Below, one piece after another: positions 1 to 64,000 of a DNA stretch of 64,000 nucleotides. A model generated the notes under the pieces. That model was not told the DNA's origin, made no database searches, and worked only from the letters and a program-made list of their open reading frames with translations. A program made the translations under genes and the position numbers. The DNA is taken from positions 1,271,725-1,335,724 of the forward strand of contig NW_006767434.1 of NCBI RefSeq assembly GCF_000264995.1. The letters are read 5' to 3'. The DNA comes from Punctularia strigosozonata HHB-11173 SS5 (lineage: Eukaryota; Basidiomycota; Agaricomycetes; Corticiales; Punctulariaceae). The stretch's first letter is position 1. Each line of letters opens with the position of its first letter.

Positions 1-127
1 ATTGGCGTACCAACTACCGTAGAACGTATCAAGTACACCAATAGATGATTGTATACATGTGCTTCAGTTATGTTGTGTACAAAGTTCCTAACATGGCGTA
101 GCATCTGACGGGAAACAGCGCTAGCCA

Positions 128-1306
128 CTACCCCAGCCACTGTACCCTTACACCCTGCTGCGCGAGCACTCCAAGGTGCTGCTCAACTTGCTTGTCCCCG
201 TCGGTTTGACGATAATCGTTACAGGTTATGTTCAACTCTGTAAGCATCTTGAAAGGCGCTTGGGAGAGCACCTTTGCTAATCCCGGCAAGAAGTCGGTCA
301 CTGGCCATGGCGCATCATTTGCAGAGATCTCGACGTTCAGCACCAGCGTGTTCAGCGGGGAGCCCAATGTGGCGAGGGAGCTGGCCAGTTGATCAACGCA
401 GTCAAACTCGAATTCTGCGTGGCTGAAATCCATCTCGATGACCGTAGTGCGGAGGGAATGCGTGTGTGAGAAGTCGAGGGACTCTGCAATCGCTGATGAG
501 AGTGGGTTTGGCGCATGATGCAGAACTTACCCGAACTCCACTCCACGTATGTGTAATCGCCAAGTCGCAACGAACGAAGGCTGTCACACTGTCGCAGTAG
601 CGTGTTGATCGCGATTATCCATGGTTCGTCTGGCACTATATTCAATGATAGTGTATGAAGCTGGAGAGCGATCTCGCCGCGAGAGGAAAGCCATAGTAAG
701 GAGTTTATGGCACTGCATTGATCGTGTTCCGCCAACCCACTCAGCTGTTCGATCTCGATGCTGGTAATGCATAGCCTAGTCGGCCTAGGCGTTGGAGAGG
801 GCTCCGAGAATTCTTGCTCGCCCTCCAAATCCAGGTCATGCAAGCCAAGATGAGTGATCGGCGGGAGAGACCTGATGATCATAGGGAGTCGGCGAAATCG
901 CGAGCAGCGAGTTCCATATTGTCAATGTTCACGGCTCGAAGGCGAGGGAAAGCATGAAGGGAGTTCTATGTTGCGTTGTCGCTCGCAGCTGCGTCACAGA
1001 GTCCATGATCCGAAAATACGTGTGTGACCCGGACGTTCGGTAGGTTCAACTGGGTGAACGGAACGAGACGATCAACGGTAAGACGCAACGCCTTGATATA
1101 CACGCGCAGGTGAGGGGACGCGCTCAGTACGTCGTACAAGCGGTCCATCAAGGAGGAAGAGTCCGATTTATCCGCGGTGATGGGCTCTGAGAAGAGCTGA
1201 GACTGACTAGCTTTAAGCCAGGTCCGGCATGTCAGAGAGCACGCCCTTAAAGTGGCTTCGTCGTCGACAAGCAGGATGAGCTGGTCATTGGTTTCCTGGG
1301 GAGCCG
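128..1306 (-). pseudogene. F-box/LRR-like gene, decayed copy
   Basis: Minus-strand relative of the intact F-box gene at 17901-19233. The F-box helix region (PQETNDQLILLVDDE, then ACSLTC) begins near 1306 but has no in-frame start codon; a stop lies just upstream in the same frame. The copy then carries an in-frame TAG at about 966 where the intact paralogue has a Trp, and a frame change at about 882-890 (frame ending ADSL-stop, resuming at IIRSLPPITHLGL). The rest is well preserved, including a family intron at 484-530 (GTAAG...TTGCAG) and the leucine-rich C-terminal part ending at 128. F-box proteins normally link Skp1 to substrates in SCF ubiquitin ligases; this copy probably cannot. With three separate lesions, a real non-canonical gene is unlikely. 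Confidence 0.8.
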
Positions 1307-1847
1307 CTCAAGATATCCCATGCCAGTATTCATCAGTACTGCAAGACTTGAGTCAATAGATGTTCTAGGGAGATCGAGGAGATCGGGGTATAGATGGCGA
1401 CGGTTTCAACGCTGCAGGGGGCGGTGGTGGCACGAAAGAAACGCAGTGGCGAAGGGCGCCCTTGTACCTAAGGCTTATATAAGCTACACCAGAGCAGTTC
1501 CGCTAGTCATTCCTGCGTGTGGGCCCGAACCGTCGACCCGGCTCTTCTCTGATTTATGCTCTCAGTTCTGCTCCAGGAGAGGCGGACGGGATATCCCAAG
1601 GTCTAACGCATTGGATGAAGCGCGGGGTGGGATATTGATTTTTAGCGCTTATGATGAGCAAGTACGTCGGTGTTATTTCACGCGCTATCACCCCGGGACC
1701 GATTTCTGGTATTGCACGAGTTGTGCGGTAGTCTCTTGGCATGAACCTTGATATTAATTGGTGACATACGATGCACGTGGGCAGTGCGTCGATGGGTAAG
1801 ATGATGTGAAGCAGGAAAACATAACGCGAGTCATAGAAGCATCGCAA
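1307..1847. other. Intergenic, TATA-like site only
   Basis: No gene recognised between the decayed F-box gene and the 3' end of RRP6. A TTATATAA site at 1475-1482 lies about 170 bp upstream of the F-box remnant. That is the same spacing as TATA-like sites in front of its relatives near 29354 and 32728, so it may be the old promoter. Confidence 0.35.
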
Positions 1848-4833
1848 CTACCGATACGTATGCGACTGGTTGCCGCTCTTGACATCCCGATGTGCTCGCG
1901 GCGGCGCGGGGAAGTCACCATACTGATACCCAGCGGCGCCTGCGAGATCGAAAGCCTGGAGTCAGCAAGCTCCCTATAGTCAAGGGCAAGAGAGCAACAC
2001 GCCGCACCTTTTGCCTTCGGCTTCTTCTTAGGCCGGCCCACCGGCTCCGGCGCCCCTCCATCCTCGTCCAGTATGTTAGACGCCGTCGCGTAGTCGAACT
2101 CTTCGACGACGCCATCGTCCGGGACACCTCCTGCGTCTGCTTTACCAGGCGCCACCTCGGCCTTGCCATCCTTCTTTTCCTTGTTCCGCTTTCTTTTCTT
2201 CTGCTGCCGCTGTCCGACAACGACAATCGCGTCGTCAACCACCTCGCGCACGACGGGCTGTCGCTGCGCGAGAGGGACGAACGGCACCTCGATCTGCTCC
2301 GGCACGGGTTTCGCGTCCTCCTCCGCTGCCGGTGGTGGCGGTGGTGGCGTTTTCGGCACCGAGGCGCCAACGGTGAGCGACCCGCGTATCCGCGCGAGGA
2401 CGTGCCTGATGCGTGACGTTTGGCCTTCGCCAGAGGAGGAGGACGAGAACAGACGCTTGGGCGAGCCAAAGAGAGAGCTGCGAGTGGTCGAGCATGAAGC
2501 TTTGCTTCGCACACTGACCGTATCGGCTTCCTGAGCGACAGTTGAAGTAGCCGAGGGCAAAGCTGTAGAAGACGAAGGCCCGAGAAGAGTAGAAGCGGTG
2601 GTCGCCAGCGGAGCATTGGACGAAGCAGGAGCTACAAACGAAGAAGAGAGAGCAATCGATCAAACCACGTCCCTCTAGGGCATCGCCAGAGCTTACCGAA
2701 CGACCACAGCCCAGTCGAAGGAGATGACGCATCCGACGCTGATCCTTCAACGACGTCATATGCCTTACCTGTAGTGCGCGGCGGTTCATCAGGAATCATC
2801 TCTGCCTCTCCTGCCTCCACGGCCTTCGTTTGACCCCCCTCGCTATCCAGCTCGCTCTTCACGGCCGCCCGAACGATGTCCAACAGCTCCTTCGCGCGCC
2901 TCCTCACGACCGGCGGCACGGGTCTGAACGCCGCCAGCAGACCCGGCATATCCGCCGGCGGGCTCTCTGCGATCTGGAACAGGTAGTGGTTTGGGAGCAC
3001 GTACCGCGCGCTCTCGTCCTCCTCGCGCGCGACACGGTCCCGCCACGCGTGCACGGCCCTGTACACCGCGCGCTGCACGGGGGGCATCGCGCCCGCGCTC
3101 TTGTTCCACTTGCGCGCGAGCGTGTCCCACCCCGCGGGCCCGGTGCCGTTGTCGGCGTCGTACAGCTCGCGCTCGAACGTCCGGAGGGTGGTCTGGGCCG
3201 AGCGTGCGAGGACCTCGCGGAGGAGCCACGTCGCGCCGTCCGATGGGGTGAGATGCGAGATGGGCGTCTCAAGCGTGATGTCAACGGGTGTGTAGGCGGC
3301 GAAGGCGGGCGAGGTGCCGCGCTCGAGTAAGGCGTGCCGCAGATGATCGTAGATGTAGAGCAGGTAGTGCGTGTCCGAGCGCGCGTAGTCGAGCATCTCC
3401 TGCGGAAGCGGTCTGAGAGAGGCGAATGCACAAGGGTCAGCGGTAGCGTTCGGGATGAGATGGTACATAAGAGACCTCACCTTATTCGCCAATCGGCGAG
3501 CTGGTACCGCTTGTCCGCGATGAAGTCGCAGTACATCTCGAGGAGGGACGCCAAACCATGTCTGGGAAAATCTGATCCCGGGAGAAATGAATATCAGCGA
3601 AAGAGCGATACCTAGCAAACGGACGACGCACGGAGGACCTTGGACGCATGGAAGGTGTCGAATAAGCCCACGACGAAGACGTTGAAATCTTGCTGGAGCC
3701 ATTGTATGTCTGACTCGGCACCGTGGAAAACCTTGACGATTCTTGGGTCCGTGAAGACCTCATTCAGCTCCTCGAGCTCGTCCCGGAGGACGAGTGTGTC
3801 GACGATCCAGTCCTCCGTCCGGGTGCTGATCTGCATCAGGCACACGAAGCCAGCGAAGGTACGGTAACTGTGGTGCTCGAGGTCGACGGCGATCGCGTCC
3901 GCTAGGCGGAGCTTTTCGAGCATTAAGGCAAACGCGGCGGGAGTGGCGACCCACGTGAACGGCGTCTCGGCGAAGGACTTGGGCGGCGTCGGTTGTCCGG
4001 GAGAGAAGAGGTGTGCGGGATAAGATACGTGTGTTATTTCGTAGTGGTAGGGATGTATCCTACAAAGCAGTCTGCGGTGAGCGACGTGCTTGTCAGCATC
4101 CAATCCAGCACATACCCGGCGCTAGTGGCATCGCCGCCTTCCTCGTCCTGGAAGCGGTAGCCAAGCGGCACTTGGGCGTTGTACTTGTGCTTCAGCGTTG
4201 GTTTCCAGGGGTCCTGGGACGCGTTATCCACCGTGCGGGTGAAGGAAAGCTGTGGCTTGCGGAGGTGGCTGGCATGCTGCAAGGCAGGGTCCAGACGGCC
4301 AAGGGACGGCTTCGGCTTCGGTGCACTGGATTCGGACTGCTGTGGTGGTTGTCGTTGCTGTGTCCGTGAGACGGACGGGTTGACAGCGATGGCCGGGGCT
4401 TTGTTTTTGCCCAGAAATTCGTCGAGGTTCATATCCTGTGTAGCCACGACTGAGCCTTTCTCGATGTCCAGACACGACACAATTTACTCACAGCCCGCTC
4501 GAGCAGTTGGTCCATCGCGTCGACTGCCACCGCCTGGAACCGATCAACAAGGTCCTCCCCACTCTCCGCCCGCGCCTTGCCCTTCCGTGCACCCGATGGA
4601 TCTGCGGATGTCGCAAGCGCGAGCATCTTGTTGATCAGACCCAGCACCCGTCCAGAGCACACATCTATGGCGTCTGCATATCCCGCGTCGACCGAGCGGT
4701 GAAAGCCGACGTCCTGGGGCAGCGCTGCCATGGAAGACTTGATGGCCTTGAGCGCCGCGGTCTGCGCGCCGTTGTTGTAGTCCTCGAAAGTGTCCGACGC
4801 CAGTTTGCGGGCGGTAGAGCTGCTGGCCGCCAT
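1848..4833 (-). CDS. RRP6: Exosome 3'-5' exonuclease Rrp6
   Basis: Nuclear exosome-associated 3'-5' exoribonuclease (EXOSC10 family), which trims and degrades nuclear RNAs in the nucleus and nucleolus. Exons on the minus strand: 4492-4833, 4116-4435, 3632-4059, 3481-3571, 2697-3412, 2008-2631, 1848-1939. All phases close, giving 870 aa. Residues 1-114 fit the N-terminal PMC2NT region that binds Rrp47. The DEDD-Y site is complete: Asp280 and Glu282 (AVDLEHH), Asp338 (HGAESDIQW), Tyr403 and Asp407 (DYARSDTHY). An HRDC domain follows at about 470-560. The tail is disordered and Lys-rich, and the short last exon encodes the conserved terminus SGNQSHTYR. The start at 4833 is the first ATG in frame. 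Divergent from the regulator at 5158, with 324 bp between start codons. Fungal Rrp6 is usually 700-900 aa, so length is normal. Confidence 0.95.
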
Positions 4834-5157
4834 CGCGAGCGCCTTGGAGGATAATATACACAACGCTGAGTGAGTGTACAGTGCACGCTACACTGTAGTG
4901 GCCGCCAGAAAACAAGTCGGTGCCCAAAGCCACTAAAGTCAGTGCCTTCCACGTGCAAATATCAATGAGCCGGAGGGCGCGGCAGAAACGCGCCTTGACC
5001 TAATAATAGCACACACACTCCAGTGACGACTGTGCGCGCAGCTCGGGGCTATAGCTTTCATCTCTCCGGTCCCGGCGGCGGCGACGAGCCATATAACCCG
5101 AAACCTCCTGAGCCTGGTTGATTTGCTGATCCGCCCTTTGCATCCGACTTGCGATAC
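4834..5157. promoter_or_regulatory. Shared divergent promoter region
   Basis: A 324 bp gap between the start codons of RRP6 (-) and the first Zn2Cys6 gene (+) must hold both promoters. No clear TATA box is visible. An upstream cytosine/CpG-rich stretch (about 5081-5095) precedes the regulator. The assignment rests on gene orientation only. Confidence 0.4.
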
Positions 5158-8100
5158 ATGTCTGGCGATGAGAGCGACGCGGTGGAGGACTGGCGGCCCT
5201 CTCCCGGCGACGGAACGCGCAAACGCACGCGTATCACGAAGGCTTGCGACTTTTGCAAGCGGAGGAAAGGTCGTTTGGTTCCAATAAGCTTCTATTCTAC
5301 TGGATCTCATTCATGTTCACATCTGTTACAGTGAAATGTGAGGACGCTTTTGTAGCTTCAGCGCTCTGAAGGAGGATTGACTGTGGACCCGCAGGCGACG
5401 GTACGACGCCAGAACGCCCCAGATGTACGACATGCACATCCTTCGACCTTGATTGTACTTTTGCTACTTTGAGCAAGGTCTGTCGGAACACTTTCTGCAG
5501 TATATAACGACTCATACGGATCGCGCAGAAACGGGGGCCGCCGAAAAAGTGAAGGCAAGAAATGCAGCGACACTGCGTATAGGCTAATGCTACTCTACTA
5601 GGCCCCGAAACTCCTTGACAGACCCATCATTGACCTCCAGCGTCAGCGCCAGTCCCACGCTCATCGCCAGCAGTAGCGCCATCCCTTCCGCCTCCGCCTC
5701 CACCGCTTCGAGTTCAGCAATCGGCAGTTCTCCATCCGCTGCTTCTCCCTCCGACGACGAGGACGAGGAAGACGACGACGGGAATCCGGTTGAGCCCCTT
5801 TCCGAATGGCTCGAGAAGCTTACGCTTGATCCGCTGCACCCGCGCCAAAGCTCTAACGACAATAGTGCGGTGCGCATGCTCAAGGCGGCGTTACAGACGA
5901 GGCAACTCGAGCACGCATACAAGCATGCGACTAAGTCCCGTCGGCCCGAATTCTGGCAGGTGCATCCTGTACGTTCCCCTCCCTTCCACCCGTCCTTAGT
6001 CTCTTCACTGACCATCGTAACGACAGTGGGAAATGGAAGAGCTCTCCATTTACGCTCACTCGCTCTCCACCCACACCCTCACCTTCCCCGACCCGGATCT
6101 CCTACACGAACTCACCAATCTCTACTTCGCGCACTCGAATGTCTACACTCCGATCCTGCACCGGCCCATGTTCGAGAAGGCTCTCGCCGACGGCCTGCAT
6201 CTGCGCGACACCGGCTTTGGCGGCGTCGTCCTACTCGTGTGCGCGATCGCGAGCCGGTACACGCATGATCCCCGCGTCTTCCTCCGTGGCGCGCCGACTC
6301 AGAGCGCCGGCTGGAAGTGGTACTCCCAGGTTGAGATGGTCCGCAAGTCGCCGCTTGCGCCGCCGAGGCTGTACGACGTACAACAGTACGCGGTGAGCTT
6401 ATCGCGTCCATTCTCGCTCATCTCTCTTGCTCATCACTTTGGTCCTTCTTTCCTTGACAGCTCGCGTCGGTGTTCCTTGTCGGATGCTCCGCGCCACACG
6501 TAACGTGGAACATGATCGGCCTTGGCGTGCGGATGTGCCTCGACGTTAGCGCGCATCGGAAGAAGGTCTACAAGGCCACAGGGCCGGACCAGATCATCGA
6601 GGAGCAGTGGAAGCGCGCCTTCTGGTTCGTCACAGGGGATAGTCTGTGCCCTCTCCTTCTCGCACACGCTAATGCGGATCATGTGTTCGCAGGGGCCTGG
6701 TGAACATGGATCGTATCGCGTCGAACGAGATGGGCCGCGTCGTCGCAGTCCTGGATGAGGAGTGAGTGAGCGTCGATGTCCCTGTGTCCGGTGTTGTGCT
6801 GTATTAGCTGATCTGATATGCAAGTATCGATGCCCCGCTCCCGTGCGAGTGTGACGACGAGTACTTCGTCTCGCCGGACCGAACGCGCTACTTCGTGCAG
6901 CCGCCGGAGAAGCCGTCACTCGTCGCTTATGTCAACATTATGATTTCGCTACGTTCCATCCAGCTCAAGGCTCAGCGTTCGCTGGTGGGTGCATTCTATA
7001 ACATGTTGTCCATGGTATCGCACAAGCTGATAATGGGTAACGTTGTTACCATCCAGTTCTCCACCTTGCGCGAAAAAAGCTACGATTACGAGGTAAAGGT
7101 TGTCGCTGAGCTGAACGCTGATCTCGATCGCTGGCGTGATGCTGTTCCGTCTCACCGTGCGCTCGTTCCTCTTTGTCTCCCCGCTTCGTTCTGATGATCC
7201 TCGCGTTCGTTGCTCAGTGAGATGGGAGACCGCGCTCGCCGCCGCTGATGACCATCCGATCTTTTTCCGCCAATGCACCGCGTCGTGGACCGTCTACCAT
7301 TACGCCCGGATCATCATTCACCGCCCGTTCGCCGTCGGCCTTCGCCGCAATACGCCACTTGGTATGGCGTCCGTGGAGGTGTGCTACAATTCAGCCAGGG
7401 AGATCGCGCGGATGTTCCGGGACCTGCTCAAACGGGATAGCGGGCCTTTTGGGCTGCACATGGTGAACACCTATCCTTCCGCTAAATGGACGTTGACGAG
7501 CTCAATGTCGATTCGGAATGACAGTTTTCGGCGTTCACGGCAGCGAGCGTGCTCCTCCTCATGAAGTGGACCCAGGACCGTGAGGGCGATGGCACACTTG
7601 AATCTCCGAGCGAGCAAGACCTGAAGCACGTGTACACCTGCATGAACGTCATCAAGACCTCCGAGCCACGGTTAGTTCTTTCCTCATTCATATGTCGACC
7701 ACGCCTACGAATTCTAACTTGCGTGATGGCAAATACAGATGGTACCTCGCCGGCCGATTATGGTATGTATTCCCATTGACTTTGCATCCGATGACCTCAT
7801 TATGGCTGACAATGCTGTGATGACGCGGGCTGATAGGGACATACTCTACGAACTAGTCACAGTCGTACAGGCGCTGCCTTCCACGCCATCGCACAGCCAT
7901 ACCCCCGACGGCACAGCCGATGGCTCCACGGGCGCTGCAGCCGGAAATAGCAGCAGCAGCTTCCTGGCACAGACGGCCGACATCACCCCCTCGAGGGCGG
8001 CGACCGCTGCGCACAATACGAGCATGCATCTGGCTGATGCGCCGTCCTCGGACACTGCCACGAATTGCGCGACCACCAGTTTTCTAACGACTGATGCCGC

Positions 8101-8539
8101 GCTTCCTTCCCCTCGGAATACGGCAATCGGCCCCCAGATCGACTTCGGCGGGCACGCGCCCCTGCCGGTGTGGGCACATCGGGAGCTATCTGCCTTTGGG
8201 GACCACCCCGCCGCAGCCGGAGCGCTCGCCGCCCCCATCTCGGCGTCATCGACCCCATTAGACCCGTCGTCATCAGCATCCCAGCAGAGCGCGGACCCCT
8301 GGACGCCGCTCGGGAGCTTCCTCGCGGACCAGAACATCCTCGGCGCGATGTACAGCGAGAACACGCTGCCCGGCTACGCGAACGCGTTCTCGTTTGCGTT
8401 TGGTGGGCAGCACGACGCGGGGTTGAGCGCCGCGGCGCAGGAGGAGCTGGGCATGGCTATGGGAGCGGCCTCGTCGTCAGCGATGGTGACGGACGAGACC
8501 ATCCTCGGATGGGCCGCTGGCTTCTCGGATGCGTTGTGA
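5158..8539 (+). CDS. Zn(II)2Cys6 transcription factor, copy A
   Basis: Fungal-specific nuclear regulator with an N-terminal Zn2Cys6 DNA-binding domain and a middle homology region (Fungal_trans type); target genes unknown. Exons: 5158-5269, 5332-5337, 5395-5477, 5529-5548, 5602-5968, 6027-6392, 6461-6624, 6693-6761, 6825-6984, 7057-7156, 7218-7462, 7525-7670, 7739-7762, 7837-8539. All phases close, giving 854 aa. The zinc cluster reads KACDFCKRRK, then VKCDG, then RCTTCTSFDLDC, so its third Cys is encoded across a 6-nt exon. A KRGPPKK basic linker follows, then an acidic Ser-rich stretch (DDEDEEDDD), then the regulatory domain with SAGWKWYSQ and PPRLYDVQQYA. The last 234 codons are low-complexity Ser/Ala/Gln and probably the activation region. 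The start is the ATG at 5158. Same 14-exon layout as the tandem copy at 10718. Confidence 0.93.
5332..5337 (+). other. 6-nt micro-exon in copy A
   Basis: TGAAAT lies between an intron ending CAG at 5331 and an intron starting GTGAGG at 5338. With its split neighbours it encodes Val-Lys-Cys, restoring the spacing C-x2-C-x6-C of the zinc cluster. Skipping it keeps the frame but removes the third Cys. The paralogue has the equivalent exon at 10934-10939. Confidence 0.85.
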
Positions 8540-10717
8540 CATTGGCGATTTGACTTTGTTCGTATATGGGGCTGGGCCTCTTGATCCGTATGGGTAATAG
8601 AGGAGACTATCTCCGTTCTGCGTGCTGGATAAATGTGCTACATGTATTTCTATAACTGTAACTCCGGGCTGAACGTGGTTATGGCAGTTGGAACTATATA
8701 TTATAGTTTAGATTCAGAAACGATTGGCATTAGACCATGACTTTATATGTTGACAGGATCATGGGTACACCAGCCAATGTCGCGCTAAATCAACGGTTTA
8801 CTAGTCAGCGGCCGCGGAGAAATGTTAGCCGGAGTCTTATGATTGTAAGCTGTGTTTGTTTTCTGACGTCGCTGCGTTTGTTTTGCTCAGGCAACGTTCA
8901 CGGGGAAGTCACTACTACTGTTCGCCAGCTCCAATGCCTTGCTTCCAGGAACGTCAAAGGCGCCGTCTGCAAGAATTCCGCATCAATCGGGAATGAAACC
9001 TTGAGGATGAAAAATCCGGAAATAAACAAGACACCGTGATATTATTCTGCGACCTAAATCGGGTTTGCGGGGTGTGTAACACAGATTGCTGGAGAGTTGC
9101 GGGAATGCTCAGATCTCGATTGGGTATATGTTGCCGCGAGTAATATCGGAAGCAAGGCTGTGGCCGAAGGTGTAGATCACTGTGTGAAGTATTTGGTTAA
9201 TGCCGTTCCGTAGCGCCCCTCAAGGGCACTGGAATGGAAGCTTTGAGAATTGCCAGCTACCATGTTTCCAAGGGTACGTGCCGTTCTTATGGTCCTGCTC
9301 TAGACATATTAAGACGGGGAAGGATAATGAGCACTTCATGCCAACAAGCGTGAGACAACAGAAACAACATAAGCGTCAAGCGATCGTGGCCCAATTCGGT
9401 TGTCCATAGTACTACTACATATCTTCGCCATGGCGCCTGGTTGCTGCATTCTTGCGCGTGTTTTGCACGGTGATCCGATTGGTCAAACCTGAACGTACGC
9501 CAGCCGTCCCGCCACGCTCAACGAATGCCACAGCCAGCGCATTTTTTCCGATACCCCCCTGAAACTGATTTCACAGCCTGAACAATAAAATGACTACGAT
9601 ACCGAAGTTCTGCTTTGGTGGAGGGGTGGATCTTCTTACCACGCGCTCAGCACACAATCAGCCGCACTTCAGATGAAAGGATGAGAACTGCGAACTGGTT
9701 TCAGGAATCTTCGCCATTTTTGCGAGCAGAAAATGTGCTGTTGAATGCAGCCGCGCGTACTGAGGGGGTGGACTGGAGGCTGGTAGCTGATAACAATGCG
9801 TGGATGCGAAGCGGCAATGTTGTTAATAGCGTTTTTATGCATGTTTCATCGTGACCGTATACATTTCTTTAAGCACAATTATGGACTGGAGCACAATAGT
9901 ATCCGACGTGCATGGGGTTCAGGGGGTTGTAGGATGTAACCCGCTTGCCGCGAGCTGATCGTTATGCCGTTTAAGGGCAAATAGTACACAAGAATCTCCG
10001 GAATGGATGCTGGTTCCGATTTATTTCCAGCCATCATTACACGAAGGCGTGTCTGAGGTGCTCTCAACGATGATGCATAGAAGTTTCAAACTGCGAGGAA
10101 ACAAGGTCAGTCCTCCGCCATCCTAGCATTAACCTTGGCGGTCACTGGCGTCCATGACGCGTACAATATAGTGATTTGCAGCACGTACGGGCAAGAGGAG
10201 TGGGACCTTTACTATGCATAGCATGTTTGGCGGGGCTCCCCGCGGACATCTTTGCCCACTGCGGAGTACTGTAGCACCTTGCGAATACACTATGTGATAA
10301 TAACTCCCGGCAGCGACCTTGATCTATTCTTGACCCCCACTTTCAGCACATAGCCACTGTTCCCGTTCGCGCCCCGACGAGCGTGGCGATCACCCTGCGA
10401 TCTTCTCAGTGCCATGCGAGCAGGGATAGAGTTGCTGGACCCCGCTTCCCGCTGCGCCCGTCCCCAGGACACGAACTGGAAGCTATACAAAAACAAGGAA
10501 GCACAGCGCGCGAAACTCCACACACGGCTCGAGACGGATTGAGAAGGTTTAGCGGAGAGATACAGACGCAAAACTTGTTAGGGGCAGCTTATAAGAAGAG
10601 GGAGACCCACTTCTCGTTGGCTTTTGTAGTAATACTCCTTGCCTGAGCCGAGGCGTGGGCCTGCCACCATTCCTTTGAGTCTTGAGCGCTTTACCTGGTG
10701 AACGAATATCGCAAGAA
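8540..10717. other. Intergenic, no gene recognised
   Basis: About 2.2 kb between the two tandem regulator genes. It holds the 3' region of copy A and presumably the promoter of copy B. Only short open frames without family motifs or plausible splice series are seen. No terminal inverted repeats, tRNA or long simple repeat were found by eye. Confidence 0.5.
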
Positions 10718-13700
10718 ATGTCGTCGGTTGTCAGAGTCAGCCTGGAGAGCGACTCACACGACGAAGAGGTCGTCCAACCTTCCGCGGTCGCACACATTGC
10801 CCGAAAGAGGACGCGCATCGCCAAAGCTTGCGACTTTTGTAAACGCCGGAAAGGTGCGTGTTTGCGACATGCCGAGGGTAGATCGCGCGAAAGAGAGAGA
10901 GAGAGCTGACGAACGTCGTTTTGTTTCTGACAGTCAAGTGTCCGTTTTGCCGTTCATCCCTGTGACATCGAGCTAGCGTCGGACTCATCCTCTGCTCTAC
11001 ACTAGGCGACGGGGTTACACCGGAACGCCTCAAGTGCAGTACATGTATCTCCTTTGGTCTCGAATGCGTGTTCTCTTCGGAAAGCAAGGTGAGCGTATAC
11101 CATATGTGATATATGCGGCTGCTTGAATACACGTACATCGCCTCCGCAGAAACGCGGCCCTCCCAAGAGGCCCAAGGCCGATACACCCTCTGATCTATCC
11201 CGTTCCAAGGTGCGTGTTTCGTTTCACGTCCATCTCCGAAACGACTGATGCTCGTTAATCCTCCTCGAAACTTGCGCTCAACGCCAGTCCTCCTCGCCCG
11301 ACCAACCTCCCTATCTTCTCAGTCGCAACATCCCGGGATCCTTCGAGAATACCGCTGTCGCCGAGCGCGACGGTCCTGGCCTCCTCCACGACGATGATGG
11401 CGAAGACGATCCCGACGCGCGCTGGACTGCCGCCGCTCACTCGGCCGACCAGCAGGCGGTCACTGACGCGGACGCGCATACCGTCGTCTCGCTCTCCGAG
11501 TTCCTCGCCAAGCTCGAGCTCGACCCGCTCATGCCGCGCCAGGTCGTGAACGACAACACGGACGTTGCCCGGCTCGTGAAGGCCGCCATGCGCCCCTATC
11601 GGGACGTGTTCCAGCAAGCAATGCGTGCCCGTCGACAGGAGTTTTGGCAGATCCGGCCTGTGAGAGCGCATATATACGCACATGCACTCTCCTTACACTC
11701 TTGCTCACGTTTCTCTTGAACAACACAGTGGGAGATTGCGCAGCTGACGATCTACGAAACCGCCGTCTCCCAACAACGCTTCGTCTTCCCCGACGCGGAC
11801 CTCATCCCGCTCCTCGTTGCGCTCTACTTCGATCACCTCAACATCTACTCCCCCATCCTCCACCGCCCGACGTTCGAGTCCGCCCTCCGGGACGGCCTTC
11901 ACCTGCGCGACAACGGGTTCGGCGCCGTACTGCTGCTCGTGTGTGCCCTCGGCGCGCGCTACACGGACGATCCACGCATACTCCTCGACCGGTCCGCGTC
12001 CCAGTCCGCCGGCTGGCAGTGGTACAACCAGGCGCAGATGATCCGGAAGTCGCCGCTAGCGCCGCCGCGGCTGTACGACGTCCAGCAGTACTGTGTACGT
12101 GATCCCTTCCCGGTGTCATGTGCATCCATTGACACGAACACGTCCTAGTTGGCGTCACAGTTCCTCCTGGGGAGCACGGCTCCTCATGTGGGCTGGAACA
12201 TGATCGGCCTCGGCCTGCGCCTTTGTCAAGACGTGAGCGCCCACCGGGGGAGGGTGTATCGAGGCGTGGGCGAGGGCCAGATCGTGGAGGAGCAGTGGAA
12301 ACGCGTCTTCTGGTAAGCCTCGTGCGTGGTGTGGGATAAACGCCATGTCGTCTCATCTCATAACGCGACGCAGGATACTGGTTAACCTCGACCGAACAAC
12401 CTGCAGCGAGCTGGGGCGGAGCCTCGCAATGCTTGATGATGAGTGAGCACTCCCATAAGAGCGGTTTTTTCGACGACGCAACCCTAACAAGATGCCCCGT
12501 AACCACAGCATCGATGCGCCCCTGCCTCACGAGTGCGATGACGAGTATTGGCGTACTCCGGACGGAAAGTACTTCCAGCAACCGCCTGGAAAACCCTCGA
12601 TGGCGTCCCACCTCATCTGGAATATCAAAATCCGCTCCATTCAGGCCTTCGCTACCCGCACCCTCGTCAGTAGTTTATGAACCCCTGGCTGTCTCGAACC
12701 CGGGAATAATTGAACGCTGACGAGTTATAGTTCGCTGTCTCCCGACCGAAGAGCTACGAGTGGGAAGAGCGCATCACAGCTAGGCTGGATCTGGCGCTCG
12801 AGAAGTGGAAGGAGAAGATACCCGAACATCGTGCGTGTCGATTGTCGGTCCCTTCTTTGCCATAGCAGAACGCTCATCGAATGGCATGCTTATATGCAGT
12901 GCGCTGGAACCCGTCCCAACCGAATGCGGTGTTCCTCCGGCAGGCGGCCTCACTTTGGTGCATGTACCACTACACGCGAATCATCATCCACCGGCCGTTC
13001 ATCATCTCCGCCCGGCGTGCGACCCCACTCGGTATCTCTTCGCTTGCGATCTGCTGCTCCTCTGCCCGCTGCCTCGCGCGTATTCTCGAAGTGGTCATGC
13101 GCGATTACCCGCCGATGAGTTTGCATATCGTATGTCCGCTAGACCTGCTACGCATCTCTTGCTAGATCGCTCATCCTTGCGTCTTGCAAGATCGCGGCGT
13201 TCGCCGCGGCCAGTATTCTCCTGCTTTCGCGGTGGGGAGACGGTGGACCGGGTGCGGAGCCGCCATCGCAGGAGGATATGCGGGATGTGCTCGTCTTCCT
13301 CGGTTTCATCAGATCTGGCGAGCGCAGGTATGTCGTTCAATGGTTATTTCTTGGCGCCCGATGAAAGCGTCGTCTGACGTGTCTGCATCAATGGGCAGAT
13401 GGAACCTCGCAGGCCGTTTATTGTAAGACTTGTCTTTGATCGATTTGTCCTGCGAGCACTAATTTCACGGGATGTAGCGACCTCTTGGGCGAGATGATCA
13501 CCGTCGTCCGCCGCGTGGCAGAGAAGAAGGGGAAATCGATCAAGATGAGCGGTACTAGTTTGAGTGCAGGGCTGGGTACCACCAACGTCCTCGACATGGC
13601 GGTTATGGCTCCTGAGTCCTCCGGTCAAGGCAACCAAGTTCAGCCCATAGTGGACTCCATGTCCCCTCCCCCGCCAAAGGTGACAGCATCCTTCCCGCCC

Positions 13701-14153
13701 ACACAAGATAGGTCGTCCTTCGGCGTTCCCGATTACGACGTGCACTTCACGCTGCAGCAGCAGCACGAACAAGGGCAGGGTCAGCAAGACCAAGCGCCCC
13801 AGCTCTACGCGCCGACGCTCGGCTCTGACGTGTGGACGGCGTTCGACGACTTCCTGGCTCAGCAGAATCTCGTCGGTGCAGACCTGGTCGGCGCCTACCA
13901 CGCGCCGCACAACCTGCCCGGCGCGGTGCAGCAGGGGTACGACCACCCCCAACCCCATCAGAGCGCATCGTCCGTGCAGGCATACGGCTCCGCCATGTCC
14001 GAGCTCGGGCTACCAAGTTTTCCCGGCGAAGCCGTTGGGATACAGTCACAATCGTTCGATTTTCTGATGGAGGCTGTCGCGCAGGGGAATGAGGGGCAAG
14101 GGCAGGACGAAACGTTTGCGAGCTGGGCGGCGAGTCTCCCTGGATCGGAGTGA
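10718..14153 (+). CDS. Zn(II)2Cys6 transcription factor, copy B
   Basis: Tandem paralogue of the regulator at 5158. Exons: 10718-10853, 10934-10939, 11006-11088, 11150-11209, 11288-11659, 11729-12094, 12149-12312, 12374-12442, 12509-12665, 12731-12830, 12900-13129, 13191-13327, 13399-13422, 13478-14153. Phases close, giving 859 aa. The zinc cluster is KACDFCKRRK, VKCDG, KCSTCISFGLEC. Seven of the 14 exons match copy A in length exactly (6, 83, 366, 164, 69, 100 and 24 nt); the linker exons differ most. Shared regulatory-domain signatures include SAGWQWYNQ, PPRLYDVQQYC and YHYTRIIIHRPF. The C-terminal part is Gln-rich (HFTLQQQHEQGQGQQDQ) and likely an activation region. Start at the ATG at 10718. 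The first intron contains a short GA repeat (10891-10905). DNA target and signal are unknown. Confidence 0.93.
10934..10939 (+). other. 6-nt micro-exon in copy B
   Basis: TCAAGT lies between CAG (ending 10933) and GTCCGT (starting 10940). It supplies the same Val-Lys-Cys step as the micro-exon at 5332-5337 and is at the same codon phase. The flanking introns are 80 and 66 nt. Confidence 0.85.
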
Positions 14154-14414
14154 GTCTCTCGTTGTGTGCCCATCGTTTCATCGGGCGTCTTTACTAACTC
14201 GGGGCACCCAAGTTCGGGCCAGGCCTGGTACAGCGACCAGTTTGGCTCTCGCGGACAGTCTTTCTGACACGAAATGGCTGTATACAAGTTCACGGATCAT
14301 AAACAGAATGTAACTTCATGCGTCTCTAGGCTTTGTGTGTATGCTGTGATATTGTACAATTGCTTCAAAAGATCGGGTTTTCATGCATGCAAGAGATGAT
14401 ATAAGTTTTCACGG

Positions 14415-15740
14415 TCAATCATGGTCGTCATCGTTAGGTCCGTCATGGAACATATCTAGGATTGTCCGTTAGCATCTCGTTCTGGAGATACTTGGGCGGA
14501 GACAAGGCCTCTCACCGCTATCGTCAGAGCCTGACATAGAGTCCGACTCTTCGGTATCTGGATACTCGTTTTTGTAGTAATTCTCATCTGTACGCAGCAA
14601 GATCATCAGCATCCATCGCTAGCCGCATCGGGGCATACTAGCGCACCATTAGAGTCCTCATCGGCTTCATCCTCCTCCTCGCTTTCCGAGTCGGATTCGT
14701 CCGAATCGTTCATGGAAGGTGGCAGGCCCGACAACGTTCCTATCGCCGCTAGGTGTTCCCACGTCTTAGTGTCGTACGCGTCGGGCATCGGCCGGCGATA
14801 GAAGACGTCGTAGACGTAATCTGATTCTGCGTCATCCTTGTCCGCCGCGTTCGCGTGTCGTGCGTTGGAGGGGAGAGCCGACGGTGAGGGTTTTGCGGTC
14901 TCAGCAGGCGCTGGGAGGGAGATATCGTTAACTGAAAATAATGCATACAATGAGCACTGAGTTCGACGCATGCACTGGGTGTAGCGTACTCTTCAGATAG
15001 TCCTGCAGCATCGGCATGAACTTCTCCATCTCCGAATCGACCTCGGAGGACTCGGGCGCGGATAAGACCGCGTCGTACATCGTGAACTTGGCCCTCGCTT
15101 TCTGTTCCTGCAGCTCTCGAGACGACAACACCTTCGGCCTGCGCATATATCTCAGCCGCGACGAAGGCACGGACAAAGGTCACGACGCACGGTTCTTTGA
15201 GGGGCTTTTGACGTATTTTCGTCGAATCCTCCCGAGGTACCATAGGTTCTGAGTCGTTCTTGACAATCTGGTACCTCCGCGCCGCCCCGTCTTTAGACGG
15301 TGAAGCGGAGATAGGGGTTGCAGGGACCGTAGCTGGTGCCGGCAACGGCTGTTTCGAGCTAGCAGTGCTGGCTAACGCGGATATACGGTCCTACAAAATA
15401 CAAGAAAAATATGAGCCAACAAGAAGCATACACACGGTTCCAACCAGAAATGCATGAACTAGAACGGGGGAACCTCACCTGCAAGCTCTGCCGCTCTCCT
15501 TCGTTCTCCCATGCTTTCTGCTCAACAGTCTCAGCAAATTGGAAGAGCCCCGGCTTCGTCTTCTTCCTCCTGGTAGTGGATTCGATCACTGCATGACACG
15601 AGGCATGAGTCTCAGCCTTCTTTTGACGACCAAAGATTGGACGCACCAAGGGCATCCAAGGGTTCTTCGTTGCGCTTGCGTTTGATACGAAGGATGGTAT
15701 AACCACTCTTCAGATCTGAAGCGGACTTTTCTACCGTCAT
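14415..15740 (-). CDS. IWR1: RNA polymerase II nuclear import factor Iwr1
   Basis: Iwr1 (SLC7A6OS in animals) binds assembled RNA polymerase II and carries the nuclear localisation signal that directs its import. Exons on the minus strand: 15647-15740, 15479-15588, 15390-15191, 14990-15138, 14647-14931, 14516-14587, 14415-14455. Phases close, giving 316 aa. The N-terminus has the family start TILRIKRKRNEEPLDAL, a basic NLS-like segment, followed by TRRKKTKPGLFQFAETV. The hallmark DYVYDVFYRR is followed by an acidic Ser/Asp/Glu stretch, then DENYYKNEYPDTEESDS and an acidic end. The start at 15740 is the ATG immediately ahead of the TILRIKRKR motif. Upstream lie a 40-bp tandem duplication and a divergently placed tRNA gene. 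Confidence 0.93.
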
Positions 15741-15808
15741 GATAGCGCTATGCTCAACAAGACTGGAGGAGCTAGGCGGTGATGCAAGGGTTCAAGATTG
15801 GAAAGCCG

Positions 15809-15869
15809 CAGACAGCGTTGTGACGTACCGAGGAAAGCCACAGCGCCACAGACAGCGTTGTGACGTACC
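15809..15869. repeat. 40-bp tandem duplication with CRE-like sites
   Basis: A 21-bp segment (CAGACAGCGTTGTGACGTACC) occurs at 15809-15829 and again at 15849-15869, a 40-bp period. Each copy contains TGACGTA, close to the ATF/CREB consensus TGACGTMA. It lies 69 bp upstream of IWR1's start codon and just before the tRNA-Tyr gene, so it could act on either. Confidence 0.7.
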
Positions 15870-15890
15870 AAGGCCGCTCCCACAAGCAGA

Positions 15891-15977
15891 CCTTCGATAG
15901 CTCAGCTGGAAGAGCGTGGGACTGTAATGGTTAACTTTGTCATCCCAAGGCCGTTGGTTCGATCCCGACTCGAAGGA
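15891..15977 (+). tRNA. tRNA-Tyr (GUA), with intron
   Basis: Acceptor stem CCTTCGA (15891-15897) pairs with TCGAAGG (15970-15976), with discriminator A at 15977. The A-box region is TAGCTCAGCTGG and the B box GGTTCGATCCC (15956-15966). The anticodon stem is TGGGA (15917-15921) with TCCCA (15943-15947); the anticodon GTA is 15924-15926. A 14-nt intron (15928-15941) interrupts the loop one base after the anticodon, as usual for eukaryotic tRNA-Tyr. A TTTT run at 15996-15999 fits Pol III termination. Confidence 0.95.
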
Positions 15978-16196
15978 CGTATAACCACCTAATGGTTTTC
16001 AGCATACGCTGACACGCTGCTCATTTTTCGTTTGGGCATGAGGGCCGGATCTTCCGAAGCGTACCTCTAGAAGGTGGGCCATAGATACGCATGCTCATAA
16101 TATCATAATCTACAAATGAATTACCGAAACCACTGATGAGGGTGCATGCGGCGTGCGTATATGTCCGAGGTGACGAGGAACAATTCAGAGGCAGGG

Positions 16197-17600
16197 TTAG
16201 GATTGCGCCGCATTGGAACCATCCTTAGAGCGGTATTTGACGACCCATGGGTGACGCCTAACGTCCGCGAGGGGAAGACGCTCCGCCGGGTTATACCTCA
16301 GGAGCTACGAGCGACGGACTCAGTCAGCGCCCTACAACAGCAATGGAGAAAAGCGAAAATACCTTGCGGATCAAGTCGGCTGCCTCCGCGGAAACCTTGG
16401 GTGGGATCTTCAGGTCCACTCGCGCAATACGTTTGTAGGTCGCTGTGTATCCCCAGTGAGCGACGAGTTTTGTAAAAACAGCCCAACTAGCACGTACCAT
16501 TGTATCCGCTGAGATCTTCAAAAGGTGGACTGCCGCAGATAAATTCGTAGGTGAGAACTCCGAGCGCCCAATGATCGACCTTCTCGTTGTGTTCCTTCCC
16601 TTCCACCATCTCCGGCGGAAGGTAGTCGAGCGTGCCGCACAGCGTCGTCCTCCTGTTGCCGGGTGCGTGCACGCTCCATCCAAAGTCGGCAATCTTCAGC
16701 TCGCCGTTGATACCCAACAGCAGGTTCTCCGGTTTAATGTCGCGGTGGATGACGTGCTTTGAGTGCAGGTAGCCGAGCGCGTCCGCCATTTGGTCGATGT
16801 ACCGTGCGCTGCGCTTCTCAGAAAAGCTTCCGTGCTTGCTCAGTTGGCGGTATAGTTCGCCCTTGCCCGCGAATTCGAGCATGAGGAAGATGCGTTTCTC
16901 GTCGTGGAAGTATCCGTAAAGGCGGAGAACGTTCGGGTGGCGGAGGTGCTGCTGGATTTCGATCTCGCGACGGAGCTGCTTCTCGACCTTGGACTGGACG
17001 AGTTCTGACTTGTAAAGCGTTTTGAGGGCGATGATGAAGCGTGGCTCCGTTTTCGTGCGGACCATGTAGACACGGCCGAATTTGCCTTTGCCAAGCGGTC
17101 GTCCAATCTCGAAATCGGTGAGATGCCATTCTCGCGTTGGTCTCGTTCTGTCGTGCAGTGTCAGCGTTATCTCTTGCCCTATGGCTCGTGCATACTGACT
17201 TGTCGGCGCTCGAATCCAGGGCTAAGTCCTCCGCTGCCTCTCCATACACCAAGTCGCCCACGTCCCTTTCTAACGCCCCGTCATACGTTCCGATATCTAT
17301 CCCATCTCCCTTTTTCGTCGGAGAAGGAGGTCTTGAGACAACCGAGGTCGTCGATGCGTATTTCTTCAACGCCGAAGGCGCCGGCTGCGTCTTCGTCGTC
17401 ATAGAGTTCGTCCGGGCATGACCCAAGGGGGCAGGTTTCGCGGAGGTAGATGCATGTCCGGCTCCATTAGGCGCGGCGTATTTCGTGAGGAGTTTGGCTA
17501 CGTTGGCTTGAGAGGTTTGTTTTGTGAGTGCGGGCTTGGCCGATTGCTTCTGAATGTCCAGGGCCGAGAATTGGCGGGTGAGGGATTGTACGCTTGCCAT
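16197..17600 (-). CDS. Aurora-family mitotic protein kinase
   Basis: Serine/threonine kinase of the chromosomal passenger complex (Ipl1/Ark1 type), acting on kinetochore attachment and cytokinesis. Exons on the minus strand: 17200-17600, 16498-17141, 16363-16442, 16197-16304; phases close, 410 aa. Residues 1-133 are a Ser/Thr/Ala-rich, disordered N-terminus. The kinase begins at [20 protein letters not shown] (P-loop 151-156). Catalytic Lys174 (ALK), [11 protein letters not shown] with Asp268, DFGWSVHAP with Asp286, and the Aurora activation loop [16 protein letters not shown] with predicted phospho-Thr300 are all present. The short last exon gives [20 protein letters not shown]. Fungi usually have a single Aurora gene. 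The acceptor at 17142 was chosen because it keeps frame into REWHL; an alternative AG nearby breaks it. Confidence 0.95.
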
Positions 17601-17900
17601 GTTGTTTACCTTACGCTACAGAGTGATCCCGTTATGCATGTTCTATACCGGAGATCATTCCGTACTCACTGTGTGGTATATGTGTCGCTGACTGCTGCCT
17701 TGCCAGGATGGACTGGGCGAAGAACGCGCGCTGCAACTCCAAACTCCGACAAACCAACCATCGCGTCTCGGTCACATGAGCGACCACGCACTTGCCCGCC
17801 CCTGCAGGCCCCTGCGCTCTGTCAGTGCCATTGTCCACGACAGTTCAGAAACGCTCTATGCTCTATCTGAACATGTGTTGATCGATCACTCATAGAAACA

Positions 17901-19233
17901 ATGGACCACACTCAATACTCGTTCAAAATCCCGCAGGAGATCTGGGAGCATGTCATCGAACTCGTGGACGACGAATCCGCACTCAAGACTTGTTCGTTAA
18001 CCTGTAGCAGATGGGTCAGGGCCAGTCAATCATGGCTATTTTCGGAGCCTGTACGGGAGGGTGATATGTCGAGTACATCCCGGATGGATCGCCTCTGCGC
18101 AGTCCTGACCGCGTCTCCTCATCTGCGAGCTCACATCACTATTCTCTCCGTCAAGCTCTCGCACCTTGGTCAGCTCGCAGAGCTGGGCCTTCCGAATGTG
18201 AGAGACCTTCGTCTGAGCGGTAGATCGGGGCTATGGGGTCTTGGCAGCTTGGATCGCGTACACATCGGTGGTGTCGACCGATGGGCGGCTTTAACAGCGT
18301 TTCCCCGCCTTCGCAACCTGCACATCCATGATGATTCGCTCACCGCGCTCGAATTCATTGGACTTCTCAGGCCTCTTCCTCCAATCTCTTGCATCGGCTT
18401 ACACAGCATATCATGGCTCGATGATGGGGCAACCGAGCCCCTCGCCCGGTCATCTGGTCCCCCTGTTGGCCTTCGCTTGACAGAATTGCGGATCGAAGAA
18501 GGCGACGGGCTCGACACTCTGGAGCATTTCATGAGCCTAACTTTCACCGGCGATGTGATCCTCGCGCTCGAAAAGTTATCGTTGGATGTAGTTCCTACCC
18601 AAGCCTGGATAACCGCGACGAACGCTCTCATGCAACGCAATAACATCCACAGTCTCTGGTTCGGTCGCTTCCAGAATATCTCAAGACATACAAGTGAGCT
18701 TCGTGAACCTTTACTCTGCGATCATAGACATCTGGCTCATTGGCTGTATAGGTTTCCTCGACTTCTCAGGACTGCACGCCCTGCACGACCTTACCGTGGA
18801 GCTATCTTTGCCGATAAATTACACCCCGGACCTTCTCCGAAATCTCTCAAGTTCAGTCGCCACAATCAATTCTCTCACCTTAAACCCGTTCGTGATTGTC
18901 CTACGCCTGATGAATCGGATGTTGATCAACGATGGACTGATCGACGAGATCTTCGGCGAAATCGGGGCAGCCTTGGCCAAGCCGCCTTTCCGACGACTCA
19001 CGGAGTTGCGCATTCAGTTTCCGGACCCCAAGACTAGCTTCATTCTTCCGGGTCCACGGCCCAACGCAAGCCGTTCGATTGACAGACACTTCGGAGCGAT
19101 CAAAGAGCAAGGCGTCGCGGTGAAGCTGTTCACCGGAAATTCGCCGGACGTATCCAGAGGTATGCCTGCCAGCGTGACTGGTTGTCTGGACCATAGTTCA
19201 AAAGCCATCACAGCGAGCAGCATTATAGGTTGA
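17901..19233 (+). CDS. F-box/LRR-like protein, intact copy
   Basis: Probable SCF substrate receptor of an agaricomycete-expanded F-box family; substrate unknown. Exons 17901-18693 and 18752-19233, giving 424 aa. The F-box is at residues about 9-45 (KIPQEIWEHVIELVDDESAL, CSLTCSRWVRASQ). The remainder is a degenerate leucine-rich array (FPRLRNLHIHDD, PLPPISCIGLHS, ALEKLSLDVV, FRRLTELRIQF). The single intron (58 nt) sits at the same place as the one in the decayed copy at 128-1306. Start context ACAATGG is good. Last bases run through a Ser-rich extension that the relatives lack. Divergent from the Aurora gene (300 bp between starts). Confidence 0.88.
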
Positions 19234-19595
19234 TTCGGGGATAAGGTTGCGCATCAGACCTCGGGAAATCCGACTATATGAAGGCGATTTGCTATCGGGA
19301 ACGATAACAGTAGAAATTATGGTGGACCTGCCTGACGTTGGATTTGTGGGCGAATTTGCCAGTCATATGTTCGTTCGTTCTATTTATGCCGGTCCCAAAT
19401 GTATGTACTTCCGCGTTTGTCTTGTATGAGTCACCCACATGCCCTGTAGCTGACATTGTCTCGGATTTAGTGTACCTGTTATCGCTGTGTCTTGCATTCA
19501 GATGCGACCTTCGTATGTATTGATCATAACATTAGTAAGTAGTTACAGTGACCTGCGATCTTCGCGTTTCTCAGGCTGCGTGGTCGTTGGGCAGC

Positions 19596-20491
19596 CTACA
19601 GTTGACGTCGTTTCCTCAATATCATCTTCGATGTACGTGTAAGCGGGTTTAAGCTAGGAATCGTAGAGGCCGAGTCAGGTACACACTCCATGTTGCACGA
19701 CGTTCTGGAACGGCGCGATTCTACAAGACACAACGTTCTGATACTCGCTGATTTTGAGTGAGAGCGGTTTGTCGTTTTGCCGTAGAAGCGGGTTGATCGT
19801 CGATGCCCAGGGCGGCAAGAAGCCAACGACAGGTTTTCAAAGCGCGAGAAACGGCATCTCTTCTCACCGCGAGCATCGAAAAACAACGCTTCGAGACCAC
19901 CCACCTCCGTTTCGTCGATCTGCACATCCGTCAGACGGAGCCCGGCGTTGGAGACGGCGCATCGCAGCAAGATTCAGCTCTTTCGTTGATGTCGAAATGT
20001 CGATGTCGCGCTCAGGCTGAGGTTCCGGACGGTACGCGGAAGGGAGAAATCTACGAATCCGCGCGGTGTGTAGCTGTCCACGTGTGTTGGTGGGCTGGTA
20101 GGGCCTAGTAGGGAAAGCCGATGGAGGTACCGGTGTGCCCATTTCGTGACGTCGCGCCAGCCAGGGACGAGTTCGGCCGCCAAACCGGAGAACTATCCGC
20201 GGTGATCACTTGGACATTACGAGGGAGGGGCGCGGCAGTGATTCATAGCACCTTGATGTACTTGCGCAGATGAAAGGCTGTCTGCCTGGAGACTGCGGAG
20301 GCGCTCCGCATGTGTTTTCTCCGTGAGGAGATACGACTCGGGATGGGTTCCGAGAACATTCAAGCCCTAGTGGCCCTAAGCACATTTCGACAGGTCAGTG
20401 ACTCAGTGAGCAGGACCGTGCCAGAGGTGTCTTCGTCAACGCTTGCGATGATGTGGTCCCAGATCTCCTGTGGGCCCATCTTTGTTGGATC
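19596..20491 (-). pseudogene. F-box gene, decayed inverted copy
   Basis: Minus-strand relative of the F-box gene at 32902-34136. The F-box region (PQEIWDHIIASVDEDTS) is recognisable near 20470 but is followed by frame changes and stops. Segments such as HLRKYIKVL, ISLPRT and SNAGLRLTDVQIDE remain in different frames. Homology also extends upstream of the coding part (to about 20540), where the sequence matches the leader of the 32902 gene, so the duplication included promoter DNA. The C-terminal leucine-rich part is partly missing. At least four lesions make this a clear pseudogene of a host gene. Confidence 0.8.
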
Positions 20492-20540
20492 CCTCCGATC
20501 GTGCGTCCGACGCCGGTAAACAGATGTTGATTGGGTCTCG

Positions 20541-22502
20541 GATTAACTTACCGTTCTCGACCAACAAGTTGCGACGATCCATGCGCTCAGCTTGTACGTG
20601 TAGCGCCACCGTCAGGTCGTTATGAAATATGACCTGACATGGAGATAGAGGCCACAGTAGTAAGTATATGCAAGGGAAGGTATCTCGTACGTGCACTCTA
20701 GCACAGGAGGTCAACGAATTTACAGTCACGTTCGCATGAACCCAGAGCGAGGAAGGAGCCGTTTCGGACGACTTCTTTTAGCGGCGTTCCGAGCGATGCG
20801 TGCATCATGCATCATTCTAAGCTGGGCGTGGGTCGAATTTTCCCCCCAATTGGCTAGCAATTGATGGCACAAGTGGGCAGCGTGCGGACGCTCGCCGTGC
20901 GATAAGTAGTAGCCCGCTGAACGCCGTGTGCGTACGATGAACGTCGTGTCACCTGGATTTCTGATATTGCAGTACCGGCTATCGCCACGATGTGTTTTTT
21001 TTTGTAGCCTCGGTCCTGTCGCCAGCGGACTGCTGAACCCGTGTTTTGAAGGCTCATATCAGCTTTACATCACGTCGACTGAGGTCGACCGGCGTTGCGT
21101 GATCAGAGAAACAAGGGAGAGCGCGACGTATAACGTGTACGTCCGGCGCGCGATGGCCAATACGGTCCGACCGAGCAAAACCCGCGTGCGGTGGTTGGTC
21201 CCGCGCGTGCCGTCGGTACATGCAGCTGTACTGTATCCGCCGGTGTGCACGAGCTGGACCTCCTCTCCGTTAGCGGCAGTTCGAGATGTAGTATTCGTCG
21301 CGCCGATTCCAAGAAAAAAAAAACGAAAAAAAACGAAGATCCAGATCGATGGGGAAGATCAACGGATTTACTGTATGACGAAGACCAAAATGAGGGTGTG
21401 TCCGCGCTTTCAGGCACGAAACGTCACGACGCGGTCGATCCCCCCGTCACGGTTGCCTCACGACCTCACACGACACGTTTCTGCCGACAGCCGACGGAAG
21501 TTGCCTGTGGTTGTCACATTCCCCGGTCGCGACTGCAGGCTGTAGCCCGCGCATCTTCCCGATTCACTCTCGTCCTCATCCTTGCTTTCAGCGAGCAGAA
21601 GGGACGATATATAGGATGCCAGGCACCAAGGATATTTATTTATATCGATATCAGCGCCCGGAGCAAGGATTGCATACGAGAGTGGCGACTGCGGCGCCCC
21701 TCTTCCTCAATCGGGCAGGTCCAGACCGGGAGACCGAATGCTACGCCAAGGTTCCCGCACGCTGGGGTCGCCCGTTCGGACTTCCGCGCGCCCATCTGCT
21801 CGCTACCACCCGCGAGCTGTTGCGTGCGGACAAAATCTGTCACGAGAAATATATCAGCAGAGAGGGTATCGCCCTCGCGCCCGTAAACGACACTCTCTTT
21901 CTCTCTCTTTCCCTTGGGCTCCTACGTTCGCTTTCCCTCCCTTCGTTTGAATTCGCGGCTCGCGACGCGTCCGCACAAAAATCTGCCCGGCGCTTCGCCC
22001 GCAAGATCCCGTATAGAAAGCGCCCCTGCGTCCAAAGCGGGAACAGCGCTCAGCGAGGCTTCGCGTGATACAGTTCTCGACCGTTGCGACCTGGTGAACC
22101 ACCTGTGAGTGCCCGTCAGAGCAACCGGAATTACATGCGCGCTGCGCGCCCATCGCAGCGCCCAGCCGTCGAGCCTTTTTCTTGAGCGCGGACGCGTCAT
22201 GGCGCGCCTTCCCCACCCTGTCCCGCTCGTACCGCCTGTATGGCTGTTTCTTAATACCCAGTTCACTCGCATCTCTTCTTCCCATGCCTCCCGCTTTCAT
22301 CATCACCCGTCGCCGTGTCTCATAGCCCGAGTCAACTGACTGACTGATCGAAGCCGCGTTCTGTTTATCTAGCTCACGGCCATACGCTCAAACATAGACG
22401 CGTTATAGACCCGATCAATCCAAGACCGAACCGCTCGTTCAACAAACGACGTACCTGCAAGTCTCTCATTACGTATAACATACAACACGAACGCAAGACA
22501 AG
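20541..22502. other. Long intergenic stretch before the RA-PH gene
   Basis: About 2 kb with no gene recognised. The part nearest the RA-PH gene (about 21890-22500) is pyrimidine-rich on the + strand (for example CTTTCTCTCTCTTTCCC near 21896-21912), typical of fungal promoters and leaders. A-rich tracts lie at 21313-21336. Open frames of up to 231 codons occur but lack motifs and splice logic. Confidence 0.45.
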
Positions 22503-25500
22503 ATGTCCCTCGCTTCTCCTCCCCCGTCGCCATCGCCCTCCATGCCATTCAAAAGACCAAAGAAGCGGCCCTCACTCACCGCCTTCTTCGCGCCCGGAGG
22601 AGGCGGCGCGATCCCCAAGCCGTCGCTTGCCACGCTCGGCAAGCGCCCCTCCTCGTCTTCTTCCGCATCCGCGCCCTCGCCGTCGCCAAAACTGGGGTCG
22701 GCACGACGCGTCTCTTCCCCACAGCAGGCCTTCGACCGCAGCGCCCATATAACAGCAGCATCGTCGTCGTTATCGTCATCTCGGGTCGAACCCGCACCAC
22801 GCTCAGCTCCCGCGTTCGCGAAGAATAGCGTCTCGGCGCCCTCGCCCCCGCTCGCGGACCTGCTCGACGACGACCCGTTCGCGAAACTCGACTCGCCTCT
22901 CCCTCCGGGTTTCGCGCCGGGCTCGGCAGCTTCGAGCTCAGGTTTGAGTTTGGACGACCGTGACGCGGGGTTGGATCACGATCACGATCTTGACGGCGCG
23001 TCGCGCAAACAGCACGTGGTTCTCACGTCGTGCCCTACAAGCGCCCGCGCGACCGTCAGTGTCACACCGCCCTCGCGTATCGCAGCGTCGACCCCATCTT
23101 TATCTACGACACCCTCCTCCTCCTCCTCATTATCGTCATCATCGCCTTCCTCTTCACCCCTATCCTCGTCGTCTACGGCGACTTCACCACTAGCTGCATC
23201 CTCGACAGCGTCGACCTCTACATCACACTCAAGCCCAGCACTATCACCAGTCCAACCCAACCGACCGATCCGCCCGCGCCTACACCGCCGCCCGCGCACC
23301 TCGAACGGCCTCGGAGTCGCAGACCTCCCGCACACGCAGACGCTCCCCGCTTCGGCCAGACCGGCAGTCCAGAAACGGCCGTCGTTACCCTCGCTCAAGA
23401 CGCTCGCCGAGATGCAGCTCACCGTCGTCCCACGGGTACGTTCTTTTTTCTTCTCCTCATCGTGAAAGAAAGAAAGAAACAAACTGAATATACGCGCGTA
23501 TATGCATAGATGCCCAAAGGACATGTCGGCGCGAAACTGCCCTTGGAACCCTGGGCCAGGAACGTACACAGAGGCGATGAAGTACGGATCAGGAGCCCGA
23601 CGGATTCGACGTTCGACGGCGTATATGCGTATTCCGGCTTCGACTCGGCACAGCTGCACGCGCACTTGGATAAAGACCAGGACAAGGATCAACGGCCGCC
23701 GCCGCCAGAGCGTGATCTTGCAATGGGACCGTACCGCGCGTGGGACATGAACTCGGCCACGTCGTCGTTCGCGAGCTCGGTGTCCGTGTCGGATTACGAG
23801 ATCGAATCGATCGTAGAGGAGGAGGAAGAGGAGGGCGGGGAGACGGAGCACGACAACGATGACGATAACGAGGGCGCGTACGACGGGATGTCAGATCGCG
23901 ATGAGCCGGCCTCAGCGCCCTCTTCCACACCGGCGCCCGACGCTCCACTCGCACCTTCGTACCCCCCATCTCTGTGTGCGGACACGTCTCCGTCCACATC
24001 GACATCATCTTGCTCAGACCCACCCGAAGCGCCGCTCACGCCTTCGCTCGATTCATTTCCGGACATGAAGAACCGATCGCTTCCATCGGCCTTCCCGACC
24101 TCACCGCCTTCCACGTCCCCGCAGCCCTTGCCATTTCCCTCGCTGCAGGCTCCCGCGCCCGTTCCCACCCAAGCGGACCCGGCTTCCCATACCCAGCCTC
24201 CATCGCATACCGTTCGGTCTTCTGCAATCGATACCCAACATGACGAACTCGCCCACGGTCTTCATACCCCGGCCCACGAGGCCGATGCTAATGTAAATCC
24301 GGACGAGCACGGGGACGGGCGCCTCCTCCTTCTCGGCTCGGACACGACCACGCCTCCTCCTCCTCCTCCTCCTCCTCTCGACGTCCCTCGGGCACGCTCG
24401 ATCTCGATGCCGCGCGGCTGGTTGACCAAGGCGTGGAATAAGGTCCGGGTGAGCGTGAAGCAGGGTGATGTGCGCTCGCACGCTTATGGATCTGGGGGTG
24501 GGTACGGAGGGGGAGGGTGGGAGCATGGGTACGGAGGGAGTGGGGCAGAGGCGATGAGGGCTGCTAGCGGAGGGTTCGGCAATGGAAACGGTGGTGGCCG
24601 GTCGAGTCGCGGGCAGGGAGGAGGCGGCGGCGGTATGGGAGGAGGAAGCGGGAGCGGAAGCGGAAGCGGCGGGGACGGCGGTGACCGACGGGGCGCGTCT
24701 GGCAGCTTCCTCGACACCGACTCGGACACGAGCGAATCCGAGTCCGGCTCGGATTCGGAGGACGAGGCGGGAGGGAGGAAGAAGGGAGGGAGCACGACCT
24801 CGGACGACGACGTGCCGCTCGCGCAGAAGATCCCGACCGCGCTCAAGGCGCAGAAGACGATCCGGCGCCAGGTCCGCGCCGAGCGCGAGGAGCGCAAGCG
24901 CAAGAAGCTGCTCGAGCGCGCCGAGAGCCAGGCGCAGAAGGCGTACCTCGCCCACGGGCCGTCGATGCATCGCGAGCGGAACGAGACGCTGCGCCCGAGC
25001 GCGAACCCGCGCACTTCCGGATCGCCGCCGAGGCAGACGTCCGGGGCGTCGCCGCACCTCCCGTCCATGGCAGGCGTCGTGCAGCAGGCCGTCGCGGCGG
25101 ACGCGGCGCGGAGGATGGCCGCGCTATCGCTCAACAACGGTCCCGGCGATCTGTCGTCCTCGTCCTCGTCGTCACCCCCGCATATACCCAGACGGACGCG
25201 GGCGCAGACGCTCACAGGTGGTTCCAGCCGGCCGTATGCCCAACCGGCGCCGATGCCGGTGCCAGCGATGCCCGTACCGGTACCACAGACACCCCATCGC
25301 GGTGCCTCACTCCAACCCCGCGCGTCGACGTCGCGCCCGGGATCGCCTACGAGATCGGGCGGGTGGGCACGCGCCATGCGTGGCCTGCGGCAGCACAGCC
25401 CGAACCCGCCGTCGGTCCCGCCGTCTCCCGTGATCCCGAGCTCGCCGAACCCTGGACATCGGAGGCAGCCGTCGGTCGAGCGCGAACGCCAGCGCGAGCC

Positions 25501-26850
25501 GTCGGGGCTCCGGCCCATGCGCTCCTTCCACCGGCCCTCGCGCTCGCAGAACGTGACGCCGCCCGAGGGCAGCCCGCAGATGGCGCAGCTGCAGCGCTCG
25601 CGTTCGCGCGCGGGGAGGTCGTCGGACGAGCGCGCGCGCAGGCCGTCGACGTCGGACGGGCACCATCGTCCCCCTGTTCCGCCGCTACCGCCGCAGCCGC
25701 CGTCGCGCCATTCCGAGCAGCCGCCGGTGCCGGGTCGCGCGTCCGTCGAGCATATGCCCCCGGCGGTGCTAAGGCAGGGCCCGATGGTGCAGCAGAAGAT
25801 ATTCGTGGGCGACCTGCAGCGGTTCCATACGGTCGAGCTGGGCCCGAGCACGAGCGCCGCCGAGGCGCTGGAGACGATACAGAAAACGGGCGCGCTCGAC
25901 GGGTGGGTGGGCAGCGGGTCATGGCTGGTGTTCGAAGTCGCGCAGGACTTCGGGATGGGTGAGTATCGCGCAATGTATGCGCCTGATGTTCAGTACTGAT
26001 GGTGGGCTTTGTATCGTAGAACGTCCCGTGCGCGAGTACGAACAGCTCATGGACGTCATCGGCTCCTGGAATAAGGAGAAGAGTACGAACTTGCTGCTGG
26101 TGAAGAAGACTCCGTTGGCGTCCGTCCTCAGTCGATCGGTGGGTGATCGCCTCGAATACTTCTCCTGATAACTGTGCTGACCAATGTGTTCAGGCACTAC
26201 CGACAAGCTCGCCTACGCACGGCGGCTACGTCGAGTGGGAAAGCAAGCGCGGCAAGTGGAACAAACGCTGGCTTCATCTGCGCGAGCACGGCCTATGGTT
26301 GTCGAAGAAAGACAGCGTGAGTCCCTTCCTCCACTCACGAGGACACGTCGGGTTCTTAATCAGCCATGTGAATAGTCGAGGGACGATCAGTTCCTCTGCT
26401 CGTTGTCCAACTTCGACGTCTACGCCGTGACGCGTCAACACAAATCGCCCAAGCCGTTCGTGTTCGCCGTCAAGTCCACAGAACCCCTGTCCTTCTTCGA
26501 GAACACCGCGGACTACAACCACTTCTTCTCGTGTTCTGACAAGGACGGCCCGCTATGGGTGCAAAAGATTCTCCTCGCACGTGTGAGTTGACACCGTCCT
26601 GCCAGGCTCCCGCGCATATACTCATGCTTTCCATCTGCAGTCGTATGTTCTGTATCAAGAACGCAACGTGCTCTTCAGCAAGTCGAGCAGTAGCGGAAGC
26701 ACCACGGGCAATCAAGGCGGTCTCGCTCGTTCGGGCACTCGCAAGCGCCCCGCGGAACCGCTCGTCACCGTGTCCGCCCCCTTCTCCGCCACCGTCGCCG
26801 CTGCCTCTGCCGCCGTGTTCGAACCCGGATCTTTGCTCGCCAAGCAATGA
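22503..26850 (+). CDS. Large RA-PH domain adaptor protein
   Basis: Likely a Ras-like GTPase effector that binds membrane phosphoinositides at the cell cortex; the exact pathway is unknown. Exons: 22503-23435, 23510-25958, 26020-26138, 26194-26316, 26376-26582, 26641-26850; phases close, 1346 aa. The first ~1070 residues are mostly disordered: Ser-rich runs, acidic EEEEEE, poly-Pro, Gly-rich (about 24485-24690) and a basic coiled segment with RAEREERKRKKLLERAESQ. A Ras-associating domain follows (about 1072-1165: KIFVGDLQRFHTVELG to NLLLVKK), then a PH domain (about 1174-1290: GGYVEWESKRGKWNKRWLHL, ending WVQKILLAR). The tandem RA-PH order recalls the animal MRL (RIAM/lamellipodin) and Grb7/10/14 families. 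Start ATG at 22503. Convergent with the 7-TM gene, 165 bp between stops. Confidence 0.88.
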
Positions 26851-27015
26851 AAATTCGGAATACTCTTGCTGCTGCCTCTCGTCTCTTATGCAACGACATT
26901 CGCCTTCCGTCATTCTCACTCGCTCATTGCCTTGCATTGTCCACGATGTAACCGTGTCTGTTGTATTCAATTGCTACTGTATACCTCGTACAATCTATCC
27001 TATGATTTGCATACC

Positions 27016-28529
27016 TCAGTTGGGTGATACTTTGCGAATCTCGGACGTCGAGCCTTCCCTGTGGTCGATATCAACCTCGGAGGGTATGTTGATGGCGATT
27101 GGTGCCATAGGCATTATGTTAGCGTGGTCTGTCCCCCTCAAGCCAGTTGCCCGTGAGTTGGAGGAGTGACCGCGATATGAGGAGACCATTAGCGTGGTGT
27201 CGTTCTTGTGTTCGTAGCTTCTGCCAAGTCCGACGCGGATTATGATCAGGCAATAACTGATGCCGATGATGGCTGGCGTCTACAACTCCATTGCGTCAGC
27301 AGGGAGCTATGTATGGTCAAGGAAGGCATCTCTAACCGTGTCAGTAGCGACGAAATGTCCGTTGGATTTGGCGCCGTAGCTCGCCAGTATGGCGACGATC
27401 GAAAATCTGAACAGAAAGTTCCACAGAATTGAAGAAAGAAGAGGAGCTTCACGTACGTGTATAGCGCGGCGCTTTCTATGAGAATGCTGAGCATGGGCTA
27501 AGAAGTCCTCGTGAGGATCGACCCATGATTGCAGGATACGGTTCATCGCACTGTCAAGTTGCTGCTTCCCATGCTTCGAACCTTTCGAGTTGTCGACCAT
27601 ATTCGTAGAGAAATCAGGACTGAAGTAGGACTGGGTTATTATCACGGCAAAATACCTACGACGATGCTCGCGCGCACCGGTACAAAGAACGTTTGTTCTG
27701 GATCATATACCGGTTAATGTCCAATGGTTTATCGAGGAGGCGAAGATATGCTTACACAAGGGTAGTGGACCACACCGAGTAAAAGGCCACTTTGAAGCCA
27801 GATGCAGCAATGAATATATTACCGCCGGGAGCCAGCTTGAAGGTGGAGAGATGATATAGGACCCCGACGGAACACCCTGCCAAACTCTCATACTGAGTTC
27901 ACGAGTCCAGAGGAGACGGATAATGGGCGCACCGAACATTGGGAGCAAGGACAGGATCGGTGCAATGCATATCCACAAATTCCTGTTCCATATAATGTAG
28001 AGACGATAGATCTAGAGTGGTCGTGAACCACACTCCCCGCACAAACAATATCAAACTCACGATCAGGCCATCCGCAATCACTCCCGTGATGGCGAATACC
28101 GCCGTTTTGGCGACGTAGGTTCTGTCCCCGAGATTAGCGTAGAAAAGCAGAGGCCCGTTCACCGTCGCGCCAGAGCCAATGAAAGCCCTGAACAGCCGGA
28201 AGATATCGATGGCCCAGTGCTGGCGGGCTGAGTAAGTGGAGGAGTCAATGAAATAAAGACTTGTGAACGGACCATTGTTATGAGGAAGAACAGTACGATC
28301 GAGCTCGCGAGGACAGGTAACTTGGCATTGGATCTGAGGTTGATCCCCCGAGATCTGCCCGTCCGCTTGTGGAGAAGTACGTATTCACAAGCAAGGAATG
28401 TAGCCAAGAAGAGCCCTGCCCATTGACATGATCAGACAAGTTACAGAAACTGAAGGACTACACACCATAAAGCGATGATTCGACGACGATGGAGGCGAGT
28501 CCTACCACGGGCAATGACACGTCCGGCAT
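27016..28529 (-). CDS. Seven-transmembrane agaricomycete membrane protein
   Basis: Multi-pass membrane protein of a type abundant in mushroom fungi; function not known. Ten exons on the minus strand: 28466-28529, 28273-28415, 28061-28219, 27933-28011, 27756-27876, 27678-27697, 27552-27619, 27457-27497, 27337-27406, 27016-27279. All phases close, 342 aa. Seven hydrophobic segments are visible: LPVVGLASIVVESSLYGLFL, LPVLASSIVLFFLITM, YVAKTAVFAITGVIADGLII, LWICIAPILSLLPMFGC, IFIAASGFKVAFYSVWSTTL, PMLSILIESAALYTFSIVAI and TTPAIIGISYCLIIIRVGLG. The cytosolic tail is polar. One exon is only 20 nt and one 41 nt. No GPCR-specific motif was recognised. Convergent with the RA-PH gene. Confidence 0.85.
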
Positions 28530-29550
28530 AGTTGACGACGATACGGCATTGAAGCCTTCTAATCGGCTTTAATATGTGCATCGAGGACATGGTTGTCTAT
28601 GTTTGGCGCCCCATCGCGTTCGGTTCCGGGAGTCAGATGGTGAAGCTAAAGACACTTCCAACAAGGTTCGCTTCTGCAATTTGAGAGGGATTTTAGGCAC
28701 CGCTTTGACAGCGCCAGACCAGTACTTCATCGCACGACGAACGGATTCTCTATGAATATATAAAGTTCATCAGGGCGACCATCATCCGTGCCTGCATGTA
28801 CTGACTTCGTGATTCCGAGTAACACTCGAATGCACATATCGCTCGTGATTCAGCAGCAAGTCTCACCTGCAACATAGCAACCGGGGTGACCCGGGTGAAA
28901 GTCACGGAGAGGTTGAAGCGGCATGCGTTAGAAGCCTATGGCAGGTACTCCTTCCTAGCTATATGTGTGACCAGATCTTCCGTCATCGGGCTTCTATCAC
29001 AGGCGGTGCGTAATCCCCAGTTAGTGAGAATAACTCTCGCGAGACAAAGACCTAGCGCACCGATGGGTCCACCTCGGACGTCCGAAGATAGGGTTTCAAT
29101 TGTTGCAGAGACTCGGTCGGTCGCGCACATTGATGTGCTACATGAGCACCTGGTAGGAAGAGTTGGACCCTTCGTGCTTGTTCACATCCCGACCTGAATT
29201 CATACCTTGACGTGTCGCATAGCCCTGACTCCACATGGTCCATAATAATCGCAGTCGTCCTGACGCAGTCTGTAAGACAGAATATGAAGTTGGTATCATC
29301 GCTCTGTGTGTCCAAGGCAGAGTGAGGCGGACAATCAATAGTAGTAGCTAGGATATAAAAAGGTCCTCGCGAGGAGCTTGAGAGCGCGTCGGTCCGCCTG
29401 CTAGTGGAACGGAAGCAACGGTCGGAGCGGCACGGTGGCGCTGCAAACCCCGCTTTCCATCGACTCTATCGTCGCGACTCGTCGGTCAAGAACAGACGGA
29501 AATTCTTGACCCAATCACGATCACATTTACTTGCACAGGACCCACGGTCT
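28530..29550. other. Intergenic, TATA-like site near right end
   Basis: No gene recognised. TATAAAA at 29354-29360 precedes the F-box fragment by about 190 bp, and the sequence at about 29470-29515 resembles the leader of the F-box gene at 32902 (shared CTYGTCGGTCAANAACAGA), so a promoter was copied here too. Nothing else noted. Confidence 0.4.
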
Positions 29551-29786
29551 ATGGAATTGATTCAACAGAGATTCCGCAGGAGATTTGGGACCACACCATT
29601 CCAAGCGTTGAGGACACCTATTTACTGTCCTGCTCACTGACCTGTCGGAGTTGGCTTAGGGCCAGTCGCTCTTGGATCTTTCATAACCTATCGGGCTCTA
29701 CCCGGGATAAGTATTGCATGTTGATATGGAGCGCCTCTGCGGTCTTCTGGCGGAGAGCCTTCATCTACGCAAGTACATCAGGGTGC
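29551..29786 (+). pseudogene. F-box gene 5' fragment
   Basis: About 236 bp closely matching the first fifth of the F-box gene at 32902. The frame reads EIPQEIWDHTIPSVEDTYLL, CSLTCRSWLRASRSW, but the only nearby ATG (29551) is out of frame with it. Similarity ends near 29786 after KYIRV, 140 bp before the start codon of the MFS gene. The leucine-rich part is absent. This is a truncated duplicate of a host gene. Confidence 0.75.
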
Positions 29787-29928
29787 GCTCGTTGGTAGGC
29801 TGTGGGAACGAAGGCAGGCGAAGCGCATCGTTGCCGCCTTCGCTCCCGACGTTCCCGCATCGCCTGGCGTTTATCTTATAAGCCAAAATGTGGTCCCTGC
29901 TGTTGGACATATCCCTAGAAAGCCTCTC

Positions 29929-31991
29929 ATGTCTGAAAGACAGGACAGGATCGACGGCGCGACCGATAGAAACGCTGAGCCGGCGAAAATGTCTGAAATT
30001 TCAGATCGGGAGCACTCCTCGGACGACGCCCAGACTCACATCGCTAGTCCTCCGGCCAAAGGGGACAAGGCGCCATATAGCGTGTTCACGATTGCGGAAA
30101 AGTGGGCGATAGTCGCCCTCACTTCCTATGCCGCACTTTTCAGGTGGGTTGGTGTCCGACGCTGAAACCCGGCTCATTCTGACTGTACGTGTGCATATAG
30201 TCCGCTCACCGCTAACATATACCTACCTGCGATACCCACGCTTGTGAAAGTCTTTCATACAAGTACAGAAAATATCAACCTGACAGTCACGGTATACATG
30301 GTTATGCAAGGAGTATGTGAGTAACCGTCGCGCCTTTCCAGTCCATGCGCTCATTGCTTTGCTCCAGCACCCATGATATGGTATGGTTAATTCTCTGCGA
30401 GCGGAGAGATCTGCTAGTTCACATGTCACATCCTCCAAGGGGAACTTCCGCAGACAAGCTAGGCAGGAGGCCTATGTTCTTGGGCTGCATGCTGTTACTA
30501 TGTGTATCGTGTGTCGGACTAGCTCTGGTTCCCACCAACGCATATTGGCTCCTCATCTTGCTCAGGCTTTTCCAAGCGGGTGGATCAGCGAGTACTGTCG
30601 CACTAGGTATGACTGTCATTCAACCACTGTACCATGACTTACACGGCGACATCACAGCTGCTGGGGTCGTCAGCGATGTCGCCACACCGGCGGAGAGAGG
30701 CACTTTCTTCGGCGTATCTAGCATGGGATCTTTGGTGAGTGTCTGTTTCAAGGTAACCTACCGACTCTGATGATTGCCTCTCGATAGCTTGGAACGTGTA
30801 TAGGGCCCGTGATTGGAGGTGCGCTCACCCAGCGTTTCGGATGGAGGTGAGTAAATCTCCATCGAGTCAAGCAACGTGAATCTTAAGGCGCTACAGGGCC
30901 ATATTTTGGTTTCTCTGCATATCATCTGGTGTATCACTTATATTCTTTATTCTGTGCGTATATTCGACTTTTATAGAGCCTTCGCTGATGTTGAACGATA
31001 ACAGCATCCTCCCGGAGACGCTCAGGTCGATGGTCGGCAACGGCAGTATACCTCCCCCTCGCATCTACAGGACGCCTGTCAATCTGATAGGCGGCCGCTA
31101 TTCTCCCGATGCCGTTGAACGTGCTCCGGCCAAACACTTCGCCAATCCCTTCGAACTATTCCTCTATCCCGATCTCGACTTCTTGCTCGTTTTCTTCGCC
31201 CTCGTCTATGCCGTGCTCTATGGAGTCATCGCCTCCATGTCGTCGCTTTTCGCGGTGGCATATCCATTCCTGGATGAGACAGACCTCGGTCTTCTCTTCC
31301 TCGCCATCGGTGGCGGGATGGTTGTCGGAACGGCGACGATGGGCAAGGTTCTCGACTGGGAGTACCGTCGTATACGGAATGGCTTGGTTCGCAAATACCT
31401 GGCAGAACAAGAGAAGGGGGACGTCGCCCAAGCGCAGGCCGAAGTTACCAAGGAGGAGAACTTCCCAATCGAGAAAGCACGTCTTCGGCTAATTCCGTTC
31501 CTGCTCATCATATATGCTGGTTGCGTTCTTGGATACGGTTGGTGTCTGCAGGATAGGATGCACATATCCGTGCCTCTGATTTTGCTTTTCATCAGTGAGT
31601 CAATCGTGTGTATGTTCTCTCCAAGAGGCTCACAGCATATAGTCGGTGTTGTGGGCGTTGGGATCATGAACGATATCGGGCTTCTCATGATCGATCTCGT
31701 GCCCGGAAGAGGATCGTCGGTGACTGCCTGCGTGCGTACTTCGAGATTTATGTCTGAATGTTGCAGTTTCTCATCTCCTTGCATTCCTTTCAGAACAATC
31801 TCGTTCGATGTGCCCTTGGCGCTGCCATGGTGTCTATTATGCAGCCTATACTCAAGGCCCTTCGCCCGGGCTGGACATACGTACTTCTTGCAGGGATATG
31901 TGTTATCGCATCCCCGCCGCTGTGGATTATATTGAAATGGGGTCCGGTATGGCGAGCGAGGCGCAGGGCCCGGCGGCAAGGAAGCTGGTAA
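29929..31991 (+). CDS. MFS drug:H+ antiporter, DHA1/Qdr type
   Basis: Plasma-membrane or vacuolar proton-coupled exporter of the 12-TM DHA1 group; substrate unknown. Ten exons: 29929-30143, 30201-30316, 30368-30380, 30440-30606, 30658-30734, 30788-30846, 30897-30953, 31005-31594, 31643-31731, 31794-31991; phases close, 526 aa. The first TM reads EKWAIVALTSYAALFSPLTA, as in Qdr-like carriers, followed by NIYLPAIPTL. Motif A is ADKLGRRP; motif C-like sequence is GPVIGGALTQRFGWR. The central cytosolic loop (after LPETLR) is about 90 residues and basic. The last TM is VLLAGICVIASPPLWIILKW. The third exon is just 13 nt. Start at the ATG at 29929; an earlier ATG (29888) is in another frame. The F-box fragment just upstream may have affected the promoter. 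Confidence 0.9.
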
Positions 31992-32091
31992 CGAATTTGG
32001 TAGTGCTAAATAGAACGGCGACAATTACTTACATGCAAACACTGGGATTTATTTGATTGATAAATCTTTGGCCAGCCGACGATTCAGTCGC

Positions 32092-32150
32092 TTAGGGCCT
32101 GTTCGGTTGCAGACGCAATCAGCGCTGAAAAGCTGATACTTAATCGCGCG
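32092..32150. repeat. Possible lone transposon end
   Basis: TTAGGGCCTGTTCGGTTGC followed by a hairpin (ATCAGC...GCTGAT, 32119-32138) resembles the GGGCCTGTTYGG termini of Harbinger-like MITEs after a TTA site. No matching right end was found within a few kb, so this is at most a remnant. Confidence 0.25.
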
Positions 32151-32318
32151 TTGCGGCAATGTGATAGTCACATGCCGCGCCGCGCCATGCTATGTATGAT
32201 GGTTGTCATTTGGTTGCTGGCTGCATTCTTACTTCTGTGAATCCGCATGCTCCAAATACCCGTAGTCCGTACCTTGATAGCGTGCAGATAAGATCTCAAT
32301 TTTTTTCCCGCTCACTAA

Positions 32319-32490
32319 GGCTGCATTTGGGACCACTTGATTCTGAGATCATTTGACTCGATTTACTTGCCATACTAGGCAGGACTGTAAGATCAGATGG
32401 ATTTAATCGGACAGGGGCTTGCCAGGTTTGTGCAGAAAAAGTCAAATCAGGCCAAAATCAGGTCAGAATCAGGTGTTGATAAACGCAGCC
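32319..32490. mobile_element. MITE, PIF/Harbinger-like
   Basis: A 172-bp non-coding element. Its left end begins GGCTGCATTT and its right end finishes AAACGCAGCC; over 28 bp the inverted termini match at about 22 positions, including an inner TGATTCTGA block. It is flanked by the direct repeat TAA (32316-32318 and 32491-32493), the target size and sequence of PIF/Harbinger transposons. Three AATCAGG motifs lie just inside the right end, possible transposase-binding sites. It has no coding capacity and would need a transposase from elsewhere. It sits between the MFS gene and the F-box gene. Confidence 0.7.
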
Positions 32491-32727
32491 TAAAGCTCCG
32501 TGGCACTACATGTACGAGCCGGGTTTGCGCATGCGCAGCACATCACTCCTCGCGGCTTGTCGGTCAACAACAGAACGGGAATCCGAAATGTTGAACCAGG
32601 CTCTATGCAGCCTTGGTCACATGCGACACAGCATGGCTGTTCCACACAGCCTTTCACATCATTGGCTTCATAGCCATCTGCACTGGTTCCATAGCGTACA
32701 GCCCTGCATAGCCACTCCTTTGTAGGA

Positions 32728-32733
32728 TATAAG
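32728..32733 (+). promoter_or_regulatory. TATA-like box of F-box gene
   Basis: GATATAAG lies 174 bp upstream of the start codon at 32902. Comparable sites occur about 190 bp before the related fragment (29354) and about 170 bp before the decayed copy (1475-1482). Shared spacing supports a retained promoter element. Confidence 0.4.
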
Positions 32734-32901
32734 AGCAGGCCTGTCCGCCCTTAATGACAACTCGCTTCCTACTAGCAGTCCCCACCAGTAAGCTCTACCA
32801 GCTCACCAGGTCAGTCCCAGCCGCTTGCCACTGCGTGCACTAGCGCTGTCTAATACGAAACACAATCAGCATCTGTTGGCTGGCATCGGACACACCATCG
32901 G

Positions 32902-34136
32902 ATGGATCCAGCAAAAATTCCGCAGGAGATCTGGGACCACATCATCGCAAGCGTTGATGAAGACACCTCTTTACAGTCCTGTTCACTGACCTGTCGAAGT
33001 TGGCTCAGAGCCAGTCAGGCTCGAATATTTTTGGAACCCATCACGGAGTACCCCATCACGGAGAGAACACATGTAGAGTGCCTTTACTGTCTCCTGGCAG
33101 ACAGCCTTCATCTGCGCAAGTACATCAGGGTGCTGTCAATTACCGCCGCATCCCTCCGCCGCTTCGCGGATCTTCACCTCCCGAATGTCCAAGTGATAAA
33201 AGTGGATAGTTCTCCGGTTTGGGGGGAGAACTCGCCCCCGTGGAGAGATGTGACTAAATGGGCACCTCTATCAGCTTTCCCTAGCCTTACCGACCTACAA
33301 ATTCACATGGATTGCTACACACCGCGCCGATTCGTCGAGTGGATCATCTCCCTTCCACGTACAATCCGATCCCTCAGCCTGAGCGACATCTACTTCAACA
33401 CCACCGAAGGGCTGGATCTTGCTACGATGCCCGTCTCCAATGCCGGGCTTCATCTGACGAGATTGCAGACTGACAACACAGACTCAGAGGCGGGTCTCGA
33501 AGTGTTGCTTCTGACGCGTCATGCGGCAGAGGAGACGTCATTCTCGCGCTTGAAAAGCTGTCGTTGGGTGTTGGCTTTTTCCCGTCATGGGCATCGACGA
33601 TCAACCCGCTCCTGCGGCAAAACGACAAACTGCTCTCACTCAAAATCAGCAAGTATCAGAACATTGTGTCCTATAGAAGTGAGTCTGTCCAGAACGTCGT
33701 GCAACATGGAGATGAGCCTGAGTTGGCCTACAATTACCAGCTTGAGCCCGCTCACGCGCATATTCAAGATACCCTCGATTTTTCGGCACTGTGTTCCCTC
33801 ACGGAAGTCAACGTAGAAATGTGGGGGGTGGTACCCATTCCTCTTCACATCCATCTTCAGCACCTTGCCGTCTCGCTGTCTACAATCGACTCTAGCGCCT
33901 TCAACTCGCTCATGTTGAGAATCACAATCAAGGAGACGGAAACGCCGCTAACCGTCTTCTTGCGAACCTTGGACGACAACTTATCAGATCCGCGTTTCGA
34001 ACGACTCAGAGAACTGCACATCAGCTGCCCCAAGCACCGCTCCCTCCGTCCTCCACTGGACGTGGAAGGCTTGATCGCGTCGCACTTCGCGGTGCTAAGA
34101 CAGCGCGGTGTTGTGGTAATGCTTTCCGACCAATAG
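32902..34136 (+). CDS. F-box/LRR-like protein, frame interrupted
   Basis: Probable SCF substrate receptor related to the gene at 17901. The F-box is intact (KIPQEIWDHIIASVDEDTS, CSLTCRSWLRASQ) with start ATG at 32902. The first frame stays open to 33816, but by homology it loses register near 33500-33540: the family sequence GDVILALEKLSL appears there in another frame and continues (WASTINPLLR) to the intron at 33679-33768 and on to the stop at 34136. Either a one-base shift has occurred, or the gene uses an intron with a weak donor from 33501 (GTGTTG) to about 33560 (GAAAAG), which would restore frame. The leucine-rich part and terminus (HFAVLRQRGVVVML) are well preserved. Either a very recent pseudogene or a gene with a newly acquired intron. 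Confidence 0.7.
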
Positions 34137-34649
34137 ATGCCATTCTGAACGGCGCTCAGCGTCCGGAATCCTGGCTCCGGCCCGTCACCCATCCAGCTGA
34201 AAACGACAGCAACTGTAAAGTAGAACGAAGGACATCGAATTTCATGTGCTCCGGATAATCGTTCACGTGCGGAAAACTCGGTCAATACGTGCGGAAGAAG
34301 AGGCTGGCGGAGGAAAACAACTCGACTGAGGGAAGACTTAAGAGTCACCGTATCACGGATCGGGACGAGCGGCGTACCTCAGTACGGGCCCAGTTTAGAC
34401 TTGAGCAGCGAAGTAAGACCGGTTGCTCCACCTCTGGGCCTCTGGCGCCGGATTCCGAGTTGCGCGCCGAGGTCCAGTTGCGCGACTATCAATGAGTGAC
34501 ATATTCATGCCCCAAGGTTGGATGATGAGGCTTCAGAATTGACAGGTTCGCGCGAGGAGTTTCTCTCTCCTGCTTCGACAAACTCGCTCCAACCAGATTG
34601 TCGCCATTACACTTATCTACTCATTGCGCTGCTCTAGGGCAATATAGGA

Positions 34650-35234
34650 ATGCCTATAAGCACACGCAGCTCGACCAAGTCCAACATCGAAGAAGAAGGC
34701 CGCGGCGAGGCCGGACGCGTACAGAACACTCGCTTGGGCACCACACGCAAGCCTGCCGTCAACGTCTCGTCTATATCTCTTGGATACATCCCGGACACCT
34801 TCCCCAGGTTGTTTCCAACACGCCCTGACGTTTCTCAGTCTCATACCGCAGGCAACCAACCTTCTCGTACCGCCAACGTCGCAGAATGCCACAGTACCAA
34901 CAAAACTTCAGGCAAAGCGGCCGATGTCTCTCGAGAGGAGATCTCCCGGCTCATCGCGGATCTCGCTCAGCACGACTTCGGTCTTGGTCGATCCCAGCAT
35001 ACGAACGAGCCTGAAACGGTCCCCGTCGGTGCATCCAGTCACCTGCACCGCTCGACGGACCTGACTTCAACACGGCCAGAGGACAGGAGCGAAGGCTTTC
35101 ACCGTGCTAGGTCTCTCACTCGTCAACCAAGCTACGCCTATGCCTCCATATCCTTCGCTTCTACTACGGGTTACGCCACTACCATACCACCTGCTCCTCC
35201 TTCCAGCGCGCCCGGCGGCAACAGCTTCGTTTGA
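34650..35234 (+). CDS. Orphan Ser/Thr-rich protein, uncertain
   Basis: An uninterrupted 194-codon frame starting at ATG 34650. The product is rich in Ser, Thr, Arg and Pro and largely disordered, with one helical stretch (REEISRLIADLAQHDFGLG). It has no recognised domain, signal peptide or membrane segment. Such short orphan genes are common in mushrooms, but chance opening in this GC-rich DNA cannot be excluded. It ends 333 bp from the 3' end of the convergent F-box gene. Confidence 0.4.
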   Translation: MPISTRSSTKSNIEEEGRGEAGRVQNTRLGTTRKPAVNVSSISLGYIPDTFPRLFPTRPDVSQSHTAGNQPSRTANVAECHSTNKTSGKAADVSREEISRLIADLAQHDFGLGRSQHTNEPETVPVGASSHLHRSTDLTSTRPEDRSEGFHRARSLTRQPSYAYASISFASTTGYATTIPPAPPSSAPGGNSFV

Positions 35235-35566
35235 ACTTCTCGGCGATATATCGTGGAAGTGAACAGACGATGACGGCGCAGGTCATTACTGTCAACGCTG
35301 GCGACGTCGGCACGATAGAAACCCAAGCCACGGAAACCCTCAGGTCTCACAGCGCATGTAGTATGTATGTATACGCTCGTACAATTGGAGTTGCATTACA
35401 TCCACGTGTTGTATCGGGGGGGTTTTTTTCCCCGAGGATACACGCCCCGTACATACGCAAGATAGTCGCAAGGAACCCTGCCACATCCAAGCGTTAACAT
35501 CGCGCTCCTCCACGCCGCTTCGTACCTCCCAGCCCCATTCAAATCCCCCCTTACCCCATCGCCCCG

Positions 35567-37661
35567 TCAGCCCTCCTCGCTCCCCAAATCCGTCAGATCG
35601 TCCTGTATCCCGTGAAACCTCAACAACCACTCGTGGTCCGGGTCCGTATAGTCGTCCGCGGTCCGGAACACGACCTTCCCTCTCGGCCACTTCTCGAGCC
35701 AAAAACGGACGCGCGTCCGGGCGGCTTCGGCCTGCACCGCCGTCGCCGCGTCCGGGAGCGGCCGCGTGCTCATCCCCGCCGCGGCCTGCGCGACCGCCTG
35801 CCCCCGGACGACGTGCTGCCCGCGCGCGTCCGGGACGAGCGGGAGCTCGCGGTAGACGGTCCAGCAGTCGTCGCGGAGCATGATCACCTCGAGCTCGGGC
35901 AGGCTCTTGACGAACGTCTCCGCCGAGCGCTGCTTTTCCATGAACACGTTCTCGAAGTGGAGCATCGTGAGGGGCTTCGTTTCGAAGATGGCGTCGACCT
36001 GGCGATTTCGTTAGACCGGGGGCAGCAGCAGAAGAAGAAGAAAAGAAAAAAACAAGGTGGGAAAAAAAGAAGAAAGAAGAAGAAGAAGTAGAGAGCAGGC
36101 CGATGGAATGGGGGCACGTACGAGAGGCTTGAGCTCTTCCGCCTCGACGGGGAGTAGATCCCAGCGTGTCTGGACGTGGAGCGCGCGCAGGCCGCGGGGG
36201 AGGGCGTCCGCGACGCGCGCGAGGTCCGGGTAGGCGCGCACGTCGAGGCCGAGGACTTGGAGGCGCTCGAGGTCGGGCAGGAGCGCGAGGATCGGCTCCA
36301 GGTCGCGGCAGGGCATGTCGAGGTCGAGCCGGCGGAGCGCCGGGTGCTGCGCGAGGAACGCGGCGATCTGGGCGTACTGGGCGCGGGAGACCTCGTCGAG
36401 GGCGATGAGCTTGAAGGAGGAGAGCCGGGGGAGCGGCGGTGGGTCGGGGGCGAGGGGGTGGAAGGAGGACGGGTCGGTGCAGGTGACTTCGAGGAGGGCG
36501 AGCGCGGTCAGGCGCGGGCAGTGGGAGAGGATGGGGTAGATGGCCGTGAGGCCATCGCAGGCCCAAACGTCGAGCTCGACGAGCGAGCGCCCGAGAGAGT
36601 CGGCTGTCAGAGGGGCCGTGTGAACGACGACTCATGGGGCACAGGGGAGGCGTACGGGCTATATGGTCGAAGACGGAGGCAAAGACCGTCAGCGAGAGCA
36701 AGGAGCCGACGTTGTTGAGGATGATCGAACGCGTAGTATCGGCTATAGCATCAAGGTCGGCCTGGCATATGATCGATACGGTGAATCCTCCGAAAGCGAT
36801 TGCTAAATAGGGTTTGCTTACGATATTATAGCCGCCCATATGTTCAATGTAATTTTTCGAGCTTAAACATAGGGATGCCAAGGAGTTGAAAGCTAGCATC
36901 CGGGGAAAGGCATCGAAGGGGCGCCTGGAGATCAAACATGCGAATCAGCTGAGTCTCTAGTGATTCAAGCAACGCGCCTCCGACCACAGCAGGAATATCG
37001 AGCGAGGTTGGGTTCGAATCATTGAGTAAATCGCACTGACGCTGGTATCCTAAGCTCCTTGAGGGGCGGAATCCGCGACACGAAATAGTCGATGACCGCA
37101 TCGACGGGCAAAGGCTCGCATCCGATCCAGTGGAATGTCGTCAAGTTGGGCAGTCTTTCGAGGGCTTGCGTCAATATATCTGCACAATGCACAGAAGAGA
37201 GCCAAGGGAGGGGAACAAAATTTTAGGGTTATTACACGCTAGCAGGGATAAAGGGCAAACGATCACGGACTGAGCAATCTCATCGCGGCTGCGCGCATCG
37301 CATCGCCGGGGGCGAACGCATATACGGACAGCTTCCTAACGTTCTTCGCGAAGCGAGCATTGGTGACGATATGTTGGAGGATCTCGGCGGAGCGCTGAGC
37401 GTTGCGGCGCAGGAGCTCGGGCGCGGGGATGCCGAGGTCGTTGAAGTTGGGGTGGACCGTCTCCCAGGCGCCAAGGTGGATGTGCACAGACGAGTGGACG
37501 AAGCGGAGGGCGACGTCGTGCAAGAGGCGGTTGACGGAGAGCGCGGGGATGCGCTCGGCGGCGGGGAGGTAGGAGAGGATGTGCGCCCATGTCTCGACGG
37601 GCAGCTGTGCCGAGATCGGCGGGCCGTGGCGGCGGGGGGAGGTGGTGTCGCCGACGCCCAT
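35567..37661 (-). CDS. F-box/LRR protein, second type
   Basis: F-box protein of a different lineage from the 17901/32902 group, probably an SCF adaptor. Exons on the minus strand: 37271-37661, 37041-37179, 36822-36924, 36656-36761, 36122-36603, 35567-35998; phases close, 550 aa. The F-box is at about residues 18-50 (AQLPVETWAHILSYLPAAER, LSVNRLLHDVALRFV). Leucine-rich repeats follow: LERLPNLTTFHWIGCEPLP, SLGRSLVELDVWACDGL, CPRLTALALLEVTC, HPALRRLDLDMPC, LERLQVLGLDVRAYPDL, LPELEVIMLRDD. The last intron (35999-36121) is long and strongly purine-rich on the + strand (36034-36088). Start ATG at 37661; an upstream ATG at 37729 is in another frame. Divergent from the K+/H+ antiporter, 288 bp between starts. 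Confidence 0.85.
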
Positions 37662-37949
37662 GTCAGGCAGGCGGCGCGGAGGGGGGATGGCGCTGGATGC
37701 ACGTTTTTTTCGAGGTTGAGGGGCTCCATGACAAGCGCGCCGGAGAAGGTTAACCGAGAGAACAGAACCCCTTCTGCGTGGATATCGACTACTTACCCCG
37801 GAATTCCGAGGTCGTTGCTGGTTGTCTTCCGACCTTATCGCCCTCGCCCCCGACCAACGCGACGCGCGTCGACGCCGACGAGCACGACGAGCACGACGAC
37901 CCCGCATCCTGGATGACATCATATTGAGGACACCAGGATCCGTTCCACG

Positions 37950-40900
37950 ATGCCCGAGTTCTCTCGCGCGGTCCTCGATGTCGCGCGGGATATAAGCGGA
38001 AGATGGACTGCCCCGCACGTTGCGTCCGCGTTCTCAGGGACCAAGAGGGAGGCGCCTGACCAAGGCGGGCTGCTGAGCGGCAAGGACCCGTCCGCATTCA
38101 ACACCAGTGATCCCTTAAGGCTATGGATCATCCAAGTCGGTGAGTCGAACGCTTCGCGTGGCTGGCCAATTCGGAATACACTCATGGCGGCGATCTCAAG
38201 GCATCATCATTATGATGACCCAGCTGCTTTCGCTGGGTCTTCGCAGGATGAAACAACCCCGAGTGATCGCTGAGGTTCTGGGTGGCATCATTCTCGGTAC
38301 GCCTGGGTCATGTCTTTCTTCGAGATCATAGACCGATATGCGTATATGCAGGTCCTACAGCGTGCGGTCGCATACCTGGTTTCACCAAGCATGTATTCCC
38401 GGACGCATCCCGCCCATACCTCTCCCTTGTCGCCAATATCGGCCTGGTCCTCTTCCTTTTCCTTGTCGGGCTCGAGATCGAGTCCTCCGTCATCAAACGC
38501 AATGCCCGTCTTTCGGCCACAGTAGCTCTAGCCGGTGCGCCCCTTATCGCATCGTATTCCATATCCAAGAGCTGACGTTATCCTGCCGTCCGTTTCGTCC
38601 AGGGATGGTGCTGCCCTTCGGCCTGGGCGCGGCACTGTCTGTCCCACTCTATCACCAATTCATTGATCAAAGCGTCAAATTCACGAACTTTATGCTATTC
38701 ACGGGTGTCGCGTACTCGATCACTGCCTTCCCTGTCCTCTGTCGCATCCTCACAGAGCTCAAGCTACTCGATACCACCGTCGGTATCGTCGTCCTTTCCG
38801 CCGGCGTTGGCAACGACATCGTCGGGTAGGCTACATATTCTCAAGTGTATGCGCATATATGTCTGACGATTGTCGCCCCGCTCCAGTTGGACCCTCCTCG
38901 CGCTCTCCGTCGCCCTCGTCAACGCCGGCTCGGGCCTCACCGCGCTCTACATCCTCCTCGTCTGCGTCGGCTGGACGCTCCTCCTCCTCTTCCCGATCCG
39001 GCTCCTCCTCCGCTGGCTCGCCCTCCGCACGCGCTCGCTCGAAGGCGCCGGGCCCTCATCCTTCTTCATGACATGCACCATGCTCCTCGTCTTCGGCTCC
39101 GCCTTCTTCACCGACATCATCGGCGTCCACGCCATCTTCGGCGCCTTCCTCGCCGGGCTCATCGTCCCCCGCGACGGCAACCTCGCCATCCAGCTCACCG
39201 AGAAGCTCGAGGACATGGTCTCCATCATCTTCCTCCCCCTCTACTTCACGCTCTCGGGCTTGAGCACGAACCTCGGCCTGCTCGATAACGGCATCACGTG
39301 GGGCTTCACGGTCGCGATCTGCACGCTCGCGTATGCGGGCAAGATGGGCGGGTGCACGCTTGCGGCGCGCTGGGCCGGCTTTTCGTGGCGAGAGGCGAGC
39401 ACGATCGGCAGCTTGATGAGTTGCAAAGGGTAAAGCGCTTTAAACCGTGCTAACCGGGTGCTTATCTGACGCGCACCATTCATCGCCGTAGACTCGTCGA
39501 ACTGATCGTGCTCAACGTCGGTCTTTCCGCCGGCATCCTTAGCCCTGTGAGCTACCCCATACCCCCCTCTCAACGTCGCGTGTGATCATATCGACTGACT
39601 ATGTGGGCGCTCTGTTAGCGCGTCTTCTCGATGTTCGTCCTCGAAGCGCTGCTTCTCACCTTTATGACCACCCCGGCCGTCAGCGTCCTATACCCACCGC
39701 ACCTTCGCACGCGCGCGGCCGGCGCCGGCGCCAACTTCGCGAGCGTTGCCGCCGACGAGGCCGGCACGTCCCGCCCTCGCGAGCGTCGTAACAGCGACGA
39801 CGACGGAAGCGAGTGGAGACGGCAGTACACCGTCGTGCTCGACAAGATCGAGCACGTCCCCGGCATGATGGCGCTCACGGATCTCTTGCGTCTGCCCTCG
39901 GCGGACGACGCGCGGTCGGCGCACACGACGGACGAGCCGCGGCTCAAACGCGACCCGAGCTCGTCCTCGTCCAAGACGAGCACCGACCTCGTCCCCGCCC
40001 CACGCGGGCGGGAGAAGCGGCGGGAGAAGAAGGACGACGCGACGCGCGTGGACGCGCTCAGGCTCGTCGAGCTCTCCGACCGCACCTCCGCCGTCATGCG
40101 CGAGCTCGACCGCGCGGCGGGCTCGCTCGCCGACGCGCTCGCGCGCACCGACCCCCTCCTGGCCGTGTTCAAGATGTACGGCGAGCTGCGCGGGCTCGCG
40201 GTCTCCGCCGCGGTCGCCATCGCGCCGTACGAGGAGCTCGCGGCGTGCGTCGTCGAGCACGCCGCGCGCACGGGCGGCCAGATGATCCTCCTGCCGTGGC
40301 TCCCGCCCCACGCGCCCGCGCACGAGGCCGGCGCCGCCGCCGAGTCGAACCCGTTCGACATGCTCTTCGGCGGCGGCGGCGGCGGCAGCAGCGGCAAGGA
40401 GCAGCACCCGCAGCACCCGCACCAGGGCGCGGCGTCGGCCCACCACGCGCACTTTGTGCGCTCGGTGTTCGCGAAGGCGGGCGCGGACGTGGCGCTGTTC
40501 GTCGACCGCGGGCACGCGCCGGACGAGGCGCGCACGGCGGCGGGCGCGAGGAGGCACCACGTTTACGTGCCGTTCTTTGGTGGGCCGGACGATCGGCTGG
40601 CGGTGGAGATGGCGGTGCGGCTGTGCCGGAGCTGGAAGACGCGGGCGACGGTGGTGCGCGTGACGAAGCGGGAGGTCGGGGCGGAGGAGGAGGGCGAGGG
40701 GTTGGAGAAGCCCGAGAGGGCGTACCTCGGCGAAGGCGCGGAGGCGTACGTGAGGGAGCAGGGGGGCGCAACGTTGCAGACCGTGAGTCGTGTTCGAGCT
40801 CTAATTTTTTTCCCCCAAAAATGCTTGGGGTCTCCATGGCTGACGTGGATGGCCTGCGTCATAGACGATGACGGGATTCCCGGATACGGTGTACGGCCAG

Positions 40901-41326
40901 CACAACACGCAGACGCGGATGCAGTCCGAGACGGCGGATAACGTGCTCTGGAGCAAGTACGCGGAGCACGTCTCGGTCGAGTCGGCGGACCCCTCGGGCA
41001 CGGGCACGAGCCTGTCCGCCGCGCTCGCGCGCGTCGAGTTCGTCGATCTCGCGAGCCCACGACCCCTTCACGCCGTCGTGCAACAGGTCGCCGCGCTGCT
41101 GCCCGTGAGTGTCGACGAGCGCGCGCGGCTCCTCGTCCTCGCCGGGCGCTCGCGCCGGCTCGCGGTCGAGAACCACGCGGAGGAGCTGAAGGCGATGGTG
41201 GAAGAACACGGCGGGGTCAACGCGGAGGTGAGGAAGACGGTCGGGGACGTCGCGACGGCGTTCGTGCTGTCCGGGTTGAACGCCGGGCTCGTGGTCGTCC
41301 AGGCCGCGAGCGCGTCGGCGCATTGA
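37950..41326 (+). CDS. KHA1: K+/H+ antiporter, Kha1 type (CPA2)
   Basis: Monovalent cation:proton antiporter of the CPA2 family, in yeast a Golgi/endosomal protein for K+ and pH balance. Exons: 37950-38139, 38201-38296, 38352-38534, 38603-38825, 38887-39429, 39492-39546, 39619-40782, 40865-41326; phases close, 971 aa. Twelve or more TM segments are visible between VGIIIMMTQLLSLGLRRM and SPRVFSMFVLEALLLTFMTT. Family signatures include QPRVIAEVLGGIILGPTACG, GLVLFLFLVGLEIE, GVAYSITAFPVLCRIL, LSAGVGNDIVGW, IGVHAIFGAFLAGLIVPR and LMSCKGLVELIVLNVGL. The C-terminal half is cytosolic with two USP-like regions, a Gly-rich insert (FGGGGGGSSG) and a terminal helical region. The organism's version is longer than yeast Kha1 (873 aa) because of low-complexity inserts. 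Confidence 0.93.
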
Positions 41327-41935
41327 ACCGCGGTCTTTGTTTTTTCGAGGGCTGGTCAGAGCTTCGATCTCGGTGTTGGGTGTGCATACTATTCGTTCAA
41401 TCGTTCATGCCTCCGCATTTACTACTATCCATACTCGCGCATCACGCTTCATTTTTATGTGTACTACCTTAACGCAACGACTTGACACGACTTTGACCAC
41501 ATATTGTTGGTATCAGCGCTTCGGCGGTCGTTTACACGCCACAGCCATCACCTCCCGCCACGGTGCACTCACGGTGCCACCTTACGTATACAGACCACCA
41601 TGCGTCGCACAAACAACTGTCCAATTCTTAATCACACTCTCTGACCGTTGCGTTACACCACGATAAGGGAAGGCATACATAGTACACAAGCTCAAGTCGC
41701 CCCCGCCAACTCAAGGCTAAGCGGCCAAGTGACAGCGAGCTTCAGGGATTGCATCCACCTTGGACTTGGTATTTCGTTAGTACTACTTTTGCCGACGATG
41801 AATTCGATGATCAAGAAGAAGGCAACATACTTATATCAAGAGTTAGGTGCAGATAAAACAGCAATCCAGCCACTGAGGTGACGCTAGCACCGTGACTGTG
41901 CGCTCTATATCACCATCCGGTGTGTAGCCGTCTAA
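41327..41935. other. Intergenic, no gene recognised
   Basis: 609 bp between the antiporter and the kinase gene. It presumably holds the antiporter's 3' UTR and the kinase promoter. No TATA box, repeat or RNA gene was noticed. Confidence 0.5.
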
Positions 41936-43454
41936 ATGAGAGCCATGGACACACCAAAGGGTCGACAATCTGTGACCTCGGATATGCCAAACCTGGATGA
42001 AAGATGGGTGACATCCGCGAGTATGCAGGAGAACTCCGAATCTACCGAAGGAATCTCTCTCTCGGAGGCAGACCTGGCGCTGATAGCCCGTGTCTGGACG
42101 TCAGCTCCCATGAGTCTCACTACCGACCCCGCGACCAATGCCCAATTCCCGTCAGATCTTGCGCAAGGCCTGCTTGACCGGCTGCAAGAGGTATATCCAC
42201 CGATTAACAAGGCTTTCCACCTTGGCCTCACACGTCGATTGCCCTCGCACAGCACCTCGACAGACAGCGCGTGGGACAGCTACCTGACGCCCCATTCTCC
42301 TCCACCACCCTCCTCGAGGATCAGATGCCTCGTCGGGCCAAGATTCGCTTTTTAATGCGCCTAAGCAAACACTATGGGATTCTACCGAGCATGCTTTACG
42401 TGGATAGCATCGTTTGCGAAGACAAGGTTGATCCCGCGTACCACGGTGGATTCGCAGACATATTCATCGGACAATGGGGCGGTGCGCAGGTCGCCGTGAA
42501 GCGTCTGCGTACGTACGTCCTGGCACCTCGCGAACGAGATAAAGTCCACGAGGTCAGCCTCCCTCTACTTGTATTTATACCGGTCAGTTTGGTCATTGTT
42601 ATTCCAGATGATTTGCCGCGAGGCAACACTATGGCGACAACTGTATCACCCCAACGTGCTCCCTTTCATTGGTGTAGATCGCGTAACATTCAATTCCTGC
42701 CATGCGTTGGTTTCGCCATGGTTGAACAACGGAAATATCGTAGACTTCATCCTCGATTGCACGTGCACAAGGCGGGAGATCAATAAATTGGTTTGATAAC
42801 CTCAGTGATGTCCCAAAATTCCTTATCCAACATCCGCTTTAGCTTGTAGATGCTGCATCAGGATTAGCATATCTCCACAGCCAAAACATCGTTCATGGCG
42901 ATTTGCGCGCTGTAAGTGGCTTGACACCCTCACTGACCCTCTGAGCTATTCACCAATTGCCAACAGGCTAATATTCTTGTCAACGATCGTCCTGAAGCCT
43001 GTATATCCGATTTCGGACTTTCCATCGTCTCAAGCGCGACAGCCGCGTTGAGCACCGTAGGCCAGTCCAATGTTCGGTGGCTTCCGCGGGAGCTACTTGA
43101 GGGGACGGAGAGGTTCCCGACGTATCAATCGGACGTGTACGCGTTCGGACACGTATGTGGCGAAGTAAATTTCATCCTAATTGTTGGTCCTGAAAACTCG
43201 TTGATACTGAATATCAGGCGTACACTACCAAGGCGCCCTTTTGGAAGATCAAGATAGATGGCGCCATTGTCTGCATGACGATACAAGGACAGACTATGCC
43301 GCGTCCAGCAAGTGACGAATGCCCTGGCCCAAACCTTAGTGACCGTTTATGGGCTTTCATGCAGCAATGCTGGAATTCTGTCCCCTCCGCCAGACCGTCT
43401 GCGGCCGACGTCGTAAGGGAGATGCGGCTTTTGCATCGTGAAGAGGACATGTAA
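41936..43454 (+). CDS. TKL-like protein kinase, possible frame break
   Basis: Tyrosine-kinase-like Ser/Thr kinase of a group expanded in mushroom fungi. Exons: 41936-42552, 42608-42790, 42843-42911, 42967-43152, 43218-43454. The kinase domain has a variant P-loop (GGFADIFIGQWGG), catalytic Lys (VAVKRL, codon 42499), catalytic loop VHGDLRAANILV (Asp codon 42900; HGD in place of HRD), DFGLS and VRWLPRELLE, then RPSAADVVREMRLL near the end. Within the first exon, the opening frame (residues 1 to about 120, with TDSAWDSYLTP) and the next conserved frame (LLEDQMPRRAKIRFLMRLSK) differ by one base around 42280-42300, and no good intron bridges them. So it may be a recent pseudogene, carry a sequence error, or start translation from a different upstream arrangement. 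The rest is intact. Confidence 0.75.
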
Positions 43455-43639
43455 CATTTACGCTCAGGGCTCATCCGATCACGCACGACGGGGCTAGCGT
43501 AGCTTTGATTTTTATTCGGTTGACACAGCTAAGTCCTTGCCTTGAGTAGTTTTGCAGCTACGCAAACCATGGTGTTTCATCACAGCAAACAGGATAACGC
43601 TCCGGAGACTTGCTTCTTCTCGGCTCCTCTGGCCTCCTT

Positions 43640-44000
43640 TCAGCTCAGCAGCCTCACAGTAACACGCTCTCCAAGCATGCCTGCCCCCTGATCCATCGAT
43701 CTGTATCGAATATAGAGGGGTGTTGCAGGCGAGCAAAGCTGAAGTATTTCTTTCAGCCGCTCGAGGGGCGCCTTGCATAACGTATGACGGAGATCTTGCA
43801 GGAAGACGGCCTGCGGCAATTCTCCCGCATCCATGTCCGATATCATCACCGCCAGTACGAACAACACCGGGTGAATGGGGGCTCGCCGAGTCGGCGGGCG
43901 CCCTCAATGAGTCGAGAAACGTGACCATGCAGGGCTTACCATCCAGAATCAAGATGAGTCATGAGTATTGGGCCTCAGCTCGTGCTACGGACTGGCATCA
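43640..44000 (-). pseudogene. F-box gene C-terminal fragment
   Basis: Minus-strand remnant resembling the last leucine-rich part of the F-box family: FLQDLRHTLCKAPLERLKE, then GAGMLGERVTVRLLS and a stop at 43640. The pattern matches the ends of the genes at 17901 and 32902 (L-x3-P-x-E/R-R-L-x-E-L ... ERV-x-V). No F-box or upstream part is found, and the adjacent frame is broken near 43870. Similarity is moderate, so the call is tentative. Confidence 0.5.
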
Positions 44001-47000
44001 AGGGCGGAAAGAGCTCGTGCTGGACACGATCACCGCTCGTGTGACTCGTTTTTTAAGACGTTCCTGCGTTCTCTAGGAGTGGAGATGGACACGGTCTAGG
44101 ATTCACACTCTCCTAACTGACGGCAACCGCGTTTGGGTTTAGGGAGCAGTTAGCCGTTCAAGAAGGTGAGAGCGGAATTGGGAAGCAAAATTCCAGGAGA
44201 AGGGGGGTCATGACGCGGGCGCAAGGTTGCGCTCCCATGCTAACCTACCATCATAGATTGACCTGGACCTTCAATCGACCGGTCTTTCTCGTAACACGCA
44301 TGCTGTTCGAACGCTCTAGATTGAAACATGATCATTATGCAGTAGCAGATGATCTGTTGTTACGGCAGCAGTGAACGAGCGTAGGGAAGATGAAGAACCT
44401 GAGTGAGCGATACCCTTGACCTCTGAGAAGAAGCTCACCTCAGGCTCCTCGGGCGAGGTCTTGTAAGCAACCCGACGAGCTGAATACAGGAACGACCTCC
44501 GGGATCAACTGCATAATGTTGGGGGCGAGGGGAAGGGCCGAGCGGCCGTGGAAGTGCATGTGGCGATGTCGATGCGGGGTGATGACGGCTCCGAGAACCA
44601 AGTATACGTAGGGCCAGAACCGAACACGATGCAGCGGTGGCTGCCAAGCACTCAAGAACCCGTATGCATATTCAAACAGGACTACACGCGCTCGCGTTCA
44701 ACTCGATCTGCTGTGCGCGGGTCGACTCGCAGCACACTGTGCGTAGATGGATAGCCGTTACTGCTGCCGGCGGTAATCTCTACAGTCTGAGAACGTTTCG
44801 ATTCTCAGAATGTCCGGTGTTACAGGCCCATAGCAGCTTTCGTGCGAAGACTTGCTCACCTAGTTGAACTGGCCTGGTGCGCGTTCCACTCTGACAACAG
44901 AAGAAGGTTGTCGTGGATGGATCCTCCTTTGGATGCACCTAACTCCGCAATTCATCGGTGTGTCATGTCATCCGGCTTTTCTGCTACATCCTGGCCAAGA
45001 AGATTTGGAATATCTGTCATTCCCCTTGGACGCTGGTGCCGATATGTAAGACTTGGGTGTTCAGGCATTCAGCCTAGGATCGGGATCCTAAGACGCAGGG
45101 CCTGAAGTCAGATACTATCTATCTCTTCGTTCGAATATACGCACCTCTCCCTGTTCCGCCAAGTGAAGTGGGATAGCGCCCGCAGGAAATGAGCCCTGCT
45201 ACCCTAACATAAAAGGAACAGACGGAAGCCCATGTTGAGACGACTACCTGGTGTCATAGAATGACATGAGCGCGCGCACAGCCAGTATGATGCTGCTCCT
45301 CGGGGCGGCGTACATGTGGGGATGCGGGGATGCTCAAAGGATCAAACGCCGAGGTTCCCGGACACCTCTAATGCTCATGCCTGCGCTTGAAGCGAGTTGG
45401 CTCATTTCATTCTATATATGTAACATGCCCTACGCCACGTACCGGATACGCTTGCGACCTGCTCTTGCATCGCGGAAGAGGTTGACAGATGCAGAGCACC
45501 ACTCAGCACGTCGAGCGGCGCCTGCTTGGTCATGCCGGCTTATGCAAGTTGAAACGCGCTGCCTCGATAATCATCGCATTGCGCAGGTTTCCTCAGAAGT
45601 GTGCCTTTCGCAATCGCATTAAACAGATGGTGAATAACCCACATAGCAACAGCGTGTTGCGGGCAGCACTGTACCCTGATGTAGTCAAAGTTAATCTACA
45701 GAGACGTTTCGAGTTCAAGATGAACATGAACGAATTGACATACGGTGAGTGCGACTGTCGGCAGTGCTGCTGCGCCGTCTTTTGAACGTTCCTACGACAT
45801 ATTGAGTCGGTGGGAAAGGCTTACGGAGGATGCTTTCGCCGGCGAATTCAGCCACCAAGCCACAGCGATGGAAGGCATCTGGCATACGACATTGACCCTG
45901 ACAGCCACGGGTCAGCGCCCCATGTGCCGGGTTTATCTCGGAGGTTTCCATTGCGGGATAGCTCGCGGCTCTTTCCTTGCGCACGCTGCTTCAAGAGGAA
46001 AACGCATCCGAGTGTACACTGCTTTGGCAGTCCGTGCGGGCCATGTACGGTGTGAAGATGTCCCGCCAATGGACGAGAGGGGGTAATAAGAGCTTCGGTT
46101 TCGTGCCCTGCACCCCTGATCTTGTGAGATAGGGCAAAACGATCTGTGATCTTGCGTGAAACATTCTCAATCCGGAGCTGGAAAGGTCATTGGATGATGC
46201 TCACATCGTTGTCCGACTCGATCCTTTACAAGGAGTTAGCATCGAATCCCAACTAATGAAAGAGTCTACCTGAGCAAATCAATGAGATGAAATGCCTACG
46301 CGGATGGCGCCGAAACCCACTGTAAGTGCAACCGATTGGGTGACATCGCCGTTGTACTTCAACTCTGTGTACTGATTTGTGGATTTGAACTCTGTCGCCG
46401 GCCAATTAGATCCCGGGATCCTACATGAACGGAAGTAAACCTCATGATGCTTATACAAGGTTCGGAATCTGCCGCACCGGTCTTTCAAGCTCTTACGGGA
46501 TCTCTGCTTGACAGCACCGTCATAACTGCGGTGAGGTACCGCTACTTTAGTCACCGACACTCAGGAGCTGAGCGAGAGATGATCGCTGACGTGCGACGAC
46601 GAATGGGCTATGTGATGTAACACGTTGATACGAGCGTTCAGAGGCGTGATATGATGCTGTTGGCATAGTGCGTGCGGGGTCAATCACCGGAAGGGGGGTG
46701 GCGTATGCCTATATTATTGATGAAGACGGCGAACCAGTTCACCTCGTCCTTAGAACGGGCGCTTGAAATTCACCGGATACGCCCTTGACAGTTCTTGCGG
46801 AGATGCGGTGGAAAGCGCTCGCGATGTTACGACGTGCCTGCCGAGGGCCTGCCGGCATAGCGATTGAATCGCGTGTGTTGACCACGATCCGCTCCCGAGG
46901 TCCACCAAGCTCTGCTCGAGTTTTCTATCAGAACCGGGATTCAAGTAATCGTCGAGGGGGTTTGCCGGTGACGGTGATATAATGCTGCGTGCAATGCGGC

Positions 47001-48421
47001 AACCTTCTGTCATGAACTGTAACTTGCAATCTGATACACCGGAAGTCAGTCATAACGCCGATTGCGAGAACGAGCATAGATTACGGGCATACGCTGAACC
47101 CCACCCATTCCTACGCATGTACACCAAGCTCTCCGCGTGCTCGTTCCTGATTTCTGAAGGAATTTCGGTGATTCGGGAGGCGGAAGCAGTCGTCGCAAGT
47201 TTCACAGGGATCGCTGGGATACAGAGGTGCCTATAGCATGCCACTGTATGGAATTCGATGATTTGTCAGAGGGCATCCCAACGAGTTAAGCCGGACGTGT
47301 CAATGCGCGACCGTTTCAAGAGCAAAAAGACTCGTGCTTCAAGCATCGATGCTCAAGACTTAGCGCAAACGCTCGCATATCTGAGACTAAGTGAAGTTCG
47401 AGCGCGAATGGTGTAGTTCTTGTGCAAGAGATCATGAGGTGAGGTGACGGGTTTCGCCAGCGTGAAGAGGTTTTTCTCACGGCTTCGTGTTGGCTTCCGA
47501 CACCGAAGTGCTCGTCAGGTTGCTTGCCTGAAGCTTGCTGTGGTCCAGAGTCATGCTCCGGCACTATCTAAACCTGAATATGCCTGCCTCCGCGGACGAC
47601 TCGCATGTGTGAGACCACGTTTAACCGCGCCAGACTTCCAAGAATTCTCGCCCTTTGGTGCCCCTCCGAATCCGCCGAGTCTTTATCAAGTCCAAGCAAG
47701 CGCCAGTGATATTGTGCCTCAGCTCCTGCACAATGGATATTTTATCGATCGATCGAACAGTACGCGTACAACCCCTCCCTAGAAACCTCGGGTCTAGTAG
47801 TTTCTCCTCCAGTCGAATCTCGGCTGCGGGCTCATACACATATACCAGGAGGCCAGACGATGAGAGTCAATGGATGATACCAACTGAACATCCCATTATC
47901 CAACAGTCTTGTTGTCCAAGCGGGTCTGCCTCTGCCCTTGTTGTCATCGAGATGTCTCTATAGCCGTGGTGGTGGCTTGTGGGTGCCGAATGATGCTGTC
48001 GTATCCTGGCTGATCAAGGGCGAAGCCACGGTCTTTGCTCCCCTTTCGGCATGCAACGATTTGTTCGCCCGTTTGTTCTTTCTCCCTTAAGATTTGTTAT
48101 TTGCGAGCCAGGACACCCTCGAATTTCTGCCTTTGTTCGACTAGTATTCCTCGATCCCGTTCCTGAGGGTTTCCCTTTGTGCAAGGAGAGCCTTATATCC
48201 CCGGGTCTTTGGCTCAGAATCTCTTGCGTTGTTGCTCAGCTGTATTTCTGCTTCGCGCACGTTCAGGGCCTTCTCAGTAAGTACCACTATCTATCCCGCA
48301 TCGCGCAAGATATTGAAGTGCTCTCATCCAGAATTTGTAGCGTCGACGAACACGCCAGTGACGACGGCGTTTCCCCGGACCCAAGCTTGGCACCTCCTGG
48401 GACAACGCTAGATTCTCAAAC
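44001..48421. other. Gene-poor stretch, nothing recognised
   Basis: 4.4 kb without a supportable gene. GC content and codon pattern look lower than in neighbouring genes. Several short open frames exist. A minus-strand frame at 44440-44655 is hydrophobic (LSAWQPPLHRVRFWPYVYLV) and the + frame at 45489-45785 has Cys-rich CDCRQCCC at its end, but neither joins convincingly to other exons. No terminal repeats, tRNA or tandem repeats were seen. Probably decayed duplicates or old repeats. Confidence 0.45.
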
Positions 48422-49792
48422 ATGGTTCATCCCGAGAGATTGCCACCGGACGTATGGCTCGAGGTTTTCGACCTCGTCAAAGAAGATTGGCCGTACGTCA
48501 TGCTCCGGATAGGTGGCGTCTGCAAGTACTGGCGTTGGATCGTGCGCACCACCCCCGGGCTGTGGCGCGTGCTCGAGCTCAAAAGCCGCCACTCGAGCGA
48601 CCTGGCGAGGCTTTGGAAGGACTGCTCCGGAAACCGGATCAGATGTCTGCGTATCCACGAAGAAGCATTCGCCAGCGCCTTAGGCTGGGCGCAAGAGCTG
48701 CGTACTCTTGACCCGACAGCTCTGAAGAAGCTGTCTCTACATTGCCCCTCCACCGAGCACCTGGTGTGGTCCTTGAACACATCTCTCGCTCCACTCAGCA
48801 CCCGCGCGCTGCCCCAACTCGAAGGCGCTTGGTTCTATCTCACCAACCAAGCTTCGAAAAAGCCCGTGAACCTTTCCGCCTTCTGGAACTGCATCTTCGG
48901 TCACTTCTTCAGCACCCCCCAGGGTCCTCTGGTGAAAGAACTCGGTTTCTTGCACTTCTCCGAGCTCCACCCGCGATGGGTTCCGCTGCACATTCCGCCC
49001 GAGTTCACCTTCGCCCACCTGCGCAAGCTCGACCTCGCGCGCCTCTACCCGTCCCACATCGTCGCCTTCCTCGTCCGCTGCCCCAAGCTCGAAGCGCTGT
49101 CCATCGCCGATTGCCTCCAGGACGACCCGGACCCTCCCCGGCACGCGCTCACGCTCCCGACCGTGCGAGACCTGCAGATCGACGGCATCGACTGCGACCT
49201 GCTCGGCCCTTTGCTCTGCCCGAACCTGGTCCACCTCGAGATGCTCGAGGACTACTCGCCGCAGCCCCCGGCCCTCCTCCGGGCGCGGCTCGACTCCGTC
49301 CGCGAGCTCGAGCTCCCCTTCTGCACCTGGCCGGCGCAGACGCTGTACGACACGATCCTCCGCTGCCCGAACGTCGAGTTCCTCGACCTGTGCGCCTACC
49401 GCCGCGACGTGAACGACGTGCTCCGTCTGCTCTCTTTCCCGGTGGCCGATCCCGCGGTGCGCGACGGGTCGACGGTCCCGCTGAAGAAGCTGACGCGCCT
49501 CAGCCTCTGGATGACGCAGGACGTACCGATCGAGCCGGATGTGCTCGTGGACCTGGTCGACGCGAGGTTGCCTCTGGGGTTGCGGGGTCCGACCAGAGCG
49601 AGGGGAGAGGTCACTCCGCTCGAGTCGATCAATCTCGACGAATGCGCGGTGACGACGACCCGGCCCTTCGAGTGGTTAGAAGAGCATCTCCGCGAGTTCA
49701 TCACGGATCGCGTAGAAGAACGCTCGCCGGAAGATGAGTATACCGAGTACAGCGGTTCCGAAGCATCGGACGTAGTGGAGTACTTAACCTGA
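48422..49792 (+). CDS. F-box/LRR protein, intronless
   Basis: A single-exon 456-aa F-box protein. The F-box is N-terminal (ERLPPDVWLEVFDLVKED, CKYWRWIVRTTPGLWRVLEL), the form common in mushroom F-box proteins, where the Trp-rich stretch follows helix 2. Leucine-rich segments follow: PTALKKLSLHCPS, FAHLRKLDLARLYP, CPKLEALSIADC, PTVRDLQIDGIDCDLLG, CPNLVHLEMLEDYS, LDSVRELELPFC, CPNVEFLDLCAYR. The C-terminus is acidic (DEYTEYSGSEASD). Probably an SCF substrate receptor with unknown target. It has no intron while almost every neighbour has many, which could mean retroposition or simply intron-poor ancestry. Convergent with the gene ending at 49930. Confidence 0.88.
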   Translation: MVHPERLPPDVWLEVFDLVKEDWPYVMLRIGGVCKYWRWIVRTTPGLWRVLELKSRHSSDLARLWKDCSGNRIRCLRIHEEAFASALGWAQELRTLDPTALKKLSLHCPSTEHLVWSLNTSLAPLSTRALPQLEGAWFYLTNQASKKPVNLSAFWNCIFGHFFSTPQGPLVKELGFLHFSELHPRWVPLHIPPEFTFAHLRKLDLARLYPSHIVAFLVRCPKLEALSIADCLQDDPDPPRHALTLPTVRDLQIDGIDCDLLGPLLCPNLVHLEMLEDYSPQPPALLRARLDSVRELELPFCTWPAQTLYDTILRCPNVEFLDLCAYRRDVNDVLRLLSFPVADPAVRDGSTVPLKKLTRLSLWMTQDVPIEPDVLVDLVDARLPLGLRGPTRARGEVTPLESINLDECAVTTTRPFEWLEEHLREFITDRVEERSPEDEYTEYSGSEASDVVEYLT

Positions 49793-49929
49793 TGATAATA
49801 TCAGTCAACGATCCCATATTCGGTTGATGAGCAGGGTAGTCGATCAGCCACGAGAACGTCGAAAGATTTCGATTCCGGCACGTCCAAAGCTAGAAAATAC
49901 ACGATCCAAACGTAAACCGATCCGAAATC

Positions 49930-52144
49930 TCAATGTTCGGTCTCCTCCCAGGCGCGGCCCACGGTCTTCGCGAGGTCGGCCTCGGTGACCTTCTTGCCGC
50001 TCGTGAAGTAGCCCGCGGCGATCTTCGCGTCGATCTCGACGCGCGAGTCGGGCGGGATGAGGTGTTCTGAGGACCCCCAACGCGCAACATGAGCCCCCCT
50101 TCCCGCTGACGAACCATGGACAAGAGTGAAAAGAAGAAGGTGCGTACCGGGGATGTCGTACCGCTTGACGATGGGGATGCCCGACTGCACGATCGCGTTG
50201 TACTTCATGTCGCTCATCGAGACCATGTTGTGGATCTTGGTGATCCCGAGCCAGTGCAGGACGTCGGGCATGAGCGCCTGGAAACGCATGTCCTTCACCC
50301 CGGCGATGAGCTCGGTCGACTTGAAGTACTTGTCCGCCGAGTCGCCGCCGCGCTTGCGGAGGTTGTACACGAGGTACCTGCGCTCGGCGTGAGCGTGAGT
50401 GCGGGAATGAGTGAGGAGAGAGAGAGGAGGGCCATGAACGCACTTGGTGACCTCGCCGAGGGCGCGGCCCTCCTTGCGGAAGTAGACGACGACGCCGACG
50501 CCTCCGCGCTGAGCGCAGCGCACGCACTCTTCGATGGCGTACACGAGATAGGGTTTGCAGGTACAGATGTCCGAGCCGAACACGTCTGAGCCGTTACCTG
50601 GGTCGCCGCCATCGGGTCAGATCCATCGCAGACGTCCAAACACGCAAAACGCGGAGAACCTACATTCGTCGTGGACGCGGAGGGTGAGTTCCTTCGACTC
50701 GTCGCGCAGATACGCGGGGTTGCCGACTATGACAGGCTACGTCAGATGGCTGATAGACCCCCCAAATAAGAGCGAAAGCTGGACTGACAGATGTAGGCGG
50801 TCAAGTTGCCGATGGGCGGGAGGAAGACCTTGATGTCCGGACGGGTGATAAGCTCGGGGTACATCCCTCCCGTGTCCTCAAACAACGCGCGGCGGAGCAA
50901 GCTCTCTGAACTATAAACGTCCCAACAAACACACTCCCATCAGCACACGTCGGTCTAGCAGCCTACGAAAAAAAAAAGAAGAAGGCGCATATACGCACAT
51001 CCCGAACCGCTCCGCGACGCCGGGCAGATACCACACCGGGTCGACCGCCGCCTTGCTCACGCTGATCTCGACCCCGGGATCGGCCTGACTCTCGCTCCCG
51101 TCCTCGTTCCTGAGCGGCCGGCTCTTGATCACGATCTTCCCGTCGACCGCGATCTCGCCCTTCCTGACGCTCTCGTCGATCTCGCTCAGCTTGATATGCG
51201 CGCGGGTGACGGCGATGCTCGGGCGGACGTCGAGCCCGAGCTCCTCGAGCTCCCTCTTGAACACCTGCGGGACGAGGTGGCCCCAGGGGTCGAAGGACAC
51301 GATCTTGGCGGGGTCGGCCCAGGCGGGGACGGGCGGGATCGCGACGGGCGGCTCGGTGTGGGCGTAGTCGGGCTTGTGCGAGGGCGAGAGCGTGCCGAGG
51401 GCGATGGCGAGCGCGCGGTAGATCGAGTAGGAGCCGGAGTGGGCGCCGAGCGCGTTGCGCTGTTTGATGGACGAGGGCAGGCGGGAGCAGATGACGGGCC
51501 CGCGGACGCTCGGGTCGGAGGCGCCCCATTGGAGCGGGAAGGGCCTGATCCCGTGTTGGTCGGGGTACGCTACGGGGTGGAACCGGGGTTTTTCGGTCGT
51601 CAGCACACGTTTTTCGTTTCGGTAGATGTGAGGAGGATCGGGAGAGGGGAAGGGGGGGGAGTACTGACTGGTGAGGATGACGCGCTGGGGGTAGAGCGCC
51701 TTTTCGCGCTCTTTGTCGCTGATCACCTTGTCCTTGTCGTGCTCGGGTGGCATGGTGCCGACCGTGGGCGCGGACGAGGAGAGGGGGACTAGCGAGCCGA
51801 TGGGCGAGAGCGGCTGCGGCGCGGCGGACGGCGAGCCTGAGGCGCCGGGGATGGGTATGCCGTTGGCGACTGGCGCGAGCGGGGGAGAGCGGGTCGGGCT
51901 GGTGAGCGCATCGAGCTGCGGGGGAGAGATAACGAGCGTTAGTTATGATCCATGAACGAGCGAACGTGCGCCGCGATTGCGAGGAGTATGACGACGACGG
52001 CGGAGGCGCGCACTCGCAAGGGGGATGGGGGAGAGTATATGCGCGCACCTTGGCTTGCAAAGCTTGTTGCGAGACCTGGAGGGCCTGCAGCTGCCCGAGG
52101 ATTTGCGTCAAGACGGCGTCCGACACCTGCGATGTGTCGCTCAT
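49930..52144 (-). CDS. GTP cyclohydrolase II-like, Urc1 type
   Basis: RibA-fold enzyme. Classical GTP cyclohydrolase II starts riboflavin synthesis; the fungal Urc1 subfamily acts in uracil breakdown, and this sequence looks more like Urc1. Exons on the minus strand: 52049-52144, 51669-51915, 50999-51569, 50789-50910, 50664-50726, 50444-50597, 50148-50377, 49930-50066; phases close, 539 aa. Zinc ligands are Cys367, Cys378 and Cys380 (HDECNGSDVFGSDICTC), the same C-x10-C-x-C spacing as E. coli RibA. The active-site strand reads VVVYFRKEGRALGE where RibA has YLRQEGRGIGL. About 300 residues precede the catalytic part (LTTYPDQHGIRPFPLQWG, DPWGHLVPQVFKRELEELGLD, IAVTRAHIKLSE), unlike yeast Rib1. 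The gene ends RAWEETEH. Which of the two roles it has cannot be proved here. Confidence 0.85.
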
Positions 52145-52956
52145 GATCGCACCGATATCAAGTCAGTATCTGAGTGTCGCTAAGCTACTCCAAGCAGAGA
52201 GCAGGACGGAGCTGAGGAGAACGAGGACAAGAGCGGCGAGCTTGGACGGGTTCGAGATATGAGGTGTGCGGTGACGGACTGCGACACGTACGACGCCTCG
52301 CCTTTAGTTCATGCTATCGCCACGACCCCGCCATGCGCCTGCCGCCCGCTGTGCCGAGACGGACACATGGCTCGGGCGGATGGGCCGATAGCGGACAGGG
52401 GGCGCCAGGTGCGGGTATCGTCAAGCGGGCGGAGGAGATCATCGGTGCTCTCGGCGATCCTGCAGTAGGAGATGCCACGCCCAGTCACCGATCCACGAAG
52501 CGGTAGTATCTGCCCAATGCCTGCCAGGGCCCTGAAGAAGCAGCGTGCATACCGGCTCCCCTACGGACAACACTGTGAAACTTGCAAGCCTGTATAGGGA
52601 GCGTGTATGGGGAATGTATTCCATGTCGACACGCGCAACAGAGCTCATGCATATGCATCTGGCTCGACTCGCTCGAGTATGTGCATATATCCATCCAGGT
52701 ATATCCTTGTTCATGCTCTCCAACGGTACTCAAGCCCGAGCTTCACGGAGCTTTCAGTTTCGCCATGTCCCCGGGCCCACTACGCAGCATACTCCACCTC
52801 CAACGCTTTCTCTACCCCGAACCGGTACTCGCGACTCCCATTCTGCGAAATCATGACGTCCTTCGGTGGCTCCTTCCTCGAAATAGCTTTCGTCCGTACG
52901 ACATATATAACACGGGCAGACCTTCCAAGTTAGATCCACCAACGACAAAAGGCACG
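52145..52956. other. Intergenic with TATA-like site
   Basis: 812 bp between divergent genes (GCH II-like, -, and WW protein, +). CATATATAACAC at 52902-52913 is a TATA-like sequence about 50 bp before the WW gene's start codon. Nothing else recognised. Confidence 0.4.
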
Positions 52957-54040
52957 ATGAACAGAGACGACGCACACCTCCCCGACGGTCAGCCCGATCA
53001 ATCCGCCCCGCGTAGACGTTCAGCTTTTTGCTCACTCCTTACGCGTCCGCAAAACAGGCTGGACACGACAACACGACCCGCGCAAGGCGCACGACTTCTA
53101 CGTCGACACGCTCGCCTCGCCCCCGCGCTCGATCTGGCACCACCCGTTCGACGACGACCGATTCCTCGACGCGCACCCGGACGTCCGCGCGCCGCGGTAC
53201 GCGCCGCCTCCCGGATCTCCCGGCGCGAGCCCCGCCGCGCGCGACCACATAGGCGCGAACGACGAGCGGGCGGCCGACGTCCAAAACGCGAGAGCGCCGC
53301 AGGAGGTGGGCGGCGGGGGGCAAGGTGGAGGAGGCGGGATGATGGGAAAGCTGAAGGGGATCAAGGAGGCGCACGACGCGCGCAAGCAGGAGAAGAACGA
53401 CGTGCGTTTTTTTTCTTTCTTTCTTTCTTCTTCGTTATCTCTCTGAACATGATACGAATTGCAGCAGCAGCTCCGGCAGTCTATGGAGGGGCAACAGCAA
53501 CAGCCGCTGACGGGCGATGCAAGAGGCGCGCGAGGCGGAGGCGGACCGGGCGTGGTCATGTTTGCGCCGCCGGCGGGCGATCCGTTCATGACCGGAGGCG
53601 GTGGAGGCCTAGGTGGTCCACTCGGTGGTGGTGGGATGCTCGGTGGAGGAGGCATGGGAGGAGCAGGCGGTATGGGAGGAGGCGGTGGAGGCGGAGGCGA
53701 AGGCGGCAAACTGGCAGCCAAAGCGGCTGGGATGGCGATGAAGCACGCGATGAAAGCCGGTCAGGGCGGAGGTGGGATGATGGGCAGTGGCGCCGGTATG
53801 GGGCAGGGCGGCGGTATGATGGATGGGATGGGAGGGATGGGGCAGGGCGGAGGAGGCGGTATGATGGACGGGATGGGAGGTGGTGGTGGAATGGGAGGAT
53901 TGGACGGGACGGGTGGTGGTGGGATGGGAGGGCTGGACGGGATGGGCGGGGGAGGCGGAGGGCTGCCGAGTGCGCTTGATGGCGCAGGAGGAGGAGGAGG
54001 AGGCGGTGGCGGGCTCTCGGATATGTTGTCAGATTTCTGA
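52957..54040 (+). CDS. WW-domain, Gly/Met-rich protein
   Basis: Small adaptor-like protein with one WW domain. Exons: 52957-52987, 53058-53401, 53465-54040; phases close, 316 aa. The WW domain occupies residues 8-40: LPDGWTRQHDP, then FYVDTLASPPRSIWHHP, with the two Trp at 12 and 37. After it comes FDDDRFLDAHPDV, a feature of many basidiomycete WW proteins, then a helical basic region (KLKGIKEAHDARKQEK). The C-terminal two thirds is Gly/Met-rich with repeated units such as GGGMMDGMGG and GGMGGLDGMGG, and ends LSDMLSDF. WW domains bind Pro-rich ligands. The first exon is 31 nt and was chosen because only that splice completes the WW motif. Function beyond ligand binding is unknown. Confidence 0.85.
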
Positions 54041-54959
54041 CGCACTCGGCCCTCACAATACCATGACGGGACAAGACGAGCATTGTGAATTCTTGCGGGG
54101 ATGTACGATATCTCGTTGTGCTACGAGTACAATGCGCATAATCTCAAGGTGAAATAACGTTAATCACGAGAAGAACCAGGGTGTATGACGAAGACTGGTG
54201 AGGACAGCACGGAAACGGACGTCGTCATCCTTCGTATGCCTTTCTTGAGATTGGAGTTGCCGACGTCCGTTGAAGGGAAAGTGGGGGATGAACAGATGGG
54301 TCGCGGTGTAACGGCGTATCGCGGTGACCCGCAGAGGAGACTAGATCTAGATGGTCGGCCCTTGCACGTATTCGGTGGCGTTTAGACGCAGCACAGGGAA
54401 ATCGCCGTCATGTGTCGCATCCCCGCTGGATTGAAAGGGTACAACGACCCGATTGCCGTCCTGTTTGTGATGCCGCACTGTACCCGAATGAGTTGCGGCT
54501 TGAGCCTGCGACGGAGTGGTTCTCCCGTCGACTGAAGGTATGGTATATTACGAAGTCGAACGGCGGGGAAGAGATGCTTGTGGGGTAAATTCACGAAGCG
54601 TCATCTGAAGTTTCCACGATGTCGCAGAAGGAAGCCCCATAGAAATCCGGTAGACATGATCGTGCTCGGGTTTGTGGTGACTTGTTGACGGAATGGAGGT
54701 GTTAATTCTTGCGCCAGTTCAACTAGAGCCGGCCACCGGGTTCGGTATAGTTCACCTGCACGCGACGGGTATATTTTCGAGACGTTGGGGATCGGTCGTG
54801 GAGATACCCAGAGTTCACTAATAGACGCGAAATCGGCACCACCAGAGCGCTCACGGACTATTATAGATAAACACGTGGGCTTGCCCACTTGCGAGCCCGG
54901 TCGGAACTGCGGCCAGTGGTGCGCGAAGCGCGCCTTGCGCCACATCTTCATGTCGGACG
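54041..54959. other. Intergenic, no gene recognised
   Basis: About 0.9 kb. Short open frames at 54185-54385 (+) and a longer one on the minus strand from 54601 lack motifs or splice support. No repeats noticed. Confidence 0.45.
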
Positions 54960-55551
54960 ATGGGCGAGGGAGCCCCAGCACGCCAGAGCCAAGCTGATCA
55001 AGAGCCGTCGAAGACGGGAGCGAGCGAGCAGCTGAAAAGCCTCCGTGAGCTCCTCGAGCGCAGCACGCAATCCCAGGCGGAGTGCCGCGCCCAAGTGGAG
55101 GCGCGCCGGGCGCGGTGTGACGAACAGGCCGCGAGCGAGGATGCGAGGGCACGCGAGCTGGCGGATATGCTGGTTCAGCTGAGGCGGAGCGTCCCCGGTA
55201 CGCCATCAGGTGAGGGGAGGAGCGGCTTACCGGTCGTGCCCGTGTGGGGCGCCGGTGTACATGGAGAATGAGTATGCTGATCCTGTGATGGTTTCTCTGC
55301 TCTAGGTGCCTCCGACGCCCGCTTGTCGCTGGAGGAGTTGAGGGGTATGCTGCGGGCGCACAAGGGGGAACAGCTTGCGATGCTCGAGTCCTTCCTTCAA
55401 GGTCAATCCGTGTCCATTCGACCCAAGCATTCATTGACGCGATGTCGGTACAGAATTTCACGATGCGAACAGGATGCGGCACGCGGAGCTTCAGAATTTG
55501 ATCAGAGATTTGAGGAGACCCAGGAATCCAGCACCGTCTAGACGTCGATAG
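54960..55551 (+). CDS. Small coiled-coil protein
   Basis: Exons 54960-55197, 55306-55401 and 55454-55551; phases close, 143 aa. The product is strongly helical with heptad character: SLRELLERSTQSQAECRAQV, then LADMLVQLRRSV, LSLEELRGMLRAH and ELQNLIRDLRRP. It ends in a basic tail (SRRR). No known family was recognised. Predicted long amphipathic helices suggest a coiled-coil partner of another protein. Start ATG at 54960 is preceded by another ATG (54951) in a different frame. It lies between the WW protein and actin-capping protein alpha on the same strand. Confidence 0.6.
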
Positions 55552-55710
55552 CAGTACGGGTAGCGGCACGGCTGTACCGACATTTTTGTACGATGATCAT
55601 GTAGTGAGGGCAGAGCAGAGACCTCGACGCGACGTCGGACGCTCTTCTACCTCGATCCTCGGTCTCAACAGCATATACCTGCTCGTTCCGGCATCGCATA
55701 CTCCTGCACG

Positions 55711-57150
55711 ATGGACCCAGCCGAGAGGATAGAGATCGCGTCCAAATTCCTGCTGCAGTCCCCTCCGGGAGAGATCAACGACGTCTTGAACGGTACGCGT
55801 CGATCGCGCCCTGCCCGCCCCCCGTCTTGTGGTAAACTAGACCGCGCCCCCCTTGGCGGTCTCTATGCACAGATATCCGCAACATCATCTCGGATGATGA
55901 CTCACTCCAAGCCGGCGTGCAGCCCGCGCTGCAAGAGTACAACCTCGCCCAGTTCATCATCGCGGACGTCCCGGGATGCGATCACCAAGTGAGCTGCTTC
56001 ACGCGTGCTGGGCGTCTTCGGTGTCCACGTTGTGCTTAACGGCTCTCGATCCTTTCCTGCAGTCCATAATCAGCGACGCTGCGCGGTTGGCAGGCGAAGA
56101 CGAGCAGGAACGGTTCCTCGATCCGCGATCAAAGCAGACGTTCGTGTTTGACCACCTAACCCTCGTACGTCTGCTCCCGCACAACAAGGCGTAGTTCGGT
56201 CAGCTCATGCGTCGAGTAGGAAACCAGCGATCCTCAACCGTACGAACCGGAAGCCGAGTCAGAACCTTTGAGGTCCGTAGCAAAGATTCCCCGAACGCTA
56301 TCTAGGCTCTGAACACGCACCGAAATACAGAGAGGCACTGGAGAAAGCGACCCTCGACTACCTCTCGAACCACTTCCACGACGGCACCGCGACCGTGTTT
56401 TCGACCCCAGGTTCCCCCCTCCGCTTCGTGATCCAGATCGTCGCGAATAAGTACAACCCGAACAACTTCTGGTACGGCCCCGTCGTTTGCATCATCCTCC
56501 CGTCTCGCTCTTTTTTTGACGAACACGGACGTCGTGTTTTCTCGGCCTTCTCATCAGGTCCGGACGATGGCGATCAGAATACGTCGTCGATCTCGCACAG
56601 CAGCACGCCGAAGGCCGCATACTCGTGAACGTCCACTACTACGAGCAAGGAAACGTACGTTCTCTGCCCTCTTTAACCATAAAAAAACCCCCCGGGAAAC
56701 CGTTCCCCCCATCGCTGAGCCGAAAACGGATCGCCGCTATCTCAGGTCCAGCTCGAGACGAAACACGCCGTGCACCTCCCGCTCCCGCCCTCCGTCTCCG
56801 CCGACTCGCCTCAGTCGGCGACGAAGGTGGTCGCCCTTATCGAAGAGGAAGAGAACAAGTACCAGCGCTCGCTGAGTGAGACTTACGCCGACATGGGTTC
56901 CAAGACGTTCAAGGACCTCCGCCGCGCGCTTCCGCTTACAAGGCAGAAGCTCGACTGGGACAGGGTGCGTCTCTTCCTCCTTTCCGGCTGCTGCGGTTAC
57001 TCGTCCTCCTCGGGCAACGCTGCGAAAGCCCGGTTCGTTCTTATCTAGCTGACTCGTGCTCTTTGTTTCTTTTCGCTTGGCGTGTAGGTGCTGGGATACA
57101 AGCTGGGCGCAGAGCTGTCCGCGGGGAAAGGCGTCTTGGGCAGTTCGTGA
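55711..57150 (+). CDS. CAP1: F-actin-capping protein subunit alpha
   Basis: Alpha subunit of the heterodimeric capping protein, which binds actin barbed ends and controls cortical patches and contractile-ring filaments. Exons: 55711-55792, 55873-55988, 56063-56164, 56220-56272, 56331-56471, 56558-56654, 56746-56964, 57088-57150; phases close, 290 aa, the family's normal length (about 268-290). Conserved parts visible: KFLLQSPPGEINDVLNDIRN, FDHLTLETSDP, ATLDYLSNHFHDG, FVIQIVANKYNPNNFWSGRW, VNVHYYEQGNVQLETKHAV, and TFKDLRRALPLTRQKLDWDR in the C-terminal actin-binding part, ending LGYKLGAELSAG. Exon 4 is 53 nt. The partner beta subunit is not in this window. Confidence 0.95.
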
Positions 57151-60100
57151 TCAGATGTCGACGATACTTCGAAACTGGGACTGGCTCTGTCAGCCGCGCG
57201 ATGTGTGCGCACGAAGTTCGAAGATAGGGGAGAGCGGTGCAACAAAGCTGTATTTCTAGCCAAACGTTCTAAACCCGCCGCAAAACTGTCGGTTTTCCGC
57301 ACCTAGCCCGGCCGTTCTTTGCGGCCTTCGGGATTGGGGGGGAGACATGTACGGAGATACGACAAGCAAGACAGAGCAAGACGTCACAATATGATTCGTG
57401 AGTCTCCCCGACGAATGATGAACAAGGGCCAAGCTCGTCGGGGGGACGGGTGAACGAGAGAGCTGACCGGCTCGTCTGCTGCTCGCTACTGCGAAACTTC
57501 GAGAGCCCAGACCTACCCGCCTATCCTCCCAAGCCAGCCTGTGCAAGCCCAAGTCCGGTGCGGCCTGAGAGCCTCAGTCGTTCGTTCGTTGGTTCTGCTC
57601 GAGACCGTGTCGTTTGCATTCCAGGGGAGGGGGGTCTGAATCGGTATCGTCATCGGGCTCGACCTTCCATCGTGTCTACAATACGCGACCGAGGTACTAC
57701 CGCGCGTTCGACTCCGGTCCCGGGCTTCAAGTAGGGGTAAGAGGGGGGGGGGAGGGGTATGGCGTCAGTCTGTGTGAGCCTCAGGTTGGTCGACACCAAA
57801 GATACATTCCAGGGTGGATCCTGTTTTCGTTCCCAACATCATTCGGGGCGTTGGAGGCTGGATCTACGGGTGGATCACCCCCTCTTCTTTCATTCTTGCT
57901 CTCGAAGGCCTGGACCCGCGGTCCATGCGAAGCTCTGAGATCTCGTCTGAGCCTGCTAAACAATCAGGTAACACAGCTGTGATAACGAGTGATGAGATCG
58001 ACGTGTTCCTTATTATATAGCACTTGTGTCAACCTAGGCCTGCATTTCAGCGTCCATCGCGAACCGAGGATCGAAGGGCCTGTTTGATATGAAACATACT
58101 GACTAACCGACGCGACGACATGTGAACAAACCATCATATTGCGATTGGGCGTCGACAGAGCTAGAGCTGAGCTTGACGTCCTTCTACACAATATAATAAA
58201 GCATCACGATGCGATGCCATTGCCATGTTTTTCTTCTACATTCATCCGAGGGCGACGGTCGACGGCGTAAAGGACCGTTGCACGTCGCTGCCGTCTTCGC
58301 CGTAGATTCTAGCGCCGTCGTGAACTCGCGAATGCGATGTTGCGAGCGACGCGGCGGTGCGGATGCTCCGGTCGAAAAGCACGCAGGCATTCTCGTTATG
58401 CATGTGATCCCAACCGGGTACAGTGGTCAGAACCCATGGGTGGGGACCGATGACCATCGCGCAAAGCCCCGGAGGGCGCTGCAGCAACCCCGGAACCGGA
58501 ATGCCTTTTCCTCTGACCCCTTCCGCGCTCCCGGGGCGGGGTGCCGGACCGAACTGCCAGCCCGTGCCCCCGCGCTGGCGAAAATACCTCTACCTCTACC
58601 TCGCCGGCTTATGCCTGTATCAACTGCTTTTTTCATGACCTCGCGCGTGTTGAATCATGAGGTCGGGTGTCGGCGCATCGAGCGCGGCGAAACCTCTGCC
58701 CAGATTGGCCAGGAATGTACTCTACTGCGGTGCATGCATGCCCGTGTGCTATGCTCGCTTCATATATTCAGCGTTCTGCTCCCGATATCTCGACTCGGAG
58801 TAAGCAGGTCGACTGCGGAACTTGGCTCTGGCAATTGACTCGGCCGCGGATTGCAAGAATAGCTGTTGCGTCGTCTGGCGAGCTCGAGTCTCCTGACTCA
58901 AGGTTATCCGTCCCGTCTGCTGTGTAGCGGATGGTCTTGTGCCTCGGATACTAGGGTCGCCATATGATTTAAAGTCAGATATCCCTCGATCCTCCGCCCC
59001 AAAAACTCACGCTTACTTACCGGACTTCGCTGCTCCGAGCCCGGACGAACGAGTTGATATCTCTGTGGGGAACGACCCAACAAGCTTCAAAGGTGACGAC
59101 AGAGGACTATATGACGTCGGCGTAGCAAAAAGCCCCTGTTGATAACGCCTCTTGCGCCGACATAGCGTTATGCAGATGCTTCCGGCTCACACATCTCGCC
59201 ATCGAGTTCGGCTCTGCAGAAAATTCAAATGCACCTGCAGCCGTGGATGCAGTCATTCCATTGCTTGTCAACGAACACGTCAAGCGGGCGGTCAAATGCT
59301 ACTAATATTGTGGAATGGCGCGGCGCCGTCAAACATACATATGACTGTTGACGCTAACGCTGGCACAAATTCGATAGAGCGCCCGGGTTTGCGTGCATGT
59401 CATAACAGTGCCGAAAGCAAACCCGAAACCAGGTCAACAAGCGGCCTCGACGTTCTCTTCTCGGTCCTCGGTCAGGGCGTGAGGGCCTGAGTGGAACCCC
59501 GTAGCCAACTCCAGCAGGAGTCGGGCACGCTCTGTTGCGTGGCGGGATCCGCGCCGTTACGTTGTGTTGTATCCCGCCAGGCAAAGTACGAAGCCCTCCA
59601 CCGGGTAACACCCCCAACGTCGCGCCTCTCAAGTCCGAGCCAAAAAAAACAGGCAAGTAGACAGCCCGGCGGTCGCAAAATGGTCACACTCGAATTGAGC
59701 CGCAGCTGTCTCCCCAGCCCGCTCTCCACATCGCACCCTCCGTCGTCGTCCGAGGAGACCTTAAGCCGTTCATCCCTCTATTCTGATGATCCGACCATGC
59801 TTACAGATAACCGTGAACATTCACCCTCGGCCTGGCCGAGCCGTGGCGCGTTACCAAATTCGGAGTGGCACGCTCGAAAACCCGACGTGCCACCGTCGTT
59901 TGCTCGCAAGGGATCATAATATCTAATCGACCTGCGCCCCTGATAAATATCGATGCAAGGACTCGTCTTCACGCTCGATCACACACTGCACACGAGCGGG
60001 CCTGCAGGCCGCCCGCCCCGTCCTCTTCTTCCCCTGATCGGTACCGTGGATCAGATTGCTGTAACAGCCCAGCTCTGGCCAGGGGGGCGCCGAACGAGAG

Positions 60101-60965
60101 AGCCTTCGAAGACTAACTTTCGCGCACCAAACACACGAAGCATCATTAAATCGTTTTCGCTTTCATTATTGGAACGATGTCCTAAGAACAAGATAAAAAG
60201 GGGCGCTAGCTAATACTACACACTGTACAACTGAGTTCACTGCAACAACTTCACCAATCCCACCGTTTCCCCCCCAAAAAAGCGACCCAAGATTCCACAA
60301 AAAAAACCGAGACGAAGGTGAGATTAAAAGTCCGTGTCCGCGTAAGATACCAGAAGAAAGAAAAGAAACAAAAACCGACGCATGTACAAAGAGACTAATA
60401 ACACAGTTGATAAGAGCGAGGGTAAAAAAAAGAGGCTTGGGATGGTTGACGTGCGAGAGCGATTAATAGCGAATTCGAAAGCGGCGATCGAGGGGGATAG
60501 AGGGACGGGGGTTTCGTGGTTGCGCGTCCGATGTCTGTGGTGTTGTGTTTAGGGAGATCGTAACGTTCGTAAAAAAAGTTGGTTCGGTTCGGGATGCTTT
60601 TGCATGCGTGGAGAACAGAGAGTCCGAAATAAAGATTATTGCACATGTTTTGACGGTTGCTTGCGGATGGAGGGCGTGTAGGAAGGGGGCTTGGTGCGAT
60701 GCGAGGGTAGGAGTGCGAGAGACGACAGGGCCGAAGGGACGCAGGCAGACGGCAGTGACGGGGGGACGCGGATATATGCGCGATATAGATAGTCGAATAA
60801 AGACGTGCTGGGTAGGTAAGCCATGCGTTGCTCCGGAGTGTCGTATGCCGAAGTCCAATAAACGAATAGCGATGTGTAGGGGGCGCGATAGTCTCGTAGA
60901 ATGTCGCCAGGTATCTTCATGCAGCGGGTAATAATCGAGCGCGGGAGGGGGTTCGATTCGCATCT
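57151..60965. other. Gene-poor stretch, nothing recognised
   Basis: 3.8 kb. It holds the 3' end of the capping-protein gene (with a G9 run near 57745) and the long 3' flank of the Ecl1-type gene. A frame at 59680-59919 begins MVTLELSRSCLPSPLS and is Ser/Pro-rich, but no partner exon or family could be found. GGGCCTGTTT at 58078 resembles a MITE end, without a mate. A/T-rich, poly-A-like blocks lie at 60290-60430. Confidence 0.45.
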
Positions 60966-62842
60966 TTACAAGCTCTTCGCCGCCGCCGCAGCGGCCTCCT
61001 GCCTCTCGCGCTCCTCCTGCTCGCGCCTCAGCCGTTCCGCTTTCTCGCGCTTATAGCGCTCGCGGCCCTCGCTCTTCCCGTTCGGCCCGAGCCAGAGCCG
61101 CTTGAGCTCCTTCGGGACCTCGTACTCGACGTCCACCTCGACCTCGACGCCGTCCACGATCCGCTTCTCCTTCCGCACCCGCTTCTCCATCGGGCGCGGA
61201 AGGTCAAAGAGGTACAGGGGCTCCGTCTGCGTGCGCGCGGGGGCTGCGAGTCAAATGAGCAAAAGGGCACGACAAAGCAACAGAAGGGGGGGATGCTTAC
61301 CGGTCGGCAGGGAGCGCACGCAAGCATCGTCTTCGGCCTCTTCGGCGATCGCCTCCTCGCTCATCGCGCTCGCCCTCCTGAGCATCGCGCGCGCCCTCGG
61401 GCTCGTCGCGACGATACTCGAGCCGCTGCTCGACCGGCGCATCTTGATATCCGGCACGAGCAACTTGCCCTCCGCCGACGGCGGCAACAGGCCGTCCCTC
61501 CTGCGGGTGCTGGTGCTGGCGGTAGTCGTCGACGCCACCGACGGACACCGGCTCGCGGCGGGCACGCTCTGGCTCACGCCCGGGAACAGCTGCTGCCGGC
61601 TCTTGGAGCGCGCGGCGTTCGAGAGCGGGTAGCTGCGGAGGAGCTCCTCCATGCGCGCCGAGGGCGCGTCCGATCCGGCCGACGCGACGGCGACGACGAC
61701 GGGGGCGGTGGTGGAGAGCGTCGAGTAGACGCCGCTGGTGGAGCGGTGCGGCGTCGCGACGCACGAGCCGTACGCGGCGCCCATGCGCTCCTTGTTGATC
61801 CGCGGGTCGGCGGTCACGTCTTCCGGGCGCGGCTTCGACATCGAGTACACCGCCGCGCGCCAGGCGTCGGTCCCGTCCGTCCAGCCGGGGATCGGCCGCC
61901 GGTCGCGCGCCTGCTTGGAGGCGGTCATGCGCTCCGCGGGGCTCATGTATCCCCGCTTGGGTGGGGACGGGGGAGCGAGCGCGGCTTTGATACGCCGGGC
62001 GGCCATCATGATGCCGGACTGGTAGTCGTTGTTGCGGACGGGTTCGGGGGAGGAGGAGGAGGAAGCGGGCCGGGCCGAGATGGGGTTCACCTCGTGCTCG
62101 ATGAGGGATTCGGGCGGGGGAGGCGGCAGGGCGGGGAAGCCGTAGTGCCTCGCGAGCTCGGCGATCGTCGGATCCATCTCGTCGTACGAGTGCGCGGCCG
62201 AGATCGACTTGATCTTGCGGGAGGAGACGGGGATGGGCGCGAGGCGCGGGGAGGCGGCGGTAGAGGACGAGGAGGCGGAGGACGGGGCCGAGGGCGGCGA
62301 CGAGGCCGCGTGCGAGTCGGGGGCGGGTTTGCGCGCGGGCACGTCCAGCGCGGCGGTAGCGGGTTGGGTCGGCTGCGTCTCGTCGGGCCGGTAATTGTGC
62401 GGGAGCGCGAGCGCAGAAAGGTGTTGGGTGAGGTCCGCGAGGCGGCACTCATCCGAGCAGTAGAGCGGCACGGGCGACTGGTCGATCACCGTGCGTTGTT
62501 TGACGGGAGCCGCGGGGGCGTCCGACTTGATTGCACCGTTGGCCTTGACGCGGCCGGTGCCGTGTACGAGGCCGCCGCCGACGCGTGGGCGCGCGTTCGT
62601 GGTTTTGGGGCGAGCGGCGGGGGCAGCGGTCTTCGATGCTGGGCGGGGCCGAGGGCGTTTAGATCTTGTGCGGAGACTCGATGCGAAGGTGACTTACGAG
62701 ACGAAGGGGGGGCTGCAGGTGCCTGTGCCGGTGCAGCAGGGATGGTGATTGTGTATCGCTTGGGCAATATCTGTCTCGAGCAGACGGGACACCACGAAGT
62801 GTCGAGGTCCTCCATGGCGGGGGCAACGGTGGCTGCCTGCAT
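60966..62842 (-). CDS. Ecl1-type zinc-binding protein, long form
   Basis: Related to the ECL1 family (extender of chronological lifespan), small zinc-binding proteins that affect stress and starvation responses in fission yeast. Exons on the minus strand: 62698-62842, 61301-62638, 60966-61243; phases close, 586 aa. The zinc motif is split by the first intron: SWCPVCSRQILPKRY (Cys18, Cys21) and, after a disordered insert, IDQSPVPLYCSDECRLADL (Cys109, Cys113). The remainder is disordered, rich in Ser, Ala and Pro. The last exon encodes EPLYLFDLPRP, VPKELKRLWLGP and an Arg/Glu-rich helix ending AAAAAAKSL. S. pombe Ecl1 has about 80 residues, so this protein is much longer. Start at 62842, which sets CPVC close to the N-terminus. 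Confidence 0.85.
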
Positions 62843-64000
62843 GGTGGGCGGGGAGGACGGGCGGGAGTGCGAGCACAGGTGGGGCAGGGACGCACGGGGC
62901 GGGGGGATGTGGCGTTGCGGGTTCGGGGGAAGGTCGCAGTCCGAGGCGGGGCTGTTATAAGCGGGCGCGATGGGGGACAGGGACACATGAAGGGGCGAGG
63001 GAGTGGGTGGTTCGGGTCCCACGCGCGGTGGGCTGCGTGGCTCGTTGGCTCGGCTCGCATTACGTCGCACGGGGAAATTCCCTTCAACCCCCGCCGGTCC
63101 GGGCGGTCTAGATCTGGGCCTCCGCTTGCCCCCCCCTCCGATGCGATTGGGCCCCTGCCGTCGGCCAATCCGCGTGCAGCTCGGCTAGGGAGCGCAGGGC
63201 TAGAGCCTCGCGAGTCCACCACCCCTGCCCTTGCCCAAAGGACGACGATCAATTTCCGTGGGCCCATGATGCAACGCGCGCCAACCCCGGTTACGTCTAC
63301 GGTATCAGACGCCTTGTCCCCTCCTCCGAGCGCGGACCGCACGATCGTTGCGGCGCGCCGGTGGCGATGGAGCCTGTGGCTCGTATGTATAGCCAGGGAC
63401 CGTCGATGGCCATCCCCGGCGGCGGTGTGGTTTGGCCTCTGTATGGCCTCCGCACACCGCCCACACAAACGGACGCCGGGGGTGGCGCGGCAGAACGCAG
63501 CGCTCGTAATGGGATATACAAACCCGAATCTCGATCTCGCCCGCGAACGGGCGCGCGGAGAAACCCAGAGCCAAATTGTTGGCCGAGCAAACCGAACCGG
63601 CTCGGCTCGGCGTCGCCCGAGGGAAAAGGTCTCTCGCGCGTATATGCTCGCGATCAGTTGAGTAAGGTAAAGGCGGGGCGGTCTAGGCCCCCTTTGCGAG
63701 CTCCATCGCGTTGCGCCGGCGGGGAGTTCGGCACGTCAGCCAACGGGAGCGCGAATATGGCTGATGATATTTTGCCGTCCCACCCAACCCAATCGCGTCA
63801 ACGGCGTTTGGACACATACGTAAACATGCGCCAACTGCTCGTCCGCGAGGCCTTGGATTCGGAAGATCAACGTTCAACGAGGCCTACATACGTTACGGTC
63901 CTCGCGCATCTCATCTGATCTGCTCTTCCGGCGTTCAATCTTTCCATCTGGCGTGCATGGTATGGCCGATAATCCCATCTTCATCGCACATACACGAGTC
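62843..64000. other. Upstream region of Ecl1-type gene
   Basis: 1.2 kb to the window edge with no gene recognised. It should hold the Ecl1-type gene's leader and promoter. GC-rich open frames on both strands (up to 264 codons) lack motifs. A TATATG near 63641 and TATAAG at 62957 are weak TATA candidates. Confidence 0.4.

What the first reader, a model, noticed from the sequence alone, without database searches (positions are those of the whole stretch)
5270..5394. 6-nt micro-exon restores the zinc cluster (copy A)
Seen: CKRRK is followed by a 62-nt intron, then TGAAAT, then a 57-nt intron, then GCGACG. With the 6-nt exon the product reads CKRRKVKCDG, which keeps C-x2-C-x6-C. Without it the frame is kept but the third Cys is lost. 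Known: Zn2Cys6 proteins need all six Cys. Inference: inclusion or skipping could switch DNA binding on and off without changing frame. Such an exon would be missed by most gene finders.
Basis: partly seen in the sequence, partly recalled or inferred. Interest (0 to 1): 0.75.

Follow-up and report, generated by a model that had tools for sequence, protein, structure and literature searches.

The report
Ancient six-base exon in zinc cluster
A six-base exon completes the DNA-binding zinc cluster of a family of mushroom gene regulators; it seems to be old and is left out of many deposited gene models, but nothing seen here shows that the fungus uses it as a switch.

Summary
In copy A (5158-8539, +; Punctularia strigosozonata) a 62-nt intron, the 6-nt exon TGAAAT (5332-5337) and a 57-nt intron separate CKRRK from CDG. 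Inclusion gives a standard Zn2Cys6 cluster; skipping keeps the frame and loses Cys3. It is not chance: tandem paralogue copy B has TCAAGT (10934-10939) at the same codon and phase between different introns, and four more loci of this genome have such an exon. Shuffled sequence reproduces it in 0.045-0.65% of cases per locus. It is probably old and often mis-annotated: of 150 homologues that show the start of the cluster, 92 are complete and 47 lack exactly these residues, leaving a Ser or Gly that fits the predicted codon junction in 47 of 47 (a capped, biased sample). Psilocybe cubensis has apparently one gene deposited both ways. Seven of seven transcript-like entries are complete, though the gene structure behind them was not seen. 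The on/off switch is not supported: no real skipping was found, but no RNA reads could be examined, so it is not excluded. Precedents: Xlr2's 20-nt zinc-cluster microexon (Trichoderma), 6-bp exons in Phanerochaete P450 genes.

The parts
5158..8539 (+). Copy A gene, hand model: 14 exons, 13 GT-AG introns, 854 aa, Zn2Cys6 cluster plus fungal transcription factor region
   Evidence: Single open frame after joining exons; Zn_clus 41.1 bits for the N-terminal piece; deposited part-model P0001 carries PF04082
5158..5269 (+). Exon 1 of copy A: Cys1 and Cys2 (CDFCKRRK), ends after base 1 of the Val codon
5270..5331 (+). Intron 1, 62 nt, GTCGTT..TTACAG; weak donor (only 1 of 22 reference donors scores lower)
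5332..5337 (+). The 6-nt micro-exon TGAAAT: completes Val, gives Lys, starts the Cys3 codon
5338..5394 (+). Intron 2, 57 nt, GTGAGG..CCGCAG; in-frame stop if kept
5395..5477 (+). Exon 3 of copy A: end of the Cys3 codon, then Cys4 to Cys6
10718..14153 (+). Copy B gene, tandem paralogue, hand model: 14 exons, 859 aa
   Evidence: 50.5% identical to copy A over 649 aa
10854..10933 (+). Copy B intron 1, 80 nt
10934..10939 (+). Copy B micro-exon TCAAGT, same codon and phase, V-K-C, two synonymous differences from copy A
10940..11005 (+). Copy B intron 2, 66 nt

Best explanation
This is an old, normally included 6-nt exon of an Agaricomycete family of Zn2Cys6 transcription factors. Both flanking introns are short and in phase 1: the first splits the Val/Ile codon after its first base, the second splits the Cys3 codon as T|GY. 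Each intron is probably recognised and removed as a unit (intron definition), so the exon needs no recognition of its own. The spliced message reads [V/I]-[K/R]-Cys3, and the cluster can hold zinc and bind DNA. Skipping keeps the frame but removes Cys3, so a skipped protein should not bind DNA; the skipped forms in databases are mostly annotation products. Shown here: place, phase and recurrence in six loci of one genome, and matching scars in deposited homologues. Inferred: default inclusion in copy A, intron definition, and loss of DNA binding on skipping.
For: Exact exon and phase in copies A and B and in L017, L012, L011, L014. Shuffles give it in 0.045-0.65% per locus. Joint intervals of 125 and 152 nt exceed all 22 reference introns, 51-78 nt. 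Scar residue agrees with the predicted junction codon in 47 of 47 skipped homologues: 43 Ser with an Ile relative, 2 Gly with a Val relative, 2 Ser with an Asn relative. Seven of seven transcript-like entries complete. Apparently one Psilocybe gene deposited both ways, and five of five genus pairs of mixed form. Punctularia's own P0098 model includes the exon of L011. Zn_clus score falls from 41.1 to 22.0 (A) and 45.4 to 26.3 (B) without it.
Against: No RNA read of copy A or B was seen. DNA comes from one genome; elsewhere the exon is inferred from protein scars. The transcript-like entries show the residues, not that a 6-nt exon was spliced, since their genes were not seen, and five of the seven are of the Val type, while 45 of 47 scars are Ser. 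Copy A's intron-1 donor is weak (second lowest) and copy B's second donor and acceptor are lowish (5 of 22 score lower each). Any-residue versions of the exon arise in 3.1-14.5% of shuffles.
Confidence: 0.82

Rival explanations
1. Regulated switch: the cell includes or skips the 6 nt to make a DNA-binding or a non-binding protein in the same frame, the latter perhaps competing for partners.
For: Length is a multiple of three, so both forms keep the frame. Xlr2 in Trichoderma is a published zinc-cluster microexon tied to glucose. 47 of 150 homologues are deposited in skipped form, and I cannot tell which of those models had RNA support. Weak donor in copy A, although that donor serves both forms.
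Against: Seven of seven transcript-like entries are complete; one gene deposited both ways and five mixed genus pairs. The length is already fixed by the spacing of the cluster, so frame-neutrality needs no switch. In Xlr2 the authors saw no reads joining exons 1 and 3.
Confidence: 0.1
2. Copy A is spliced with one 125-nt intron only and is a five-Cys protein or a decaying gene; the 6-nt exon is a relic or a coincidence.
For: Copy A sits in a long-branched Punctularia clade; its deposited model lacks the cluster; a related locus, copy C, runs into repeat-like sequence downstream; weak donor.
Against: Copies A and B keep full frames of 854 and 859 aa through 13 canonical introns each and conserve V-K-C with synonymous differences; shuffles give such an exon in 0.15% for A and 0.65% for B.
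Confidence: 0.04
3. The residues are supplied another way in copy A, for example by a longer exon from a different donor or acceptor.
For: Four homologue models read IRC and run on through what looks like intron 2 (P0109, P0114, P0128, P0136).
Against: In copies A and B keeping intron 1 or intron 2 meets an in-frame stop; in copy A TGAAAT was the only 6-nt exon found that restores the motif.
Confidence: 0.04

Closest known systems
Xlr2 microexon of Trichoderma virens (PMC11121469; abstract and passages seen)
   Same: A tiny exon inside the zinc cluster of a Zn2Cys6 factor with a fungal transcription factor domain, missed by the deposited model and kept across its genus.
   Different: 20 nt, coding PCRRCE with two Cys, not frame-neutral, and in another part of the cluster; there inclusion is reported to follow glucose. 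Here 6 nt at Cys3, frame-neutral, no regulation shown.
P450 micro-exons of Phanerochaete chrysosporium (PMC1184071; passages seen)
   Same: White-rot basidiomycete genes with exons down to 6 bp between short introns.
   Different: Another protein family; models largely predicted; no deep conservation of one exon described in the passages seen.
One-nucleotide exon of Fusarium CYP621A (PMC12940212; passages seen)
   Same: Tiny exon kept because it completes an invariant motif; found by comparing relatives and by the doubled intron length; there confirmed by reads.
   Different: 1 nt, enzyme gene, ascomycete.
Gal4/Hap1/Lac9 zinc clusters in the PDB
   Same: The included copy A cluster aligns to 1cld, 1hwt and 1d66.
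   Different: Yeast proteins; whether their genes are split here was not tested.

Membership tests
Zn2Cys6 binuclear cluster (PF00172) | Six Cys with C-x2-C-x6-C-x(5-12)-C-x2-C-x(6-8)-C spacing (spacing recalled) | tested here: met
   Copies A and B with the exon included: 41.1 and 45.4 bits, cut-off 21. Without it five Cys; scores 22.0 and 26.3.
Fungal-specific transcription factor domain (PF04082) | Middle homology region after the cluster | tested here: met
   P0001, the deposited part of copy A, lists PF04082; orthologue-like P0098 98.4 bits. Copies A and B themselves were not scanned for it.
Micro-exon (up to about 30 nt, between two spliceosomal introns) | Internal exon with canonical GT-AG introns on both sides | tested here: met
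   6 nt, GT..AG on both sides in all six loci.
Micro-exon (up to about 30 nt, between two spliceosomal introns) | Seen in spliced RNA | not testable with these tools
   No reads available; seven transcript-like homologue entries are complete, gene structure unseen.
Switch-like (regulated) microexon, as Xlr2 | Inclusion changes with condition | not testable with these tools
   No expression data.
Xlr2 microexon (same exon) | Same length and place in the cluster | tested here: not met
   Here 6 nt at Cys3; Xlr2's is 20 nt coding PCRRCE.
Ace3/Roc1 cellulase activators | Falls in the Ace3/Roc1 clade | not tested
   Only passages of PMC12997857 seen; no Ace3/Roc1 sequence was compared.

The most novel reading that the evidence does not exclude
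A 6-nt exon has been kept through much of Agaricomycete history as a frame-neutral device: skipped messages make a five-Cys, DNA-blind form that tempers the full-length factor, so that some of the many skipped models in databases record a real second isoform.
Probability: 0.08. Interest if true: 0.85.

Novelty: new member of a known kind. Interest (0 to 1): 0.55.

Why it matters
If right, a family of mushroom transcription factors is deposited with a broken or missing DNA-binding domain in many models: 47 of the 150 seen here lack the exon's residues (not an unbiased sample), and copy A's own model lacks the domain altogether. The skipped form sits at the edge of detection: 4 of 4 skipped forms that I scanned still pass the Pfam cut-off, while the protein database's own column lists the domain for 5 of 47. 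That affects regulator catalogues, binding-site work and expression constructs in wood-decay and edible fungi. The Ser or Gly scar before Asp-Gly gives a simple rule to find the errors by machine, and the exon is a natural case for studying how a 6-nt exon is spliced between short introns.

Tried and rejected
Alternatives in copy A: the interval holds no other 6-nt exon that restores [VI][KR]C. Keeping either intron meets a stop in frame in copies A, B, L017, L011 and L014; in L012 neither kept intron meets a stop within the interval, but both lengths (50 and 52 nt) shift the frame.

Is it general to zinc-cluster genes? Protein search of the genome gave 15 matches in 8 loci: copies A and B, L011, L012 and L014 have the exon; L015 has no intron there, L016 has one elsewhere, and no cluster was found in L013. 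The sixth locus with the exon, copy C (L010/L017), came from a pattern search. Of 42 Pfam zinc-cluster matches in the genome I read 20 loci covering 21 matches, picked by their partial coverage and not at random, by eye only: I saw no such 6-nt exon at this spot, several clusters split by one intron, two other small exons, and at least two matches that look like chance (L021, L033). L030 there is the same gene as L016. The other 21 matches were not read.

Names: NCBIfam gave 0 families for 3 proteins. Ace3/Roc1 was considered after PMC12997857 (passages) and not tested. Ten large open frames of the window were scanned for neighbours: no regulator-linked cluster seen. Ten paper searches were run; seven had microexon or micro-exon among the terms and three did not. 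None listed a report of this exon by title or abstract. The library lacks bioRxiv and most subscription papers. PMC4014442 and PMC3990503 (passages) only mention a microexon option of a read aligner. I recall long-read re-annotation of Coprinopsis cinerea, which I could not find or check.

Counts and bias: 171 proteins were held; 21 without C-x2-C-[RKH] in the first 300 residues were left out. Searches listed the best 120 of 300 and 120 of 197 hits; one search used a skipped-form query. 47 of 150 is thus no frequency. Slightly different patterns gave 46 skipped of 151 proteins, 48, 49 and 47; I use 47, which leaves 11 others, one of them (P0031) a distant complete cluster with a shorter loop. 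The Fisher p of 0.001 ignores kinship and rests on two Gly cases. In one search the two Ser/Asn pairs have a relative (P0053) with NRC.

Full report
What is there. The deposited protein PUNSTDRAFT_61047 of Punctularia strigosozonata HHB-11173 SS5 (P0001) is 100% identical to part of copy A, and its contig has the length of the window's contig. The species is in Corticiales, Agaricomycetes. Copy A (5158-8539) and copy B (10718-14153) are tandem paralogues on the + strand. I modelled each by hand: 14 exons, 13 GT-AG introns, open frames of 854 and 859 aa. They are 50.5% identical over 649 aa and form a clade (100/100) with a third Punctularia protein, P0002.

The observation. TGAAAT completes a Val codon, supplies Lys and starts the codon of Cys3. 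With it the product reads CDFCKRRKVKCDG; without it CDFCKRRKGDG, in frame and with five Cys. Keeping intron 1 or intron 2 meets an in-frame stop.

More than chance. Copy B has TCAAGT at the same codon and phase, again V-K-C, through two synonymous differences, between introns of 80 and 66 nt. Four more loci of the genome have it: L017 (copy C) TGAAAT, L012 TCAAAT, L011 and L014 TTCGAT, the last two coding I-R-C. In 20,000 dinucleotide shuffles per locus an AG-6nt-GT that restores [VI][KR]C arose in 0.045-0.65%; any two residues followed by Cys in 3.1-14.5%. The joint interval, 125 nt in A and 152 in B, is longer than each of 22 other introns of A and B, 51-78 nt.

Splice sites. Against those 22 introns the donor of copy A intron 1 is weak (1 scores lower) and the donor after the micro-exon average (11 lower); its two acceptors are good (16 and 21 lower). 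In copy B the first donor and acceptor are strong (22 and 20 lower), the second ones lowish (5 and 5 lower). The weak donor in copy A serves inclusion and skipping alike, so it does not favour skipping.

The rest of the genome. Of 8 loci found by a protein search with copy A, 5 have the exon (A, B, L011, L012, L014); L015 has no intron there, L016 has one elsewhere, and no cluster was found in L013. The Pfam search of the genome (42 matches) lists neither copy A nor copy B, as expected when no single frame holds the domain.

Homologues elsewhere. Three protein searches gave 171 proteins. Of these, 150 show C-x2-C-[RKH]xx[KR]: 92 complete, 47 lacking exactly Cys3 and one further residue, 11 other. 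If an exon lies as in Punctularia, skipping it joins the first base of the lost codon to GY: Ser where relatives have Ile (A+GY), Gly where they have Val (G+GY). I paired each skipped model with its nearest complete relative, using only sequence downstream of the cluster: 43 Ser/Ile, 2 Gly/Val, 2 Ser/Asn; Asn codons also begin with A, so 47 of 47 agree. Only the two Gly cases test the rule against a constant Ser. Four models (P0109, P0114, P0128, P0136) read IRC and continue through what looks like intron 2, and two Trametes models (P0165, P0168) read Q-[SF]-D-V, as CAG|T[TC]CGAT|GT would give (back-translation, my inference).

Breadth. By taxonomy look-up of one species each, skipped models occur in Russulales, Polyporales, Boletales, Agaricales, Hymenochaetales and Gloeophyllales, and an intron-2 read-through in Auriculariales (Exidia); DNA is in hand for Corticiales. 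The exon most likely predates the split of these orders. For the Cantharellales-like and Phallomycetidae-like entries (names recalled: Rhizoctonia, Botryobasidium, Sphaerobolus, Gautieria) all models seen are complete, which does not tell whether the exon or fused exons are present.

Skipping: biology or annotation? Psilocybe cubensis has apparently one gene deposited skipped (P0116) and complete (P0151): the first 110 alignment columns are the same except for the lost residues. Pairs from Lactarius, Suillus, Russula, Pisolithus and Coprinopsis, five of five compared, have one complete and one skipped model (pairs chosen for that). Seven entries look like transcripts, six from source 'lgn' alone (870-925 aa frames on contigs of 2781-3129 nt: P0069, P0080, P0093, P0100, P0110, P0130) and one from 'jgi' (P0045, 489 aa on 2029 nt); all seven are complete. 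That they are cDNA is my inference from long unbroken frames in an intron-rich family, and they show the residues, not the splicing of a 6-nt exon. Clustering at 90% identity could hide skipped isoforms. On balance I read the skipped models as mostly annotation error. Copy A's own model starts in exon 6 and ends by reading into the intron before the 24-nt exon 13, so it lacks the DNA-binding domain and the C-terminal part. The model of L011 (P0098) includes the exon.

Function. The nearest solved clusters are Lac9, Hap1/Cyp1 and Gal4. By recalled Gal4 numbering the exon covers the two residues before Cys21 and part of its codon; Cys21 is a zinc ligand, so a skipped form should lose the fold. 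Zn_clus scores drop from 41.1 to 22.0 bits (A) and 45.4 to 26.3 (B), against a cut-off of 21; skipped P0034 and P0063 score 21.6 and 21.1. The protein database's own column lists the domain for only 5 of the 47 skipped proteins. I favour splicing by intron definition, which is usual for short fungal introns (recalled; the paper I asked for was not held).

What is known. Xlr2 of Trichoderma virens has a 20-nt zinc-cluster microexon, reported as included without glucose; no reads joining exons 1 and 3 were seen there (PMC11121469, abstract and passages). Phanerochaete P450 genes have exons down to 6 bp (PMC1184071, passages). Fusarium CYP621A has a 1-nt exon (PMC12940212, passages). So this is a new member of a known kind, notable for its size, its likely age and the number of deposited proteins that lack it. 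My searches listed no report of it, within the limits of that library.

Verdict. Observation confirmed. Interpretation: the structural part is supported; the switch is not supported and not excluded.

Noticed in passing
window 7739-7762 and 13399-13422, +: A second small exon, 24 nt, at the same place in copies A and B (W-[YN]-LAGRL-[WF]); the deposited model P0001 ends by reading into the intron just before it.
   Followed up: partly
window 5529-5548 (copy A) and 11150-11209 (copy B), +: Exon 4 is 20 nt in copy A and 60 nt in copy B; the intron after it is in a different place in the two paralogues.
   Followed up: no
window 6985-7056, +: P0001 keeps this 72-nt intron in frame; the homologues' sequence favours removing it.
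   Followed up: partly
L020 and L024: By eye, other zinc-cluster genes seem to have small exons of 12 nt (CGTCAAATAAAG, L020) and 13 nt (GAAGAGGAAGATG, L024) between Cys2 and Cys3; small exons may recur in these clusters.
   Followed up: no
L010 / L017: Copy C has the micro-exon, but repeat-like sequence follows in a later exon, so the gene may be interrupted; its rest may be L013. Described only.
   Followed up: partly
window 2635-3759, -: Open frame with HRDC (55.4 bits) and the end of a 3'-5' exonuclease domain: part of an Rrp6-like gene (name recalled).
   Followed up: no
window 48362-49789, +: Open frame with a weak F-box-like match below its cut-off and an LRR match just above its cut-off.
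   Followed up: no
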